From positions 186,001-250,000 of the forward strand of contig JACRDG010000048.1 in assembly GCA_016218715.1 (NCBI GenBank): DNA of 64,000 bases, in the 5' to 3' direction. Numbering within the stretch: position 1 is the first letter of the stretch; each line of letters begins with the position of its first letter. The translations under genes and the position numbers were made by a program. The DNA comes from Desulfomonile tiedjei (lineage in GTDB: Bacteria > Desulfobacterota > Desulfomonilia > Desulfomonilales > Desulfomonilaceae). The notes under the pieces are model-generated. The model was not told where the DNA came from. It ran no database searches and worked only from the letters and a program-made list of their open reading frames with translations. Below, in pieces: positions 1 to 64,000 of this stretch.

Positions 1-30
1 GTTGCCCTTCTAAGAGCGGAGAAGTTTCCG

Positions 31-642
31 ATGAAAAGAACGATCGCAGGCCTGGCGGTCATTCTCGCAGCGGGATTCATGCTGACCGCGTCGAACGCTC
101 AAGACGATTTCCTTGCTCTGGGCAAAAGGTCGCTGAAGGGGAGCGACCAAGAGCTCAAAATAACCTCTGACAAGTTGAAACTCATGAGGAAGTCCGGCCT
201 GGTAGAGGGTGTTTATGACGGACACGTCAGGGTCAAACAGGGCGACGTGACCATGACCTGCGACCGGTTGGCCATCGTCTCTGTAGACAAGGACGATCAA
301 ACGACTCCGGAGTCTAAGAGAGGAATTATCCCTAACGATCGGAAGACGATTGAGGATATCAGGTCGATCACGGCGTCAGGGAACGTGAAGATCGTTCAGG
401 GTGACCGGGTCGCGGTAGCGGGGACCGCGCTGTTCGACAACGGGAAGCAGACCATTACCCTGACGGATGGGCCGAAACTGTGGCAGGGGACGAACCAGAT
501 TATCGGGGATGAGATCGTCATCTATCTGAAGGAAAATAGCGCCGAGGTGAAGACCAAGAAGGGCACCAAGATCGAGACGATCATCAACCCGGGACAGCAG
601 AACAAGGAGAGCGAAAAGCCATCGCCGGGCAAAGAGAACTAA
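31..642 (+). CDS. lptA: LptA/OstA-family periplasmic LPS transport protein
   Basis: This encodes 203 residues. An N-terminal signal peptide (basic MKR, hydrophobic core, cleavage near SNA-QDD at about residue 23) is followed by an OstA/LptA-like beta-rich region (about 35-160) and a polar Lys/Glu-rich tail. LptA bridges the periplasm, carrying lipopolysaccharide from the inner-membrane LptBFGC complex to LptD in the outer membrane. The identification rests on the fold-like pattern (ITSDKLKL, GNVKIVQGD, LTDGPKL) and on the order lptA-lptB-rpoN-hpf-ptsN, which is conserved in Proteobacteria. A TAA at 11-13 may end the upstream gene (lptC by synteny), but too little is visible to call it. It overlaps or abuts lptB, implying one transcript. 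Confidence 0.85.
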   Translation: MKRTIAGLAVILAAGFMLTASNAQDDFLALGKRSLKGSDQELKITSDKLKLMRKSGLVEGVYDGHVRVKQGDVTMTCDRLAIVSVDKDDQTTPESKRGIIPNDRKTIEDIRSITASGNVKIVQGDRVAVAGTALFDNGKQTITLTDGPKLWQGTNQIIGDEIVIYLKENSAEVKTKKGTKIETIINPGQQNKESEKPSPGKEN

Positions 643-692
643 GGGCTCGGGGCCTCGTTAAGGAATACGGAGGGAGGCGCGTACTCGACGAC

Positions 693-1352
693 GTGAGCCT
701 GCGTATTCTCTCAGGCCAGGTAGTGGGCCTATTGGGCCCCAACGGAGCGGGGAAGACCACGACCTTCTATATGATCACCGGCCTGGTGAGACCGGACCAG
801 GGCGAGATCTACCTGGACGATCAGGACATTTCGGCGCTTCCCGTGTACCTCAGAGCGCGCCTCGGGATCAACTACCTGCCCCAGGAGACGTCGGTTTTTC
901 GCAAGCTCACCGTGGCCGAGAATATCATGGCCATCCTGGAGGCGGTGGAACCGAGCAAGAAACGGCGATCTGAGAGACTCGATCGTCTGCTCGCGGAATT
1001 GGACATTTCAGCACTGCGCGATCAACGTGCCGACAGTTTGTCCGGAGGGCAAAAGAGACGCCTCGAGATCACCCGTGCACTGGTGACCGAACCGGACTTC
1101 ATCCTCCTGGACGAACCTTTTGCCGGACTCGATCCGATCGTGGTGCTGGAAATCCAGAAGATCATCACCAAACTCAAGAATGACGGAATCGGCGTGGTGA
1201 TTACCGATCACAACACTAGAGAGACAATGGGTGTTTGTGATATTATTTACCTGTTAGACAAAGGACGAATTCTGGAACAAGGTGACCCACGCACCATCGC
1301 GGCAAGCGAACGCGCCCGAGAGGTCTATCTGGGCAAACAATTCAGCATGTGA
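693..1352 (+). CDS. lptB: LptB, ATP-binding subunit of the LPS export ABC transporter
   Basis: From the first conventional start (GTG 693) this is 219 residues. Walker A is GPNGAGKTT, the signature is LSGGQKRRLEI, Walker B is FILLDEPFAGLDP and the H-loop is ITDHN. It powers LPS extraction from the inner membrane with LptF/LptG. The frame continues upstream with clear family sequence (LRARGLVKEYGGRRVLDD), so the true N-terminus should lie about 20 residues earlier. No ATG, GTG, TTG or CTG occurs in this frame between the stop at 537 and 693. An ATC at 621, 11 nt after AAGGAG (604-609), is the only plausible alternative start. If used, it would overlap the end of lptA. The annotated start is therefore conservative. 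Confidence 0.93.
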   Translation: MSLRILSGQVVGLLGPNGAGKTTTFYMITGLVRPDQGEIYLDDQDISALPVYLRARLGINYLPQETSVFRKLTVAENIMAILEAVEPSKKRRSERLDRLLAELDISALRDQRADSLSGGQKRRLEITRALVTEPDFILLDEPFAGLDPIVVLEIQKIITKLKNDGIGVVITDHNTRETMGVCDIIYLLDKGRILEQGDPRTIAASERAREVYLGKQFSM

Positions 1353-1365
1353 CCATGAGTGACTG

Positions 1366-2796
1366 ATGGCTCTTGAGATAAGACAACAGTTGCGTCAGGC
1401 CCAAGTGCCGATTATGACGCCGCAGCTTCAGCAGGCAATTAAGCTGTTGCAGTGCAACCACATCGAAGTGATGCAGGCGCTGGAACAGGAGCTCAAGGAA
1501 AACCCCATCCTCGAGGTGGCTGCCTTCGACGAAAGCCTCTCGGAACAGGAAAACGACAGCCGGAGCGACCTGAAGTCACTGGAAGAGAATGCCGAGGAAG
1601 TGCCGCAGCCTGAGCGCGAAGTCATCGATCCCGACTGGGAAAGCTACCTGGAGAGTTACGGCGGGGATCGTGGGACCGGCCAGAAGGATAGCTCCGCACA
1701 GCGACCGCTCGAGAACATGGCCTCGTACAGTGAGACCCTCTTTCACAGTCTCGTGCGACAGCTCCAGTTGAGCCCCATTGAGCGTGACGACCGTCGGATC
1801 GCCCTCCAACTCATTGGTAACGTGGACGAGCACGGCTATCTGGACATTGACCTGCAGACGGTGGCCGTCTCGTTGGGAGTCGAGCTGGAGCGCGTCGAGC
1901 GCGTGTTGACCGAGGTGCAGAAATTCGATCCGACCGGTATCGCAGCCCGAAACCTGAGAGAGTGCCTGCTCCTGCAGGCTCGAGTCCTCGAAGAGCCGTC
2001 CCCGTTGGCAGTCCAAATTCTCGAAGAAGCATTCGAGCAGTTCAAAAAGGGGAGGTTGGACCAGGTCGCGAGAAAACTCAAGGTCTCCCTTGAAGACATC
2101 AAGCAGGCCTCCAAGGTGATATGCTCGCTCAATCCCAAGCCCGGCAGTTCGTTCCATGAGACCGATACGATCTATGTGGTGCCGGACATTTACGTGATCA
2201 AAGTTGGGAACGACTACTCGGTGGTACTCAACGACGATGGAGTGCCGAGGCTGAGGATCAGCCCGTTTTATCAGAGAGAACTTCATTCCGGGATGGCCTC
2301 TCCCGCGGCCAGGGATTATATTCAAGAGAAGATGAGGGCCGCAGCCTGGCTGATCAAGAGTATTCATCAGCGGCAGAGGACCATCTACAAAGTGACGCAG
2401 TCGATCATCAAATTTCAGAAGGAATTCTTCGACAAGGGGATCGACTATCTGAGACCTTTGATCCTCAGAGACGTGGCCAACGACGTGGAAATGCACGAAT
2501 CCACCATAAGCCGCGTTACGACGAACAAGTACGTTCATACACCCCGCGGGATTTTCGAGCTGAAGTACTTTTTCAACTCGGGAATTCGCCATGGGAATGA
2601 TTCCATCGCGTCGGAGTCCGTGAAGAATCAAATCTTGCGGATCGTCAAGGGCGAGAATCGCGACAAGCCGGCCAGCGATAAGCAAATCGCCGATGAGTTG
2701 GCGAGATATCATATACATATCGCCCGGAGGACGGTGGCGAAGTATCGAGAGCTTCTCGGTATTCCTCCTTCGAGCGAGAGAAGGCAAAAGTTCTGA
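1366..2796 (+). CDS. rpoN: RNA polymerase sigma-54 factor RpoN
   Basis: This 476-residue protein has the usual sigma-54 length. It carries the Gln/Leu-rich region I (QQLRQAQVPIMTPQLQQAIKLLQ-like start), an acidic linker (about 50-100), the core-binding and DNA-binding regions, and the family-defining RpoN box ARRTVAKYRE at about 453-462. Sigma-54 directs RNA polymerase to -24/-12 promoters and needs AAA+ activators to open them. It lies 13 nt after lptB and upstream of hpf and ptsN, the classical neighbourhood. I found no convincing -24/-12 promoter in the window by eye. Confidence 0.97.
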   Translation: MALEIRQQLRQAQVPIMTPQLQQAIKLLQCNHIEVMQALEQELKENPILEVAAFDESLSEQENDSRSDLKSLEENAEEVPQPEREVIDPDWESYLESYGGDRGTGQKDSSAQRPLENMASYSETLFHSLVRQLQLSPIERDDRRIALQLIGNVDEHGYLDIDLQTVAVSLGVELERVERVLTEVQKFDPTGIAARNLRECLLLQARVLEEPSPLAVQILEEAFEQFKKGRLDQVARKLKVSLEDIKQASKVICSLNPKPGSSFHETDTIYVVPDIYVIKVGNDYSVVLNDDGVPRLRISPFYQRELHSGMASPAARDYIQEKMRAAAWLIKSIHQRQRTIYKVTQSIIKFQKEFFDKGIDYLRPLILRDVANDVEMHESTISRVTTNKYVHTPRGIFELKYFFNSGIRHGNDSIASESVKNQILRIVKGENRDKPASDKQIADELARYHIHIARRTVAKYRELLGIPPSSERRQKF

Positions 2797-2838
2797 TTTC
2801 TAGGGTTTCTGGCCGAGATCCTTAGGGAGGTAGTTGTT

Positions 2839-3381
2839 ATGCAACTTGCTGTAACATTTAGACACATGGAGCCGTCGGAGGCGTTAAAAACCTATGTTCA
2901 CGATAGAACAGGCAAACTGACCAAGTACATCGACAAGCCTCTGGAAAGCCAGGTGACGCTTTCCGTGGAGAAGTTCCGACAGATCGCCGATGTGGTAATC
3001 AATACGAACGGTATTCGCATCGCCGGGCAAGAATCGCACGAAGACATGTACGCAGCTATCGATCTGGTCATGGACAAGATCGAGCGGCAGGTTAAGAAGT
3101 ACCGCGAGAAGATCAGAAAACACAAACCGACCCCCGGGAAAGAACTCACGTGGCGCAGGGACATTTACCATCAGGAGAGTTTCGATGAGGATCGTGAGCC
3201 CATCGTGGTAAAGACGGAAAGCTACTTTGTCAAGCCCATGTCCGTCGATGAGGCGGCCATGCAGATGGACCTGTCTCAGCAAGACTTCTTGGTGTTCAAC
3301 AACGCCTCGACACAATCGATCAATGTGCTCTACCGGAGGAAAGACGGTAATTACGGGCTCATAGTCCCGCAGGGGGCCTAA
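2839..3381 (+). CDS. hpf: Ribosome hibernation-promoting factor, long form (HPF/RaiA)
   Basis: This 180-residue protein has an N-terminal S30AE domain (about 1-100, starting MQLAVTFRHMEPSEALKTYV) and a C-terminal dimerisation domain (about 120-180, with VKTESYFVKPMSVDEAAMQM). This is the long-HPF layout that dimerises 70S ribosomes directly into inactive 100S particles. A strong Shine-Dalgarno sequence (AGGGAGG, about 2824) precedes the ATG. The place between rpoN and ptsN is the conserved one. The family is cytoplasmic, acts during starvation or stationary phase and protects idle ribosomes. Confidence 0.93.
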   Translation: MQLAVTFRHMEPSEALKTYVHDRTGKLTKYIDKPLESQVTLSVEKFRQIADVVINTNGIRIAGQESHEDMYAAIDLVMDKIERQVKKYREKIRKHKPTPGKELTWRRDIYHQESFDEDREPIVVKTESYFVKPMSVDEAAMQMDLSQQDFLVFNNASTQSINVLYRRKDGNYGLIVPQGA

Positions 3382-3453
3382 GGGAAGGGAAAATCACATA
3401 GCTCCCGGTGCTGCGGCTCGCTGGAGCGCAGCTCAGGACTAAACCATATTGAC

Positions 3454-3487
3454 GCCCGCGCTGGAACGAGAGATCGTCTGCGCGGGC
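3454..3487 (+). terminator. Hairpin between hpf and ptsN
   Basis: An 8-bp perfect stem (GCCCGCGC 3454-3461 with GCGCGGGC 3480-3487) encloses an 18-nt loop and is followed by the moderately T-rich CACATTTTATG. It could attenuate transcription into ptsN or stabilise the upstream message. The T-run is weak, so a terminator role is tentative. Confidence 0.35.
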
Positions 3488-3577
3488 CACATTTTATGAG
3501 CGTGGTGTTTTTCTCGAAGCACACCGACTTCTTCGCATCGAGAAATTCGGACCGCGCCTGGAATAGAGTGCTTTTGG

Positions 3578-4042
3578 ATGAGGATTCTCGATTTCCTCCG
3601 CTCAGACGGAATCATTTGCCCCCTGCAGGCGTCTTCCAAGGAAGAGGTTCTCGTCGAACTCGTCGAACCGATTGCCCGGACGCACCCGCATCTCGATCAA
3701 CCCGAATTGGTGAGAACCCTCCTCGACCGAGAGAAGCTCGGCAGCACCGGCATCGGTGGAGGCATTGCGATCCCTCACGGTAAAGTGGAAGGGTTGAAGG
3801 AGCTTGTTGCAAGCTTCGGCAAGAGTTCCAGCGGGATAAACTTCAATTCCATGGACGGCAAACCGGCGCACATCTTCTTCCTGCTGGTCGCTCCCAAGAA
3901 CTCGGCGAGCGACCACCTGAAAGCCTTGGCGCGCATCTCAAGACTCCTGAAGGATCCGCTCTTGCTCAACAGTTTGCAGAAGGCGGACTCGGCGAAGGAG
4001 ATCTTTCGCCTGCTCGAAGACTACGATCTGCGAGTCCCGTAG
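3578..4042 (+). CDS. ptsN: PTS IIA-like nitrogen regulatory protein PtsN
   Basis: This 154-residue protein is a single EIIA (fructose/mannitol type) domain. The phosphorylatable histidine is H67 in the motif GGGIAIPHGKV. PtsN normally receives phosphate from a PTS phosphorelay (PtsP/PtsO) and regulates nitrogen, potassium and stress responses rather than importing sugar. The upstream gap of about 200 nt holds a hairpin, so it may have its own promoter. It converges on hisH, with a family A palindromic repeat between them. No sugar-transporting PTS components are visible nearby. Confidence 0.88.
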   Translation: MRILDFLRSDGIICPLQASSKEEVLVELVEPIARTHPHLDQPELVRTLLDREKLGSTGIGGGIAIPHGKVEGLKELVASFGKSSSGINFNSMDGKPAHIFFLLVAPKNSASDHLKALARISRLLKDPLLLNSLQKADSAKEIFRLLEDYDLRVP

Positions 4043-4063
4043 CCCGACGGTCGCATGCATCCA

Positions 4064-4153
4064 ATACCAAGTCGCATGCAAGAGAGTAATCTGGGGAGAA
4101 CCTCTTTAAAAAAAAGTTCCCCCCAAATTAATCTTTGGATTGAACCTCGGTAT
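4064..4153. repeat. Family A palindromic repeat, copy 1
   Basis: An imperfect palindrome of about 90 bp lies between the convergent ptsN and hisH. Its outer arms are ATACCAAGTCGCATGC / GATTGAACCTCGGTAT and its inner arms are CTGGGGAGAAC / AAGTTCCCCCCA. The far end overlaps the hisH stop codon, read as TGATACC on the minus strand. It is also a plausible bidirectional terminator. Confidence 0.75.
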
Positions 4154-4758
4154 CAGAGCTTGGCGAAGTTGGAGAGGATCTTCAGCCCGTTCTCCTGGCT
4201 TTTCTCCGGGTGGAACTGGACCGCAAATACGTTTCCCCTGGCCACCGCGCAGGTGAACCGAATACCGTACTCGCTCTCCGCCGCGATATCCGCAGGCTCG
4301 TCCGGCACGACGTAGTACGAGTGGACGAAGTAGAAGAACGAACCGTCCTCGATACCTCGGAAAATCGGCACGTCCTCGCTGAAGGAAACGTTGTTCCATC
4401 CCATGTGGGGGATCTTCAGCCCCATATTCCTGTCGAAGGCTTTCACTTTTCCTGGAATAATCTTCAACCCCGCGTGCGCGCCGAATTCTTCCGATTCGTC
4501 AAAGAGCAGTTGCAGTCCGAGACAGATCCCGAGGAAGGGCCGGCCGGATCGGATGAACTCGATGACCGGTTCCGCCAGATTCAACCGGCCGAGGTTTCTC
4601 ATGCATTCCGGAAACGCGCCGACACCCGGAAGGACTAGTCGCGACGCCGTTCGTACCGCTTCAGGGTCGCGTGAGACGACCGCGGGACAGCCCACCTTCT
4701 CGAATCCTTTTTGGACACTGCGCAGGTTGCCCATTCCGTAATCAACTACTACTACCAT
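4153..4758 (-). CDS. hisH: Imidazole glycerol phosphate synthase, glutaminase subunit HisH
   Basis: This 201-residue class I glutamine amidotransferase has its nucleophilic cysteine C79 in FLGICLGLQ and the catalytic His/Glu in QFHPEKS (H183, E185). HisH supplies ammonia to HisF for ring closure of PRFAR to IGP and AICAR in histidine biosynthesis. Length and motifs are complete. It is the last gene of the minus-strand group murA-hisB-hisH, and HisF is not in the window. A family A repeat separates it from hisB, and another begins at its stop codon. Confidence 0.95.
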   Translation of the reverse strand: MVVVVDYGMGNLRSVQKGFEKVGCPAVVSRDPEAVRTASRLVLPGVGAFPECMRNLGRLNLAEPVIEFIRSGRPFLGICLGLQLLFDESEEFGAHAGLKIIPGKVKAFDRNMGLKIPHMGWNNVSFSEDVPIFRGIEDGSFFYFVHSYYVVPDEPADIAAESEYGIRFTCAVARGNVFAVQFHPEKSQENGLKILSNFAKL

Positions 4759-4792
4759 TCAAACCTCTGCCCCAGGCCCGCATTGGGGTGTT

Positions 4793-4885
4793 ATGCCGAT
4801 TCGCATTCCAAGGAGTTATTCCGGGGGGAACTTCTTTGTGTAAAGAAGGTCCCCCCAGATTACTTCTCTGAATGCGAATCGGTAT
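4793..4885. repeat. Family A palindromic repeat, copy 2
   Basis: A near-perfect palindrome of about 93 bp lies between hisB and hisH on the same strand. Its outer arms are ATGCCGATTCGCATTC / GAATGCGAATCGGTAT and its inner arms are GGGGGGAACTTCTTT / AAAGAAGGTCCCCCC around a 4-nt loop. It reaches the first base of the hisB TAA stop codon. Confidence 0.8.
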
Positions 4886-5472
4886 TATTCCAGAATTCCT
4901 TTGGTGGAAGGAATGCCTCTGACCCGGGAATCACGTTCCACAGCCTGCCGCAACGCTCTTCCCAGAGCCTTGAAGATCGCCTCGGCCGCGTGGTGCGGAT
5001 TCTCCGCCGTGTGAACGGAAACGTGTAGCGTGACGCCGCCGCGATCCGCGAGCCCGTGGAGAAACACGGGGACCAGGTCCAAGGCGAAATCGCCAGCACT
5101 CCGCCCTTCGAGCGGGTTGGAATAGACCAGGAACGGGCGGCCCGAAAGATCCACTGTTACGGACGCCAGGGCTTCATCCATCGGCACCATGGCGAACCCG
5201 TAGCGGCGAATCCCGTGCTTGTCCGCCAGGGCCCGGCGGATCGCCTCCCCCGCGCACAGCCCCACATCCTCGACCGTGTGGTGATAGTCCACGTGCACGT
5301 CGCCCTGCGCGGAGATATCGAGGTCGAACAAACCGTGCTTGGACACATGGCTCAACATGTGGTCGAAGAAACCGATCCCGGTGGCTATCGAGCCTTTGCC
5401 GCTGCCATCGAGATTCAAAACGATCCGGATATCGGTTTCCTGGGTCTTGCGGGTCACTTCTGCGCTTCTCAT
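4885..5472 (-). CDS. hisB: Imidazoleglycerol-phosphate dehydratase HisB
   Basis: This 195-residue protein has the normal length of monofunctional IGP dehydratase. Metal-binding motifs of the family are present: FFDHMLSH, DVHVDYHHTVEDVG and HHAAEAIFKALGR near the C-terminus. It catalyses dehydration of IGP to imidazole-acetol phosphate. The frame stays open to 5667, but that extension is the translation of repeat family B, so the ATG at 5472 (MRSAEVTRKTQ) is the right start. No phosphatase domain is fused. Confidence 0.93.
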   Translation of the reverse strand: MRSAEVTRKTQETDIRIVLNLDGSGKGSIATGIGFFDHMLSHVSKHGLFDLDISAQGDVHVDYHHTVEDVGLCAGEAIRRALADKHGIRRYGFAMVPMDEALASVTVDLSGRPFLVYSNPLEGRSAGDFALDLVPVFLHGLADRGGVTLHVSVHTAENPHHAAEAIFKALGRALRQAVERDSRVRGIPSTKGILE

Positions 5473-5507
5473 GCCGTCTCCACGCTCCCTCGATCCGGTG
5501 CGGCCTT

Positions 5508-5655
5508 CGTACTCCACTTCCCAAATACGGTAGCGTATTTCTGCAGGACACGGATGCCGTTTATCGCCGTTGCCTCGCTGGCAGTTCGGTGGGGCAGGCG
5601 TCCCGCCTGTCATTTCCTCATGGACGGGCAAGATGCCTGTCCGACCAGGCTTCCC
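5508..5655. repeat. Family B dispersed hairpin repeat, copy 1
   Basis: A diverged copy of the repeat, with GGCAGGCGTCCCGCCTGTC and GACGGGCAAGATGCCTGTCC halves (core 5588-5646), lies between murA and hisB. The left flank (GTACTCCACTTCCCAAATACG) matches the flank of the copy at 24.1 kb. Confidence 0.6.
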
Positions 5656-5688
5656 GAAATGTGTCACCGCATCTGCGCCATCGAGTGC

Positions 5689-6954
5689 TTAGAGGAGTTC
5701 GTCCTTTTCCCGTCTTATATCCGCGCCGAGGCGGACGAGTTTTTCTTCGATGCGCTCGTAGCCGCGATCCAGGTGATAGACCCTGTGGATTTCCGTGACC
5801 CCTTCCGCGGCCAAACCTGCCAATATAAGGCACGCGCTGGCGCGGAGATCGGTGGCCTGGACTTGGGCGCCCGACAACTTTTGCACACCCCTTACCGTCG
5901 CACTCCTTCCCGATATCCGGATGTCCGCGCCCATGCGGACCAGCTCCTGGACGTGCATGAAACGGTTCTCGAAGACGGTCTCCGTAATCGTGCACCGAGA
6001 GTCCGCGAGGGACACTAGAGCCATGTATTGAGCCTGAAAGTCGGTGGCAAACCCCGGATACGGATTCGTCTCCACATCACGGCTACGGATACGGCCATTG
6101 GACGTGACCCGGACTCGATCCTGACCGACCTCCACGTTCAACCCGGCTTCTTCCAGCTTTTCCAGCAGCGAGACCAGATGGCTTGTGTCGCAGCCCGTTA
6201 CCAGGACGTCGCCGCGCGTGATCGCCGCTGCGATCAGATGGGTCCCTGCTTCGATACGATCCGCAATGACCGTGTGAACCGCAGCATGCAAGGAATCCTT
6301 CCCCTCGATCACGATGGTGTCGTATGACTCCCGCTGAATCGCCGCTCCCATTGAATTGAGCAGGTCGATCACGCCATCGACTTCCGGTTCCATGGCGCAG
6401 TTGCGCAGAACGGTCGTCCCTTTGGCCAGCGACGCGGCCATGATGAGATTCTCGGTGCCGGTGACGGTGATCAGATCAAAGGTGAAATCGGTCCCCTTGA
6501 GTCGGTTGGCCCGGGCCTCGACATAACCGCTGCGCAGCTCGATTGCCGCGCCCATGGCTTCCAGCCCTTTCAGGTGCTGGTCGATGGGTCTGGCGCCGAT
6601 GGCACACCCGCCGGGAAGGCTGACGTTGGCAATGCCCGCACGCGCCATAAGCGGCCCGAGAACGAGCACCGACGCCCTCATCGTTTTAACCAGCTCGTAC
6701 GGAGCCGTATGATCGCTGATTTCACGGGCTCTGATGCGGACGGTTCCGGGGGTGAGGTCGTCGAGTTGGACTCCCAGTTGAATCAGAAGCTGTTTCGTGG
6801 TCCTAATGTCCCGCAGAGCCGGCACCCGATGGAGCGTCAATTCGTCTTCGGTGAGCAGAGCTGCGCACATCGCGGGCAATGCCGCGTTCTTGGCGCCGCT
6901 GACCGGGACCTCTCCCCTGAGGGGCGTGCCGCCTTTGATGACCATCTTTTCCAT
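5689..6954 (-). CDS. murA: UDP-N-acetylglucosamine 1-carboxyvinyltransferase MurA
   Basis: From the ATG at 6954 (MEKMVIKGG) this gives 421 residues, the typical MurA length; the frame is open to 7023 but the extra residues do not look like MurA. Substrate-binding K22 (SGAKNAALPAM) and the PEP/fosfomycin-reactive cysteine C117 in LPGGCAIGARPIDQHL are present. It transfers enolpyruvate to UDP-GlcNAc, the first committed step of peptidoglycan synthesis, in the cytoplasm. With Cys rather than Asp at this site the enzyme is predicted to be fosfomycin-sensitive. It leads the murA-hisB-hisH strand group. Confidence 0.96.
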   Translation of the reverse strand: MEKMVIKGGTPLRGEVPVSGAKNAALPAMCAALLTEDELTLHRVPALRDIRTTKQLLIQLGVQLDDLTPGTVRIRAREISDHTAPYELVKTMRASVLVLGPLMARAGIANVSLPGGCAIGARPIDQHLKGLEAMGAAIELRSGYVEARANRLKGTDFTFDLITVTGTENLIMAASLAKGTTVLRNCAMEPEVDGVIDLLNSMGAAIQRESYDTIVIEGKDSLHAAVHTVIADRIEAGTHLIAAAITRGDVLVTGCDTSHLVSLLEKLEEAGLNVEVGQDRVRVTSNGRIRSRDVETNPYPGFATDFQAQYMALVSLADSRCTITETVFENRFMHVQELVRMGADIRISGRSATVRGVQKLSGAQVQATDLRASACLILAGLAAEGVTEIHRVYHLDRGYERIEEKLVRLGADIRREKDELL

Positions 6955-7415
6955 CAAGGGATCATCCTCGCTGCTTGCGGGCAGAACCGAAAACTTGCTG
7001 AACCGCGGGTCGGACGGAAGCACCCCTCCGACGGCCGCCGGTAGCGCATGACTTGTCTCCGGGGGGTGTATACCACCTTAAGGCCGGTACTGCAAGAGAC
7101 GGCCCGGCCGCGCTCGCGTCAATCTTCTAGCGATTGATGACCACTTTGTGGTCAGAACGACCGGGAGGCAATTTTCGTGCCGAGAAACAGGATTGACGAT
7201 AGTCCCGGTATTCAGCACCGCCGCACGGGACATTACCGGTGGTGCGTCTCTTGCATGAAGATGGTACCACCCCTAACCCTGGTGCTTTATGCTTATGAAA
7301 TGCGAGCTCCCCGTTCCTCCACCGTGGTGGTGGCGGGTTCGGAGGTCTCGTATAGTTGTGTACGCTTCAAAATCGGAAGCGAATTTCAAACCAGGTGGTG
7401 AAAGGAGAACACTCT

Positions 7416-7700
7416 ATGACGAAACCTCAACTCGTCGCACGTATCGCGAAGAGCGCGGGCATAACGAGAAAGGCCGCTGCAGCGGTTCTCGCTGCGGTGA
7501 CTCGCGAGGTTCGAGAGGCATTGTCCGACGAAAAGGGCAAGATCAGGATTTCTGAGCTCGGCACCTTCAAGGTGATTGAACTGGCGCCGCGGCGAGGCGT
7601 CAATCCGCGCACCGGGCAGGAGATGACAATCCCGGCGATGAAACTTCCGAGGTTTTATCCTGCCAAGTCTCTCAAACACGCGGTTCAGGGGATGAAATAG
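7416..7700 (+). CDS. HU-family DNA-binding protein
   Basis: From the ATG at 7416, preceded by AAAGGAG, this is a 94-residue HU/IHF-type protein. It begins MTKPQLVARIAKSAGITRK (helical dimerisation part), then carries GKIRISELGTFKVIELAPRRGVNPRTG, which forms the beta-arm, including the conserved RxGxNPxTG (here RRGVNPRTG), and ends KLPRFYPAKSLKHAV. It bends and compacts DNA as a dimer. It is a single-gene unit closed by a clear terminator. HU and IHF subunits cannot be told apart with certainty. Confidence 0.9.
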   Translation: MTKPQLVARIAKSAGITRKAAAAVLAAVTREVREALSDEKGKIRISELGTFKVIELAPRRGVNPRTGQEMTIPAMKLPRFYPAKSLKHAVQGMK

Positions 7701-7741
7701 CAGTTGCTATGGATGACCGGTTGTGGAATAGTCCGTCATGT

Positions 7742-7783
7742 GGTGGAACAGCGCGATGGAATTCCACCGAATTTCTTTTTTTT
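7742..7783 (+). terminator. Rho-independent terminator after the HU gene
   Basis: A 7-bp stem, GGTGGAA (7742-7748) with TTCCACC (7762-7768), and a 13-nt loop are followed by CGAATTTC and an unbroken T-run to 7783. Confidence 0.75.
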
Positions 7784-7826
7784 GACAGCCCACTGAAGTG
7801 ACACCCGGACATGTCGGGAGGGAGGA

Positions 7827-8405
7827 ATGTCCAAGCACGGGGGTTTGCTTTGCGGTGCCGCTCTCATGGTCTTTCTTCTGGTGGCTGGGCAGTCTGTTTG
7901 GGCGATGAGCCCTCGGTACACCCTGTTGGGTCGCGCCCTGATCGTGCAAGTCGAGGCTCCGAATCTCTTGACCGTAAAGATGCAGGGCAAAGACAGGCTG
8001 GTCAACATACGCCTCTTGGGAGTCGGTTCTCCGAGAAATAGAGACCGCATCAGGGGTCTCGAACCGCAACTCCTCACGTTCATCCTCAAGAAGGACCTGT
8101 GGGAAGAGGCGCGGAGTTACGTCCGCTCATTGCTCGACGGAAAGGTGGTCGAGGTCTGGGCGCGCAAGCTGGACCGGAAGGACGACAAGCAGCGCCTGCT
8201 GGCCTATATCGTCATTCCGACAGGGTCGAGCGAACCGATGGACCTTAACGCGGACATCATCAAGAAAGGGCTCGGTTTCGTGACACGGGACTACGTGCAC
8301 GTTACCTTTGCCGATTACAAACAGCTCGAAGAAGAAGCGCGCAAGAACCGTCGCGGTATCTGGCGTGGGTTGTCCATGGATTGGGTCTCTTCTTTGCGCG
8401 AATAG
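7827..8405 (+). CDS. Exported staphylococcal-nuclease-like (SNase) domain protein
   Basis: This 192-residue protein has a signal peptide (about 1-27, ending SVWA-MSP). An SNase/thermonuclease-like OB-fold region (about 45-185) follows: VKMQGKDRLVNIRLLGVGSP, then KVVEVWARKLDRKDDKQRLLAYIVI and LEEEARKNRRGIWRG. The family cleaves DNA/RNA with calcium. The usual catalytic pattern (R-L-x-G-I-D-x-P-E) is degenerate here (RLLGVGSPRN), lacking the acidic ligands, so it may be a nucleic-acid-binding or inactive homologue. GGGAGG lies about 6 nt before the ATG. Confidence 0.75.
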   Translation: MSKHGGLLCGAALMVFLLVAGQSVWAMSPRYTLLGRALIVQVEAPNLLTVKMQGKDRLVNIRLLGVGSPRNRDRIRGLEPQLLTFILKKDLWEEARSYVRSLLDGKVVEVWARKLDRKDDKQRLLAYIVIPTGSSEPMDLNADIIKKGLGFVTRDYVHVTFADYKQLEEEARKNRRGIWRGLSMDWVSSLRE

Positions 8406-8591
8406 GGGCTCGTGTTCCATGGAATGAGTAACAGCCGACCGTAACTAATCGTGTCGGCTTCATGTCCCCGTCACCCTTCCTCCTCTCGTCAAAGGAGAGG
8501 ATGTTCACAACCCATTCCCCTCGCGGGAGGGGGAGGGTGACAGTTTCTTGAAGGTTCTTTCATCCCTTGCCGGCCTCAAGCCAGTGCTCTC

Positions 8592-10235
8592 ATGACCGTT
8601 GACCGCCTTTTCTCCAACCTCCGTGAGCGGGGAATTCCCGTAATTCGTGAGAACTTCGACGAATACCTGCGCGATGAATCGCGTTTCATCGGTACCGCGG
8701 ACGGGTTGGTTCGCGTACACGACGAGCGTGGGGTGGTTGACCTTTTGACGCTCGCCAATCACTGGCGAGTACCACTGACCGTGGTATCGGGCAAGACCTC
8801 TTTGACAGGCTCCTGCGTGCCTCTCGGTGGGGTGATCGTCGATGTGAGGGGCCTCGATTTCATCGATCCGCGCGATCCCTCGAGGGTAGGGCCTGGCCTC
8901 GTATTGAGGCAATACAAGGACTCCTTGCGAGGCAAAGGGTTCTTCTATCCACCTGACCCGACCTCGGAGGATTCATGCACTCTGGGCGGGACAGTAGCAT
9001 GCAATGCCTCGGGCGCGCTCAGTTTTTTGTACGGGCCGACCCGCGAGCACATCCGCGGCCTGAAGATCGCCCTTCCTTTCGGCAGCGTTCTGAACGTGGA
9101 GCGGGGAGAGGTTCTCAGCACCGGCGACTCGTTCATAGTGCCGCGGACCCGACTTTCTCCGCGGCTTGACCGCGATCTGGTCATTCCTCGTCCGCGAAAA
9201 GGCGCACGCCCGTGGCGTGAATGCAAGAACGCCGCTGGACTGTACTCCGCTGATCCGATGGACCTGGTCGATCTGTTCATCGGCTCTGAAGGAATTCTTG
9301 GCATCATCCTCGAAATCAGGACTATCCTTCTGCCCCCCAGAAATCCCTCTTTTGCCCTCCTCCTCTCGCTGCCCGCCAGAGAAGCGCTCGTCGATCTCGT
9401 GCTGTTCCTCCACCACGTGCGACGCTGGGTCCGCGACGGAGACGCCGCGGCCCAGCCCGACAAGGCACGCGCGTTCAAGGCATTGACCGGAGAGGACTTC
9501 GGATCTTTTCCCCAACGATTCGGTTCACTCCTCCCTGCCTGTCTGGAATGGTTCGGCTCCTCCGTGACAGCGCTCTTTCCTCCGCAGAGAGCCGAGCGAT
9601 TCACCGGGGCGTACGGGTGCCTGTACGTGGAGCAGGAGTACTCGCCGACCGAGGACCCGTTCGCGGTCGCCTCTCAGTGGGGGGAATTGATCCAACTGAT
9701 CAATGGCTTCCGGGAGTCTGTCTCCGGTCGTGTCGAGGTCGAGGTGGCCCTGGACGAGAAGCAGGTCCGCGGGTGGAGAAACGAGCGCAAGGGTGTTCCG
9801 GAGAAGCTCAACGAAATGATCGGGCCGGGAATGGTAAAGATCGGGATGGACTTCGCCGTGCCGCCGTCCCAACTCCCTTGGCTGATGGATCTGTACGACG
9901 GCATGCTGCCCGCGGGGAAGTCGTTCGTATTCGGCCACATCGGCAACGCGCATCTCCACGTGAACCTCGTGCCGGAGAGCCCCGAGGAAGCAAGAGAGTT
10001 CCGAACCCTGTACACAACCATCGCCAGGGAGGTGATTGACAAGGGAGGGAGCCTTTCGGGCGAGCACGGGATCGGCAAGCTCAAACACGACGCGCTGCAG
10101 ATGATGCTGGGCGGCGAAGGGATCGTCGAGATCGCTAGGATCAAGCAGGTCCTGGATCCCTATTCGATCCTCAATCGAAACAATATGTTCCGAATGGGGT
10201 CGCGAGACGTCTGCAACCGAATCGGCTCGACTTGA
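8592..10235 (+). CDS. GlcD/D-lactate dehydrogenase-type FAD-binding oxidoreductase
   Basis: This 547-residue protein has an N-terminal PCMH-type FAD-binding domain (VVSGKTSLTGSCVPLGGVIVDVRGLD at about 58-85; LGGTVACNASGALSFLYG) and a C-terminal vanillyl-alcohol-oxidase-type domain ending with HIGNAHLHVNLVP and SGEHGIGKLKHDA. This is the architecture of D-lactate/D-2-hydroxyacid dehydrogenases and the GlcD subunit. It probably oxidises a 2-hydroxyacid and passes electrons to a membrane carrier. No GlcE/GlcF or iron-sulfur partner lies beside it and no CCG domain is fused, so the electron acceptor and substrate are unknown. Confidence 0.85.
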   Translation: MTVDRLFSNLRERGIPVIRENFDEYLRDESRFIGTADGLVRVHDERGVVDLLTLANHWRVPLTVVSGKTSLTGSCVPLGGVIVDVRGLDFIDPRDPSRVGPGLVLRQYKDSLRGKGFFYPPDPTSEDSCTLGGTVACNASGALSFLYGPTREHIRGLKIALPFGSVLNVERGEVLSTGDSFIVPRTRLSPRLDRDLVIPRPRKGARPWRECKNAAGLYSADPMDLVDLFIGSEGILGIILEIRTILLPPRNPSFALLLSLPAREALVDLVLFLHHVRRWVRDGDAAAQPDKARAFKALTGEDFGSFPQRFGSLLPACLEWFGSSVTALFPPQRAERFTGAYGCLYVEQEYSPTEDPFAVASQWGELIQLINGFRESVSGRVEVEVALDEKQVRGWRNERKGVPEKLNEMIGPGMVKIGMDFAVPPSQLPWLMDLYDGMLPAGKSFVFGHIGNAHLHVNLVPESPEEAREFRTLYTTIAREVIDKGGSLSGEHGIGKLKHDALQMMLGGEGIVEIARIKQVLDPYSILNRNNMFRMGSRDVCNRIGST

Positions 10236-10472
10236 ATCCAATGAACTCCTGCCGCATCCAAGAAAACAGATGGACATCAATGAGTGACTGGGTCTGGGGG
10301 CGGCAAATTTCGCCTCCGTATCCCGCTGCGTAGGCTTCCAAGAATTGTTGTTGCGGCCGATGTCCATCGGTCGGCGGGGAACCCGGAAACGTGGCAGCAG
10401 ATCTGTTCGATCTCGGGTCAAGACGGCAGAGCCTGATTGGCCGTGTGCAGATGACCTGCCAGGGGGGACGCG

Positions 10473-11450
10473 ATGATAATCAGGAACGGATCAATCGTTA
10501 TCATGCTTTCGATGCTGGCCATCCTATTAGGATCGGTGTCTTTCGCCTCGGAGTGGTCGGGGCCATATAACTTCGGAAGAACGTTCAAGAGCACTCCTGC
10601 AGACCTGCTGAAAAGCGCAGCCTTTTTCGGCAATCTGGGAGAAATAACGGAGCTACTGGCCAGGGGGGCGGACGTGAACGGCCGCGACGAAGACGGCTAT
10701 ACCCCCTTGATCTGGGCACAATTGGGTGACCGGTCGAAAGCCCTCAAACTCCTTCTGGACAAGGGGGCTGACATCAACGGCCAGGACAGCGCCGGCTACA
10801 CCGCGTTGCACCAGGCAGCTCTGGCCGGACGAGAGCGAATCGTGGAAATCCTGTTGGCGAGAGGGGCCGACATGGACACCGTGAGTCGAAACGGTCGGAC
10901 ACCGCTGATGGATGCGGCGGACCGAGGGCGATCTGCGGCAGTGAAGCTTCTTCTGGCAAACGGGGCTGATCCGACAAGAGCCACCGAACAGGGAGACTCC
11001 GCTGCCTCCATTGCCGAACAGGGCGGTCATCATGATGTGGCTATGCTGTTGTTGGGCCATGGAGCTGATCCCGAGGCACCGCCCGAAGGTATTCCAGGAG
11101 CCCATGCTCATGCTGCCGCCGGCTCTGGACGCTCTGATGGAGTGTGTCCAAGCGGACAGTCGGGCAACCCTGAAGTCCTGCAATCCGTGCGCAACGATCG
11201 TCCAACTCCGGAGCAGACTGGCGCTGAGGGGGTGCTAAGAGAAGCACTCGAAATGTGGGACCACATCCAGGCGCAACACCCGGACGCGGAGAAGCGTCTC
11301 CGGCAGTTTTCCCAAAAGGGCGTTCCTCCGGAAAAGCTGTCGCAGTTGAAACCTCTATTGAACAGGGCCAGGCAGATCTGGCAGCAGTTGCAGCGGGAGC
11401 ACCCTGCATTGGCAGCGCAGATGCTGAATCTTGCGGGAATAAGTCGGTAG
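10473..11450 (+). CDS. Secreted ankyrin-repeat protein
   Basis: This 325-residue protein begins with a signal peptide (about 1-26, hydrophobic LSMLAILLGSVSFA). Residues about 45-210 hold five ankyrin repeats (for example GADVNGRDEDGYTPLIWAQ, GADINGQDSAGYTALHQAA, GADMDTVSRNGRTPLMDAA). The repeats stop abruptly at about 210. A low-complexity Gly/Ser/Pro stretch follows, then a helical Gln-rich tail (about 250-325). The change in character could mark a linker or an old frameshift. Periplasmic ankyrin proteins are scaffolds for protein-protein contacts; the partner is unknown. Confidence 0.8.
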   Translation: MIIRNGSIVIMLSMLAILLGSVSFASEWSGPYNFGRTFKSTPADLLKSAAFFGNLGEITELLARGADVNGRDEDGYTPLIWAQLGDRSKALKLLLDKGADINGQDSAGYTALHQAALAGRERIVEILLARGADMDTVSRNGRTPLMDAADRGRSAAVKLLLANGADPTRATEQGDSAASIAEQGGHHDVAMLLLGHGADPEAPPEGIPGAHAHAAAGSGRSDGVCPSGQSGNPEVLQSVRNDRPTPEQTGAEGVLREALEMWDHIQAQHPDAEKRLRQFSQKGVPPEKLSQLKPLLNRARQIWQQLQREHPALAAQMLNLAGISR

Positions 11451-11697
11451 CGGTCACAAGCCAGGTCCGAAGCTGTCTCAAAATCCGAGATAGTCTGAAA
11501 TCGTGCAGCGCTCAGAGAGGTTCATGGCTTGGGTGCCACTGCTGGAGAAGCCAAGTGGCACCCGTTGCGAGTGAATTGTTCGGATTGTTATTGCCCGGCC
11601 CGGAATCGAGCCCCAACTCGGAGGAGTGCTCTCGGCACAATCAGCCGCCAATTTCGGGCAACTGCCACAACCCACGGAAAAGGCGGTAACTGCCTCG

Positions 11698-11988
11698 TCA
11701 CTCGTCCTCATCTGCAAAGGGGTTCCGCGCGAGTCGGCAGGTACAGTTCCCTTCATCGCCGCTGTTCCACGCGTTGATGGTTCTTTTGAGCGCGTCCCTG
11801 TCCAGGCCGAGGTATTTCTTGACCTTTCCCTGTGTGATGAGGCGCATCTTGTATGCAAAAAAGACCGCCTCTTCAAGGAGAGCGGGGCTGAAAGCGAGCC
11901 TCTCCACCAAAAGCTCGTGCCTGTCCAGCAGGTCCAGGATCTCCTGGTAGGAACTTCTCATCTTCTCCATGCGGGCGGTCTCTTCCAT
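11698..11988 (-). CDS. Small hypothetical protein
   Basis: This 96-residue acidic, helix-rich protein contains LLDRHELLVERLAFSPALLEEAVFFAYKMRLI and ends with an acidic FADEDE tail. There is one CTC cysteine pair. I do not recognise a family. It points away from the ankyrin gene (convergent) and has no close operon partner. Several in-frame ATGs (11988, 11970, 11961) make the start uncertain. The amino-acid composition looks protein-like rather than a shadow. Confidence 0.5.
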   Translation of the reverse strand: MEETARMEKMRSSYQEILDLLDRHELLVERLAFSPALLEEAVFFAYKMRLITQGKVKKYLGLDRDALKRTINAWNSGDEGNCTCRLARNPFADEDE

Positions 11989-12138
11989 GCGATCGGTGCG
12001 GTGAACGCTCTCTTATTATACTTGACGTCGTCGAGAATGACACGCACGCCGGCGCCTCATTGCCTTCGGTTTCTCAAGAACGTCGGGACACGCGGGCAGC
12101 TTTGAGTCGATTTATATGGGGGAGCTTTAGGATCGGGT

Positions 12139-12933
12139 TCATGCTCGCGGCGTACGGGCACGGTCCAAGGAGCCCAGAAAAGCGCTCAGACTTGCGTTGA
12201 ACTCAGCGGGTTTCTCCACCATGACGAGGTGCCCAGCCCCCGGGATCGTGGTCAGAGAAGACCCTGCGATGGCTTTATGAAGGAATTGCGCATACTTCGG
12301 GGGGGTGAGCTTATCCTCCTCCCCTACGATAATGCAGGTCGGGAGAGAAACCTGGCCGACCCGCTCCATGACGTCAAAGTCATTGCATGCCGTCAGGTCT
12401 CGGTAGATGAGTTCGGCAGAAGAGTGCAGGAATTTTTCCCTGACGAGCTGTCGCAGGGCGGGATCCGGCGATGCGCCCAACGCGAAGTCCGCGAACAGGT
12501 CCACGGCCGTATCTTTGTCCTGAAGCACCCCTTCGCGCAGCGCGGGATGGACCCGAAGTCTGGCCCCTGCGCCGACCAGCCCGATGCCGACCAACCACGG
12601 TTTGGGCGACAACGCGAGCCACTGAGTAATCGCGCTTCCGAGTGAGCAGCCCACGAGAACCACCCGCTGCAAGCCGAGCGTCTCCACGAAAACCTCCACC
12701 GCTTGCGCAAACTCCGGCACGGTGGGTTCGTCGGGCGGGTCCGACGCTCCGTGGCCCGGCAATTCCAGGGCAATCACGGTAAAACGGCCGGAAAGACCGT
12801 CGAGTTGGAAGCGCCAGTCCTCGCGATCGCCTGCTGTGCCGTGGATGCACACCACGGCAAGTGCACCGCGGTCGAAGGTCTCGGGTTTCACCTCAAAGGC
12901 CAGCTTTCGGCCTCGAACGGACACCTCGGGCAT
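12139..12933 (-). CDS. Alpha/beta-hydrolase
   Basis: The ATG at 12933 is preceded by AAGGAGTG at good spacing and gives 264 residues; the frame is open further to 13005 but without a better start. The fold shows the oxyanion HGTAGDREDW, the nucleophile elbow GCSLGS (S97), an acid near VGEEDKL and the catalytic His in GAGHLVMVEKP. These make it an esterase/lipase/C-C hydrolase-like enzyme of unknown substrate. It lies downstream of glgC on the same strand, with a 130-nt gap. Confidence 0.85.
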   Translation of the reverse strand: MPEVSVRGRKLAFEVKPETFDRGALAVVCIHGTAGDREDWRFQLDGLSGRFTVIALELPGHGASDPPDEPTVPEFAQAVEVFVETLGLQRVVLVGCSLGSAITQWLALSPKPWLVGIGLVGAGARLRVHPALREGVLQDKDTAVDLFADFALGASPDPALRQLVREKFLHSSAELIYRDLTACNDFDVMERVGQVSLPTCIIVGEEDKLTPPKYAQFLHKAIAGSSLTTIPGAGHLVMVEKPAEFNASLSAFLGSLDRARTPRA

Positions 12934-13066
12934 CGATTTCACTCCTTGCGGTATGGCGAGCAATTGTACGTGAGAGCAGCTATCACAAGTCCCGCCTTTT
13001 TCCACCTGGCCTTTGGCAAGTCCCTGAGTCCAAGGCCAACTTGCGGATTTCCCTCAGAACTATTGC

Positions 13067-14293
13067 TCACACGAGCGGAATGCCTCTCGGGACGATCACG
13101 ACTCCGCCGGAAGAGATAGCGAAGCGGCTCCGGTCCAACGCAGGATCGCAGCCGATAGAAAAGCCGTCGGGTACTACGACGTCCTGGTCGATGATCGCCT
13201 GGCGGACCTCCGCTCCTCGGCCGATCTGGACACCATCCAGCAGCACGCTTGCTTCGACGCGCGCGCCTGCTTGCACCTGAACTTTGGGTGACAGCACCGA
13301 CCGGACCACTTGGCCTCCGGAAACGACGCAGCCACCGGAGAGAATAGAGTTGACGATCGCCCCGTCGCACGCTTCTCCGGCAACGTCTCTGGAGAGGCTC
13401 ACGATTTTGGCCGGCGGAAGCTGTTCCTGATAGGTGCGGATCGGCCACTTGGGATCGTAGAGGTTGCACTGGGGAAAGGCCGAGCACATGTCCATATTCG
13501 CTTCCCAGTAGGCGTCGAGGGTCCCGATATCACGCCAATAGCGGCTCGAAGGGTTGTTGGCCTCCTGGAACGAGTGAACGTACACGCGGTGGGATCGGAT
13601 CATGCTCGGAACCACGTCTTTTCCGAAGTCGTGAGACGATGCTCGGCGTTTGGCGTCTGCAATGACGTTTCGGACGAGGGCTTCGGTGTTGAATATGTAG
13701 ACCCCCATTGAAACCAAGGACTTATCCGGTTTCCCAGGAACCGGTTTCGGATTCTTCGGCTTCTCTTCCCAGTCGGTGATGCGGAAATCCTCATTGATGC
13801 CGATGATCCCGAAAGCGCTCGCGAGAGATCGGTCGATTTCGACGGCAGCCACAGTCAGTTCCGCATCCTTCTCTAGATGGAAAGCCAACATGTCGTTGTA
13901 ATCCATCTTGTACACGTGGTCTCCGGATAGGATGAGCACCCGCTGCGGCCTCTCTCGCTGGAGAAGGTAGATATTCTGAAAAATGCTGTCCGCCGTGCCT
14001 CGATACCACCGGTCCACGTTGCGTTGCTGAGGCGGGACGCACTCGATGAACTCGCCCAATTCGTGGCTGAAGATGTTCCAACCGAGCCGAATGTGGCGGT
14101 CCAGCGAGAGGGAACGATACTGAGTCAAAACGTAAATTCGGCGCACCCCCGAATGGAGGCAGTTGGACAGGGTGAAGTCGATGATCCGGTAGATGCCGCC
14201 GAACCGGACCGACGGCTTAGCCCTGGCCTTGGTCAGCGGGTACAGTCGTTCACCCTTCCCTCCTGCCATGAGAATACACTGGGTATTTTTCAT
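13067..14293 (-). CDS. glgC: Glucose-1-phosphate adenylyltransferase GlgC
   Basis: From the ATG at 14293 this is 408 residues; an alternative ATG at 14311 adds six. The N-terminal pyrophosphorylase signature GGKGERLYPLT...RAKPSVRFGGIYRIIDF is intact, and a left-handed beta-helix follows at about 290-400. It makes ADP-glucose from glucose-1-phosphate and ATP for glycogen synthesis. Its start codon lies one base after the TGA of the response regulator (TGAAATG), so the two are probably translationally coupled. No glgA or glgB is present in the window. Confidence 0.94.
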   Translation of the reverse strand: MKNTQCILMAGGKGERLYPLTKARAKPSVRFGGIYRIIDFTLSNCLHSGVRRIYVLTQYRSLSLDRHIRLGWNIFSHELGEFIECVPPQQRNVDRWYRGTADSIFQNIYLLQRERPQRVLILSGDHVYKMDYNDMLAFHLEKDAELTVAAVEIDRSLASAFGIIGINEDFRITDWEEKPKNPKPVPGKPDKSLVSMGVYIFNTEALVRNVIADAKRRASSHDFGKDVVPSMIRSHRVYVHSFQEANNPSSRYWRDIGTLDAYWEANMDMCSAFPQCNLYDPKWPIRTYQEQLPPAKIVSLSRDVAGEACDGAIVNSILSGGCVVSGGQVVRSVLSPKVQVQAGARVEASVLLDGVQIGRGAEVRQAIIDQDVVVPDGFSIGCDPALDRSRFAISSGGVVIVPRGIPLV

Positions 14294-14294
14294 T

Positions 14295-14660
14295 TCATCC
14301 GGAAGACGCATTGGCTAGCAACCTTTTGATTTCGGCCTTCAGTTTCGTGGTGTCCGATGACTTCACCACGTACGCGTCCGCACCCCAGGTGGTGAAATCT
14401 TCCTTGTAATGGCTGTACGCGGTGTTCAGGATGATGGGAATGCCTCTGTCACTCCCGATGAGTCTCTCGAGCATTTCAATTCCATCCATGCCGGGCATGC
14501 GAATGTCGAGCACAATGAGATCGGGGGGGTTCGCATCTACCGCGGCAAGGGCTTCCTTGCCGGAGTGAGCCACAGTCACCTTGTATCCTTCGTCTTCCAG
14601 TTCGCTCTGGTACAGCTCACAAATGTGTTTCTCGTCGTCTACCACAAGGATATGCTTCAT
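14295..14660 (-). CDS. Single-domain response regulator (CheY-like receiver)
   Basis: The ATG at 14660 (MKHILVVDDEKHI) gives 121 residues, a complete receiver domain without an output domain; GAGG precedes it. The acidic pocket is DDE (about 8-10), the phosphoacceptor D52 sits in LIVLDIRMPG, the T/S switch is in ILNTAYS and the lysine is in YVVKSSD. It would act by protein contact in a phosphorelay. It is coupled to glgC, which hints at control of storage metabolism, but no sensor kinase is adjacent. Confidence 0.9.
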   Translation of the reverse strand: MKHILVVDDEKHICELYQSELEDEGYKVTVAHSGKEALAAVDANPPDLIVLDIRMPGMDGIEMLERLIGSDRGIPIILNTAYSHYKEDFTTWGADAYVVKSSDTTKLKAEIKRLLANASSG

Positions 14661-14852
14661 AATCCGCCTCGGTATCCCATCTTTCGAGCCGCACGTCCTT
14701 CGGCACTTCATGTGGGCGTGGTACGCACACAAAAAAAATACCAACGTGACAGCGAAAGAGCAACCGTTTTCCCGCTTGCCGTTCGGGAGGCTCGTTGCAA
14801 GCTCGCTAACAGTTGGCCGGGAAGGGATCTGCTATCAGTTTGGGCTGCATTA

Positions 14853-15512
14853 TCATCCGGTTTTATTGGTCAGCGCCGATCGAATGTCGTCTCTCAACTG
14901 GCTGGAAATTTCCATCATCGCCTTGTTCAGCGCGGCCACGATTGCGTCCGGTGAGGAGCTTTGGCTGGGTACTTCTGCCTGGTAGGCCTTGGCCAGCACC
15001 GGCTTCTCGCCCCTGCCGCGGGCCTCGAAATCCACGAGGACCGCTTCCAGCTCGATGACCGCAGAGACTTTCCCGTCCTTCATGACCCCTTGCAGCTTGC
15101 GAATTGTGCCTTCAAGCGCATAGCGATACGGGAGGTTGCTGAACTGGTCGACTACGTGCTGGAAAATCCCGGCGTTTTCCACGTCCCGGACGGTCAATTC
15201 CGCGATCATGTCCGCGGGATTGTCCTTCCACCGGTGGAGCATAGCCGGCTTGTCAGCCCCTTGCGGCCGGCTGACGATCAGATAGTTGGGGTCCACCGAA
15301 GGATCGAGGAGGAAGTGGTAGACCATCAAGGTTTCGTTGATCGGCGTTTCGGAGACTTTCGAGGGAGGCGGGTAGTCAAGGGCGTAATAACTCACCACCC
15401 GGGACGCTCGAAAGGCGCACCCCGCGCTGAGCGCGAGGATCGCCATGAAGAGAGGAATCCAGTTCCAGCGTTTCAACAGCGATGCAAAAGATGACTCTCT
15501 TACGCGACTCAT
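14853..15512 (-). CDS. ABC-type transport auxiliary lipoprotein (PqiC/MlaB-linked type)
   Basis: From the ATG at 15512 this is 219 residues with a lipobox LSAGC (C32) after a hydrophobic stretch, so it is a predicted lipoprotein. The mature part fits the ABC_trans_aux family: YYALDYPPP near the N-terminus, then MVYHFLLDP, RPYRYALEGTIRKL-like strands and a helical C-terminus. Such lipoproteins accompany MCE/Mla transport systems and probably link the MlaD ring to the outer membrane. It is last in the operon and its start lies after the mlaD stop. The upstream open frame to 15794 is non-conserved. Confidence 0.8.
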   Translation of the reverse strand: MSRVRESSFASLLKRWNWIPLFMAILALSAGCAFRASRVVSYYALDYPPPSKVSETPINETLMVYHFLLDPSVDPNYLIVSRPQGADKPAMLHRWKDNPADMIAELTVRDVENAGIFQHVVDQFSNLPYRYALEGTIRKLQGVMKDGKVSAVIELEAVLVDFEARGRGEKPVLAKAYQAEVPSQSSSPDAIVAALNKAMMEISSQLRDDIRSALTNKTG

Positions 15513-15790
15513 GATTCTGAGAGCGCCACATTCCCTTTCCGCTACATATAGCAGTTGCCGAGATTTCTGACCGGTCGGCACCGACGAACCGGGGGGCTCC
15601 CGAACGAAGATTTGACGGCTCTGCGTTGTCGGAAGTGAAGGAGTCCTCAAGGTTGGCGGCCATCCGATCGGACGTTGTCTTGTGGCAACTGCATGGGCGA
15701 TGCCCAGGCATTGGGCGGTCCGGGGAGCCCTGCGACCACCATCCGGGCGCGTCTTTGGGAAAAGCCCCGCGCTGCATGCGATGAAAATCG

Positions 15791-16666
15791 TCAACGCTTG
15801 GGAGCCGACTTCTCCTCCCCTCCGAAGATGATGCTCGAAGGCTTTTGCCGGATCATTCGAGTAAAATCAAGAAGATTGTCGGCCACTCGGTCGAATTTTT
15901 GGCTGATGCGGTTCAGGTTGTTATCGGTCCTTCGGATCATCCGATTAATGCTCCGTGCGGACTCAGTGCTTTCGTCGAAGAACTCACCGGCCTTGGTAGA
16001 CGTCTTGGCGAAGTTCTTCGCGATCTGCGCTCGGGCGATCTCTTCATTCAGGCGCTTTGCCGCCTCTTTGACCTCGCGCATCGTGCCTGCCGCGTCACTC
16101 CCCAACTTGTCCAGCTTGGGTTCGCTGAGAATGGTGTCAAGACGGGTGGCAGCCCGTTGAAGATGGTAGAATGTGGTTTCCAGATCGACGTTCTTGACCT
16201 TCTGAAAGAGGTTCTCCAGCGCGTTGCCGAACTCTCTGATATTGGAAGGATATGTGGGAATCACGGGGTAACGCGGCTCGAACGCGAGCGTCATCTGCTC
16301 CTGCGCCTGATCAGGACTGAAGGGCTCAATTTCCAGGTATTTTTGCCCGGTCAGCCCGAGAAGGTTCATCTTGATTCCAAGATCGGGGGTAATCTTGAAT
16401 GAGCGGTTCAGACTCAAGACTACCTCGATGAGCCGGCCGTCCGGAGCCATGCGAATGGCGCTTACGCGGCCGACCGGAACGCCCCTGAATTTGACCACGC
16501 TGTCCGACTCCAGTCCTTGAACGCTCTCGGTGAAGTACGCCACAGCCGTCCTCTGTGCCTCTCCGAAGTAATGCGAAGCCCCCAGCCAGATGACGATCCC
16601 TACCGCCAGCAGCAAGCTTGCCACCACAAAGAGCCCGATCTTGAATTTCTCCGACTGGCCGGTCAT
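15791..16666 (-). CDS. mlaD: MlaD-family (MCE domain) lipid-transport protein
   Basis: The ATG at 16666, with GGAGAGGAG just upstream, gives 291 residues. There is one N-terminal membrane helix (FKIGLFVVASLLLAVGIVIWLG, about 8-28), then an MCE domain (about 40-120: VQGLESDSVVKFRGVPVGRVSAIRM) and a long coiled-coil-like region (about 150-270). MCE proteins form hexameric rings that shuttle phospholipids between membranes. The C-terminal helix is longer than E. coli MlaD, more like YebT/LetB-related or actinobacterial forms. Confidence 0.9.
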   Translation of the reverse strand: MTGQSEKFKIGLFVVASLLLAVGIVIWLGASHYFGEAQRTAVAYFTESVQGLESDSVVKFRGVPVGRVSAIRMAPDGRLIEVVLSLNRSFKITPDLGIKMNLLGLTGQKYLEIEPFSPDQAQEQMTLAFEPRYPVIPTYPSNIREFGNALENLFQKVKNVDLETTFYHLQRAATRLDTILSEPKLDKLGSDAAGTMREVKEAAKRLNEEIARAQIAKNFAKTSTKAGEFFDESTESARSINRMIRRTDNNLNRISQKFDRVADNLLDFTRMIRQKPSSIIFGGEEKSAPKR

Positions 16667-16719
16667 TCGTTTCTCCTCTCCGGAACCCATGCAGCGACGC
16701 GGCTGTGGCGACTCCGTTC

Positions 16720-17535
16720 CTACAGAGCGCCCCGATCTCCGGCAGCACGGCCCTCGTCCCCGGCCGGAACGCGATGGAAGAAGTCTCTAACGCGCTCGTC
16801 CTGGGATAGGTCTCTCAACTCCGCGGGGCTCCCTTCGGCGATAATGGTCTTTTCTCCGGCATCCAGCAGGACCACCCGATCCGCGACGGCAAAGATGCTG
16901 GCCAGTTCGTGGGTCACGATGACGATGGTGGTCCCCAGCGTCTGGTTTATGGTGCAGATGGTGCGGTCCAGCTCCGCGCTCGTGATCGGATCCAGTCCGC
17001 TGGACGGCTCATCGAAGAAGAGAATCCTCGGGTCCAGCGACATCGCTCGGGCCAGGGCCGCTCGTTTCTGCATTCCGCCGCTCAATTCCGCGGGGAGGAA
17101 TCGTTCCTTGCCCGCCAGGCCGACCTCGGCGAGCTTCAGCGTCACTACCTGCTCGATAATGGGTTCCGAGAGGGTAGTGCGCTGCCGGAGCGGGAAGGCT
17201 ACGTTCTCGGCCACGGTCATGGAACTGAACAGCGCGCCGGACTGAAACAAAATCCCGATTCGCTTCAACGCTTCTTCCGAGAAGGCTTTTCCCGCGGACG
17301 CGACCACCTCATCTTCGATGACGACTTCGCCGTTGCGGATGGCCAGGAGGCCCGTCATCGCCTTAAAGAGTGTGCTCTTGCCGCAGCCGGATCGGCCGAG
17401 GATAGCGAACACCTCCCCTTCCAAGACATCGAACGAGACATTCTCGATAACCATTTCGTCTCCGTAACCTGCCGTGAGGTTCCGGACAGAGATAATTGGA
17501 GTCGCCCGCACTATCTGTTCGCGTCGTTCGTTCAC
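16720..17535 (-). CDS. mlaF: MlaF-type ABC transporter ATP-binding protein
   Basis: This 271-residue protein starts at GTG 17535. Walker A is GRSGCGKST, the signature is LSGGMQKRAALARA, Walker B is ILFFDEPSSGLDP and the H-loop is IVTHE. The long Q-loop-signature segment fits the MlaF/Ttg2A group that drives MCE lipid transporters. It lies between the permease gene and mlaD. Confidence 0.92.
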   Translation of the reverse strand: MNERREQIVRATPIISVRNLTAGYGDEMVIENVSFDVLEGEVFAILGRSGCGKSTLFKAMTGLLAIRNGEVVIEDEVVASAGKAFSEEALKRIGILFQSGALFSSMTVAENVAFPLRQRTTLSEPIIEQVVTLKLAEVGLAGKERFLPAELSGGMQKRAALARAMSLDPRILFFDEPSSGLDPITSAELDRTICTINQTLGTTIVIVTHELASIFAVADRVVLLDAGEKTIIAEGSPAELRDLSQDERVRDFFHRVPAGDEGRAAGDRGAL

Positions 17536-17663
17536 GTTTATCCACCAAAGAATCGTGAGCGTTTGTGGCGGCCGAGCTCAGGATCGGTCGCATCGCATTT
17601 CCATGAAGCTCTTTTCTCGACTGCCCACTTCGAGGATCCGGCCCTCGGGTTTCGGGTACACTG

Positions 17664-18908
17664 TTACAGCACGGCCAAATAGTAGTACAGAATCGCGAAG
17701 ATTGCGTCGGTGACGGTCAGCACGAAGATGCCTGTAACCACAGCGGAAGTAGTGGCATGCCCCACGCTCTCAGCGCCGCCGCGCACCTGGAACCCCTTCA
17801 TGCAGCCGATGACCGCGATTTCCACGCCGAACACAACGCTTTTGATAAGACCCTTGGCGATATCGCTCACTTCCAGGACCTTGTGAACCTGATTGAAAAA
17901 AGCCTGGGGGGTCAAGTCCAGGGAGAACGTCGCCACGACGCATCCGCCCAGAACCCCTACCAGATCGGCGAAGACAGTCAGACAGGGGAGAGCGATCGCA
18001 CACGCGATAAGTCTCGGGGAGACCAGGAACCGAATCGGATCGATTGCCAATGCCCGAAGCGCATCAACTTCCTCGTTGACCTGCATGGTTCCGATATGCG
18101 CGGCATACGCGGCTCCCGACCTGCCGGCAACGATGAGAGAGGTGAGCAGAGGCCCCATCTCGAGACAGATGGCGACGCTCACCAGGTCCGCGACGAAGAT
18201 GTTCGCTCCGAACTTGCGAAACTGAATCGCGGACTGAAAAGCGAGAATGGCCCCCATGAGGAAACTGAGAAGCGTTACAATGGGAACCGCGTCAAAGCCG
18301 CTCTGGGCAAGGAGCTTCCAGAGCCGATCCCATCTAATCTTCCGCGGCCGAGAGAAATCCTGAAGCAGCGCTACGACGGTTGCCCCGATGAAGGTAACCA
18401 TATCCCGCGCATCCCTGGACAACTCCAGCGCTCCATCACCGATCTGGACCATCACACCGGGCTCTTCCCGCGGCTCCAGTATCCCCAGGTCCTTGAACTG
18501 CTCGAAATCGACCATCCCGAGAAACGTCCGAATCGCGGAAGGCACGTTTGAGAGTCTCAGAACATTATTCAAGCGGCTGGCGCGGCGGTGGGCCTCCATG
18601 AGGACCGCAGCCCCGGAGCTGTCGAGGTATTCGACCCCTGCAAGATCGATTACGGTGTTCTCGAGCGGATGAGCTTCCATGACGCTCAGGAGCGCGGGCA
18701 AGACCAGTTGGGCGTTCTCCATGAAGATCTTGCCGGAGATGCTGATGCGCACCTCGTCGAAGGTCTTGGCCTCGGCGGTGATGGAAAAATCGGCCCCTTC
18801 CCTGATCGTCGGGGCAACCAGAGCGCGCTGCTCAGCCGCACTTGTAGCTTCTCCACGAGGAGCCCTCGTGCGCCACCGAAATCGGAACATCTCTTTGAAT
18901 CGCTTCAC
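17664..18908 (-). CDS. mlaE: MlaE-type permease with N-terminal STAS domain
   Basis: This 414-residue protein combines a STAS domain (about 45-145: ITAEAKTFDEVRISISGKIF, VIDLAGVEYLDSSGAAVLMEAHRRA) with an MlaE permease (about 155-414; five or six membrane segments and the conserved EVDALRALAIDPIRFLVSPRL motif). In E. coli the STAS protein MlaB is separate; here the function is fused to the permease. With MlaF it forms the inner-membrane core of a phospholipid transporter. It is the first gene of the four-gene operon running to 14853. Confidence 0.92.
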   Translation of the reverse strand: MKRFKEMFRFRWRTRAPRGEATSAAEQRALVAPTIREGADFSITAEAKTFDEVRISISGKIFMENAQLVLPALLSVMEAHPLENTVIDLAGVEYLDSSGAAVLMEAHRRASRLNNVLRLSNVPSAIRTFLGMVDFEQFKDLGILEPREEPGVMVQIGDGALELSRDARDMVTFIGATVVALLQDFSRPRKIRWDRLWKLLAQSGFDAVPIVTLLSFLMGAILAFQSAIQFRKFGANIFVADLVSVAICLEMGPLLTSLIVAGRSGAAYAAHIGTMQVNEEVDALRALAIDPIRFLVSPRLIACAIALPCLTVFADLVGVLGGCVVATFSLDLTPQAFFNQVHKVLEVSDIAKGLIKSVVFGVEIAVIGCMKGFQVRGGAESVGHATTSAVVTGIFVLTVTDAIFAILYYYLAVL

Positions 18909-18983
18909 AGGGCCTCCAGATATCTCAAACCGAAGCGATTGGCAACCTGGAATCGTTCACGCTCACGACACGAGGACCTGAGA

Positions 18984-20930
18984 TCAACAATTCCGGCTGG
19001 TGGCAAAGAACGTGTCAATGTCCTTGGGGTTTCTGTGTAGCGGGGTCTGATACAAGCTCTTCAGAAAAACCTTGCCGTACGGCTTGGTCAGAATACGCAC
19101 ATCCAGAATGCAGAGCACCCCCCGGTCCGAACGAGTCCGGATCAATCTCCCGAGCCCTTGCTTGAGAGCGATTACAGCCATGGGAACCTGAAAAGAATAG
19201 AAGGGATCGCCCCCGACCTTTCGTATTCGCTCCATGCGAGCCGAGACGATCGGATCGTCAGGCGGCGCGAAGGGGAGCCGGTCGACAATGACACAGGAGA
19301 GGGCCTCTCCCTGGACATCCACCCCCTCCCAAAAAGATGAGGTCGCAAACAGCACGGACCCCATCCGGGTCCGGAACTCCTCCAGAAGCCGGCTCTTCGG
19401 TTTGGTCCCCTGAATCAACAGCGGAAACGGCACCCGCCCCTCCATGGCTTTGTGAACCGCGGCCATGTTCCTCAGCGACGTGAACAGCACAAAGGCACGC
19501 CCGCTCGTGCCAATCAGGATCTCCTCCAGGGCCGGGACGAGTCGCTCGACGAACTGCGGAGAATTGGGATCGGGGATAGATGGGGGGATGTACAGCATGG
19601 TCTGACACGCGTAATCGAACGGCGAGTCGAGGATGACCTCCGCCGGCGGTGGCTCGGTGTCCAGGCCGAGGCGAGACTTGAAATACTCGAAGTCGCCCCC
19701 TGATGACAAGGTAGCAGAAGTGAAAACCACCGAAGATACCTTGTCGTACAACCTCGCGGCCAACAGGTCGCCGACGTCTACAGGAGAAGCGTGAAGGGTC
19801 ACGTTCCGCTCGCGCCGTTCCACCCAGCACGCGTAGTCACCGGCGCGGTCCTCCTGGAGGATGGTTTGTAGTTCCTCCTGAACTTGTAACGAGCGTCGTG
19901 CTACAGCCTGGATTTCATCCGATGCGCCAGGGAGGTTCCCCAGCATCGACGCAAGGCTTTCCAACTTCTTACCGAGAAGATCGCTCGTCTCCCTCATGAC
20001 CGGGGTGACCCTACCCAAGCGTCTCGGCACGGTTGACACGTCCGAAAACTGGCCGAACAACCGGCGGGCGTGCTCTTCCGCTTCAGCGAGAGTCTGTTGA
20101 AACTTGGCTTCTTTCGCGTGAGCTTCTGCAAGTTCCGACCGCGCATCGCGGATGAGACGGGTGATCTTGGAGAGCCCCACGTGAAAGCCGAAATGCTGCG
20201 TTACCGCGTCCTCCAGCCCGTGAGCCTCGTCCACAATCAGGGCCTCGTATCGCGGGATGACCTCAGCAAAACCAGACTCCCTGACTATGAGGTCCGACGC
20301 GAGCAGGTGATGATTCACCACCATCAGATCCGCATCAGCCGCGGTGGCTCTCATGCGGTGCACGAAGCAATTCTCGCGGTCCGAGCACTTCTTGCCGAGG
20401 CAGGTCTCGCTGGTCGAACAGATTTCCATCCAGGTCCGGTCGTCATCGGGTAGGTTAGCCAGCTCCTCGCGATCGCCCTTCCCCGATCGCTTCGTTTCCC
20501 GGTACCAGGCAAGGATCTCCTTTACCGAGACTCCAGATCCCAGCCCCTCAAGATACGGCTGGCGCAAGAAGCGCCGAAACCGGTGGTGACAGACAAAGTT
20601 GCCGCGGCCCTTGAGCAGCGCGGCCTTGAGGTCGGGAAAAACCTTTTCCTTGAGGAAAGGGATATCTTTGGAGAATAACTGCTCCTGAAGGTTCTTGGTT
20701 CCGGTGGAGATCGCGATCCTCTTTCTAGAGAGAGCCGCGGCCACCAGGTACGCGAGCGTTTTCCCCGTGCCCGTGGGGGCCTCTATGATCAGGCGGTCGT
20801 CTCCCACCAGAGCATCCAGAACCCGGCAAGCCATCTCGATCTGCTGAACGCGGTGTTCATATGCGTCCATGGACTGAGCAAGGAGTCCTTCCGGTCCGAG
20901 AATTTTGCGTGCGGTTTCTGCGTGATCCAT
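18984..20930 (-). CDS. DinG/XPD-like ATP-dependent helicase
   Basis: This 648-residue superfamily 2 helicase has Walker A EAPTGTGKTLAYL (about 52-64), a DEAH box (IVDEAHGLED) and motif VI GLGRLIRTRSDRG. The FeS-cluster cysteines lie in NFVCHHR and CSTSETCLGKKCSDRENC, between Walker A and DEAH. This is the DinG/YoaA layout, a 5'-3' helicase active on R-loops and stalled forks. No exonuclease domain is fused. Family A repeat copy 3 lies between it and dsrN2. Confidence 0.92.
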   Translation of the reverse strand: MDHAETARKILGPEGLLAQSMDAYEHRVQQIEMACRVLDALVGDDRLIIEAPTGTGKTLAYLVAAALSRKRIAISTGTKNLQEQLFSKDIPFLKEKVFPDLKAALLKGRGNFVCHHRFRRFLRQPYLEGLGSGVSVKEILAWYRETKRSGKGDREELANLPDDDRTWMEICSTSETCLGKKCSDRENCFVHRMRATAADADLMVVNHHLLASDLIVRESGFAEVIPRYEALIVDEAHGLEDAVTQHFGFHVGLSKITRLIRDARSELAEAHAKEAKFQQTLAEAEEHARRLFGQFSDVSTVPRRLGRVTPVMRETSDLLGKKLESLASMLGNLPGASDEIQAVARRSLQVQEELQTILQEDRAGDYACWVERRERNVTLHASPVDVGDLLAARLYDKVSSVVFTSATLSSGGDFEYFKSRLGLDTEPPPAEVILDSPFDYACQTMLYIPPSIPDPNSPQFVERLVPALEEILIGTSGRAFVLFTSLRNMAAVHKAMEGRVPFPLLIQGTKPKSRLLEEFRTRMGSVLFATSSFWEGVDVQGEALSCVIVDRLPFAPPDDPIVSARMERIRKVGGDPFYSFQVPMAVIALKQGLGRLIRTRSDRGVLCILDVRILTKPYGKVFLKSLYQTPLHRNPKDIDTFFATSRNC

Positions 20931-21002
20931 TCACTACGCCTGTTCGAATCGTTCCCCACCGTTATTTCGAGGGATTGCATTTGTCCCGGTGAGCGGTTAT
21001 CT

Positions 21003-21082
21003 CAAACCAATTTGCTTTTAATGAAGTAGTCTGGGGAGAACCCTTTTGAAAAAAAGTTTCTCCCCAAATTGCTCTCAGGTAT
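21003..21082. repeat. Family A palindromic repeat, copy 3
   Basis: A shorter, decayed copy (CTGGGGAGAACCCTTTTG / AAAAAAGTTTCTCCCCA) lies between the helicase start and the stop of the second CobB-like gene. Its end GGTATCA supplies that gene's TGA stop codon on the minus strand, as in copy 1. Confidence 0.65.
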
Positions 21083-22557
21083 CAACTCTTGGCATTCCGG
21101 GCCGTCTTTGCCCCCGCGTCCCCGTCGCACCGGACCCGGTCTGCGTCCCGGGCATCCCGCTGGGTGCGATAACGAAGGGCCATTCGCAGGAGACCTTCAG
21201 CCCAGAGGGACTCTCCAAGGGCGTGAATGTGGAGGTATGTCCCCAGCGCGTTGTGGATACAGATTCCGTCGCGGGAGCCGTCCATGCCGTGGCCGCGGAG
21301 CACGCGAAACGCGTACGATGAGCCGGCGGCATCCAGCCCCGTGATGTACGAGTAGTGGAACTCGTGACCCGTGAGCACCGCGCCTTCCGGATAAAAGGGG
21401 TTCCGGCCGGTCACTTCCACTTGAAGGTACCCGTGTCCCTGAGGTTTCCGTTCCAGCACGGTGTCCACCGGAAAGAGCCCGACCATGGGATATACGTTTT
21501 CGTCAATGCGCAGGCTCCGGGACAGGTACATCAACCCGCCGCATTCGGCGTAGACCGGCAGCCCGCCTTCGATCGCGGAGAGGAGGCTCTTCTTGAACGA
21601 CAGGTTCTCCGCGAGACGCTCCGCATGGGTTTCTGGAAAACCACCTCCTATGTACAGGGCATCCAGGCGAGGGAGCTTTCCGGGAGCCAGCCCAGAAATC
21701 TCCACGAGCTGCGCGCCCCGGGACGAAAGAGCTTCCAGGTTTTCCGGATAGTAGAACTGGAACGCGGAGTCCCTCATGACCCCGATACGAACGCCGGTTA
21801 GGCTCACCGTGCGCGGCAGGTCGACCTTGTCCGGCAGCGCATCCCATTCGAGGGAGGGAGCGGAATCCGCTATCGCGAGGATTCTATCCAAGTCCAGGGA
21901 CTGTTCCGCGGTCTCGGCCGCTTCTTCGAGGAATTCCGTGGCCCTTGGGTGCTCGTGCAGTGGGAGGAGGCCGAGATGACGCTGGGGAAAACTCGCGAGC
22001 GAGAGCTTTTTCACCGAACCGATGACCGGTATGGAACACACCTGCTCTATGGATTCCCGCAGAACGCTCTCGTGACGGGCCCCGGCTACGCGGTTGAGGA
22101 TGACCCCCCTGATATCGAGGTCAGGGTCGAGGAGACGGCATCCCAGTACCAGTGCCGCCGCAGTGCGGGTCGTCTTGGTCGCGTCGATGATGAGAATCAC
22201 CGGGGCTTTCAATAGCTTGGCCAATTCTGCCGTGCTGTAGCTCCCCGCGGCATCCACGCCGTCAAACAGTCCGCGATTCCCTTCCACCACCGCGACATCC
22301 TTACCGACAGAGCCGCGAACGAACGATTTCAGCACAACCTCTCGATCGAAGAGGTACGCGTCTAAATTGCGGGTCTCCTCACTCCCGGCGAGGCCGAGCC
22401 AGCCCGCGTCGATGTAGTCGGGACCTTTCTTGAAAACGCTGAGCGAGAGTCCTCTGCGCCGGAGCGCGGCCACGATCCCTACGGCGAGGAACGTCTTTCC
22501 CGCACCGCCTTTTAAGGCCGCGAGCACAATCCTTGGAATCGCCGATCTTTCCGTCAT
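21082..22557 (-). CDS. CobB/CbiA-like amidase, probable sirohaem amidase (DsrN-like), second copy
   Basis: From the ATG at 22557 (MTERSAIPRIVLAALKGGAGKTF) this is 491 residues; a GTG at 22563 is also possible. Domains are an N-terminal dethiobiotin-synthetase-like P-loop (GGAGKTF; DYIDAGWLGLAG) and a C-terminal class I glutaminase (about 250-455) with Cys in YAECGGLMYL and His in LTGHEFHYS. CobB/CbiA amidates acetate side chains of cobyrinate; the homologue DsrN in dsr operons amidates sirohaem for sulfite reductase. It is a paralogue of the gene 14 nt upstream. The position next to dsrAB favours the sirohaem role, but cobalamin synthesis cannot be excluded. Confidence 0.85.
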   Translation of the reverse strand: MTERSAIPRIVLAALKGGAGKTFLAVGIVAALRRRGLSLSVFKKGPDYIDAGWLGLAGSEETRNLDAYLFDREVVLKSFVRGSVGKDVAVVEGNRGLFDGVDAAGSYSTAELAKLLKAPVILIIDATKTTRTAAALVLGCRLLDPDLDIRGVILNRVAGARHESVLRESIEQVCSIPVIGSVKKLSLASFPQRHLGLLPLHEHPRATEFLEEAAETAEQSLDLDRILAIADSAPSLEWDALPDKVDLPRTVSLTGVRIGVMRDSAFQFYYPENLEALSSRGAQLVEISGLAPGKLPRLDALYIGGGFPETHAERLAENLSFKKSLLSAIEGGLPVYAECGGLMYLSRSLRIDENVYPMVGLFPVDTVLERKPQGHGYLQVEVTGRNPFYPEGAVLTGHEFHYSYITGLDAAGSSYAFRVLRGHGMDGSRDGICIHNALGTYLHIHALGESLWAEGLLRMALRYRTQRDARDADRVRCDGDAGAKTARNAKS

Positions 22558-22570
22558 GACCACCCGTATA

Positions 22571-23989
22571 TCATGAATTCCCCCGATTGGCGTTGGCTTT
22601 GCGATATTCCCTGGCTCTCCGGACTATCGCCTCCGCCCACGAAGGCTCTCCGAGCGCGTGTACGTGCATGTACGTGCCGAGGGCATTGTATTGCCAGAAT
22701 CCGTCACGCACGCCGTCCATCCCATGGCCTCGCAGCACCTTGAATGCGCATGACGCGTCCATTTCAGCCAGGCCGGGAACGAAGGAGTAATGGAATTCAT
22801 GCCCGGTGAGTACCGCGGCTACCGGATAGAAAGGATTCGGTTTCTCCACCTGGACTCGAATGTATCCCAAACCTTTTGGCGACTTCTGCAAGGTGGTGTC
22901 GATCGGGAACGCGCCCACCATCGGATAGACCCTGTCGTCGATGCACAGGTTTCGTGCCAGGTACATGAGCCCGCCGCACTCAGCATACACGGGGAGTCCT
23001 CTCGTTATCGCCCGGAGAAGCGACCTCTTGAAGACAACGTTCTGCGCGAGCTGCTCTGCGTGGGTCTCCGGGAAACCGCCGCCTATGTACAACGCGTCGA
23101 GGTCTGGCAACTCCGCAGGTTCCAGCGCGGTCACGCTGATCAAGCTCCCTGCGGACCGTTCCAGCGCCTCGAGATTCTCAGGATAGTAGAATTGAAACGC
23201 CGAATCCCGGATGACGCCGATGCGGAGGCCGGCTCGCGTGCCAGGCTCAGGAAACTCGGAGGCGGCCGGCAGATCGCAGAGAAACGCGGGCGCGTCACCA
23301 GCGATCCGAACCAATCTGCCGAGATCAACTGATTGTTCAGCCAGAGACGCGGCCTCGTCGACGAAATCGCGTGCCAGGGGGTGCTCGTGAAGCGGGAGCA
23401 ACCCGAGATGCCGCTGAGGAAAGTTCGTCGAAGCAAGCTTGCCTACGGATCCCACCACAGGTATGCCGGTTGCTTCCTCGATAGCCTGGCGGAGCACCCG
23501 TTCGTGGCGCGCTCCAGCCACTCGATTGAGTATCACGCCCTTGAGCGTCATTGCCGGGTCCATCTCGCGGCAGCCGAGGACCACCGCTGCCGCGGTCCTG
23601 GTCATCTTGGTGGCGTCGACAATGAGCACCACGGGTACCTGGAGAAGTTTGGCCAGTTCCGCGGTACTGTACGTCCCTTGGGTGTCCACGCCGTCGAACA
23701 GGCCGCGATTCCCTTCTACGACGGCGATCTCTTTGCCCAGAGACCGGGAGACAAACGAACGCACGACTGTCTCCGACGGCATTAGATAGGTGTCGAGGTT
23801 GTAACAGTCGGTACCCGCGGCCAGTCCGAGCCATCCCGCGTCGATGTAATCCGGGCCTTTCTTGAACACGGCCGGGGCAAGCCCGCGTCTGCAGAAAGCA
23901 GCCAGGAGTCCTGTCGTGATAAAGGTCTTTCCCGCGCCTCCTTTCAAGGCGGCGATCATAATCCGTGGAATGGTGTGATGGGTGGACAT
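22571..23989 (-). CDS. CobB/CbiA-like amidase, probable sirohaem amidase (DsrN-like), first copy
   Basis: The ATG at 23989 (MSTHHTIPRIMIAALKGGAGKTF) aligns with the start of its tandem paralogue and gives 472 residues; an ATG at 24079 with GGAG 10 nt upstream is an alternative. Motifs are the P-loop GGAGKTF, DYIDAGWLGLAAG, the glutaminase Cys in YAECGGLMYL and His in LTGHEFHYS. The reaction is ATP- and glutamine-dependent amidation of a tetrapyrrole acetate. Similarity to the next gene is high over the full length, so this is a tandem duplication. No other cobalamin gene is in the window, which supports a role in making dsr prosthetic group. Confidence 0.87.
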   Translation of the reverse strand: MSTHHTIPRIMIAALKGGAGKTFITTGLLAAFCRRGLAPAVFKKGPDYIDAGWLGLAAGTDCYNLDTYLMPSETVVRSFVSRSLGKEIAVVEGNRGLFDGVDTQGTYSTAELAKLLQVPVVLIVDATKMTRTAAAVVLGCREMDPAMTLKGVILNRVAGARHERVLRQAIEEATGIPVVGSVGKLASTNFPQRHLGLLPLHEHPLARDFVDEAASLAEQSVDLGRLVRIAGDAPAFLCDLPAASEFPEPGTRAGLRIGVIRDSAFQFYYPENLEALERSAGSLISVTALEPAELPDLDALYIGGGFPETHAEQLAQNVVFKRSLLRAITRGLPVYAECGGLMYLARNLCIDDRVYPMVGAFPIDTTLQKSPKGLGYIRVQVEKPNPFYPVAAVLTGHEFHYSFVPGLAEMDASCAFKVLRGHGMDGVRDGFWQYNALGTYMHVHALGEPSWAEAIVRRAREYRKANANRGNS

Positions 23990-24124
23990 GTGCGGTCCCA
24001 ATCCGGACTTGATGACGGCCACTGCCTCAGGAACACGATCAGGAGAGGTCGAGGCACGTGCAGGCTTATGCCGACTCATATTAATGGAACTCCAGCTCAA
24101 AAGAAAGCTTCGGAGTAGGCCCTT

Positions 24125-24376
24125 GGTACTCCATTTGATACGTACGGCGTCTCCCTTGGGGAGACACCGTTTTTGCGAAATGGCTTACTTGGTCTTTTCC
24201 CAAATACGCTGGCGGAATCCGGAGAACGCGGGTATCAATCACCGCGGCGTCGCTGGCTGTATTGGTGGGACAGGCATCTTGCCTGTCATTTCTCACTGGA
24301 CCGGCAAGATCCGGCCCCACTGAACAGCCAAGGGCAGGGCGGCCAAGAAATACACCATATTTGCGAAAACCTGCAC
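24125..24376. repeat. Family B repeat, copy 2, with flanking arms
   Basis: The core (24264-24320) is GGTGGGACAGGCATCTTGCC / GACCGGCAAGATCCGGCCCC. A left flank GTACTCCATTTGATACG and a right tail CACTGAACAGCCAAGGGCAG are shared with other copies. It fills the whole gap between dsrN1 and the uncharacterised gene that ends at 24377. Confidence 0.7.
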
Positions 24377-25555
24377 TTAGCATCGGAACGCTCCGAAGTC
24401 CTCCAGCCGGGCATAAACCTGTATCACGTGATCCACGAGGTTCTCCTGGATCACCGGCCCATCGGGCGAAGCCTCATCGTAAGAATCGACCACGACCCGG
24501 AAGAGTTCCGCCAACTCTTGGAGGGACAAGGCTCCGAACTTGTCCTGAAACGCATCGGTCAACTCTTTGTCGCGAGCGCTGGAATCGGCTTTCTTCTGCA
24601 TCCCATCGAAAAAGCCTCGAATAGTCGCGTCAAGGCACCGATCGTCGGCCCACATTATGTTCCCCACGCCGTCGAGCCGGTCCAGCCGCATGCGCAGGGT
24701 CAAACCCGCAAAGAACAAGGAGAGCGCCAGGAGCTGATTTCGTGGGGAATCCTCCTGGAAAACCGCGCGAGGGACGTACTGACGGATCGTAATCAGTTTC
24801 ACGTCCACCGCACCATCCGTCAGCGAAACCACGAAGTCTCCGGCCGCGTGGTGCCAGGGAAACACCTCTTCGAAGGTCTCGGTGTCGTACAGCAAAGTGA
24901 GTATCATGGCGGCTTGTCTGAAAACCCCCGCTTCTTCATCCGGCGACAGGAACTGGTACCCCTTCTGAAGATCCCAGAGAAGGAGCTTCCGAATCCCGGT
25001 TCGCTCATCGAGCGCGGGATGAAATTCGTGGTATTTTTCAAACCATTGGCCCAGGAACATGAATAGCCTTGCGCATTCGCCGGGATCGTCAGATATCGTC
25101 TGCTCGCCGAAGAAATACGCTTCCGGCAGGTAGTCCGACCGGCCTTTCCGACCCAAGCGGCTCATGAGATCGAAGTCCCGCTGGAGCCGCTCCTTCCCCC
25201 GGCGCGTTACCGCAACGTTGAGGACGAACGACCGGGCCTCGGGGGGAGTGTGAACGACGATCCGCGCAGGGTGATAGTCACTTCCGTGCTTTTCGCTAAT
25301 GATGTCAACCGCCTCTACCGGACCAGGGCATCCGAGGGTGGAAATGACGGTCGTGAGAGGCTCCATGTTGCGGAGAATGAAATCCCGCATGGCGTACAGA
25401 TAGGTCCGATAGGTGAACCCGGGGCCTGCTCCTTCCGCGGAGGACGCAGGGTTGGAGAGCGGCACCGGAAGGTCGAGTTCGTGAGCTTCAAACGCGACGG
25501 GACCACCTGGACGGGCAGCTAGGAACCGGAAACGTATCTGACTGATATCGGCCAT
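24377..25555 (-). CDS. Uncharacterised dsr-linked protein
   Basis: From the ATG at 25555 (MADISQIRFRF) this is 392 residues without signal peptide or membrane segments. I do not recognise the family. Visible features: a mostly mixed alpha/beta N-terminal half; an FPWHHAAGDFVV segment near residue 245 followed by VDVKLITIRQY, faintly like the catalytic and metal loops of aminoglycoside-phosphotransferase/kinase folds; and helices at the C-terminus. A kinase relationship is only a hint. It is divergent from dsrA with a 434-nt shared upstream region and is followed by the two DsrN-like genes, so a role in sulfite reductase maturation or regulation is a reasonable guess. Confidence 0.7.
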   Translation of the reverse strand: MADISQIRFRFLAARPGGPVAFEAHELDLPVPLSNPASSAEGAGPGFTYRTYLYAMRDFILRNMEPLTTVISTLGCPGPVEAVDIISEKHGSDYHPARIVVHTPPEARSFVLNVAVTRRGKERLQRDFDLMSRLGRKGRSDYLPEAYFFGEQTISDDPGECARLFMFLGQWFEKYHEFHPALDERTGIRKLLLWDLQKGYQFLSPDEEAGVFRQAAMILTLLYDTETFEEVFPWHHAAGDFVVSLTDGAVDVKLITIRQYVPRAVFQEDSPRNQLLALSLFFAGLTLRMRLDRLDGVGNIMWADDRCLDATIRGFFDGMQKKADSSARDKELTDAFQDKFGALSLQELAELFRVVVDSYDEASPDGPVIQENLVDHVIQVYARLEDFGAFRC

Positions 25556-25760
25556 GTGACGCGGCCCTTTCTCTGGGTGGATGAACGACGTGCCTGCACT
25601 CGCGCGGGGTGAGGTGTGGCCCCCTGCTGCTGGCAAAGGCTCTGTGACTGTTGTATAGGAAAATTCCTCTGCAGGGAAGGCTGGGCGGTACTCGGTTCAC
25701 GGGCGGGACGGGGGACCGAGAGAAGAGAGCTATTTATCTTAAATATCGGGATCTTTTTTC
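25556..25760. other. Divergent intergenic region, minus-strand side
   Basis: No gene is seen here. The region separates the uncharacterised minus-strand gene from the dsr operon and should hold its promoter. AT-rich sequence begins at about 25735, before the dsrA promoter candidate. I found no obvious operator palindrome. Confidence 0.4.
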
Positions 25761-25789
25761 TTGACTTGCCTGCGTCTGGTGCATTAAAG
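25761..25789 (+). promoter_or_regulatory. Candidate sigma-70 promoter of dsrABD
   Basis: TTGACT (25761-25766), a 17-bp spacer and TTAAAG (25784-25789) lie in an AT-rich island. The -35 is good and the -10 is weak. It would leave a leader of about 195 nt before dsrA. Confidence 0.4.
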
Positions 25790-25989
25790 TCCTTGAAATC
25801 TACCCTTTGACAGGGAGATGCGCACGCGCTCGTCCAATCCGCGACGAAATGAGAGCGGCCGTTCCCGAGGAAAGCCTGCAGGGTCAGGTGCTTTCTCTCG
25901 GGATCAGTACATTCCGCGGCGGCCTGTCAAGAAGAAAGAGCTATCCAGACTGCGATGAGTAGACTACGCTGAGAGAGGAGGAAGTTTTT

Positions 25990-27279
25990 ATGGGAAAACA
26001 CAAGACCCCCATGCTTGATGAACTGGAAAAAGGCCCATGGCCCAGTTTCGTTTCCGATATCAAGCAGCAAGCCGAAAAGGGTAAACAAGTACTCAAGGAA
26101 GCGCCCGACGACCTGCTCGGTGTCCTGGAACTGTCCTTTGAAGACAGGGTCACCCACTGGAAGCATGGCGGCATCGTCGGCGTGTTCGGTTACGGCGGCG
26201 GCATTATCGGCCGGTACTGCGACCAGCCGCAGAAATTCCCCGGAGTGGCCCACTTCCACACCGTTCGTGTGAATCAGCCCGCGAGCAAGTTCTACACCAC
26301 CAAGTTTCTCCGGAGTATGTGCGACCTCTGGGAAAGCCACGGCAGTGGACTGACCAACATGCACGGCTCCACCGGTGACCTCGTCCTCCTGGGGACGACC
26401 ACGGATCATCTCGAGCCCCTTTTCTTCGACATGACCCACGAGATGAACCAGGACCTCGGTGGGTCGGGTTCCAACCTGAGAACCCCGGCGTGCTGCCTGG
26501 GCAGGGCGCGCTGCCAGTTCGCGTGCTACGACACTCAGGAAGCCTGCTATCAGATGACTATGGAATACCAGGACGAACTCCATCGCCCGGCATTCCCGTA
26601 CAAGTTCAAGTTCAAGTTCGACGGCTGCCCCAACGGCTGTGTTGCCTCCATCGCACGCTCCGATATGTCGGTGATCGGTCTTTGGAGAGACAACATCCGC
26701 ATCGACCAGGCAGCGGTAAAGGCTTATGTCGGCGGCGAACTGAAACCCAACGCCGGCGCCCATGCGAGCAGAGACTGGGGCAAGTTCGACATCAATAAGG
26801 AAGTCATCAACCTGTGCCCCACCGGATGCATGGCCTGGGACGGCTCCAAGCTCGACATTAACGACAAAGAGTGCGTCAAATGCATGCACTGCCTGAATAC
26901 CATGCCCCGAGCCCTCCGCATCGGTGTGGATACCGGCGCTGCAGTCCTCTTCGGCGCGAAGGCCCCGATTCTGGAAGGCGCGCAGATGTCCACCCTCACC
27001 GTTCCGTTCATGAAGGTGGAAGCCCCCTTCGAAGAGCTGAAAGAGCTGATCGAGAAGGTGTGGGACTGGTGGATGGAAGAAGGCAAGAACCGTGAGCGTC
27101 TCGGCGAGCTCATTCAGAGAAAGAGCTGGCAGGAGTTCCTCCGGGTCATCGAAAAAGATCCGGATCCCAGAATGGTCGATGAGCCGAGGTCCAACCCGTA
27201 CATCTTCTGGAAGGAAGAAGAAGTGGAAGGCGGCTGGACACGCGATATCAACGCATATCGTGAGAAACACCCACGGTAG
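25990..27279 (+). CDS. dsrA: Dissimilatory sulfite reductase alpha subunit DsrA
   Basis: This 429-residue protein follows a strong GAGAGGAGGAAG ribosome site. Sirohaem/[4Fe-4S] cysteines lie in PACCLGRARC and DGCPNGC (about 168-217). A ferredoxin-type insert (about 275-302) has LCPTGC and ECVKCMHC. DsrA2B2 reduces sulfite in the cytoplasm, with DsrC as sulfur acceptor and the DsrMKJOP complex as electron source; neither lies in this window. Length and motifs match the reductive bacterial type. The reading frame is intact and the operon dsrABD is compact. Confidence 0.98.
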   Translation: MGKHKTPMLDELEKGPWPSFVSDIKQQAEKGKQVLKEAPDDLLGVLELSFEDRVTHWKHGGIVGVFGYGGGIIGRYCDQPQKFPGVAHFHTVRVNQPASKFYTTKFLRSMCDLWESHGSGLTNMHGSTGDLVLLGTTTDHLEPLFFDMTHEMNQDLGGSGSNLRTPACCLGRARCQFACYDTQEACYQMTMEYQDELHRPAFPYKFKFKFDGCPNGCVASIARSDMSVIGLWRDNIRIDQAAVKAYVGGELKPNAGAHASRDWGKFDINKEVINLCPTGCMAWDGSKLDINDKECVKCMHCLNTMPRALRIGVDTGAAVLFGAKAPILEGAQMSTLTVPFMKVEAPFEELKELIEKVWDWWMEEGKNRERLGELIQRKSWQEFLRVIEKDPDPRMVDEPRSNPYIFWKEEEVEGGWTRDINAYREKHPR

Positions 27280-27303
27280 AAGGTAGGAGGAGGTAAAAAT
27301 ACC

Positions 27304-28422
27304 ATGCCTTACGATCCGAGTGATCCTCTAAAGGATAGAATCACCGATATAGGTCCCAGATACTACAAGGAATTCGTCCCGCCCGTTATCGAGAAGAACT
27401 ACGGCAAATGGCTGTATCACGACATTCTCGAGCCGGGTGTGCTGGTTCACGTATCTGAGACCGGTGACGAAGTTTACACGGTGCGCGTCGGCGGCTGCCG
27501 CCTCATGAGCGTCGAACATATCCGCGAGATCTGCGATATCGCCGACAAACACTGCGGCGGGTACGTGCGATTCACCACCAGGAACAACATCGAGTTCATG
27601 GTGGACGGCAAAGACAAGCTCAAACCCCTTGTCGACGACCTGAAGAGCAGAAAGTTCCCGGCCGGCTCCAACAAGTTCCCGATCGGCGGGACCGGTGCCG
27701 GTGTGACAAATATCGTCCATACCCAGGGCTGGGCCCACTGCCACACCCCGGCCATCGATGCTTCCGGCGTCGTGAAGGCCGTCATGGACGGCGTGTACGA
27801 CGACTTCGGCTCGATGCGGCTTCCCGCACCGGTCAGAATTTCTCTGGCTTGCTGCCTCAATATGTGCGGCGCAGTCCACTGCTCCGACATCGCCATCCTG
27901 GGCATCCACCGCAAGCCGCCCATGATCGATAGCGAGTGGATCGACAAGCTGTGCGAGCTGCCTTTGGCGATCGCAGCCTGCCCCACGGCTGCCATCAAGC
28001 CGGCCAAGACCGCTTCCGGCCTGAAGGCCCTCGAAGTGAACGCTGACCGCTGTATGTTCTGCGGCAACTGCTACACCATGTGCGCCGCGATGCCGCTGGC
28101 CGACGACGTCGGAAGCGGTGTGGCGATCCTGGTGGGCGGTAAGCTGTCTAATAGGATGAGCAAACCCAAGTTCTCGAAGGTTGTGATCCCGTTCATCCCG
28201 AACGAGCCTCCGCGCTGGCCCACGACCGTCGAGGCGGTCAAGAATATCCTGGATGTGTACGCGAAGGACGCGAAGAAGTACGAGCGCCTCGGTGATTGGG
28301 CGGCGAGAATCGGATGGGAGAGATTCTTCGAGAAGACGAATCTACCGTTTTCCCATCATCTTATTGACGACTATCGTTTCGCCTACACCACCTGGCGCCA
28401 ATCGACTCAGGCCAAGTTCTAG
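27304..28422 (+). CDS. dsrB: Dissimilatory sulfite reductase beta subunit DsrB
   Basis: This 372-residue protein starts 24 nt after dsrA with AGGAGGAGG upstream. Sirohaem-domain cysteines lie in [13 protein letters not shown] (about 181-193). The ferredoxin domain (about 226-260) contains ACPTAA and [12 protein letters not shown]. It binds the catalytic sirohaem in the alpha2beta2 enzyme. The sequence [14 protein letters not shown] is typical of DsrB. It is co-transcribed with dsrA and dsrD. Confidence 0.98.
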
Positions 28423-28446
28423 CACGGGTCGCTAAGGAGTTTTTCC

Positions 28447-28683
28447 ATGACCGATGAGGAAATCAAGAAACTGATCGTCGAAGCCTTGGAATCGAAGTCC
28501 AAGACCAAGTCCAAGTTCTATTTGAAAGACTTCTACGCGATGGTGCCCGACAAGAAGCCCCGAGAGGTCAAGAACCTGGTCAACAAGATGGTCCAGGAAG
28601 GGACCCTCGAGTACTGGTCAAGTGGCAGCACTACGCTGATCGGGCTCAAGGGCATGGGCAAGCAGCATCAGGAAGAAGACTAG
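28447..28683 (+). CDS. dsrD: DsrD, sulfite-reductase-associated winged-helix protein
   Basis: This 78-residue protein has the usual DsrD length and starts MTDEEIKKLIVEALESKSKTKSKFYLKDFY. The winged-helix pattern ends with LEYWSSGSTTLIGLKG. DsrD occurs beside dsrAB in reducing-type organisms and is known to stimulate sulfite reduction by DsrAB, so its presence supports the reductive direction. A strong terminator follows at once. Confidence 0.95.
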   Translation: MTDEEIKKLIVEALESKSKTKSKFYLKDFYAMVPDKKPREVKNLVNKMVQEGTLEYWSSGSTTLIGLKGMGKQHQEED

Positions 28684-28732
28684 CTTTCTGATCTTGCCTC
28701 TTGATTCTGCAGCCTAACTTGCAGGTCTCTTC

Positions 28733-28762
28733 GGAGGGGGACACCGGTCCCCCTCCTCTTTG
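28733..28762 (+). terminator. Rho-independent terminator of the dsrABD operon
   Basis: A perfect 8-bp stem GGAGGGGG (28733-28740) / CCCCCTCC (28749-28756) with an 8-nt loop is followed by TCTTTG. It lies 50 nt after the dsrD stop, so the downstream small gene is not in the same transcription unit unless read-through occurs. Confidence 0.8.
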
Positions 28763-29084
28763 CCCGCCTTGGGGAACGTCTTCCCTACGAAAGACCCGGA
28801 TATTTTTATCCGCATCCGAGTTCAAGGCGATGAGTTTGCGCCTGGTACCGATGCGCGACAAAGGCGGCGGCACTGCTGATAGGTCCTCTTAGGAGCATTC
28901 CAAAACGCTGTTGGGCCGCGTCGCCCCATGCAGACGAGACTTCAAGAAAAGCGGTCTTCAATCGATCTTCCCAGCACTACTTTTCTGAACCCGGATTATT
29001 CGGCCAGTAAACGACTAAATGTATGTTGTTGCAGTCAACCATCGGATATGGTGAAGGGAATATACCGCGATTGAGGGAAATCCG
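28763..29084. other. Intergenic sequence without a recognised gene
   Basis: Nothing convincing is seen between the dsr terminator and the transposase remnant. The left end of the decayed insertion element probably lies in this stretch, but I could not find a matching terminal inverted repeat. Confidence 0.4.
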
Positions 29085-29409
29085 ATGGTCGGGAATGGTG
29101 AAGAGGGAAGAGAGACGATTCGGCCCGAATTTGATCGATCAATCATGATGGATTTTCAGGGAGCCAAGATTACCTCGGACACGGGTTTCCTGTTGCTGCG
29201 GGAGATAGATGGGCGTTTCGGTATCTTGGGTCCAATGGGGAGTGAGCCGGCGATAGGAGTGGATCATCAAGCGTTTGATCGAGGTCGGAGCGAAAGTCGC
29301 GTATCATGGTTGGAGGTGGCAAGTCCATGTGGCGTCGGCCTTCCCCTTGGCTGGATACTGCGCTGTGTTCGGCCGACGAGGCCGACGGGATAATCGGTTG
29401 ACGGAGTGA
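29085..29409 (+). pseudogene. Internally deleted IS1380-family transposase remnant
   Basis: The first part (frame from 29085) reads RPEFDRSIMMDFQGAKITSD and continues TGFLLLREIDGRFGILGPM, which is the conserved N-terminus of IS1380-type transposases. From about 29263, in another frame, it reads IIKRLIEVGAKVAYHGWRW then QVHVASAFPLAGYCAVF and a TGA at 29407, matching the conserved C-terminus. The catalytic middle (several hundred residues in intact members) is missing. The element is therefore dead and internally deleted, and sits between dsrD and the small gene at 29833. Confidence 0.7.
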
Positions 29410-29832
29410 CGAAGGGTGAGGTACGCTCAGACACAGGATAAGAAGGGCTTTTTCGTCAATGAGACGGCGGTCTAGCCTTCGTTCGGTCGCTTGGGACACC
29501 CCACGGACACCCTATTGAGGTCAGCCGAGGTATCCCGCCGCCCCTTAGGAGTGCCAAAACGGTCAAAATGGCAAGACCGCAGCATAATTAGGGGATACTC
29601 TTAGGAAAACCTGAGGGACAAACAGCTTGACAACATACCGCGGCTAATAGGATAAGAGAGGTTAGTCCAGAGGGATAGGCCCGAGAAAACCACAAGGCAA
29701 GGGTGGCCCATGCCGCCGGGCATGAAGGCAACCCCGCGGAGGATGGGGTTTGTCCCCGAGCTGGCGAGGGTCGTCGCAATCAGACGGGCAGGCCCGTCGA
29801 ACGCCTCAGAGTTCTCAGAAGGAGGTTCCGTT
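29410..29832 (+). promoter_or_regulatory. Hairpin-rich leader of the small dsr-region gene
   Basis: No gene is seen in this stretch. Close together lie three stems: CATGCC/GGCATG (29709-29724), AACCCC/GGGGTT (29730-29750) and GACGGG/CCCGTC (about 29783-29797). They end about 35 nt before the ribosome site GGAGG of the next gene. The arrangement suggests a structured 5' leader, but I do not recognise it as a known riboswitch. Confidence 0.35.
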
Positions 29833-30156
29833 ATGGCTGACTACTACATCACTATCTATGTTGATGAAGAAAGCAAGAAACTGATCGAAGGAGCCGGCCT
29901 CGGTTCGCACATAAAGGACGTCGGAGGCAAGGCAGGCGTTCAGGTGGAAATGGACAAGAAGGATCACAAGAAGCTGATCAAGGGGATTCCCAGCCTTGAG
30001 TTTGACGCTTCCAATGCCTGCACCCTCCCCAAGGAAGCCGAGGCGATTCTGCTGAACTTCATCAAGGATATGAAGACCCTCGACGTGATGAAAGTAGCGA
30101 TCATGAAGTTGTACAACCCGCTGGCGGGGAAGGATCTCCGAACCAAGGTATACTAG
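29833..30156 (+). CDS. Small uncharacterised protein downstream of dsrABD
   Basis: The ATG at 29833 with GAAGGAGG close upstream gives 107 residues, soluble, mixed alpha/beta, Lys/Asp-rich, with one cysteine in SNACTLPKEAEAI. It starts MADYYITIYVDEESKKLIEG and ends AGKDLRTKVY. It occupies a place where dsrC might be expected but is not DsrC: the conserved C-terminal cysteine arm (CysA/CysB) is absent. Codon use, with many C-ending codons, resembles dsrAB and suggests good expression. A strong terminator follows. Function unknown. Confidence 0.75.
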   Translation: MADYYITIYVDEESKKLIEGAGLGSHIKDVGGKAGVQVEMDKKDHKKLIKGIPSLEFDASNACTLPKEAEAILLNFIKDMKTLDVMKVAIMKLYNPLAGKDLRTKVY

Positions 30157-30232
30157 CAGGCTCGGTTTCGGGACACCCCGATATCTCCGATTCGCCTTTT
30201 CGGACCAACGCCGCAAGAGTTCTCGCTCGTTC

Positions 30233-30272
30233 GGCCCTCCTGGGGCATTGCTTCGCGCAGGAGGGCCTTGTT
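30233..30272 (+). terminator. Terminator after the small dsr-region gene
   Basis: A perfect 10-bp stem GGCCCTCCTG (30233-30242) / CAGGAGGGCC (30258-30267) is followed by TTGTTA. Confidence 0.75.
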
Positions 30273-30417
30273 ACGAGATGGCTCCTTTTCGTGGCATACC
30301 AGGGAGGGTTCGACCGACCACCGTTGTTGCGGTCCGTGGCAGCACCGGCGTCATGTTTTTATTGACGTGTCCTCCTGCCAAGACGGCGAAACTGCAGCGG
30401 GGAAATCTTCCTCGCCA

Positions 30418-30590
30418 AGAGCCTACTTCGCCATTGTGGTGTTGATCGGCATGGGGCTCACCCAGGGGGTCGGATTGCTCATGCTGATCTCCTTCCTGCA
30501 GTTGATCGGAATTGGTGATTCAGCACCTACCGGACTCGTGGCCATAATCGGCGAAATATGCACTGAAAGCCCATCACTACTATTTGGCAT
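30418..30590 (+). pseudogene. Fragment of an ABC-exporter membrane domain
   Basis: The frame reads AYFAIVVLIGMGLTQGVGLL, then LMLISFLQLIGIGDSAPTGL and VAIIGEI, resembling the first membrane helices of exporter-type ABC transporters (GLTEGVGLLLLIPFLQLIGI-like). The similarity ends where prmA begins on the other strand, and no ATPase part exists. It is most likely a truncated remnant. The rest of the gap before prmA holds nothing else recognisable. Confidence 0.35.
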
Positions 30591-31236
30591 CGAACAGAGC
30601 GGCATTCCATCCGTCCCGGTGTAGACTCGACCGTAATGCCAGGCCGGCGGACCGGTATGCCTCAAGAACCTCCTCCGCCATCGCTTCTGCGATTCCCGAG
30701 AGCACCAGAAGACCGGCGACGCAGCTTCTCAAAGGCCGCGAGACCCGCAGGAGCGTCGGGGCAGCCAGGTTTGCCGCAACCACGGTGAACGTGCCGCCGA
30801 CCGCTTCGACGCCACCGATAAAGAGATGGACGGAAGCTTCTTCAGCAGCCCCGCGAGTCAGCCCGTTCAGGTGGAGATTGTGCCGCGCGGTGAAGATTGC
30901 CGCTCCGTCGATATCCAGCCCCACGGTGAAGCCAGTACCCAGCGCTCTTCCGGCAATTGCCAACACCCCCGTACCGGTGCCGACGTCCAACATGCTCGGT
31001 GAGGAACCTCGCGCGAGCGCCTCTGCCACCGCCCTTTCCAGCAACTCCAGCGCCATTACGGTGGTCGGATGGTCCCCCGCTCCGAACGAGGGCCCCGGAT
31101 CGATGATCAGCTCGTGCCTCCGTGTTTTCTGGAGACCGCGCTCCCAGTACGGCACCAGGCGCAGGTTCTCACCCACGTCCAGGGATCGTACTTTTCCGGT
31201 CCACCCTTCCCGTTTGGCTCTGGCGGGTCGTCTCAA
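30580..31236 (-). CDS. prmA: PrmA-like ribosomal protein L11 methyltransferase, short form
   Basis: From TTG 31236, with GAGGGAACC upstream, this is 218 residues. SAM-binding motifs are MLDVGTGTGVLAIAG and GLDIDGAAI. The PrmA-specific PGPSFGAGDHPTT and the post-motif VAANLAAPTLL are present. Full PrmA proteins are about 290 residues; the N-terminal L11-recognition domain is largely missing here, so the target may differ. It follows the RNase E/G gene by 39 nt in the same frame and is probably co-transcribed. Confidence 0.8.
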   Translation of the reverse strand: MRRPARAKREGWTGKVRSLDVGENLRLVPYWERGLQKTRRHELIIDPGPSFGAGDHPTTVMALELLERAVAEALARGSSPSMLDVGTGTGVLAIAGRALGTGFTVGLDIDGAAIFTARHNLHLNGLTRGAAEEASVHLFIGGVEAVGGTFTVVAANLAAPTLLRVSRPLRSCVAGLLVLSGIAEAMAEEVLEAYRSAGLALRSSLHRDGWNAALFDAK

Positions 31237-31275
31237 AACGGTTCCCTCGCTCGAGGTTCTCAGTAAAGGGTCACG

Positions 31276-32805
31276 TCAGAGGTTCGCAATTTCGTATTGT
31301 TCCTGGAAGAAGTTCGGATCCGGGTTGAGTTGAATGGTAATATTGTGTTGTTTCTGGATTTTTTCCAATTGCTCGCTCTCCTGCTCGTACAGGAGTTTTG
31401 CGACCTCGGGATGGGCCGTCACCCGGATCGTCTCCGACATGGTGTCGGAAATGTCTTTGGATATGGCGCGAAGAATCTCGTAGCACACGGTGGTAAGGGA
31501 CTTGACGAACCCCTTCCCCTCACAGTACGGGCACTGCTCGCACAGCGTGCGTGTCAAGCTCTCGCGGGTTCGTTTGCGTGTCATCTGGACGAGACCGAGT
31601 TCGGAGATCTTCAGGATGTTCGTCTTCTGCTTGTCCCGCTTCAGCGCTTCCTGCAGGGCATTGGTCACCTTTTCCCGGTCCGTGGGGCGATCCATGTCGA
31701 TGAAATCGACGATGATGATTCCGCCGATGTTGCGGAGCCGAAGCTGGTAGGCTATTTCACGCGCGGCTTCCAGGTTGGTCTTGAGGATCGTCTCCTGCAG
31801 GTTGCGTTTGCCGACGTACCTCCCCGTATTCACGTCAATGGCGACCAGGGCTTCGGTAAAGTCGATGTTGATATAGCCGCCCGATTTCAGCCACACCTTG
31901 CGGCCCAGGGCTTTGTTCAGCTCCATCTCGATATCGAACTTGTCAAAGATGGGCTCCTCCCCGTCGTAGAGTTCCACGCACGGTTTCAGCGACGGCATGA
32001 AGGTATCCATGAACTCGAGGATGCGATGATAGTGCTCTTCGGAATCCACCACCAGCCGTTTCACATCCTCGGTGAAGAGGTCACGAACCCCGCGGAGACA
32101 CAGGTCCAGATCCTCGTAGATAAGCGAGCAAGCAGGCCCTGTACGCTCTTTTTCCAGGATGCGCTGCCAGGTCCCCTGAAGGAAGGTGAGATCGGCCTGG
32201 AGCTTTTCTATGCTTTCGTGTTCGCTCACCGTTCGGACGATAACCCCGTACCCGGGCGGCTTGACGCTGGTTATGATGTCTTTCAACCGCTGGCGTTCCT
32301 GCTCGTTTTCGATCCGCCGAGAAATCCCGATGTGGTCCACCGTCGGCATGAACACGAGATGCCGACCAGGTATGGAAATATGAGAAGTGATTCGAGCGCC
32401 TTTGCTCCCCAGGGGTTCCTTTGATATCTGAACGAGGATGTCTTCCCCTTCCTGCAGGAGTTCTTCGATGGGAGTGAAAGGCTGCATCTGCTCGGACAGA
32501 TCTTCATGAATCTGCCCTTCTTCCGGTTCCGGTTGCTCCTCTCTGTCTTCAGGGGTCATGAAATTCAGGTCGTGAACCTGCGGGTGCACGTCCCCTACGT
32601 ACAGGAACGCGGCCCGGGGGAGGCCGATATCCACAAAGGCTGCTTGCATTCCGGGGAGAACCTTGATGACGCGGCCTTTGTAAATATTGCCGACGATCCC
32701 GCGCTCGCCCTTCCGTTCGATATGAATCTCCACCACCTGGCCGTCTTCCTTGAGAACCAGGCGGGTTTCCCTCTCGCTGATGTCCATCACGATTTCACTG
32801 GACAT
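31276..32805 (-). CDS. rng: Ribonuclease E/G family endoribonuclease
   Basis: This 509-residue protein contains an S1 domain (about 35-125, interrupted by an acidic Glu/Gln-rich insert), the catalytic DNase I-like subdomain with the magnesium ligands in VAIDVNTGRYVGKRN and GGIIIVDFIDM, and the zinc-link CEQCPYCEGKG (about 438-448). Length matches RNase G or the short RNase E catalytic core; there is no degradosome scaffold tail. It processes rRNA and mRNA. It lies downstream of the TIGR03960-like gene, a pairing seen in many bacteria. Confidence 0.93.
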   Translation of the reverse strand: MSSEIVMDISERETRLVLKEDGQVVEIHIERKGERGIVGNIYKGRVIKVLPGMQAAFVDIGLPRAAFLYVGDVHPQVHDLNFMTPEDREEQPEPEEGQIHEDLSEQMQPFTPIEELLQEGEDILVQISKEPLGSKGARITSHISIPGRHLVFMPTVDHIGISRRIENEQERQRLKDIITSVKPPGYGVIVRTVSEHESIEKLQADLTFLQGTWQRILEKERTGPACSLIYEDLDLCLRGVRDLFTEDVKRLVVDSEEHYHRILEFMDTFMPSLKPCVELYDGEEPIFDKFDIEMELNKALGRKVWLKSGGYINIDFTEALVAIDVNTGRYVGKRNLQETILKTNLEAAREIAYQLRLRNIGGIIIVDFIDMDRPTDREKVTNALQEALKRDKQKTNILKISELGLVQMTRKRTRESLTRTLCEQCPYCEGKGFVKSLTTVCYEILRAISKDISDTMSETIRVTAHPEVAKLLYEQESEQLEKIQKQHNITIQLNPDPNFFQEQYEIANL

Positions 32806-32957
32806 GGATCAAACCTTGACTATAGCGGCGCCCTTTGAAAATCGCGGCACTCCATGGGTTGAAACCCGATGAGCCTTCGATAATCGCATCGCCGGATCTG
32901 CTTCGCAAAATTGTGAAGTGTGCTGCACATCTTTGGCTTATAGCCACCGGCAACTCA

Positions 32958-35462
32958 CTACGTTCGGAAACCGACAGACGTCTTCACCATTCTCATGGCG
33001 TTGAGCCGATCCCTGGGTATGCCCAGCAGCGCGGAAAAGGCTTCAAGGGGGTGCACAGATCCGGACTGACCAGATTTCACGGTCAACCTGACCCCGGATT
33101 CATACACGGTCAGATCCTCCACGAACTCTTTCAGGTCGCGGCAGAGCTGTTTCCCTTTCTTGGTCCTGGTGATTTCGACTCGCTGTGCGGAGTGGAACGC
33201 ACGCGCCTTCTCACACACCTCTTCAAAAGAAACCGAACCATCCAGTTCGAGTTCATAGGTGAACGACTGGATTTTACCAGAAATAGAAGGGTCATTCAAC
33301 GATATTTCAGAGAAATTGAGAGGTTGGATGCCTTCCGGCAAAAAATTACTCAGTGTACGGAGAATCTCGCGGGGATCGCCGGATGAATCGACAACATCGA
33401 ATTCGAGGTACTCGGCGAGACTCTCCAGTCCAAGAGCCAGCGGAGGCGAAAATCGCAACCGCGGGTGGGGGTGGAACCCATGAGAGTAGTCCAGAGAGAT
33501 GCCAGCGCGCCGGAAGCTTCGGTGGAAAAGTCTGATAAGGTCCTGATGCCCGAGAAAGCGCATCGGCCCGGTCTTTCCGTAACAGAGGCGAAAGCGCCGA
33601 ATCTCTGGTTGCTCGGCGGCACCACTCACCGTCTCCAGCGGTTGAACAACCGCTCGAATCGGTTCGGCAAGCCGTGGAAAGACGTCGTCGAAATTGCACA
33701 CCCCGCAGCCGAGGCAATCGCCGAAACGGCAATCCGGGGTGAGCTCCCCACGAACCGCCTTGTGCCACTCTTCCACCAGAAAGTCCGGCCGGAGACCGGA
33801 ATCCACGAAATCCCACGGGAGAGCCGCACCGATTTCCCTCGGCTCGAGGTATCGTTCCGGGGCGACTCCCGCTTCCTCAAAGGCTTCCATCCAGAGTCGG
33901 AATCTGAGCTGATCGTCCCAGCCGTCGAAACGCGCGCCCTTGCGGAACACGCGTTCAATGACGTCCGAGAGCATCCCGTCACCTCTCGCAAGGACCCCTT
34001 CAAGGAAACTGACGTACGGGCTGTGAAACTTTACGCGCGCGGACCCTGTCCTGAAGTAACGACCGATATATTTCTGGCGACGCTCTATCTCAGGGATCGG
34101 TATTTGCCGCGCCCACTGGAACGGGGTATGAGGCTTGGGCACAAAGGTCGAGACCGAAGCCGTGATCTTCCCCCGTTTCGCCCATTGGGACGCCTTCCGT
34201 ATCAAGCCCACGATACCGTCCAGATCCCCGTCCGCCTCCAGCGGAAGGCCGATCATGAAGTAGAGCTTCAGGAGGCGCCACCCCTGTTCGAACGCGGAGG
34301 ATACCGCGCGCTCGAGGTCCTCTTCGGTGTTTCCCTTGTTGATGACCCGGCGAAGGGTGTCGGTGCCCGCTTCAGGAGCGAGGGTGAACCCGGTCTTCCT
34401 CACCTTGCGGATCTGCTCGGCGATCTCGCCGGAAAAGGTGTCGGTCCGGAGCGAAGGAAGTGACAGCGCGACCCGCTCCGGTCCCAGATCGTGGGTCATC
34501 TGCCCGATCAGTTCGCCGATACCGGAGTAATCGCCGGTAGAGAGTGACAGGAGCGACACCTCGTCCCATCCGCTCGCGGCCACGCTCTCCCGAGCGAGTT
34601 CTTTGACGCGACCGGGGAGCCGCTCTCGGACCGGTCGGTACAGCATACCGGCCTGGCAGAAACGACACCCTCGCGTGCAGCCTCGGGCAATCTCGATCCC
34701 CACTCGATCGTGGACGATCTCGCAGAAGGGGACGACCGGCCGCGATGGGAACTGCGCAGCGCCCAAGTCGGCAATGATGCGTCGGTGGACCTTCTCTCCA
34801 GACCGGTGCAGCGACGGCACGTAGACACCGGGAATCCGCTGCCACGCGGCCAGCAGCTCCTGTCTCGGGAGGTGTTGGGCCTTCCACTGGACCTGCGCAT
34901 CAGCGAGTTCCAGAATGGCCTCTTCGCCGTCTCCGATGAGAAACGCGTCGAAGAACGGTGCCAGGGGCACGGGATTGAATGTGCCCGGACCGCCACCCAC
35001 CACCAGCGGGTCGCTGTCTCCGCGCTGCGCGGCTCTCAGCGGGATGCCTCCCAGTTCCAGTACCTGAAGGACGGTGGTAGCACATAGCTCGTACTGGAGC
35101 GAAAACCCGACAAAATCCATCTCGTAAAGCGGTGTTCCGCTCTCCAGCGTGCACAGTGGCTGATGGTGCTGCCTGAGCGCGTGCTCCATGTCGGGCCACG
35201 CGGCGAAGACCCGCTCGGCCGCAAGGTCCGGGCGAGCGTTCACGATTGCGTAGAGTATCTTCAGGCCGAGGTGAGACTGGCCTATTTCGTAGACGTCGGG
35301 GAAAGCCAAGGCCATCCTGAGCTTCACCCGGGCAGGGTCTTTCCTGACCGCGTTGACTTCGTTCCCGATGTACCGGGCAGGTTTCTGCACCTGAAAAAGG
35401 AGATGCTCCGCTGAAGCGGAGTCCTTCCTGGATTCATAAAGAGATTCGGTCAATGTTTGCAC
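32958..35462 (-). CDS. B12-binding/radical SAM protein fused to DUF2344 (TIGR03960 plus TIGR03936 type)
   Basis: This 834-residue protein starts at GTG 35462. It has an N-terminal cobalamin-binding-like region (about 30-230), then a radical SAM domain with the cluster motif GCTRGCRFCQ (C262, C266, C269) and SLSTGDYSGI. The C-terminal DUF2344 domain (about 640-834) contains YGKTGPMRFLGHQDLIRLFHR and YSHGFHPHPRLRFSPPLALG. The two parts are often separate neighbouring genes beside rng; here they are one polypeptide. The reaction is not established for the family; the position suggests RNA or ribosome modification. Confidence 0.9.
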   Translation of the reverse strand: MQTLTESLYESRKDSASAEHLLFQVQKPARYIGNEVNAVRKDPARVKLRMALAFPDVYEIGQSHLGLKILYAIVNARPDLAAERVFAAWPDMEHALRQHHQPLCTLESGTPLYEMDFVGFSLQYELCATTVLQVLELGGIPLRAAQRGDSDPLVVGGGPGTFNPVPLAPFFDAFLIGDGEEAILELADAQVQWKAQHLPRQELLAAWQRIPGVYVPSLHRSGEKVHRRIIADLGAAQFPSRPVVPFCEIVHDRVGIEIARGCTRGCRFCQAGMLYRPVRERLPGRVKELARESVAASGWDEVSLLSLSTGDYSGIGELIGQMTHDLGPERVALSLPSLRTDTFSGEIAEQIRKVRKTGFTLAPEAGTDTLRRVINKGNTEEDLERAVSSAFEQGWRLLKLYFMIGLPLEADGDLDGIVGLIRKASQWAKRGKITASVSTFVPKPHTPFQWARQIPIPEIERRQKYIGRYFRTGSARVKFHSPYVSFLEGVLARGDGMLSDVIERVFRKGARFDGWDDQLRFRLWMEAFEEAGVAPERYLEPREIGAALPWDFVDSGLRPDFLVEEWHKAVRGELTPDCRFGDCLGCGVCNFDDVFPRLAEPIRAVVQPLETVSGAAEQPEIRRFRLCYGKTGPMRFLGHQDLIRLFHRSFRRAGISLDYSHGFHPHPRLRFSPPLALGLESLAEYLEFDVVDSSGDPREILRTLSNFLPEGIQPLNFSEISLNDPSISGKIQSFTYELELDGSVSFEEVCEKARAFHSAQRVEITRTKKGKQLCRDLKEFVEDLTVYESGVRLTVKSGQSGSVHPLEAFSALLGIPRDRLNAMRMVKTSVGFRT

Positions 35463-35677
35463 ATCCTCAAGGGTGATGAGATTCGCCGACGGCGCGTGAG
35501 ACCGGTTCGCATTGACGATCGATTTCCGAACCCGCGAGCCGGAGAAGACAATTTGAAAAGGTAACCGTCACCGAGACAAACACAATCCCTCGGAATCACG
35601 ATGGGAGGCAATTACTTGGCAACAACGCTTCCTGGTGCGGCTACTCTTTTGTCTCGTTCAATGATAACATATCGAGC

Positions 35678-35923
35678 ATGACACCGCGACGGATCATTGC
35701 AACGGCCGCGGGAGCGCTTGCTACGGTCGTCTCATTTTCGGCGGGGTTGGCATTGCTCATTTTCGGCAATGTCATTTCTTCCGCTCATCTGCTCGTCACT
35801 ATTTCCGTAGCATTGGCCCCGCTGATTCTGTGTGCCTTCATGGTCGGGTATGCCGTGTGGTGGCTTGTCCTGTTCATACTGACGCTGGTGCTCCCGGAGC
35901 AAGGGAGTCCCGAAGAGCACTGA
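35678..35923 (+). CDS. Small two-helix membrane protein
   Basis: This 81-residue protein has two strongly hydrophobic segments (about 8-30 and 38-72) and an acidic EQGSPEEH tail. No family is recognised. The region is open on the other strand too, but the hydrophobic pattern supports this one. There is no strong ribosome site. Confidence 0.4.
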   Translation: MTPRRIIATAAGALATVVSFSAGLALLIFGNVISSAHLLVTISVALAPLILCAFMVGYAVWWLVLFILTLVLPEQGSPEEH

Positions 35924-36041
35924 TGGCGGTGCCGACCGGCAGGACCGCAGGGAAACCGATGCTTGAGGAGTTTCCGGCAAAAAATATTGATTGACGTGTC
36001 AGTCACCGTTATGAGTTACTTGGGGTCCCAGGGAGGTTGGT

Positions 36042-37493
36042 ATGAACCGCTTCGAGAACAGTCCGCTCTACCAGATCATGCACCCGCACAGCGTCGCCTT
36101 CTGGGGAGCTTCGAGCAATCCCACCGGAATGGGGACCGTCCAGTTGACTCAGCTCCTCGCGATGGGCTTCCCCGGACAGGTATACCCGATGCATCCCCGG
36201 GAGACGGAGATCTTGGGGCTCAAGGCGTACGCGCACCCGGCCGATCTGCCGGGCCCGGTGGATCTGGCAATTTTCGTGCTCCCCACGAAGGTGGTTCCCG
36301 AGGTGATGGAAGAGTGCGGAAAGGCAGGGATAAAGCGGATTATCATCGTGTCCGCGGGGTTCGGCGAGGTTGGGCCGGACGGCCAAGAGATGCAGAACCG
36401 CCTCGTGGAAATTGCGCGACAGTATGGGATCACCTTTCTCGGCCCCAACTGCATTGGGGTGGTCAATACCTACTCAAGGCTGAATACTACGTTCTTTCCG
36501 TACGACGGTTCCCGCGGTTTTGTGGGCCTGGCCTCGCAAAGCGGGAGTTTCATCACGCAGACGTTCGTGAGCCTCGAGAAACTGGGGCTCGGTTTCAGCC
36601 AGGCGGTGAGCGTGGGGAACGAGGCGATGATCGACCAGGTGGCCTGCCTGGAGTATCTCGGCGACTGCCCTCAGACGAGGGTGATCGGCATGTACGTGGA
36701 AGGGATACGCCGGGGAAGGGAGTTCTTTCGCGTGGCCCGCGAGGTATCCAGGAAGAAGCCGATCGTCGCGTACTACGTTGGCGGGTCGGAATCGGGTCGC
36801 CGTGCAGCGCTTTCTCATACCGGGGTGCTGGCCGGACCGGATCGGCTCTATGAGGGGATCTTCCGGCAGTGCGGGATCATCCGAGCCAGGACGATGGAGG
36901 AGCTCTTCGATTTTTGCGCGGTGCTCGGGAGTCAGCCGCTGCCTCGGAGCGACCGCGTCGCGGTGCTGACCCATTCAGGCGGCCCCGGCGCTGCAGCCGC
37001 GGACACGGCCGAGCGCACCGGAATGCACCTCGCTGTTTTTTCACCACAAACCGTCGAGGCGCTCAAGCAGATCGTGCCCCATACGGCCAGCGTGGCCAAT
37101 CCCGTGGACCTGACGTTCAACCGCAATCCGAACGATTATACGGAAACGATCCCGGGAGTGCTCCTCGCGGACGACTCGGTGGACAGCATGTTCCTGTACA
37201 CGCTCTTGCCGTGGCGTCGGGTAATGCAGACCATCATGGCCATGGGCAAGACGGCTGATGAGGCCAAGATCATGGCTGACAGCTTCGTGGCAGCCCAAGC
37301 GGACGCGGTGGTTCGGACCTGGACGGAGCGCGGCAAGCCGATGGTAGGAGGTTCGTTCTGCACCCGGGACGAGACCTTCATCCGTGAGCTCCAGGACCGA
37401 GGGTTTCCCGTCCTCCCCAGCCCCGAACGCGCGGTGAGAGCCCTGGCCGCCTTGACCCAATACGCACGGTACCGCGGAGACGCGGAGCATTGA
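36042..37493 (+). CDS. NDP-forming acyl-CoA synthetase, alpha-subunit type
   Basis: This 483-residue protein has a CoA-binding Rossmann domain (about 5-135: SVAFWGASSNPTGMGTVQL, GPVDLAIFVLP) and succinyl-CoA-ligase-like domains (about 145-470) with the phosphorylatable His in AALSHTGVLAG. It lacks the ATP-grasp beta domain, so it needs a separate beta subunit, which is not in the window. Such enzymes interconvert acyl-CoA plus NDP with acid plus NTP. GGAGG lies about 9 nt before the ATG. It could conserve energy in acid oxidation. Its TGA stop begins family A repeat copy 4. Confidence 0.85.
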   Translation: MNRFENSPLYQIMHPHSVAFWGASSNPTGMGTVQLTQLLAMGFPGQVYPMHPRETEILGLKAYAHPADLPGPVDLAIFVLPTKVVPEVMEECGKAGIKRIIIVSAGFGEVGPDGQEMQNRLVEIARQYGITFLGPNCIGVVNTYSRLNTTFFPYDGSRGFVGLASQSGSFITQTFVSLEKLGLGFSQAVSVGNEAMIDQVACLEYLGDCPQTRVIGMYVEGIRRGREFFRVAREVSRKKPIVAYYVGGSESGRRAALSHTGVLAGPDRLYEGIFRQCGIIRARTMEELFDFCAVLGSQPLPRSDRVAVLTHSGGPGAAAADTAERTGMHLAVFSPQTVEALKQIVPHTASVANPVDLTFNRNPNDYTETIPGVLLADDSVDSMFLYTLLPWRRVMQTIMAMGKTADEAKIMADSFVAAQADAVVRTWTERGKPMVGGSFCTRDETFIRELQDRGFPVLPSPERAVRALAALTQYARYRGDAEH

Positions 37494-37584
37494 CACCAAG
37501 TCGCAATGCAAAGAGTAATCTTTGGGGCGAACTTCATTGTGCAAAAAAGTTCCCCCAGATAACCTCTTCGATTGCGAATCGGTT
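37493..37584. repeat. Family A palindromic repeat, copy 4
   Basis: The outer arms are ACACCAAGTCGCAATGC / GATTGCGAATCGGTTT and the inner arms are TTTGGGGCGAACTTC / AAAAAAGTTCCCCCAGA. It lies exactly between two convergent genes: its left end abuts the TGA of the acyl-CoA synthetase and its right end forms the TAA of the glycosyltransferase. Confidence 0.75.
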
Positions 37585-38555
37585 TAGTCCCTCGGTAGGC
37601 CGGGGCCGGGCGGGCATCCACGGAGGTGCCATTTCCAGAGGTCGGATCTGACCCGGAATTGGTTTGCCACGGAGGAGGCTTTTCCCAGGGTGGCGATCAT
37701 TGCCAGGCCAAGCGCGACCACATTCAGGGCGAGGTTTGCAGTCATAGCCGCTCTGAGGACATACGCGGACGTGAGGCCGTAATGTCTCTCGAAGAAGCGG
37801 TACCGGGACCGGTAGAACTCGATGCGCGCGGCGGCCTGATACGTCTTCGCGGTAGCGCCCTGCAAGTGGACCGCTCGGGCGCGCGGCTCGTGGACGACTT
37901 TCCAGCTACCGCGACGCATTCTCACTGCCAGGTCGGTCTCTTCCAGAAAAAAGAAGTACCCTTCGTCAAACCCGCCGAGTTGCGCCAGCGCTTCCCGTCG
38001 CAGCAGCATCACCGCGCCGATAAGCGCCTCCACTTCCGTTGGACCGGTAAGCCGCCGGGATTTATGCGGGAATCTCGCGGGAAAGAGTCGCTTCAGGAGG
38101 CTCCGATTCAGCGTCTCGGTGGCCAGAGTCGGGACCGCTTCGTACGACGTCTGGAGCGTGCCGTCCGCATTGAGCAATTGAGGCCCTGCCATGCCGATGC
38201 GCGGGTCGGAATCCATGAGATCCAACAGCCTGGCCGCGCAGTCCGGCTCCAGGAGTGCGTCCGTGTTGACGAGGAGCACGAACCTTCCCCGTGCCTGTTC
38301 GAGCGCCAGGTTGTTGGCCGCAGCGAACCCGAGATTCCGCCCCGCCTCGATGAGGACCGCCTCCGGAAAAGCAGCCCGCACCCGCGCAACGGATTCGTCG
38401 GTGGAACCGTTGTCCACCACGATCGCTTCCGGTCGCTCAGGAAGCGTCGAGGCATAGATCCGATCGAGGCAGCGAACGAGGAGGTCTGCGGTGTTGCGAT
38501 TCACCACGATACAGGAGAGAAGAATCTCAGAGGAAGTGTGGGCATGTGGGTTCAT
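37584..38555 (-). CDS. Family 2 glycosyltransferase (rhamnosyltransferase-like)
   Basis: The ATG at 38555 gives 323 residues; the open frame to 38837 is non-conserved. GT-A motifs are SCIVVNRNTADLLVRCLDRI, VVDNGSTDESV, the metal-binding LVNTDALLEPD and a later EETDLAVRMRR. A C-terminal hydrophobic segment (about 265-295) may anchor it. It probably adds a sugar to an O-antigen or other surface polysaccharide. It follows moaA on the strand, with a short family A element between; functional linkage is doubtful. Confidence 0.87.
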   Translation of the reverse strand: MNPHAHTSSEILLSCIVVNRNTADLLVRCLDRIYASTLPERPEAIVVDNGSTDESVARVRAAFPEAVLIEAGRNLGFAAANNLALEQARGRFVLLVNTDALLEPDCAARLLDLMDSDPRIGMAGPQLLNADGTLQTSYEAVPTLATETLNRSLLKRLFPARFPHKSRRLTGPTEVEALIGAVMLLRREALAQLGGFDEGYFFFLEETDLAVRMRRGSWKVVHEPRARAVHLQGATAKTYQAAARIEFYRSRYRFFERHYGLTSAYVLRAAMTANLALNVVALGLAMIATLGKASSVANQFRVRSDLWKWHLRGCPPGPGLPRD

Positions 38556-38568
38556 TAATTGGGAGTCT

Positions 38569-38620
38569 TCGAAGGGGGTCTGGGGGAAACTTTCGGTAGA
38601 AAAGTTCCCCCAGCATCTTC
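38569..38620. repeat. Family A repeat, short copy 5
   Basis: Only the inner hairpin is kept: CTGGGGGAAACTTTC / AAAAGTTCCCCCAG (38580-38613). It lies between the moaA stop and the glycosyltransferase start and could act as an intercistronic terminator. Confidence 0.6.
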
Positions 38621-39637
38621 CTATCCCCCGATTCTGTTCATGGATTCGGCCATTCTGGTGTGTGTTGAGCCGCGGCCGCCCGGTTTGCTCAGCACCGCGA
38701 GTCTGACGATGTCGGCAACCTCTTCCCGGGAGGCTCCGCGCCTGAGTGCAGACCGGACGTCGATCTCCGAGTCGCCCAGGAGGCACGGTCGCAGCCTGCC
38801 CGCCGCGGTCAACCTGAGGCGGTTGCACGTGCCACAAAAATGCCCCGATATCGGATCGATGATGCCGATGCGCCCTTTCGCGCCATCGAGGGTGAACATG
38901 GTCGCGGGGCCGTCAAGCTCGTCTCGCGGCACAGGAGCGAGCGGGCCGACATGTTTCTCGACGATCTCCATCGCCTCTCGGGCGCTGAAGGGTCTGGGCG
39001 GCAATGGAACGGCTTCGCCTCCAAAGGGCATCCGCTCGATAAACCGCACATCGACCGGTTTCTCCAGGGTGAGGCGGGCAAACGCGGGCACGTCCTCTTC
39101 GTTGAATTGCCGCAGGAGCACCACGTTGATCTTGACGGGGTGAAATCCTTCGGTCAGCGCGGCTTCGATCCCTGCGAGAACCGCTGGGAGATGGTCTCCG
39201 CCGGTGATGGCTTTGAAGGCGGCGCAGCGCAGCGAGTCGAGGCTGATGTTCAGGCGTTTCAGCCCAGCCTCGCGCAGTGCCTGAGCCATGCCTGCCAGGC
39301 GCACGCCGTTGGTGGTGAGGCCGATATCCTCAATCCCTTCTATCGCGGTGAGCCTCGACAGAAACTCGAGGACCCCGCGGCGCACGAGTGGTTCACCGCC
39401 GGTCACCCTGATCTTCCTGATCCCCATGTCCCGAGCCACCTCGATGAAAGCCAGGATCTCTTCGTACCGGAGAATCTCGTCGTGAGATATGAGCTTGAGC
39501 CCTTCCGGCGGCCGGCAATACACGCAGCGCAGGTCGCAGAGATCCGTGATGGAGACCCGCAAATAGTCTATTTTTCGACCGCAGGGGTCGATCAAGAGGT
39601 TTGAGGGGGCGCCGCTGTGGCCTTCGGGGGAGGACAT
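38621..39637 (-). CDS. moaA: GTP 3',8-cyclase MoaA
   Basis: This 338-residue protein has the N-terminal radical SAM cluster CDLRCVYC (about 33-40) with RVTGGEPLVRRG. The C-terminal second cluster is CGTCNRLRLTAAGRLRPC. The catalytic double-glycine tail ends the protein (NRIGG). With MoaC it forms cyclic pyranopterin monophosphate, the first step of molybdenum/tungsten cofactor synthesis. No other moa gene is near. Motifs and length are complete. Confidence 0.96.
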   Translation of the reverse strand: MSSPEGHSGAPSNLLIDPCGRKIDYLRVSITDLCDLRCVYCRPPEGLKLISHDEILRYEEILAFIEVARDMGIRKIRVTGGEPLVRRGVLEFLSRLTAIEGIEDIGLTTNGVRLAGMAQALREAGLKRLNISLDSLRCAAFKAITGGDHLPAVLAGIEAALTEGFHPVKINVVLLRQFNEEDVPAFARLTLEKPVDVRFIERMPFGGEAVPLPPRPFSAREAMEIVEKHVGPLAPVPRDELDGPATMFTLDGAKGRIGIIDPISGHFCGTCNRLRLTAAGRLRPCLLGDSEIDVRSALRRGASREEVADIVRLAVLSKPGGRGSTHTRMAESMNRIGG

Positions 39638-39820
39638 TGATGCTAACCTGCCGAGGTCGATGGTTGGGCAGACGAAAACGTTCGTCCGCCGATCTTCATA
39701 GTATAGTGCCGGGTTTTGAAACTCGCGGCACGCTTCACAGGGAAAGCCAGGTAGCCTTCGAGAAACACTCAGGCCCCCTTCGGGAACGCTTCACATGGAC
39801 GCGCGTCGGACGGGCCGGGA

Positions 39821-41143
39821 TCACAGCTTGGCCACCAGATCCACGATGGAACCGGGATCTTTTCCAAAGAGCCTGATCAGAGGGACCTTCCCCACTGCTC
39901 CCCGGTCAAAGATGGCGTCCGGCACCCTGCCCAACTCCTCCATGACGTCCTGGACGCCCCAGGCGAGGGTGCTTCCTTCTTCCTGCTGAAGATCCAACGG
40001 GGTCCGGCTGCGGTCGAACTCCGCGGCCGAATACCCGAGGGACCGGATGCGCCTCACCAGGGACTCGGAATAAGCAAGGGTCATGGCCGCTCGCCTTTCC
40101 GGATCGTACTCCATCGCAGCCAGGACGAGGTGGTGAATCTGGCGGGACGCGCCGAACCGGGCGCCGGTAAGGGTGTCCACACTGTTCACCAGGCGGATGA
40201 TCCGTCCGGGAAACGACGCCACGTCCTGAACCGACTCCGCAAACGGGATGGCATAGGCGAGATTCGACTGCACCTCGGGAATCAGATGGCCTATGTTCAG
40301 GCGTTTGAGCCGCTCCATTGCCTTGTCCAGCTCCTCGATGCAATGGGTCCGGGCGATTTCCCGGGAGATGGAAGCATAATGATTCGTCGGTCCGATACCG
40401 CGGCCGATGGGGAGCGAAAATCTGAGCGCGCGGTAGAGATATCTCTTCGCCTTGTCGATCGCCTCCATGAGGGGCCGACCCTGTGCGAGCAGCGCGGCCA
40501 CAGCGGATGCGAGGGTGCACCCGGTACCGTGGGTATGTCTGGTGCGAACCCTCTGCGATGTGAATTCGTATTCCTGGGATCCGTCGTGGAGGATGTCCAC
40601 CGGCGAATCGTGGAGATGGCCCCCTTTGACGAGAACGTACCGGGGTCCCATTCGCTGCAGCCTCTTTGCGGCCTTCTTCATGTCCGCGATCCCGGAAATC
40701 GGACTGCCGGTGAGCACTTCTGCCTCAGGAATGTTCGGGGTCAAGAGGTAGGTTTGCGGGAAGAGGTCCTTGACCAGTGCGTCCGCGCCTTCCTTGCCGA
40801 GAAGCGTTACCCCGCTCTTCGACATCAACACCGGATCCACCACGACCTTCTCGATGCCGTACTTGGAAATCTTTTGCGCGACAACCTGGACGATGGCCTC
40901 GTTTGCCAGCATTCCGGTCTTGACACAGTCAGCGCCAATGTCTTCAAGCACCGTTTCCAGTTGCAAAGCGACGAACTCGGGATCCACCGGCACTATTCCC
41001 TGTATCCCGATGGTATTCTGAGCGGTGAGTGCCGTGACGACGCTGGTCCCGTATGCTCCGAGAGACAGGAAGGTCTTGAGGTCTGCCTGAATTCCCGAAC
41101 CCCCTCCGGAGTCCGAACCCGCTATGGTGAGTACTTTGTTCAT
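39821..41143 (-). CDS. thiDN: ThiD-ThiN fusion: HMP(-P) kinase and thiamine-phosphate synthase
   Basis: From the ATG at 41143 (MNKVLTIAGSDSGGGSGIQADL) this is 440 residues. The ThiD ribokinase-fold part (about 1-262) has DPVLMSKSG and HTHGTGCTLASAVAALLAQG. The ThiN part (about 270-440) has LIPEVQSNLAYAIPFAES, FPGRIIRLV and FGASRQIHHLVLAAME. ThiD phosphorylates HMP and HMP-P; ThiN replaces ThiE in joining HMP-PP and thiazole phosphate. The fusion is common in anaerobes and archaea. No thiamine riboswitch was recognised upstream. Confidence 0.92.
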   Translation of the reverse strand: MNKVLTIAGSDSGGGSGIQADLKTFLSLGAYGTSVVTALTAQNTIGIQGIVPVDPEFVALQLETVLEDIGADCVKTGMLANEAIVQVVAQKISKYGIEKVVVDPVLMSKSGVTLLGKEGADALVKDLFPQTYLLTPNIPEAEVLTGSPISGIADMKKAAKRLQRMGPRYVLVKGGHLHDSPVDILHDGSQEYEFTSQRVRTRHTHGTGCTLASAVAALLAQGRPLMEAIDKAKRYLYRALRFSLPIGRGIGPTNHYASISREIARTHCIEELDKAMERLKRLNIGHLIPEVQSNLAYAIPFAESVQDVASFPGRIIRLVNSVDTLTGARFGASRQIHHLVLAAMEYDPERRAAMTLAYSESLVRRIRSLGYSAAEFDRSRTPLDLQQEEGSTLAWGVQDVMEELGRVPDAIFDRGAVGKVPLIRLFGKDPGSIVDLVAKL

Positions 41144-41487
41144 GCCGACCTGACACCCTCGATTGCTCTGGGGCTTGCGACGCAACCCCTAGTCCTGGAG
41201 AAGCCGGTCTATATGGCCGCGCATAATGAACGGCGGTACGATACAGGCTCAACGCGCGGTACCCTTCCCCGCGATGAACACCATGCCTCAGTCGCGGCGG
41301 ACTGACCCCGGAGACCCGCTAGGAGGCGCCTTCCGCGCGGTGCGTGCATTCCTGGTGAGGTCCTCTAAGCCTTCTATAATTACCACATCACGGGACGTAA
41401 GAGAACCCGCATGAGCGTGTGGGCTGGAAATGCTGGTAAAAGGCTTCGCCAGAGCTGGGCGGCGTTGGCGCCCGGCTCACAATCTCC
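41144..41487. other. Intergenic region upstream of the VWA-OmpA gene
   Basis: No gene is supported in this stretch between divergent genes. A TATAAT lies at about 41374-41379 without a good -35. Confidence 0.35.
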
Positions 41488-41516
41488 TTGACATAGATGA
41501 CGAAGTGCTTTAAGAT
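41488..41516 (+). promoter_or_regulatory. Strong sigma-70-like promoter of the VWA-OmpA gene
   Basis: A perfect -35 TTGACA (41488-41493), an exact 17-bp spacer and TAAGAT (41511-41516) give a predicted leader of about 65 nt. Confidence 0.65.
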
Positions 41517-41586
41517 AACTCTGCATATATTGGACATCATGCCACTTATCTCTGATTAAGTGCTTGGGTCCGCAGGAGGATGGCTG

Positions 41587-42786
41587 ATGAAACAGAGCCT
41601 TGCACCCCTGGTCCTGGTGGCTGCACTGATCCTATTTCCCACGGTGTCTTTTTCAGAGATCTCTCCCGAAAAACAGCACGATTTCCTTCCCAAGGTCCAC
41701 AACGTGATCTTCCTCTTTGACGTCTCCGATTCCATGACCGCGGGATATCCCAAGAATTTCGACTACCAGAAGCTTTTCGTGGCGGGCCGCGCGTTCAAGC
41801 TCTTCAACCTGATGATGCCGAGTGTTCCGCGCTGGCAATACGATGTGAACACCGCCCTGATAACCTTCGGCGACGCGCTGTGTCCTCAGATCGTGGTGCC
41901 GCTCAGTCCCTGGATGCGAGCAAAGTACGAACCGTACTACTGCGGACTGCGCAAGGACACCTTCTTCCCGTTCCGAACCGCCGCGTTGCAGGACGCGCTT
42001 CAGGTCGCCGGGTCGCTGATCAGCAGCGCGTGCGGCCGGACCGCGGTGGTGATCTTCAGCGACGGCGGAGACTGTGGGGACTCAGCCCAAAGGACTGCGG
42101 TGGCGTTGAAGAACACGTATGGGTCCAAGGTCACGGTCTACGCCGTGTCTTTCGGAACCAGCGAGGTGGGCTGGCGGAATCTCTATGAGGTGTGCAAGCT
42201 CACGGGAGGGTACTGCCGTCCCTGGGAAGAAGTTCGCGATCTCAAGGACATGAAGCGGTTCGCCTGGGACATCACCGTGCGCGAAATCATGTTCCCGTAC
42301 CCGGAAATCTTCTTCAAGGAGAAAAGTGCAGAATTAATCCCTTCTGAGGCCATGAAACTTGAGAGCGTCGCGAACTTCCTCCACGCGATACCACAGTACA
42401 TGCTGCAAATCGACGGGCACACCACCTTTTTCGGCAAACCCGAGGATAACGAGAAGCTGGGCATGGAGCGAGCGCGCAATGTGAAGGAAACCCTGGTCAA
42501 GATGTTCAACGTCGTCCCCGATCGCATCAGGGTTCGCTCCTGGGGGGGAGAGCTTCCCCGCTATGACAACCAGAATCCCGATATGCGCGTACGGAACGAC
42601 GAGGCCAATCTCTACCTGATGCTTCCGCTGAGGAATTTCCCGTACAATGAGAAGAAGCTCCACACCTTCGGCGTTTCTGCAGTAGGGAACATCTACAATA
42701 CCCAGGAACGGGATTCCGACGAAGAGTGGGCATGGCCCGACAAGTCGGCGCCCGGCGCGGTGGTTCCCACAGGCAACCTGCGTTAA
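41587..42786 (+). CDS. Exported von Willebrand A - OmpA-like protein
   Basis: The ATG at 41587 follows AGGAGG by 6 nt and gives 399 residues. Signal peptide about 1-24 (SLAPLVLVAALILFPTVSFS). The VWA domain (about 35-225) has an intact MIDAS start FDVSDSMT. The OmpA-like peptidoglycan-binding domain (about 250-350) contains IDGHTTFFGKPEDNEKLGMERARNV and IRVRSWGG. A C-terminal tail (about 355-399) is Asp/Trp-rich. It is probably a periplasmic, wall-anchored adhesion or scaffolding protein. Four to six cysteines may form disulfides. It stands alone with its own promoter and terminator. Confidence 0.88.
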   Translation: MKQSLAPLVLVAALILFPTVSFSEISPEKQHDFLPKVHNVIFLFDVSDSMTAGYPKNFDYQKLFVAGRAFKLFNLMMPSVPRWQYDVNTALITFGDALCPQIVVPLSPWMRAKYEPYYCGLRKDTFFPFRTAALQDALQVAGSLISSACGRTAVVIFSDGGDCGDSAQRTAVALKNTYGSKVTVYAVSFGTSEVGWRNLYEVCKLTGGYCRPWEEVRDLKDMKRFAWDITVREIMFPYPEIFFKEKSAELIPSEAMKLESVANFLHAIPQYMLQIDGHTTFFGKPEDNEKLGMERARNVKETLVKMFNVVPDRIRVRSWGGELPRYDNQNPDMRVRNDEANLYLMLPLRNFPYNEKKLHTFGVSAVGNIYNTQERDSDEEWAWPDKSAPGAVVPTGNLR

Positions 42787-42854
42787 CAACCGAGGAAGAG
42801 AGGCTGCAACCTACCCATCACCTCCTCCTGATTCGCTGATAATTGCTCGGTTCC

Positions 42855-42886
42855 GACGGGGCACGGCCCGAAACGTGTGCCCCGTC
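42855..42886 (+). terminator. Stem-loop after the VWA-OmpA gene
   Basis: A perfect 10-bp stem GACGGGGCAC (42855-42864) / GTGCCCCGTC (42877-42886) lies 70 nt after the stop. The T-run after it is poor (GCTCGTTCTG), so termination is probable but not certain. Confidence 0.6.
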
Positions 42887-42975
42887 GCTCGTTCTGTCTG
42901 AGGTGGTTGCCTCTGTCAACGAGGTACGGCGATGAACCGGGGGCATGGTGACGGAAGCGCGAAGGAAACGGAAAC

Positions 42976-43320
42976 TCACGCATCGCTCCGTGGCAGGTAT
43001 TTGTCCCTCACGGCACGTGAGTTCAGCAGGAGCCCTGAAAAGATCGTAAAGAGTGTCACTGACCCCAGAATGGTGACCACTACACCCCACCGCCGGCCAA
43101 ACAGCATCCGTTCCTGTACGAGCTGAATAGTTGTGTATAGCCAAACTGACGCGGCCACATAAGCTGACAGTTGCAGGACGATCAGACTCCACCGTTTCTT
43201 AATCAGCAAGAGGAAAGGCATCAGGACCGCCACGACCACGAGTCCGATGTTTGCACCCCTCAGAAAGTGAGCGGCCAAAAGCAGCGAAGCAATGAGCAAG
43301 GGGATAATTCTGAGAATCAT
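42976..43320 (-). CDS. Small integral membrane protein
   Basis: This 114-residue protein has three or four hydrophobic segments (about 3-40, 47-65, 80-98), a positive loop KKR and a polar C-terminus. No family is recognised. It starts 9 nt after the HicB-like gene on the same strand, so the two probably form a small operon. Confidence 0.65.
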   Translation of the reverse strand: MILRIIPLLIASLLLAAHFLRGANIGLVVVAVLMPFLLLIKKRWSLIVLQLSAYVAASVWLYTTIQLVQERMLFGRRWGVVVTILGSVTLFTIFSGLLLNSRAVRDKYLPRSDA

Positions 43321-43329
43321 TTGGTAGAT

Positions 43330-43581
43330 TCACCATCTTCCAGGGAGCATTTCGATCACCTCGTGGAGATTGCGGTTCAGCTCGTCAAGCGTCTCCGCCT
43401 GGGAGTGTGCCGCGGGAAAACCGGGCACATAGGCGACGTGCAGGCCGGTGTCCGGGCATCGTTCAATTACGCCGTAAGACCTCTCATGGTGAACTCTGGA
43501 TTTCGACGGGAGGAGTCCCACGATTTCAGGAAACATCACGGGAAACAACGCCTCCCCTTCAGCATTCCCTCTGTTTCTCAT
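43330..43581 (-). CDS. HicB-like small protein
   Basis: This 83-residue protein has a C-terminal half resembling the HicB partial RNase H fold: RSYGVIERCPDTGLHVAYVP, then GFPAAHSQAETLDELNRNLH and EVIEML. HicB proteins are antitoxins of HicA mRNA interferases. No HicA-like ORF is adjacent; the neighbour is a membrane protein. It has no DNA-binding extension. An internal ATG at about 43536 with a good GGGGAGG before it is an alternative start. Confidence 0.65.
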   Translation of the reverse strand: MRNRGNAEGEALFPVMFPEIVGLLPSKSRVHHERSYGVIERCPDTGLHVAYVPGFPAAHSQAETLDELNRNLHEVIEMLPGRW

Positions 43582-43664
43582 TGAATTGTACTACAGCCCT
43601 CCCGGCCTGTCATCGTATTCCGATTCAGATCGGGTTTTCTTGGCAGGTCAAGAAGAGTATTCAC

Positions 43665-43692
43665 TTGACAATTGAACATCGTTCATTATTAT
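43665..43692 (+). promoter_or_regulatory. Promoter with embedded operator, acyl-CoA dehydrogenase gene
   Basis: TTGACA (43665-43670), a 16-bp spacer and TATTAT (43687-43692) form a strong promoter. A perfect inverted repeat TGAAC-ATC-GTTCA (43673-43685) fills the spacer, and another GTTCATTA half-site follows at 43700. A repressor bound there would block RNA polymerase. The TetR-type gene at 45216 is the obvious candidate. Confidence 0.6.
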
Positions 43693-43814
43693 GAGCTTAG
43701 TTCATTATACCGCGTCCCACGCATGGACTACCTGATTTCGTAAACCTTGACATCGCATGTCAGAGATCTTCGTTACGGCACGCGAACCGGTATCCGCAGA
43801 AGAAGGAGGGGCTC

Positions 43815-45098
43815 ATGTACGATTTCTTGTTAACACCCGAAGAGGCGGCCCTGAAAAGGGAGGCAAGGGAATTCGTCCGCACGGAGATCACCAGCGATTT
43901 CCTGAGGAGAATGGACAACAACGACATCACGTACCCTCGCGAGTTCGTCGAAAAGCTGGCCGAACGGAATCTGCGGGGAATCCGCTTCCCCAAGCGTTAC
44001 GGCGGGAGAGAGATGTCCTGGGTGGCGGAGGTTGCGGCTACCGAGGAGATCGGGTGTCTCGGCATGGCGCTGGGATGCGCGTTTGTCATGCCCTCCATCG
44101 TGGGAGAAGCCTTGAACACGTTCGGCACAGAGGAGCAGAAGGAGAAATACCTCAAGCCCTACCTCGAAGGAAAGCTCGTCGCCGCGGAAGCATTGACCGA
44201 ACCGAGGGGCGGATCTGACTTCTTTGGCGCCACCACCAGAGCGGTCCTCGACGGCGACCACTTCACCCTCACCGGTCAGAAGCGTTTTGTGGTCGGAGCC
44301 GAAGGCGCGGACTTCTTCGTGGTATACTGCCGCACCAATTTCGATCCGAATTGCCACAAGTATCAGCGTCTGAGCCTCCTGATCGTTGAGAAAGGCCCTG
44401 GGGTCGAGACGGAATATCTGTACGGTCTGATGGGGTGCAAGGGCGGCGGCACCGGGAGGCTCGTGTTCCGGGACGTCAAGGTCCCGAAGGAAAACCTCGT
44501 CGGCGAGCTGCACAGCGGAGCGCTTTGCTTCAACCAGATGATGATTCCCGAGCGTCTGACCTCCGCTGCCGGTTGTCTGGGCATGTGGGGCGCACTTGAT
44601 CTGGCCGTGCGGTATTCCACCAGGCGGAAGGCCTTTGGCAGACACATCCGTGATTTCCAGGCGGTCAGCTTCATGGTTGCGGAGTCCGTCACGCAACTGG
44701 ATGCCGCCAGAGGGCTTGCCTACCTCGCGGCGCGGGCGGTCGACGAAAACTATCCCTATGCACGGCGACTCGTGAGTGAGGCCAAGAGTTTCGCGACCCA
44801 GTCCGCGTGGAACATCGTCAACAACGCGATGCAGATCATGGGAGGCATCGGTTACACCGACGTGTACCCGATAGAGCGGGCTCTCAGGGATACGAGACTT
44901 GCCATGATATGGACCGGAACCAGTCAGATCATGAACCTGCTGATCCAGCACGAATACTACAATCAAGTCCTGGATCCGGCTTACGATCGCCGTAAGATGG
45001 AAAAGGACGCGATGCATCCCGACGAGAGCGAGCGCTGCTACACCGACGAGGACATGTGGGAGGTCCACAATCAACCGGCTCCCAGACGTTCAATCTAA
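43815..45098 (+). CDS. Acyl-CoA dehydrogenase family flavoprotein
   Basis: This 427-residue protein starts after GAAGGAGG. N-terminal helices, a middle beta domain (AAEALTEPRGGSDFFG, TGQKRFVVGAEGADFFVVY) and a C-terminal helical domain (RRKAFGRHIRDFQAV, IMGGIGYTDVYPIERALRD) make the complete FAD fold. The usual catalytic-base motif Y-E-G-T reads WTGT (IWTGTSQIM), so the classical Glu is absent and the base, if any, lies elsewhere. The substrate is probably a CoA thioester with unusual structure. It carries a regulated promoter and a downstream TetR-type regulator. Confidence 0.88.
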   Translation: MYDFLLTPEEAALKREAREFVRTEITSDFLRRMDNNDITYPREFVEKLAERNLRGIRFPKRYGGREMSWVAEVAATEEIGCLGMALGCAFVMPSIVGEALNTFGTEEQKEKYLKPYLEGKLVAAEALTEPRGGSDFFGATTRAVLDGDHFTLTGQKRFVVGAEGADFFVVYCRTNFDPNCHKYQRLSLLIVEKGPGVETEYLYGLMGCKGGGTGRLVFRDVKVPKENLVGELHSGALCFNQMMIPERLTSAAGCLGMWGALDLAVRYSTRRKAFGRHIRDFQAVSFMVAESVTQLDAARGLAYLAARAVDENYPYARRLVSEAKSFATQSAWNIVNNAMQIMGGIGYTDVYPIERALRDTRLAMIWTGTSQIMNLLIQHEYYNQVLDPAYDRRKMEKDAMHPDESERCYTDEDMWEVHNQPAPRRSI

Positions 45099-45190
45099 TG
45101 CCAATGCGCAGCCAAAGAAGTAATCTGGGGGGAACTTCTTTGCACAAAGAAGTTCCCCCCAAAGTTGCTCTTTTGATTGGGCATTGGTAT
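45098..45190. repeat. Family A palindromic repeat, copy 6
   Basis: This is the best-preserved inner hairpin: CTGGGGGGAACTTCTTTG / CAAAGAAGTTCCCCCCA around a 2-nt loop. Its outer arms are ATGCCAATGCGC / GGGCATTGGTAT. The left end abuts the TAA of the acyl-CoA dehydrogenase and the right end lies 25 nt before the TetR start. Confidence 0.8.
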
Positions 45191-45215
45191 CAGGAAAGAA
45201 GATCGAGGGATTCCA

Positions 45216-45824
45216 TTGGCCGGACTGGCTGAAATCAAGCAACAGGAACGGGAGGCGAGGCGCGGGCTGATTCTCGTTGCCGCGCAGAAGCTCTTTGCGG
45301 AAAAGGACTTCAAGAGCGTCACGGTCCGGGAAATTGCCAGGACCGCGGGAGTGAGCATCGGCACCATCTATAACTATTATGAAAATCTCGACGAACTCTT
45401 TGTCGATGTCTTCATCAGGGGAGCGAGAGAGATAGTCGAGCTTCTGGACGCGGAGACGCAGGGGGACCGGCCCTGTTCTCTCGCTCGGCTCTGCGAGGTG
45501 TATATTGCCTATCTCAACGAGAACATGACCTTCTACCAGATGATGTCACATTTCATGCTGGGCGGGCGACTCTCCGAAGAAGCAACCCAGCGCTTGAATC
45601 GTGTTACGCGGGAACTCCTAGACCGCGTGGTCTCGACCATCGAGGCCGCGGGCATCAGATCGGAGACCCGGTTGACCGCGCAGGCGCTCTTTTCCGCGCT
45701 GAACGGCATCATGATCAGCTACGCCACGTACCCCGGCAGGAGCCTCGAGGAAATACAACGGCACACTGCGCGGCTCGCCCGGCTGGTGGCCAACCTCTTC
45801 CTACAGCAGGCAAAGAGCCAGTAA
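45216..45824 (+). CDS. TetR/AcrR-family transcriptional regulator
   Basis: The TTG at 45216, preceded by GAGGGA, gives 202 residues; an upstream TTG at 45177 lies inside the repeat and is unlikely. The HTH (about 25-60) reads VTVREIARTAGVSIGTIYNY. The C-terminal ligand domain (about 70-200) resembles FadR/YsiA-type acyl-CoA-responsive repressors. It follows the acyl-CoA dehydrogenase, whose promoter carries a TGAAC-ATC-GTTCA palindrome. A decayed copy of its C-terminal half lies at 49177-49452. Confidence 0.88.
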   Translation: MAGLAEIKQQEREARRGLILVAAQKLFAEKDFKSVTVREIARTAGVSIGTIYNYYENLDELFVDVFIRGAREIVELLDAETQGDRPCSLARLCEVYIAYLNENMTFYQMMSHFMLGGRLSEEATQRLNRVTRELLDRVVSTIEAAGIRSETRLTAQALFSALNGIMISYATYPGRSLEEIQRHTARLARLVANLFLQQAKSQ

Positions 45825-46308
45825 CGAAGCCGCATCGGGCTCTGATGAGCGGTCCGACGTCAGATGGGGGCCTTTCTGCGGCTTGAGCATCCAACAGAGG
45901 TTTCAAAACTTCTAGCTTCTTCGATTTGGCTTCGGCAGCACGAGATCATGGACCGGATGCCACTGCTGCCTCGTCCAGCAGTGCTTGGGGAGGGACCCGT
46001 GGAGGTCTGGCTTTGCCGGGCACCGCAACCCTCCGAACAGGTGAACTACGCCGGGTGATCTCGCGTCGGAAACCGACCAAACCGGCCTTCCGGGAACCCA
46101 CTCATTCGACGGCGAATTGCCGTCACCATTGTCCTCCAGATTGCCCCATGCACCCGACGGTAATTAAGATACTGAGGCCGATCCAAAATTCGCAACAATT
46201 TGGTACCCTTTTTCTTGCCCATACGGAATTGCCAAACGGAGGCTCAAGGATTAACATAATGAATGTTGCTTTTGTGGCTGTCTATCACGCGGAGAGGAGC
46301 TTTATCAG
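45825..46308. other. Intergenic region without a recognised gene
   Basis: About 480 nt in which no ORF looks protein-like. Sequence becomes AT-richer after about 46160, upstream of the GAF-domain gene. No clear promoter was found. Confidence 0.4.
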
Positions 46309-47013
46309 GTGTCCGACAAGGAAAGGGATATCACAGAGATTCACGTACCTGAACCTGTTTTGGAGAAATGGCAAGGAATCGTGGATGTCATGGCCGAATT
46401 GGTCGGTGTCCCCGCGGGTCTTGTGATGCGCATTGCCCAAAACGATATCGAGGTCTTTGTTTCCAGTCAGACTGAAGGGAACCCCTACAGACCGGGAAAT
46501 AAGGAACACCTGTTCGGATCGGGCTTATATTGCGAAACAGTGATCCAGACAAAGAATAGGCTTCTCGTTCCCAATGCCCTCTTGGATAAGGATTGGAGAA
46601 ACAATCCAGACGTCAAACTCAACATGATCTCTTACCTCGGATTCCCCATTTTATTACCCAATGGGAACCCCTTTGGAACAATCTGCGTTCTGGATCACAA
46701 AGAAAACTCCTATTCCCAAACCTACGAGCGCCTGATTCTCCAACTTAGAGACACGATTCAGGGACAACTGGAAATCCTGTTCATGAACCATGTCCTGGGA
46801 GAAGAAAATAAGAAGCTTAAGGATTACATTACAGAAATCAAGACCCTCCGAGCTATCCTTCCGATCTGTTCGAAGTGCAAGAAGATCAGGGACGATGAGG
46901 GTTATCGGCACGAGGTTGAATTGTACATCAGCGCCCATTCAGAAACGCTGTTCAGTCATGGTATTTGTCCTCAGTGTGCCCAAAGCCTCTATCCAGAATT
47001 CTACGACGAATAG
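46309..47013 (+). CDS. GAF-domain sensor protein with C-terminal zinc-ribbon-like motif
   Basis: This 234-residue protein starts at GTG 46309, with GAGGAG 11 nt upstream. The GAF domain (about 15-160) includes GLYCETVIQTKNRLLVPNAL and ISYLGFPILLPNGNPFGTICVL. A short coiled coil (about 163-182) follows. The C-terminus has LPICSKCKKIRDDEGY and SHGICPQC, four cysteines likely to bind zinc; this tail is common on PAS/GAF sensors. No output domain exists. Codon and base use is AT-richer than neighbours, which may indicate transfer. Confidence 0.8.
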   Translation: MSDKERDITEIHVPEPVLEKWQGIVDVMAELVGVPAGLVMRIAQNDIEVFVSSQTEGNPYRPGNKEHLFGSGLYCETVIQTKNRLLVPNALLDKDWRNNPDVKLNMISYLGFPILLPNGNPFGTICVLDHKENSYSQTYERLILQLRDTIQGQLEILFMNHVLGEENKKLKDYITEIKTLRAILPICSKCKKIRDDEGYRHEVELYISAHSETLFSHGICPQCAQSLYPEFYDE

Positions 47014-47114
47014 AGAGCTGGGTGACCAAAGCCATTGGCACGGCCACAGACAAACGCTTTCTGACCATCCCAGTCGGAGCCGACATGCTCTTGTAAAACG
47101 TACGCGCATTTGTA

Positions 47115-48020
47115 TCACGTATCGCCCGCCACTCGTATGCGACTGCTGACGCAGGCGTGGCATGAACCGGACCGGAGCCGAGCAGCGTTGGACAGAGAGA
47201 AGACTCCCACAATCCGTTCTTTGTTCTTCCTGTAGACAAACAGGCGGTGTACTCCCGAAAAGATCATCTTCCGAATAGCATCCTCCACGAAGTCTTCCTC
47301 ATCGGAGGATATGACGTGACCCGCGGGCAGAATAGCTCTGGCAGGCTCCTGCGCGGGTACGCCACGAGCGTACGCGCGAATGAGATCCGTTTTCGAGATG
47401 ACCCCGCGAGGCGCACCGCTCCAATTCATGATGAGAACCGCTCCGAAGCGATAGGCTGAAAGCCCTTCCATGATCTGCAGAAGGTCTGCGTCTTCCGGGA
47501 ACGAGGTAACGGAAGAGGTCATGGCATCTCTGAGCCGAAATCGCGTTGAAGCGTCGTCAAGCTTGTGTGCTCGCTTCTTGTTGAGCAGGCTGTTCTCGCA
47601 ATCGTGGCAGTACCGATACAGGAGCCCCACGATGTCCGGATACGCCAACACCCCGATGACCCTCGCCGGTACTTTTCCCATCACGTACAGCCGGTACACG
47701 CTGGCAGAACGCATCATATCCAGCGCAGATTCCAGGAGATCGTCCGAACTGCAGAAGATCGGCGGAGCCATCATGATGTTTTGCACGGAGTATTCGGCTG
47801 GCAAAGATGCATAGTAAGCCCCGACAATGTCGGTTTTGGATACCACGCCGACCGGCTGGTCGTCCGAATCCGTGACCAGCAAGGCATTCACTTTGTGCTT
47901 CAGCAGAAGCCTCACGGCCGTTTGAATCGAAGCCGTTGCCGAGGTGTGAACCACTTCCATCCGCATGGCGTCGCGAACGGGCAGACCTCCCAGGGTGTTC
48001 TGTTGCACCACGATTGACAT
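47115..48020 (-). CDS. Protein with two tandem CBS-pair modules
   Basis: From the ATG at 48020 this is 301 residues with four CBS motifs: VRDAMRMEVVHTSATASIQTA, then VQNIMMAPPIFCSSDDL, LRDAMTSSVTSFPEDADL and ARAILPAGHVISSDEEDF. CBS pairs bind adenine nucleotides and sense energy or second messengers. A CxxC (YRYCHDC) lies in the linker. No catalytic or membrane domain is fused. A second CBS protein follows upstream on the same strand, so they may act together. Confidence 0.82.
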   Translation of the reverse strand: MSIVVQQNTLGGLPVRDAMRMEVVHTSATASIQTAVRLLLKHKVNALLVTDSDDQPVGVVSKTDIVGAYYASLPAEYSVQNIMMAPPIFCSSDDLLESALDMMRSASVYRLYVMGKVPARVIGVLAYPDIVGLLYRYCHDCENSLLNKKRAHKLDDASTRFRLRDAMTSSVTSFPEDADLLQIMEGLSAYRFGAVLIMNWSGAPRGVISKTDLIRAYARGVPAQEPARAILPAGHVISSDEEDFVEDAIRKMIFSGVHRLFVYRKNKERIVGVFSLSNAARLRSGSCHACVSSRIRVAGDT

Positions 48021-48193
48021 GGGGTGGCCTCGGCGCAAATGCGCTGACTTAATTCCGGCGCGTTCCCTCGATCGTCATTCCGGCGAAACCCGGAATCCAG
48101 TCTTTTCAATACGTTCTGGACCTCGGCCCCCGTTCAAGCCGGGGGCCGGATTTCACGCCTTTCAATTTCTTCGGTAAGCGTACTCCTCATACC

Positions 48194-48661
48194 CTACGGA
48201 GCCAATTTCTCTCCGATGTAGCCAAAAAGGTCCGAGATATAAACGATTCCTTCTATCCTGCCTCCACTCACCACTGGTATTCGGCGTATATGCTTCTTGG
48301 TCATGATGTCGAGAACTACCATGAGGTGGGTGTCGGGTGTGATGGTTATCACGTCAGTGGACATGATATCACCCACTCGAACCGACTTGGCACTTTCGCA
48401 TACGCTTTCCATCAATCCCGCGACGTCAATGTCTTCCATGCTCCCCCACACGTGGATGTGCTTGGGCCGGACAAAAAGCAGTATGTCATACATTGATATG
48501 ATACCGACGAGGAGTTCGTCGTCGTCTGTGACCATCATCCCGAAGATTCGTCGGTTCTCTTTTTCGCCGACCGACTTGAAGAGCCTTATTGCCTGAGCAA
48601 TGGACACCTCGGGGTCAAGCGTGTGGAACGTGGTGGTCATGATATCCCGAGCGGTTGGCAC
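48194..48661 (-). CDS. Two-CBS-domain protein
   Basis: GTG at 48661, five bases after GGAGG, gives 155 residues starting PTARDIMTTTFHTLDPEVSI; the frame is open to 48817 but the extension is not CBS-like. Two CBS motifs are visible (ARDIMTTTF and VGDIMSTDVITITPDTHLMV). The linker between them is unusually long and contains RPKHIHVWGSMEDIDV. It probably binds nucleotides and regulates a partner that is not identified. Confidence 0.8.
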   Translation of the reverse strand: MPTARDIMTTTFHTLDPEVSIAQAIRLFKSVGEKENRRIFGMMVTDDDELLVGIISMYDILLFVRPKHIHVWGSMEDIDVAGLMESVCESAKSVRVGDIMSTDVITITPDTHLMVVLDIMTKKHIRRIPVVSGGRIEGIVYISDLFGYIGEKLAP

Positions 48662-49176
48662 CTTTGCCTCCGAGGTCAACAGCCTGAACGGGTCTTTGAA
48701 AAGGCCCTTCGGCCTCAAGACAATTGTTTTCCGTCCGGGCTTTTGTGTCAAGAGAAAGGTTCTTTCAGCGCACTCGGTCATTACCGCGAGTGCAAAACGA
48801 GGCGATGTGCCCAACAAAACGCCGACCTTCAGGCCTGTTGGGGACCCTGGATTTCTCGCTTCGGTTTCACGACTTCCCCTATGACTTCCGGATGCGCTTC
48901 AGCTACCTTCAAGAGAACTCTGACAGGTCCTTTCGGCGTTTGGCGACCTTGTTGCCAGTTTTCACTGGCTCGAACGCTGATTCAAAGCATAATGGGGAAT
49001 TCGGGTTTAGAAACCCGGATCCTGGACCGACTGGACTTCACATCCTCCGCGGATTGCCTTTCATCCTTTGAAGGTCACGCGGTGATCCACTCTGAGAAGA
49101 CCTCCTTCAGATCGAGGAAAGGGCTTGGAAAGAGGAGGGTTCGATTCTTTGCCACTGCTCATCTGGCAGGTTCAGC
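48662..49176. other. Intergenic region before the TetR gene fragment
   Basis: No supported gene beyond the possible N-terminal extension of the CBS protein. It separates that gene from the duplicated TetR fragment. Confidence 0.35.
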
Positions 49177-49452
49177 ATGCATTTGCTGGCCGAGAGACTC
49201 TCCGAAGAGGCTACCCAGCGCTTGAACCGAGTCACGCGGGAACTCATAAACCGCGTGGCTGCGACCATTGAGGCCGCGGGCATCAGATCGGAGACCCGGT
49301 TGACCGCGCAGGCCCCCTTTTCCGCGCTGAACGGCATCATGATCAGCTACGCCACGTATCCGGGCAGGAGCCTGGAGGAAATACGACGGCACACCGCGCG
49401 GCTCGCCCGGCTGGTGGCCAACCTCTTCTTGCAGCAGGCAAAGAGCGGGTAG
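49177..49452 (+). pseudogene. Duplicated C-terminal fragment of the TetR regulator
   Basis: The translation RLSEEATQRLNRVTRELINR and then VAATIEAAGIRSETRLTAQA matches residues of about 115-202 of the regulator at 45216-45824 at close to 90 percent identity by eye, to the last residues (LQQAKSG versus LQQAKSQ). DNA similarity begins at GACTCTCCGAAGA (49195 versus 45571). The HTH half is absent, so it cannot bind DNA as a repressor. An ATG at 49177 could in principle start a 91-residue dimerisation-only protein. Confidence 0.75.
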
Positions 49453-49857
49453 CCAGACTACACATTTCCTGACGGCGGAGGGGTCCTCGTCCGGGCCACA
49501 TCCAAACCTCTCAAGCTCTCCGAAGATACCTTTGTGAAATCCAGGCGAGAACGTGCCACTCCTTTTCATTAGCCCCTATGCGCACCTGCATAACCGTCGA
49601 AAGAGTCTAGCGCTGAATCGGACAACTGACGCCGCTCACCCCCCGTGTGGCTGAACATGCTCTCCAGACCACATTGTCATTGACCTGGAGCGCAAGAACA
49701 ATTACGCTCGGTAATGGCAGGAGTATCCTGCTCACCACGAGACGATGCCAGGCGATTTCAGGCCGCAAGACGCCGTAATGGCTCGTGTGTCTTTCCCCCG
49801 ATTCTCGGTCCTACCTGTGCGGATGTTGTCCGCAGGCGTTCTCGAAGAGGTCCCACA
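49453..49857. other. Region upstream of the HD-ATPase-TPR gene
   Basis: No gene is supported. The frame of the next gene is open to 49714, but residues before the ATG at 49858 look random and Arg-rich. Confidence 0.4.
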
Positions 49858-52800
49858 ATGTCGCCGGATGACGAATTTCACTCCAACGGCCCACTACGTG
49901 ATGCCCTGATGAAGAAGCACCCAGAGTTGGCCACGGAGGCTAACGCCGTGTGGAAGAACGCTAAGGACATCCATGACCATCAGGCACCAAAGGACGGCAA
50001 CAAAAACGGCAGGGACCACGTGGAAACCGTGGAGAAGAATATTTGGAAATTTCTTGTCGAGTCACGCCATGCCAACGGGAAGCTGTATGCGGAAGTCTTG
50101 GAGCCTTACGATCTTTTCCTGCTTTCGCTTTCCGCCTGCTGTCACGATTTCGACAAGGCACTCGGCAAGGGCCTTGACGAGCTGGGCCTAGCACATGGTG
50201 AAGGCTCCGGGGAAATAGTGATCAAGAATCGTGAAAAGCTGGGAATCGGCTCGGAGCACGTTGCCCAGGCAATTGCAGACATAGTGTGCATCCACGATTG
50301 CAAGCAGAATTTCGGTGACGAACTGCGAGGCCTTCCCAGGAAATATACCATCGGAGGAGAATCAGGAGACGCTCGTCTCCTGTCGCTCCTCCTCAAGGCT
50401 GCCGACACGCTCCACTGCGACCACACACGGGTATACGAGATCCAAGTTTCCCAAGCCAATCAGGATGACAAAGCCAAAAGCAAAGCACTGGCTCGAAAGT
50501 CCATTAGCGGCTGGTATGTTGAAGGCAAGACGATCTATGTGCAGGTGAACCTCAAGACACCGGAGTCCGCCGAGGCGTTCAAGATATTCAAGGCGGGATT
50601 CATACGAGACGAATGGAACCCCATCGCACCATCGCTGGACGGATATGGGCTTCCTTACAAGATCGACTTCGAGGGGCGAGGCCCTTACTGGCCCGGTACC
50701 CCTTCCCCCGATGGAGGCGAGCGTGGCACCACCAGATTGCTGAATCGGGACGATTCATTCGCGCCGGATAAGATTGAGGCCAGGCTCGCCGAACCCTCCC
50801 GGCCAATTTCTGACAAGCCCCTGCAACTCGTCGCCGTGCCGCCGGACAGGCTGGCCGAGCACCTGTGCGAAAGCGGCAAGCTCAGCGTTATCGGCAACAC
50901 GTACGTCCAGCCGGTATTGACCACGCTTCGCAGTTCACCGGGCGCGCTCAATTGCCTGTTTGTCGGGCCCGCGGACCGTGGCAAGACTCGTTGCGCGTAC
51001 GAATGGATTAAAGAACAGGTCGGTTCCGAAAGTCATGCCTGGACCATTATCCGGCCGGCATCCGGTTCCATTCCTCACGATGCGGGCAAGTTCTTCATCG
51101 ATTTCAACCATTACTACGGCAGCGATTTCGTCTCGACCCACGCGGCCATCCTATTCGCTGACGACCTCCCCGAGTACCTCGCTCCTCCCGACCGGGGACC
51201 GGACGCTTCGCAAGCAGTGCAACGCCTTCTGGGCTGGTTTTCCCAATTACCCGGTTTCACGAGCCGTCGCTTCGCAGGGACCATGCGCTCCGAGCTTACC
51301 CACGACAAACCCGATTGGCCGGACTCGCTTGCGGCGCTGGGACAACTCGACTTGCTGCGGGTCGAACCGCTCGATGCGGAACGTCGCCGGGCTTTGTGGT
51401 CCGGGCTTTCTGTTGGACTGGTGTCTCGCGGGAAGGGTCTTGAGGAAATGGACCTGGAGATCGATGAGGGTTTCCTGGATGCCGTTACCGAACGTGAGGC
51501 AGACACGGAAGCCATCGCCTACTACGTTCGCGACGCAGCGCTGAAAGGCAAGTCCCGCATCGAGAAAGCGGACGCCGCGTCTTTCACCGCGAAAGTCGCA
51601 GACATCTGGATCAGAAAGACCTGGCCGGCTGTCCGTGCAACCTATGACATTGCCGCGTGCGTGTTCCTGACCATCGCTCGCTTCATCGAGGCAGGGTCAC
51701 GGCCGGACAGTGGCTTTCCAAATAGCCTCGACCCCGAATGGGAGTATCACGAAGTCTTTGGTCCTCCGCTGCTCGCGGACAATGGCGGCCGGGCGGAAGA
51801 CTATCTTCCTGTGCTGCAGCACATGATCAACGACGGCCACGCTATCGGTGAGCCGCTGGATTGGATTCGACCCCGTTTCGATTTCCTATTGCAGGCGCCG
51901 ACCCTCGGGAATATTGAGCTCAGCCTTCCCGAGCCCTCGTGGTTCGCACGGCATGCTTCCGACCTGTCCCCATTCGGGCAGTACAGCATGGCTTCACACC
52001 TCTCATCGGCCGATCGGCCATTCACTGACAACGGGGTGACAGCACATTGGCTCTCCGGCCACGCCTGGGCAATGAACAGGCTAGCTGAAAATGAGCCGGG
52101 CGATGCTGCACCATTTTATGCGGCGGAATTGGCGGCATACGACGACCTTATAGCGCGGTACCGGCTTGACGAGGCGCCTGAAGTCCGGGAAGACGTTGCG
52201 AGTGGGATGTACAACAAGGGAATCGTCCTCAGCAACCTCGGCCGGGACGAGGACGCGTTGGCTGCATACGAGGAGGTCATAAAAGTATACGGGGAAGACA
52301 AGCCGCCTAGAGTCCGGAAGGTGGTCGCCAAGGGCATGCTCAGCAAAGGGCGGCTGCTGGGTAAACTGGGGCGGCACAAAGACGCGTTGGCTGCACTCGA
52401 GGGCCTAGACACTCGCTACCGCAATGACGAATGGCCCGAAAACCTGGAAAACCTCGCTGAGCTGCTGATCTTAAAAGGACTGGTATTAGGGGGAATGGGT
52501 CGTGGCAAGGAGGAATTGGAGGCATACGAGGAACTCGTGGCTCGATTCTGGGATGACGACGCGCCCGAAGTCCGGGAGTTGGCCGCCGAGGGGATGCTGC
52601 TCAAAGGGCTCGCGCTAAATAGACTAGGCCATGACAAAGAGGAATTGGAGGCATTCGAGGAACTCGTGGCTCGATTCTGGGATGACAAGGCGCCCGAAGT
52701 CCGGGAGTTGGTCGTCAAGGGGATGCTGCTCCTCAAAGGCAGCGCCTTAACCATTCTGGGCCGTGATCAAGAGGCCCACGCGGCATACATGAAAGTAGTG

Positions 52801-53160
52801 GCTCGATTCTGGGATGACACCGCACCCGCTACTCGCGAGCCAAGCGCTAGAGGGTTGGGTACGATTGCCAGCATTTTGACCCGCCTCTGGCGGAAATTTC
52901 ACGACAATAGGCTGTTGGTACGTGCTGTGGCCATTGGTCGGGAGGCGCTGGCCAAAGGGGCTGGTGGCTACCATCTGGCCTGCGCCTTGTCGTTGAGTGG
53001 TGAACTGGAGGAGGCGTTTGAACTTCTCGAACGAGCGCTGTCCTCTGGCGAGGTTTCGTGGTCACACGTGCTCGAGGACCCGGACTTAATCCCTCTCCGT
53101 GACGACGCCCGATTTCGCAAGCTGGAAGAGGGGTACGGGGCTGAAGGCTCTGAGCACTGA
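49858..53160 (+). CDS. HD-domain / STAND-like P-loop NTPase / TPR protein
   Basis: The ATG at 49858, after AAGAGG, gives 1100 residues. Residues about 30-250 form an HD phosphohydrolase-like domain: H54 in GRDH, H96-D97 in CCHDFDKA, H146-D147 in CIHD and D183 in KAADTLHCDH. Residues about 360-600 hold a P-loop NTPase, with Walker A GPADRGKT (370-377) and Walker B ILFADD (D435, D436), plus RRFAGTMRSE as a possible sensor. From about 750 to 1000 there are at least five 43-residue TPR-like repeats, and a last module ends DPDLIPLRDDARFRKLE. The effector-NTPase-repeat order is that of STAND signalling and Avs-type defence proteins. No partner gene is adjacent. Function unknown. Confidence 0.8.
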   Translation: MSPDDEFHSNGPLRDALMKKHPELATEANAVWKNAKDIHDHQAPKDGNKNGRDHVETVEKNIWKFLVESRHANGKLYAEVLEPYDLFLLSLSACCHDFDKALGKGLDELGLAHGEGSGEIVIKNREKLGIGSEHVAQAIADIVCIHDCKQNFGDELRGLPRKYTIGGESGDARLLSLLLKAADTLHCDHTRVYEIQVSQANQDDKAKSKALARKSISGWYVEGKTIYVQVNLKTPESAEAFKIFKAGFIRDEWNPIAPSLDGYGLPYKIDFEGRGPYWPGTPSPDGGERGTTRLLNRDDSFAPDKIEARLAEPSRPISDKPLQLVAVPPDRLAEHLCESGKLSVIGNTYVQPVLTTLRSSPGALNCLFVGPADRGKTRCAYEWIKEQVGSESHAWTIIRPASGSIPHDAGKFFIDFNHYYGSDFVSTHAAILFADDLPEYLAPPDRGPDASQAVQRLLGWFSQLPGFTSRRFAGTMRSELTHDKPDWPDSLAALGQLDLLRVEPLDAERRRALWSGLSVGLVSRGKGLEEMDLEIDEGFLDAVTEREADTEAIAYYVRDAALKGKSRIEKADAASFTAKVADIWIRKTWPAVRATYDIAACVFLTIARFIEAGSRPDSGFPNSLDPEWEYHEVFGPPLLADNGGRAEDYLPVLQHMINDGHAIGEPLDWIRPRFDFLLQAPTLGNIELSLPEPSWFARHASDLSPFGQYSMASHLSSADRPFTDNGVTAHWLSGHAWAMNRLAENEPGDAAPFYAAELAAYDDLIARYRLDEAPEVREDVASGMYNKGIVLSNLGRDEDALAAYEEVIKVYGEDKPPRVRKVVAKGMLSKGRLLGKLGRHKDALAALEGLDTRYRNDEWPENLENLAELLILKGLVLGGMGRGKEELEAYEELVARFWDDDAPEVRELAAEGMLLKGLALNRLGHDKEELEAFEELVARFWDDKAPEVRELVVKGMLLLKGSALTILGRDQEAHAAYMKVVARFWDDTAPATREPSARGLGTIASILTRLWRKFHDNRLLVRAVAIGREALAKGAGGYHLACALSLSGELEEAFELLERALSSGEVSWSHVLEDPDLIPLRDDARFRKLEEGYGAEGSEH
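52510..52767 (+). repeat. Near-identical 129-bp tandem repeats within the TPR region
   Basis: GAGGAATTGGAGGCA starts at 52510 and again at 52639, 129 bp (43 codons) apart. Long identical stretches follow (GAGGAACTCGTGGCTCGATT, CCCGAAGTCCGGGAGTTGG). The DNA identity exceeds that of the other repeats, so this duplication is recent. Confidence 0.85.
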
Positions 53161-53221
53161 ACCGGCATCCGATACCCATCCTACAATTCGGCCCCTTTCC
53201 CCATTCAACAAGTCGCTTCTC

Positions 53222-53923
53222 TCAAACCAGTCCGACGGAGAACGCGATGAGAAACTGCCCGCAATAGTAGAGCGGCAATCCCAGGACGCGGTTTGCGAAC
53301 TCGCTCCTGACGAACCGGTCCCGGGCAACGAACAGGTCGGAGGCGTAGAAACAGAGCGCTCCGAGAATCAGCGTGACCGCTCCACCTCTTGGCAGGCCGG
53401 GATTGAGAAACGCGACCCACGCGGCAGCCAGCATGCCGCTGATCACGATGACGTACAGGGCCACGGGAATCAGCATGGCCCCGAGATGCGGACGGAGCCA
53501 CCAGAAAACTCCCGCGCTCGCTCCTACTATGAGGAGATGCGCCGGGGTAAGCCAATCCGACGACCGCGTGAGGCCTACGAAAGCGACCACGTAGAGGATG
53601 TGCCCGAGCAGGAAAGCGACCAGTCCGGCCCGGAACGCGCTCTTTCCTTGCAGGGCCAGACAGGCGTCTCCCACGAGGCCCCACACCAGGCCTGCGAGCA
53701 CCCACTGATAATAGGAAGGGACCGAATGCGGCTGGATCAGAGCCGCAGCCACGAACAGCGCCGACAGCGGTGTCTTGAAAGTCAGAATCAGGCCCGTCTG
53801 TCGCTTCTTCTCCGCAAACAGAAGGCCTATCAGCAGGCACACGGCCGCAGTAATGACAGCCCCATTGACGGGATTGCCGCGGAACAGAAACTCCTGGATA
53901 TGGAGAACCAGACTCCAGTTCAT
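53222..53923 (-). CDS. YhhN-family membrane protein
   Basis: This 233-residue protein has about eight membrane helices. It shows the YhhN pattern: VWGLVGDACLAL, FRAGLVAFLLGHILYVVAF and GALCFYASDLFVARDRF. Eukaryotic relatives (TMEM86) are lysoplasmalogenases that cleave the vinyl-ether bond of lysoplasmalogens; the acidic residues involved (GD, SD) are present. The bacterial substrate is uncertain. It converges on the HD-ATPase-TPR gene. Confidence 0.85.
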   Translation of the reverse strand: MNWSLVLHIQEFLFRGNPVNGAVITAAVCLLIGLLFAEKKRQTGLILTFKTPLSALFVAAALIQPHSVPSYYQWVLAGLVWGLVGDACLALQGKSAFRAGLVAFLLGHILYVVAFVGLTRSSDWLTPAHLLIVGASAGVFWWLRPHLGAMLIPVALYVIVISGMLAAAWVAFLNPGLPRGGAVTLILGALCFYASDLFVARDRFVRSEFANRVLGLPLYYCGQFLIAFSVGLV

Positions 53924-53959
53924 GGGAATGCTCCCCCGGGTTTCGGTGAATCACAGCGG

Positions 53960-54085
53960 CCTCTGTGGCCCCATTGGTGGGACAGGCATCTTGCCTGTCA
54001 CTTCTTGATGGACCGGCAAGATGCCGGCCCCACGGAACAGCCAAGAACAGAGCCTCCAAGAGAGACCGTACTTACGAAAGGAAGT
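53960..54085. repeat. Family B repeat, copy 3
   Basis: The core (53976-54033) is GGTGGGACAGGCATCTTGCC / ACCGGCAAGATGCCGGCCCC. The tail CACGGAACAGCCAAGAACAG and the outer TACTTACGAAAG match copy 4. Confidence 0.8.
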
Positions 54086-54340
54086 GCTTGGCTCCGCTTC
54101 GGCTCGGGACACAGGGCGGCGATCATTGTACTCGGTGCGGAAAGATCGGCCAAGAAAAAAGGGTCGGTCGGTGGATATGGAAACGGCTCGGGACATGTGC
54201 CACTATATCTTGATATACGCGAGGATGACAGGGCGTCTTCCGGCGCACGTCATGGTGTCGGCGCGATAACGGAGCGCAGTCGCGGCTTACCCGATCTGGG
54301 AGGCGAGGCAGTTTCTCGGGACACCCAAGGGTGCTGAAAC

Positions 54341-54772
54341 GTGAGATACGCAGTAGCGATAACGGTAGTCTTCCTGTTCCTGGCAGCCTGTCCTGCCTGG
54401 GGAGACGCCGCCACAGAGGCCTGCACCGAACAGATCGGTGCGGCGGTCGAAGCTTTCATGGCTGAGGTGTTCCGCACGGCACGCGTGGAGAAGGATCTCT
54501 CGGAGCAGGACAGGCAGAAACGCCATGCAGCGGCCACGGAGAAACTCGTGACCTCGGTCCGGCAGTTGCGGGTCGAGACTGCACCTCTGTTGGCACTCAT
54601 CAAGCAGTACATAGAGCGCGAGGAAGCCCGCAGAAGCCCTCCTCCCGGCTGGGACCCCGACGATCGCGAAGGCAACCTCGCCATGTTCAGCGAGATGGCC
54701 CAGCAAGCGGTGAGGATTGACCTCGAACTGGTTTCCTACGGCCGGAAGTTCTGCCCGAGCCGGAATCCCTGA
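54341..54772 (+). CDS. Small exported hypothetical protein
   Basis: This 143-residue protein starts at GTG 54341. The signal peptide is about 1-22 (hydrophobic VAITVVFLFLAACPAWG). The mature part is helical, with two cysteines (one in EACTEQ, one near the end in KFCPSR). No family is recognised. It lies between two family B repeats. Confidence 0.6.
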   Translation: MRYAVAITVVFLFLAACPAWGDAATEACTEQIGAAVEAFMAEVFRTARVEKDLSEQDRQKRHAAATEKLVTSVRQLRVETAPLLALIKQYIEREEARRSPPPGWDPDDREGNLAMFSEMAQQAVRIDLELVSYGRKFCPSRNP

Positions 54773-54811
54773 ACCACGCAGAACGGCAACCGTGATCCCC
54801 AGTCCGGTTCT

Positions 54812-54968
54812 AAGTACACCATTTCAGAAGTCCGGTCGCTTATTCTAGGTTTCTTGGTGGGACAGGCATCTTGCCTGTCACTTCGTAATGGACCGGCAAG
54901 ATGCCGGCCCCACTGAAAAGCCAAGAGCAGAGCCTTCAAGCGAGACCGTATTTATGAAAACGAGTACT
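54812..54968. repeat. Family B repeat, copy 4 (most complete)
   Basis: The outer arms are AAGTACACCATTTC and TTATGAAAACGAGTACT; the core (54855-54913) has GACAGGCATCTTGCCTGTC and ACCGGCAAGATGCCGG. The tail CACTGAAAAGCCAAGAGCAG is shared with copies 2 and 3. It lies between convergent genes. Confidence 0.8.
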
Positions 54969-54992
54969 AAGTGTTCACTATCGAACGCAAGA

Positions 54993-56198
54993 CTATTTGG
55001 AGCGGGAGCGGGAATAAGCCAGGGTGAGGGGAACGGCCGATACGCCGTGCAGAAAAACACTCAGCAGCACAGTCAGGGTTATCACGGCGAATTCTCTTTC
55101 GTATCCGGTGACGCCAATTTTTCCTATGACCATAAGCGCATACAGGACGGAAGCAATGCCCCGCGGGCCAAACCATGCGATCATCCATACCGCCGGTCTA
55201 TCGAGGCCTGCGCCGCGAAGGGATAAGGCAACGGGGATCATACGGATAACGGTGAGGCTCAGGATGGCATAGCAAAAAGCCCGAAGGTCCCAGTAGCCGA
55301 CCATCGCCGGAACCATGGCGAGCCCAAAGAGCAAGAATACGAAGAGAGACATCTGCTGGCCTTCCGCCTCGCCAAACTCCTGGATCCGTTCACGCACCTC
55401 GTGTGTCTGGGTGCTAAGAAAGAGGCCCGCACAATAAGCCGCGATGAAACCGTTTCCGTGAAACTGCTCGGCAGCAGTGAAAGCAATGACTGCGAGCGAC
55501 CCGGCTACCAGACGCTGGAAGGTCGGCTGCATCCAGCCTCGCTTCGATGCCGCCTCCACCAGCCGGCCTCCGCACCAGCCGACGAAGATTCCTGCGAGCG
55601 GGCCTAACGTGAGCTGCCGCACCACAAAGAAGAGCCATGAACCCGAATGGGTCCCGGAGTGCTCTCCGCCGGAAAGGGCAGCGACACACATCAGGATCGG
55701 CGCCAGAGCGATGCCGTCATTGAGCCCGCTTTCCACGTTGATAGCCTGCCGCATTCGTTCCGGGAGCTTTTCGCTGGCCACCACAGCTTGACCGAGGGCA
55801 GCGTCGGTGGGTGAAAGGATGAGCGCTACGAGTGCAGCAAGCCACAGGTTCTCATGGTTGACCAGCACGACTGCCGCAACGAAACCCAGAATCATCGTCA
55901 AGGGAAGTCCTATGCCAAGCAACCGGAGCGGTATGCCTCGCTGCATCCTCAGCGTCTGCAGGTTCACCGTCGACGCGTCCACGAACAAGATGAGCACGAG
56001 GGTGATTTCCGCGATCAGCTTCACAACGGTGGCGCCGAGCTTGACATCCAACAGATTGAGAGCCATGGGACTGGCCAGGATTCCGATTCCGGCAAAGACC
56101 ATCGGCGCAGTAATCGGGGACCTTTCGGACACACGGGAGATCAGTCCGTAGAGGAAGATCAACAGAGCGGCGAAGATGATGGTCGGATAATCAATCAT
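54993..56198 (-). CDS. CPA1-family cation/proton antiporter
   Basis: This 401-residue protein has about 12 membrane segments. The family motifs LSPTDAALGQAV and ESGLNDGIALAP (the ND ion-binding pair) are visible. Such proteins exchange Na+ or K+ for H+ across the inner membrane. There is no C-terminal TrkA or nucleotide-binding domain. A K+-channel-like gene lies 30 nt upstream on the same strand, so they may share a role in ion homeostasis. Confidence 0.9.
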   Translation of the reverse strand: MIDYPTIIFAALLIFLYGLISRVSERSPITAPMVFAGIGILASPMALNLLDVKLGATVVKLIAEITLVLILFVDASTVNLQTLRMQRGIPLRLLGIGLPLTMILGFVAAVVLVNHENLWLAALVALILSPTDAALGQAVVASEKLPERMRQAINVESGLNDGIALAPILMCVAALSGGEHSGTHSGSWLFFVVRQLTLGPLAGIFVGWCGGRLVEAASKRGWMQPTFQRLVAGSLAVIAFTAAEQFHGNGFIAAYCAGLFLSTQTHEVRERIQEFGEAEGQQMSLFVFLLFGLAMVPAMVGYWDLRAFCYAILSLTVIRMIPVALSLRGAGLDRPAVWMIAWFGPRGIASVLYALMVIGKIGVTGYEREFAVITLTVLLSVFLHGVSAVPLTLAYSRSRSK

Positions 56199-56228
56199 GC
56201 GGTTTCACTATCTGCGAACAGTCGCGGG

Positions 56229-56942
56229 TCACAAATCTCTAGCCGAATTGCCCGAACGTCTCTCAGGGGTCGACCCGGAGTCGCCGACCCGAATGCGCTG
56301 GCCGATATAAACGCTCAAGAGGTAGGCCACCACAAGCGATCCGTAAAACTGTCCCATGATTGCTTCAGTAATGGCCAGCCGTTGGGCAAACTCCGACTTG
56401 GGCGTGATGTCACCATATCCCAGAGTGGCCAGGGTGACGAAACTAAAATACACGAAATGAGATGCCGACTCACGATCCGGAAACTGCAAGGCAAACGAAT
56501 CCGGATGGAACCAGTCGAGTATGGTGTAAATATGCGCGTAAAACATCCCCAGGATTATGTAGAGGTTAACGGCTGAAACGATGATCCGATGCGAGACTTC
56601 CCGGGCCTTCAACATGACTGAGAGCATCAAAGCGCCGCAGGATGCATACAGGATAAGGGTGAAGGTCAACAGGAGCAGGCCGATGCGCATGCGTGCGGGT
56701 CCTACCATAGCGGTGGGAAGAAGCTTTCCCAGGGCTAGGGCAACCACTACAGCCGACGAAGACACAGCTATGACTTTTCGGGAAAGGCTCTTTCTGTCGC
56801 TGAGAAGCCAAGCCCCGGCTACTCCGATAGCTGCGAAAGAGAGATTGGTAAGGGCGCCGGGTATCAGCGGGTCGAGGAGCAGAAGCCCGAGGAACAGCAC
56901 GAGTACCAAGACGGCTTTTTCCTGAAGGACTCGGTGGGGCAT
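56229..56942 (-). CDS. Two-pore-type potassium channel protein (Ion_trans_2)
   Basis: From the ATG at 56942 this is 237 residues (TTG 56972 is an alternative start). It has four to six hydrophobic segments followed by the selectivity filter TLGYGD in FVTLATLGYGDITPKS and a last membrane helix. No C-terminal RCK/TrkA-N domain is attached. The extra N-terminal helices resemble voltage-sensor-less KcsA-like channels with extensions. It is probably co-transcribed with the antiporter. Confidence 0.88.
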   Translation of the reverse strand: MPHRVLQEKAVLVLVLFLGLLLLDPLIPGALTNLSFAAIGVAGAWLLSDRKSLSRKVIAVSSSAVVVALALGKLLPTAMVGPARMRIGLLLLTFTLILYASCGALMLSVMLKAREVSHRIIVSAVNLYIILGMFYAHIYTILDWFHPDSFALQFPDRESASHFVYFSFVTLATLGYGDITPKSEFAQRLAITEAIMGQFYGSLVVAYLLSVYIGQRIRVGDSGSTPERRSGNSARDL

Positions 56943-56972
56943 GCTCACGGCACAGGTTCCCTTTCGCGACAA

Positions 56973-57914
56973 CCAAGCTGCGCCTGCTCATACCATAATT
57001 TCTGAAAAACCGGGAATGTTTATCGTTGGGGAAAATGGGAATCGCGATACGACTCCATTCCTTGTCCCCGTTTCTTCCATCTCTCGATCTGATTCGGAGG
57101 GACCCCGTACCCTGCCGCCATTGCAGCTACGAATTGTGTTCACTCTACAGGGGAAGCACTCTCGGTGATCCGTCACGTCAGTAGGAAGCCCTCTGGATAC
57201 GTCGTTCCGCAAAGACCCACGTACTCTGTCCGGTGACCGAGATCCAACATTTTTTCCTCCAAATCTACTTGATTCCACTCCTTAGATCGCTTACGCAAAA
57301 TTGCGGCACTCCAAAGGTGTTGTGTCCAATTGTTAGACACCCGAGAGTTCGCGGCCCCGCGTCGCACGCGGGAGAAAACAATGTTTGCTTGGATAAACTT
57401 CTCCTATCACCGTATGTTATGCTCGTGCTGTTGCGTCATGACGTTTTTGGCACAGAACATGCAAAGTATCTGGCACAGAGTTGGCCACCTGTACCGTTAG
57501 GGGGCGAGGGCCAACGAGGAAAGCGAGGCATAATGATAGGGTGGAGTTTCAAACACGAATAACGCGAGAGCAGAAATTGCTTCATGACGTGGAATTGCGG
57601 AAAGCGACCGGACTGACCCGACTTTATGGTGACTCTGAAGCCCGGAAAGAGTCGGACTCCACCGGGTCAGAAGACTGGAAGAGCCGGGGACAGATCACAC
57701 GCATGTAACGGGCCGGGGCGATACGCGACCGGCTGACGGCTCGTCACCCATACGCCTGCAATGCATCGTGAGTTCGGCTGCGAGGGGAGGAATAGATACG
57801 CCAAATTCCTGGGGAAGCGGATAACGGTCGCGGCAGCATTGTCGCTCTGTTGGCAGGATGGGTGCTTGAGAGTTTCGGTACTACGGTTGGTGCAGTGCTT
57901 GAGGAGGGATAGAA
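56973..57914. other. Intergenic region without a recognised gene
   Basis: About 940 nt. Several ORFs exist on both strands but none looks protein-like. A GTGTC/GACAC stem lies near 57325-57345. The segment CAAAATTGCGGCACTCCA at about 57296 is also found, slightly changed, at about 32838, and may be an end of an old repeat. Confidence 0.4.
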
Positions 57915-58346
57915 ATGTCAGCCACTATTGACTGGAAACCCATCGTACGGGACGTCGTGAGGGGCATGACCGATGCACAACTTCGCGACAAGTATGCGCT
58001 GTCGGCGGATCAATTGACGACAGTGTACCAGCGATTGTCTGAAATTCGCAGACGACGCATCCGGGCGCTCGTCTGTGATATTGCGGAAGGGATCGATCCA
58101 CAGCAGCTCATGGAGAAGTATGGACTCTCTCCAACCGCGATGGTCAGAGTCATGAACCAAATACTTCGGGGGTCTCTCAACGGTTGGCTTCGGGAGGCAC
58201 GAGCGAACAGGGCCGCCCTTCTGACGACCGATTCAGCGAACGGCGTGGAACCGAAGTTCTTGAACTCGCGGGACTATCCGCCGCGACACGAGATGGCCGC
58301 GGCCATCGGTTATTCTTCAACTCAACTGGATGACATGCGGCAATAG
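57915..58346 (+). CDS. Protein with two HTH-like repeats
   Basis: This 143-residue protein starts after GAGGAGGG. Two similar helical units read VVRGMTDAQLRDKYALSADQ (about 14-33) and IAEGIDPQQLMEKYGLSPTA (about 56-75), with Arg-rich sequence between them (RRRRIR). Such units resemble a small HTH-like module found on other deltaproteobacterial sensors. It probably binds DNA or RNA. A diguanylate cyclase gene follows after about 390 nt on the same strand. Confidence 0.65.
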   Translation: MSATIDWKPIVRDVVRGMTDAQLRDKYALSADQLTTVYQRLSEIRRRRIRALVCDIAEGIDPQQLMEKYGLSPTAMVRVMNQILRGSLNGWLREARANRAALLTTDSANGVEPKFLNSRDYPPRHEMAAAIGYSSTQLDDMRQ

Positions 58347-58737
58347 GTAGCGTGCAGGGATAAGCGGGCCGCCGGCTCTTTTTTTTTGATCGTGGCACAA
58401 GGCAGCACTTCAAGCGCCTCGGGGGAAAGCACCGAACCTGTACCCGACACCTCGTGTGCACAGGGACAATGATGCGCGACCCTTGCGATTTCCTGGCAAG
58501 TTGGGCCCGGATCAACAAGCCGCCGGAACAGAAGACAGATTCCGAAACGTCACCAGGAGGCACCCTGATCAACAAGCACGAGTGAAAGATCTGATGGCAG
58601 AGAAAGGGCCGGGTGTGCGTACGGACCCGCTGCGCGGTCGTGTTCAACAGATCTCGGGACCCTGAACTGAACCGTCAGTGAGATCTTGCCGTTGCTTGTC
58701 ACGCTCGTCTCCTGACTGGAAGCGGAAGGAAGGCACT
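58347..58737 (+). other. Intergenic region with a candidate terminator
   Basis: GC-rich GCGGGCCGCCGGC runs into a T-run (nine T) at about 58379-58387, probably ending the HTH-like gene. Nothing else is seen up to the ribosome site GGAAGGAAGG of the cyclase. Confidence 0.4.
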
Positions 58738-60141
58738 ATGGAGCAACACACCTGGAGGTCATTAGAAATGTTAGAGGGCGACGGTGATCCCCAAATGCTC
58801 ACCGGTTTGGGATCTTGTGTCACGGAATCGATAGACCTCAGCAGCGTGTTCGCCCAGGACCTGAGTGTTTCAGGCAGTTTTGACGTCCGGAGTCTTGACA
58901 AGACCTGGTTCGGAAAGCTGCTCATGAGTCTGCCTGTGCCAGCGTTTCTTGTCGATGCCTTCTGTCGAGTCACGTTTTGCAATGAGGCGTGGCAAAGACT
59001 CGGCATAAGCCCGTCTGAGATTCAAGGGCAAAGCTTCTTGGAATTCCTGGAAAACGCAGAGGCAGCGGAGGCCTATGAGACCTTCATAGCTTCCGTGTTT
59101 TCCGATAGAAAGTCCAGGCAGAAAGAAGAGAATCTTCATATTCGAACCAAAGTGATTCCGACTCGTATCTACTACCGTTCGGTTAGGTTACGAGAGAATA
59201 GAGTGATACTGGGTTTGGTGGAAAACTTGAGCCAACAGCGACGTCAGCTACTGCTTATGAAGAGAATCGAACAAGCCAAGGTGAGTTGGGAAAGGACATT
59301 TGACGCGGTCCCGGACCTGATTGCCATCACGGACCGGCAACGTCGAATTGTGCGACTTAATAGAGCCACTGCGGATCGCATTAGGATCTCGTATTCGGAA
59401 GCACTGGGAAGACCTTGTTATCAGATTCTCCATGGCGCGAACGAGCCACCGGCATTCTGCCCCTGGGGCAAAACAATTTCTGATGGAGTGCAGACGGCGA
59501 CGGGCTATCTCAATGAAAACCTGTCCGGGTACTTTGAGGAAACGATCTCTCCAATGAGAAATGCCCTGGGAAATGTCGTGGGGTCTGTCTTGGTCTGCCG
59601 GGATGTCTCTGAGAGCAAGCGACTCGAAGATGCGATGAATTACCATGCGACCCACGATGATCTTACCGGCGTGTTCAACCGTCGGCAGACCATGGAGTTG
59701 CTCGAAACAGCCTGTCGCGGAAGCGCTCGTTACAACCATCCGCTCAGCGCCTGTATCTGTGACCTCGACAAATTCAAGAGCGTGAATGACTGCTACGGCC
59801 ACCTTGCCGGTGACGCACTCCTCGTGATGTTCGTTAATGCTTTAAAGCACGAATTGCGTGCTGCGGATATAGCCGGACGCTACGGCGGTGACGAGTTCAT
59901 CGTGGTGTTTCCAGAGACGCCCATGAATGGAGCGGTCGAGAGCCTTGAACGCGTGAGACAGCGACTGGCAAGTATGCTCGCCAAGACTGAGTGGAAATCG
60001 GTGGGAGTCACCTGTAGCGCGGGGGTCGCCGAGCGGACTGACAAGTGCGCTACTGCTTCCAATTTGGTACGCGAAGCTGACAACGCTCTGCTCGCGGCCA
60101 AGCAGGCTGGACGCGATCGAATTGTGACGGCCGTCTCCTAG
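58738..60141 (+). CDS. PAS-PAS-GGDEF diguanylate cyclase
   Basis: The ATG at 58738 gives 467 residues. The first PAS (about 75-180) contains VPAFLVDAFCRVTFCNEAW; the second (about 195-300) contains VPDLIAITDRQRRIVRLNRA and CYQILHGANEPPAFCPWG. The GGDEF domain (about 310-467) has the intact active site RYGGDEF (383-387) and a product-inhibition I-site RAAD (374-377) five residues before it. It should make cyclic di-GMP in response to an unknown signal and be feedback-inhibited. No membrane segments are present, so it is cytoplasmic. Confidence 0.93.
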   Translation: MEQHTWRSLEMLEGDGDPQMLTGLGSCVTESIDLSSVFAQDLSVSGSFDVRSLDKTWFGKLLMSLPVPAFLVDAFCRVTFCNEAWQRLGISPSEIQGQSFLEFLENAEAAEAYETFIASVFSDRKSRQKEENLHIRTKVIPTRIYYRSVRLRENRVILGLVENLSQQRRQLLLMKRIEQAKVSWERTFDAVPDLIAITDRQRRIVRLNRATADRIRISYSEALGRPCYQILHGANEPPAFCPWGKTISDGVQTATGYLNENLSGYFEETISPMRNALGNVVGSVLVCRDVSESKRLEDAMNYHATHDDLTGVFNRRQTMELLETACRGSARYNHPLSACICDLDKFKSVNDCYGHLAGDALLVMFVNALKHELRAADIAGRYGGDEFIVVFPETPMNGAVESLERVRQRLASMLAKTEWKSVGVTCSAGVAERTDKCATASNLVREADNALLAAKQAGRDRIVTAVS

Positions 60142-60521
60142 GCACCGACTCCCGAGGATCGACAAGCCTTCCTCGGTCATGAGTCGGAGCGGATCACGAC
60201 CAATTACTTCGCTCACGAATCGATCGATCTTATTCAAGCTTCAGGGCGGGTTTTCTGGAAAGCTCGGTGCAAACCGGTGCAGTGGCGATCCTGAGACGAA
60301 AAACCAGCCGGCGACGATCCTGCCATCCCGCGGCCGACACCACTCACCCCGCCTTACCGACCGTTCACCTCATGAAGCTGCCGTTCATTTGGTTCTGAGT
60401 TGCCGTTTCTTCCCGACCGCTCACCAATGATCGAGCCGAGCAAGGAACCGAAGCGGATTCTCCCCGTGGACGATGCACGCCCAGGTAAGCGGAATTCATG
60501 GTGAGGTGAGAAGCACGACTC
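60142..60521. other. Intergenic region without a recognised gene
   Basis: Nothing gene-like is supported here between the cyclase stop and repeat copy 7. Confidence 0.4.
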
Positions 60522-60678
60522 ATACCAATGTGCGATTCAATAAGTAATATTGCTGAAGGGCGCTCCTGGGAGGTCTCCGGAGCGCAGCCAGGCTGTGCCG
60601 TTCGTAGCGGAGGAGGCCCCCAGGAACAGCCCAGAGCAGAGTCCTCGGATGTTACAAGTTGAACTGCACAGTGGTATC
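60522..60678. repeat. Family A repeat, copy 7, hybrid with family B-like interior
   Basis: The outer arms ATACCAATGTGCGATTCAAT / AGTTGAACTGCACAGTGGTA are family A. The interior lacks the GGGGGGAACTTC arms and instead holds GGCCCCCAGGAACAGCCCAG and AGCAGAGTCCTC, matching the tail of family B. Confidence 0.6.
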
Positions 60679-60773
60679 AGTATTCCGCGCCGGAGCCGAT
60701 CGCCTTGATTCAAGCCCTAGAGCAGTCCTGGAAACCAAATGGACACCTTTTTTGGGGGATGTGAGGATTTGGC

Positions 60774-60816
60774 TTGACAAGTTTCGGGCCTGTGCTTAAA
60801 GTTAAAGTTAACTTGA
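60774..60816 (+). promoter_or_regulatory. Promoter and operator-like palindrome of the MerR gene
   Basis: TTGACA (60774-60779), a 16-bp spacer and TTAAAG (60796-60801) are followed by GTTAAAGTTAACTTGAG. AAGTTAACTT (60805-60814) is a perfect palindrome. It resembles sites of MerR-type acyl-CoA regulators and may be autoregulatory. Confidence 0.5.
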
Positions 60817-60839
60817 GGTTTACCGAGGAGTACGAGTCT

Positions 60840-61253
60840 ATGGCCCCGATCAATACTCGCAAGGGGAACACTTTCACGATCTCAGAGCTGGCAGAGGAAC
60901 TCGACATCAGCCCCTCCACTATCCGTTTCTACGAAGAAAAAGGATTGATCAAACCACAGAGGACTCGCGGAAATCAGAGAGTCTACGCCAAGAAACATCG
61001 GGCGCGGCTCAAGATGATCCTGCGCGGCAAACGCTTCGGCTTCTCTCTTGATGAAATCGCGGACATGATCGGTCAAGAAGACATGGAGATGCATGAAATC
61101 GAGCAGATCGATCGAAGTCAGCGATTTCTTGACGAGAAGCTCAAGGAGCTCAATCATCGCAAAACCGAACTTGATTTGATAACGAGCGACATTCTCTCTT
61201 TCAAGGATAAGCTCGCCAAGAGAAGGCTCGAACTGGAGAAGAAACAAAAGTAG
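60840..61253 (+). CDS. MerR-family transcriptional regulator
   Basis: The ATG at 60840, with GAGGAG upstream, gives 137 residues. The winged HTH (about 10-80) reads FTISELAEELDISPSTIRFY and EEKGLIKPQRTRGNQRVY. A coiled-coil C-terminus (about 85-137) forms the dimer. No metal-binding cysteines exist, so it is not a metal sensor. It precedes an acyl-CoA dehydrogenase and a thiolase-like gene, as do LiuR-type regulators of branched-chain acyl-CoA degradation. This regulatory link is inferred. Confidence 0.88.
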   Translation: MAPINTRKGNTFTISELAEELDISPSTIRFYEEKGLIKPQRTRGNQRVYAKKHRARLKMILRGKRFGFSLDEIADMIGQEDMEMHEIEQIDRSQRFLDEKLKELNHRKTELDLITSDILSFKDKLAKRRLELEKKQK

Positions 61254-61391
61254 CCGCTTGCAGCAGCTGCACCGCGACTTTCGGCTCAACTGCTTCCGGA
61301 CTGCCGGCGGGAACACGCGATGCGGGATGGGAAAGGGAAACCTCTCAGACCGGGTGGATAAGTGCGGCCAAACATTTTGGAGGAGACAGAG

Positions 61392-62561
61392 ATGAATTTC
61401 GAACTCTCCGAGGAGCAGAGGATTCTCTCCGACACGGTATTCACGTGGGCCTCCAAAGAATTGGGGCCCTTGCAGGAGAAGATCGACGAGGAAGACTGGA
61501 TGCCGCCGGACTTCTTCTGCCGGCTCGGCGAGCTGGGAGTCTTGGGAATCACCGTTGACGAGAAATACGGGGGTCTGGGTCTGGACGTGCTCACCGAGGT
61601 GCTGGCGACAGAGCAGGTGGCCCGCATTTGCCCCGGTCCCGCCATGTCCATGGTCGCGCACATGGAGCTTTGTGCAGGCAACATCAGCCGCAACGCAGGC
61701 GAATACCTGAAAGAGAAATACCTGCCATCGCTCGTCAAAGGAGAGAAGATCGGTGCGATGGGCCTTACCGAGCCGAACGCGGGGTCCGACGCGATGGCTC
61801 TGCGTACTCGAGCGGTTAGGAAAGGGGATACGTACATCCTCAATGGCTCCAAAATGTTCATTACCAACGGTCCCATCGCCGACATTGTGCTGGTGTACGC
61901 CAAGACCGAACCCGATCTCGGCCCCAAAGGAATTTCAGCATTCATAGTGGAGAAAGACTTTCCCGGCTTTTCCGTGTCGAGAAAAATCAAGAAGGTGGGC
62001 ATGCGGGGTTCGCCGACCGCTGAGTTGAGCTTCGACGATTGCCAGGTCCCGGCTGAGAACGTGGTAGGCGACATCAACCGAGGTGTAGCGGTGATGACAA
62101 GGGGTCTTGATATTGAGCGCATCGTGGTGGCCGGTCTCTCTCTGGGTATTGCCCGGCAAACTCTGGAGTACTCCATCAAATACTCCCGAGAACGGCATCA
62201 GTTCGGTCACCCCATATGCGAATTTCAGATGATCCAGGCCAAGCTGGCGGAGATGTATGCACGGTACGAGGCTTCCCGCAACATCGTCTACCGGGCTGCG
62301 GACCGGGCGGAACAATGTGAGCGCGGCGGTAAGGGCACCGAACTCACTCGACTGGCGGCTACAGCGATACTGTACGCAGCGGAAGCGGCGACTCACAACG
62401 GATCCGATGGGGTTCAGGTACATGGTGGGTACGGGTACTGCCTGGAGTTCCCTGTTCAGAAGCTGTGGCGTGATGCAAAGCTCTTGGAGATCGGCGCTGG
62501 TACTACGGAAATACGCAAGATGATCATCGCCCGTGAACTCTTGTCAAAAGGAAGCGTATAG
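61392..62561 (+). CDS. Acyl-CoA dehydrogenase
   Basis: The ATG at 61392 after GGAGGAGA gives 389 residues. Features: MNFELSEEQRILSDTV, GLTEPNAGSDAMALRTRAV, LNGSKMFITNGPIADIVLVY, RERHQFGHPICEFQMIQAK and VHGGYGYCLEFPVQKLWRDAKL. The catalytic-base segment reads IGAGTTEIR (Ala where the Y-E-G-T type has Glu), as in a large subgroup of the family in which the base lies on another helix. It oxidises an acyl-CoA to enoyl-CoA and passes electrons to ETF. It is part of the MerR-controlled group. Confidence 0.92.
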   Translation: MNFELSEEQRILSDTVFTWASKELGPLQEKIDEEDWMPPDFFCRLGELGVLGITVDEKYGGLGLDVLTEVLATEQVARICPGPAMSMVAHMELCAGNISRNAGEYLKEKYLPSLVKGEKIGAMGLTEPNAGSDAMALRTRAVRKGDTYILNGSKMFITNGPIADIVLVYAKTEPDLGPKGISAFIVEKDFPGFSVSRKIKKVGMRGSPTAELSFDDCQVPAENVVGDINRGVAVMTRGLDIERIVVAGLSLGIARQTLEYSIKYSRERHQFGHPICEFQMIQAKLAEMYARYEASRNIVYRAADRAEQCERGGKGTELTRLAATAILYAAEAATHNGSDGVQVHGGYGYCLEFPVQKLWRDAKLLEIGAGTTEIRKMIIARELLSKGSV

Positions 62562-62732
62562 ACTTTGGGGAAACCGTATTCGAGCGGCCACGACTGCTCG
62601 TCCAATCCTGCCGGAATGCGCATCAGTTGGTTTTGGAACGAGCCCCTCTGGCCTTGATTGGGGGCTCTTGGAGTCTGCACTGCGTGGATAAGGAAACGAA
62701 GGGATACCAGAGGAAAGGAGGGCTCCTCACTC

Positions 62733-63926
62733 ATGTCCAAGAGAGTCGGAATCATCGGCGCGGCCGTGACCCCATTCAAAGGGCGATGGCAAGAAAAGAC
62801 GTACTACGAACTGGCCCAGTGGGCCACAAGAGAAGCCTGTAAGGACGCTCAAGTATCAATTCATGACGTCGAATCAGCCTTCTACGGGATTTACAACGAC
62901 ATCTTCGAACGAACCTGCATACCGGAGCACGCCATCCATGGACTTCTCGGCATGCAGAACAAGTTCGGAACGCGCATCTCAACCGGCGGTGCCACCGGTG
63001 CGTACACCATGTCGGCGGCCCACGCATACCTTGCTGCAGGCCGCTTCAAGACCGCGCTGGTTCTGGGGGTGGAAAAGGCCACGGACTGTTTTGATTTTGC
63101 ATCGATGTCTGCCACACCGGAGGTCATCAAGACCATTGGATGGTCCGGTGACAGTTTTTTTGAGCAGCCGATCGGATGGACCGCTTCCGACAGTTATGCA
63201 GAGGTCGTGCTCGCGTACATGGATGAACATCCCGGAGACCTGAAACCCGAGACCACCGCTGAAATATCGGCCCAGTTGAGCCGGCAGGTCAGAACCAATC
63301 CGTATGCCCAGCGCCAGTTCGACCAGGTAACACGCGAAGAGGTCATGAATTCCCGGCTCGTGGTCTACCCGTTCAGAGAGCTGGAAATCTGCGTCTATTC
63401 AGAGGGGGCTGCTGCCCTGATCCTTGCGGAGGAGGAGACGGCACTCGCCATTTCCAGGAATACCGGAAAACCGGTGGTCTGGATTACCGGTCTTGGTGAA
63501 GCGAACGAACACTCGTTCGTCGGCAAGAATCACAAGATCATGTCGCGCATCATGTCGGATTACTACGCCTCCCGGAGAGCGTACGAGATGGCCGGTATCA
63601 AGGATCCCACGCAGTCAATCCAGATTGTGGAACTGCACGACGCGTTTGTGCATCAGCTCGAAATCAGTATGGCGGAGTTCGGTTTGGTACCGCCCGGACG
63701 CGCGGACGCGCTCATTGACGAGGGCCTCATGACTCCCGGCGGAAAGTACCTCGTGAACCCCTGCGGCGGCTTGATCTATTGCGGACACGCGGTAGGAGCC
63801 AGCAACGTCATGTCGGCATGGTCCGCGCGAAACGAACTCCTTGCCAGAGGGCTGCATACCGCCCTGGTTCACGGCACAGGGAGCACCATCGCACAATATA
63901 CCGCCTGCTTGATCCTGGAGTGCTGA
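62733..63926 (+). CDS. SCP2-type thiolase-like protein lacking the nucleophilic cysteine
   Basis: From the ATG at 62733 (GAAAGGAGG upstream) this is 397 residues with the thiolase fold: VGIIGAAVTPF, AAGRFKTALVLGVEKATD, QIVELHDAFVHQLEIS and NPCGGLIYCGHAVGASNVMSA with the conserved His. Where active thiolases have Cys (CaSG motif), this reads RISTGGATGA (about 81-90), so the nucleophile is missing. Thiolase-like proteins without this Cys that pair with DUF35 proteins include the aldolase Ltp2. A DUF35-like gene starts 21 nt downstream. It could therefore be an acyl-CoA lyase (retro-aldol) rather than a thiolase. Confidence 0.88.
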   Translation: MSKRVGIIGAAVTPFKGRWQEKTYYELAQWATREACKDAQVSIHDVESAFYGIYNDIFERTCIPEHAIHGLLGMQNKFGTRISTGGATGAYTMSAAHAYLAAGRFKTALVLGVEKATDCFDFASMSATPEVIKTIGWSGDSFFEQPIGWTASDSYAEVVLAYMDEHPGDLKPETTAEISAQLSRQVRTNPYAQRQFDQVTREEVMNSRLVVYPFRELEICVYSEGAAALILAEEETALAISRNTGKPVVWITGLGEANEHSFVGKNHKIMSRIMSDYYASRRAYEMAGIKDPTQSIQIVELHDAFVHQLEISMAEFGLVPPGRADALIDEGLMTPGGKYLVNPCGGLIYCGHAVGASNVMSAWSARNELLARGLHTALVHGTGSTIAQYTACLILEC

Positions 63927-63946
63927 GAAATGGAGGAGGTAATCCA

Positions 63947-64000
63947 ATGAAGACCGGCACAGGTAAAGTCATTCCCTATGAGTATATCCCTGATGAGGGA
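63947..64000 (+). CDS. Start of a probable DUF35 (Zn-ribbon/OB-fold) partner protein, truncated by the window end
   Basis: ATG 63947, preceded by GGAGGAGG, opens an 18-codon frame (MKTGTGKVIPYEYIPDEG) that runs off the end. Only position suggests DUF35, whose genes regularly follow SCP2-type thiolases. No zinc cysteines are visible yet. Confidence 0.45.
   Translation, partial: MKTGTGKVIPYEYIPDEG

Follow-up and report, generated by a model that had tools for sequence, protein, structure and literature searches.

Miniature TNA-inserting elements in a Desulfomonile tiedjei genome and their frequent placement on stop codons

The palindromic repeats that touch stop codons in this Desulfomonile tiedjei genome are two related families of miniature inverted-repeat (MITE-like) elements, here called A and B, which are inserted at TNA triplets, preferably within C-TNA-G, with duplication of the three bases. 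TNA includes TAA and TGA, two of the three stop codons, and its remaining forms, TTA and TCA, are the same two codons on the other strand. Since each TNA is TAA or TGA on one strand or the other, an insertion at an in-frame stop keeps a complete stop codon and leaves the protein unchanged. We think it probable that the elements are TNA-inserting, non-autonomous mini-transposons whose old A copies lie on stops mostly through survival.

A first-pass annotation of the window (the whole 64,000-nucleotide stretch of DNA that was analysed) had listed seven copies of one family with ends at stop codons. Four of them (4064, 4793, 37493 and 45098) are indeed full elements of about 92 bp with both ends and the one at 21003 has a damaged right arm, while the entry at 38569 is a bare core hairpin and the one at 60522 belongs to family B:

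4064..4153: family A element, 90 bp; hisH ends (TGA) at the right triplet, TCA 4153-4155
4793..4885: family A element, 93 bp, in the hisB-hisH gap, with TTA 4791-4793 and TTA 4885-4887
21004..21082: family A element, right arm shortened; right end GGTA followed by TCA
37493..37585: family A element in a convergent gap; TGA 37491-37493 on its left
38573..38615: isolated A-like core hairpin without termini, just 3' of moaA (E 0.012)
45098..45190: family A element; an acyl-CoA-dehydrogenase-like gene stops at TAA 45096-45098 on its left
60522..60677: family B element, 157-bp type; TCA duplicated on both sides, away from stop codons

The five A copies all have an edge that is exactly a stop. The TTA triplets round 4793..4885 are the target duplication and correspond to the TAA stop of hisB (minus strand), TCA 21082-21084 is the TGA stop of a cobyrinate a,c-diamide synthase-like gene, and TGA 37491-37493 is the stop of an acyl-CoA-synthetase-like gene. 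The copy at 37493 had been described as forming the stops of two convergent genes with its two ends; there is a stop on each side, and the right one, that of a glycosyltransferase-like gene, is met with an offset of one base. The other two entries stand apart: 38573..38615 is doubtful as a member of family A, and the nearest upstream stop of the 60522 element is 381 nt off. A further hairpin repeat (GTGGGACAGGCATCTTGCCTGTC / GACCGGCAAGATGCCGGCCCCAC) occurs twice in the window, at 53977-54033 and 54844-54926.

Family A is a palindrome of about 92 bp that also occurs in a form of 224-226 bp made of three hairpins, the central one having a side hairpin on each flank; the 92-bp form looks like a deletion product of the 224-bp form in which either side hairpin is retained. 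Family B is 157 bp long with two recognisable ends, and shares with A its terminal sequence only, the termini of both being TACC(A/G)A..TCGC-like. When 132 ends were aligned outward from the tip, the consensus was C-T-N-A followed by TACC(A/G)A(G/T)TCGC..., and 83% of the ends carry the T two positions ahead of the A. Two features by which MITEs are recognised are therefore present, namely inverted terminal repeats (the 132 ends with TACC(A/G)A..TCGC) and a target duplication of fixed length (3 bp, TNA). The arm motif has 10 matches at up to three mismatches, which is above chance, as the shuffle mean is 2.09 and 0 of 100 shuffles reach 10. Coupling of the two arms within copies is absent over the outer 26 nt (0.623 vs 0.617); over the 11-nt tip the values are 0.688 vs 0.638. 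With a model made from nine copies, family A was found at about 80 or more distinct places in the 5.55-Mb, 124-contig genome. Copies with correct ends are also present in three relatives (G005, G012 and G006), and the model had no match in 13 genomes that represent a different family within the class. One further genome, G003, was rejected as a carrier, the covariance-model matches there being hairpins mostly devoid of A termini; its loci L361-L389 form a distinct hairpin family, with edges like TATAGAGTTTTT, that the A model matches without A termini. The earlier suggestion that the repeats are mobile is thus borne out by the inverted terminal repeats, the 3-bp target duplication, the deletion series and the occurrence in several related genomes.

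The duplication is clearest in the young B family, in which identical triplets flank 25 of the 33 elements with both ends defined, and 24 of the 29 that have TNA on both sides. In the older family A, only half of the elements flanked by TNA on either side have matching triplets (15/30, against 8.3 expected; p 0.0044). The matching triplets in both families indicate that each element was transposed as a whole and that the three TNA bases were duplicated.

It had been proposed that in some copies the terminus itself supplies the stop codon. Where this could be tested, at hisH and hisB, the TGA or TAA is a native stop that belongs to the target: in relatives that lack the element, the protein stops at the same residue in 8 of 9 cases for HisB and in 9 of 9 for HisH, so that these two stops are native. 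A public locus (L210) has the same ends as one of the element-free relatives, and our own hisB junction reads TAA, then TACC...GGCA, then TAA again. The closest named HisH record is from a 'Deltaproteobacteria bacterium' MAG (69%), near-identical records being possibly missing from the comparison.

The enrichment at stop codons that the first-pass annotation had proposed to check is strongly supported, also beyond the window. Gene calls came from a codon-usage script of our own rather than a standard gene finder, and covered 66 sequences amounting to 809 kb. When an A end faces the 3' end of a gene, the stop is the exact flanking triplet in 45 of 94 cases (TGA 25, TAA 16, TAG 4), and at 12 ends the gene enters the element by exactly 25 nt, up to a built-in TAA. 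TAG makes up 4/45 of these stops but closes 162 of the 687 called genes (p 0.021), an under-use that the TNA rule predicts. By element, 39 of 69 are anchored while stops make up 7.6-8.6% of the available non-coding TNA sites (binomial p 6e-24); for 22 of these 69 pairs the second end came from a less strict search, and at least one had been mispaired (21004-21183, since corrected). In a wider set, for which one defined end sufficed, 56 of 116 A elements are anchored. Family A favours short gaps, with a median of 82 nt when empty. Inside the elements' own gaps, 35 of 50 still lie on stops where 22.8-24.4 are expected (p 1e-5 or less), 19 of the 69 elements being excluded from this gap-matched test since a gene enters the element or a neighbour is missing; the choice of gap therefore accounts for much of the excess, not for all of it. 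Convergent junctions are strongly favoured, as they hold 29 of the 48 anchored copies and represent 21% of background stops (odds ratio 5.6). The other 19 anchored copies are co-directional, and for 8 of them the next start is no more than 48 nt away, as between hisB and hisH.

How might such a pattern arise? A DDE-type transposase would act on the ends and move the elements; whenever one landed on an in-frame stop, a whole stop codon would be left at the edge of the gene and the protein would stay the same. Insertions at other short intergenic positions, in operon gaps or at coding ends would be lost or deleted, and those on stop codons, above all between convergent genes, would be neutral and persist. 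Survival of silent insertions fits both the over-representation of convergent junctions and the lower anchoring in younger sets: 2 of 15 family B copies scoring at least 155 bits and 6 of 28 weaker ones are anchored, as are 4 of 19 A copies in the younger set from G005, G012 and G006. This comparison of younger with older copies spans different families and genomes, so that age is confounded with family. Two results run the other way. Within family A the anchored copies are not older than the unanchored ones, their scores being equal or slightly better, which is not what a pure survival model predicts, and the excess within matched gaps (35 vs 23-24) exceeds what gap size gives and is counted against our preferred explanation. 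So are the agreement of the two triplets in no more than half of the A copies with TNA on both sides, and the failure to find a transposase with these ends in the genome.

These same observations leave a small probability to active targeting, because anchored A copies are not older and age is confounded with family. Here the machinery itself would prefer gene 3' ends or stops, for example DNA made accessible or supercoiled where transcription ends or at convergent junctions. The persistence of the excess once gap size is matched, the lack of an age gradient inside family A and the strong preference for convergent junctions all speak for it; the younger B copies and the A copies of the three relatives are mostly off stops, and the under-use of TAG points to a sequence rule, so that we hold it to be rather unlikely. 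We are similarly sceptical of the proposal that A insertion is steered to gene ends and tight convergent junctions by TNA together with a 3'-end cue, and so is silent by design; if true, family A would be able to read the boundaries of genes as it inserts. The idea of a targeted insertion mechanism put forward earlier accordingly stands in part, in that the TNA target accounts for some of the placement at the DNA level, and a mechanism beyond TNA is neither supported nor refuted.

Another explanation, which we regard as doubtful, is exaptation, that is, copies near stops would have been kept since their hairpin works as a transcription terminator or as a stabiliser of mRNA 3' ends. In line with it, the arms of anchored copies are slightly better paired (0.789 vs 0.737) and these copies cluster at convergent junctions. 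The per-copy pairing medians do not differ significantly, however (p 0.16-0.30), and mismatches of the G-U type in anchored copies show no excess on the mRNA strand (76 sense, 89 antisense), the co-directional copies even deviating in the wrong direction (25 sense vs 43 antisense). No terminator-like site was seen across 3900-5000, and at the two his copies, the only ones examined for this, no intrinsic terminator consisting of a stem followed by a T-run was found. The anchored copies located within operon-like gaps, 48 nt or less before the next start, are likewise hard to reconcile with termination, and Rfam 15 gave 0 matches at gathering score in the 64-kb window. As judged from sequence, the reading of these copies as terminators, which the first-pass annotation had suggested, or as selected RNA hairpins is not supported, and we saw no sign of either.

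That the repeats are REP-like elements mobilised by a RAYT (Y1) transposase appears highly improbable. They are palindromic, extragenic and close to 3' ends, published GTAG REPs can provide a TAG stop according to the accessible text of PMC3733652, and the genome has five Y1_Tnp matches. Yet the ends lack the GTAG tag in their composition, there are two symmetric ends, the 3-bp TNA duplication contradicts a RAYT reading, and the suspected link to a RAYT-like enzyme fails at all five Y1 loci (L099-L103), which have no A or B member in about 1.5 kb of flank. Chance or an ORF-calling artefact, in which genes enter the element and end at its built-in stop, does describe the twelve ends mentioned above and is hardly credible as a general account, as random frames would not yield 45 ends with the stop at the triplet, and the HisB and HisH ends agree with element-free relatives.

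The elements illustrate a simple DNA-level route to harmless insertion: with the 3-bp TNA duplication, each TAA or TGA is a safe landing site since the edge of the gene retains a whole stop codon. An excess of TAA and TGA together with a shortage of TAG is then a prediction for any element with a TNA target, the IS1031 group included. The elements also show how repeats at gene ends that resemble terminators or regulators can arise without having been selected as such.

Several known systems share part of these properties. The IS1031 group of the IS5 family is the closest in its target rule, as in the accessible text of PMC12016507 its target is 5'-TNA-3' and three bases are duplicated, which is common to both; its published ends, GAACCTGTCTAGTATCT, differ from those of A and B (PMC12016507). 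The bacterial MITEs RUP, QMITE and Correia are described, in the portions of PMC2229807 and PMC10969869 at hand, as small, non-coding and present in many copies, with inverted ends and a target duplication, all of which is also seen in the A/B elements; most of them have a terminal TA dinucleotide, unlike A and B, and those portions make no mention of an exact placement on stop codons. REP/BIME sequences are, like A and B, extragenic palindromes near 3' ends, some of them 15 nt or less from stops or supplying TAG (accessible parts of PMC12306157 and PMC3733652), whereas A and B are without GTAG tag or RAYT link and have paired ends and a duplication. The MIRUs of mycobacteria are mobile, as family A is, and likewise settle at the limits of coding sequences while affecting the gene little; unlike A and B, they insert at start codons and carry a coupled ORF (PMC12548453, as far as its available text goes). 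Elements placed on stop codons by way of a TNA duplication are not described in the accessible text of PMC10969869, PMC12306157, PMC2229807, PMC12016507, PMC12548453, PMC5896051 or PMC3733652, which is no proof of their absence from print.

With regard to the mobilising enzyme, A/B ends were found at none of the PF01797 or PF01609 loci of the genome itself, nor at the PF01609 loci of four relatives (30 examined among 64 listed). PF13586, which we take to be a marker of IS5-type transposases, had 0 matches in the genome at E 0.01, a difference from what a relationship with IS1031/IS5 would entail. The enzyme may have died out in this genome, may lie outside the assembly or may belong to a family beyond those searched. 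Four candidates for an autonomous partner were considered and rejected. The 463-aa transposase inside an A element of the 224-bp type at L108 is of the IS701 family (NF049999, 317 bits, cut-off 170); it belongs to an element whose ends, CTATAGTTTCGC, are its own and whose duplication, read from the flanks, is about 7 bp; this element merely landed inside the palindrome. At L292 two A-type ends lie 2.1 kb apart and enclose ordinary genes. A 466-aa DDE element of G005, with an end starting ACCGATTCTCG, has flanks that suggest a duplication of about 7 bp, and the A element at L309 contains a nested ORF that is GIY-YIG-like by eye. The outer A element at L108:768-2479 (G000:C112) is enclosed by the two arms of an inverted repeat (about 18-20 bp), one of them formed by the coding end of the adjacent gene, and at L309:2633-3286 (G000:C108) a small-ORF unit with its own inverted repeats is nested between A hairpins. 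Finally, the loci L139-L158 of G005 contain 16 or more nearly identical IS701-family copies, the product of a recent burst; their duplications measure about 7 bp.
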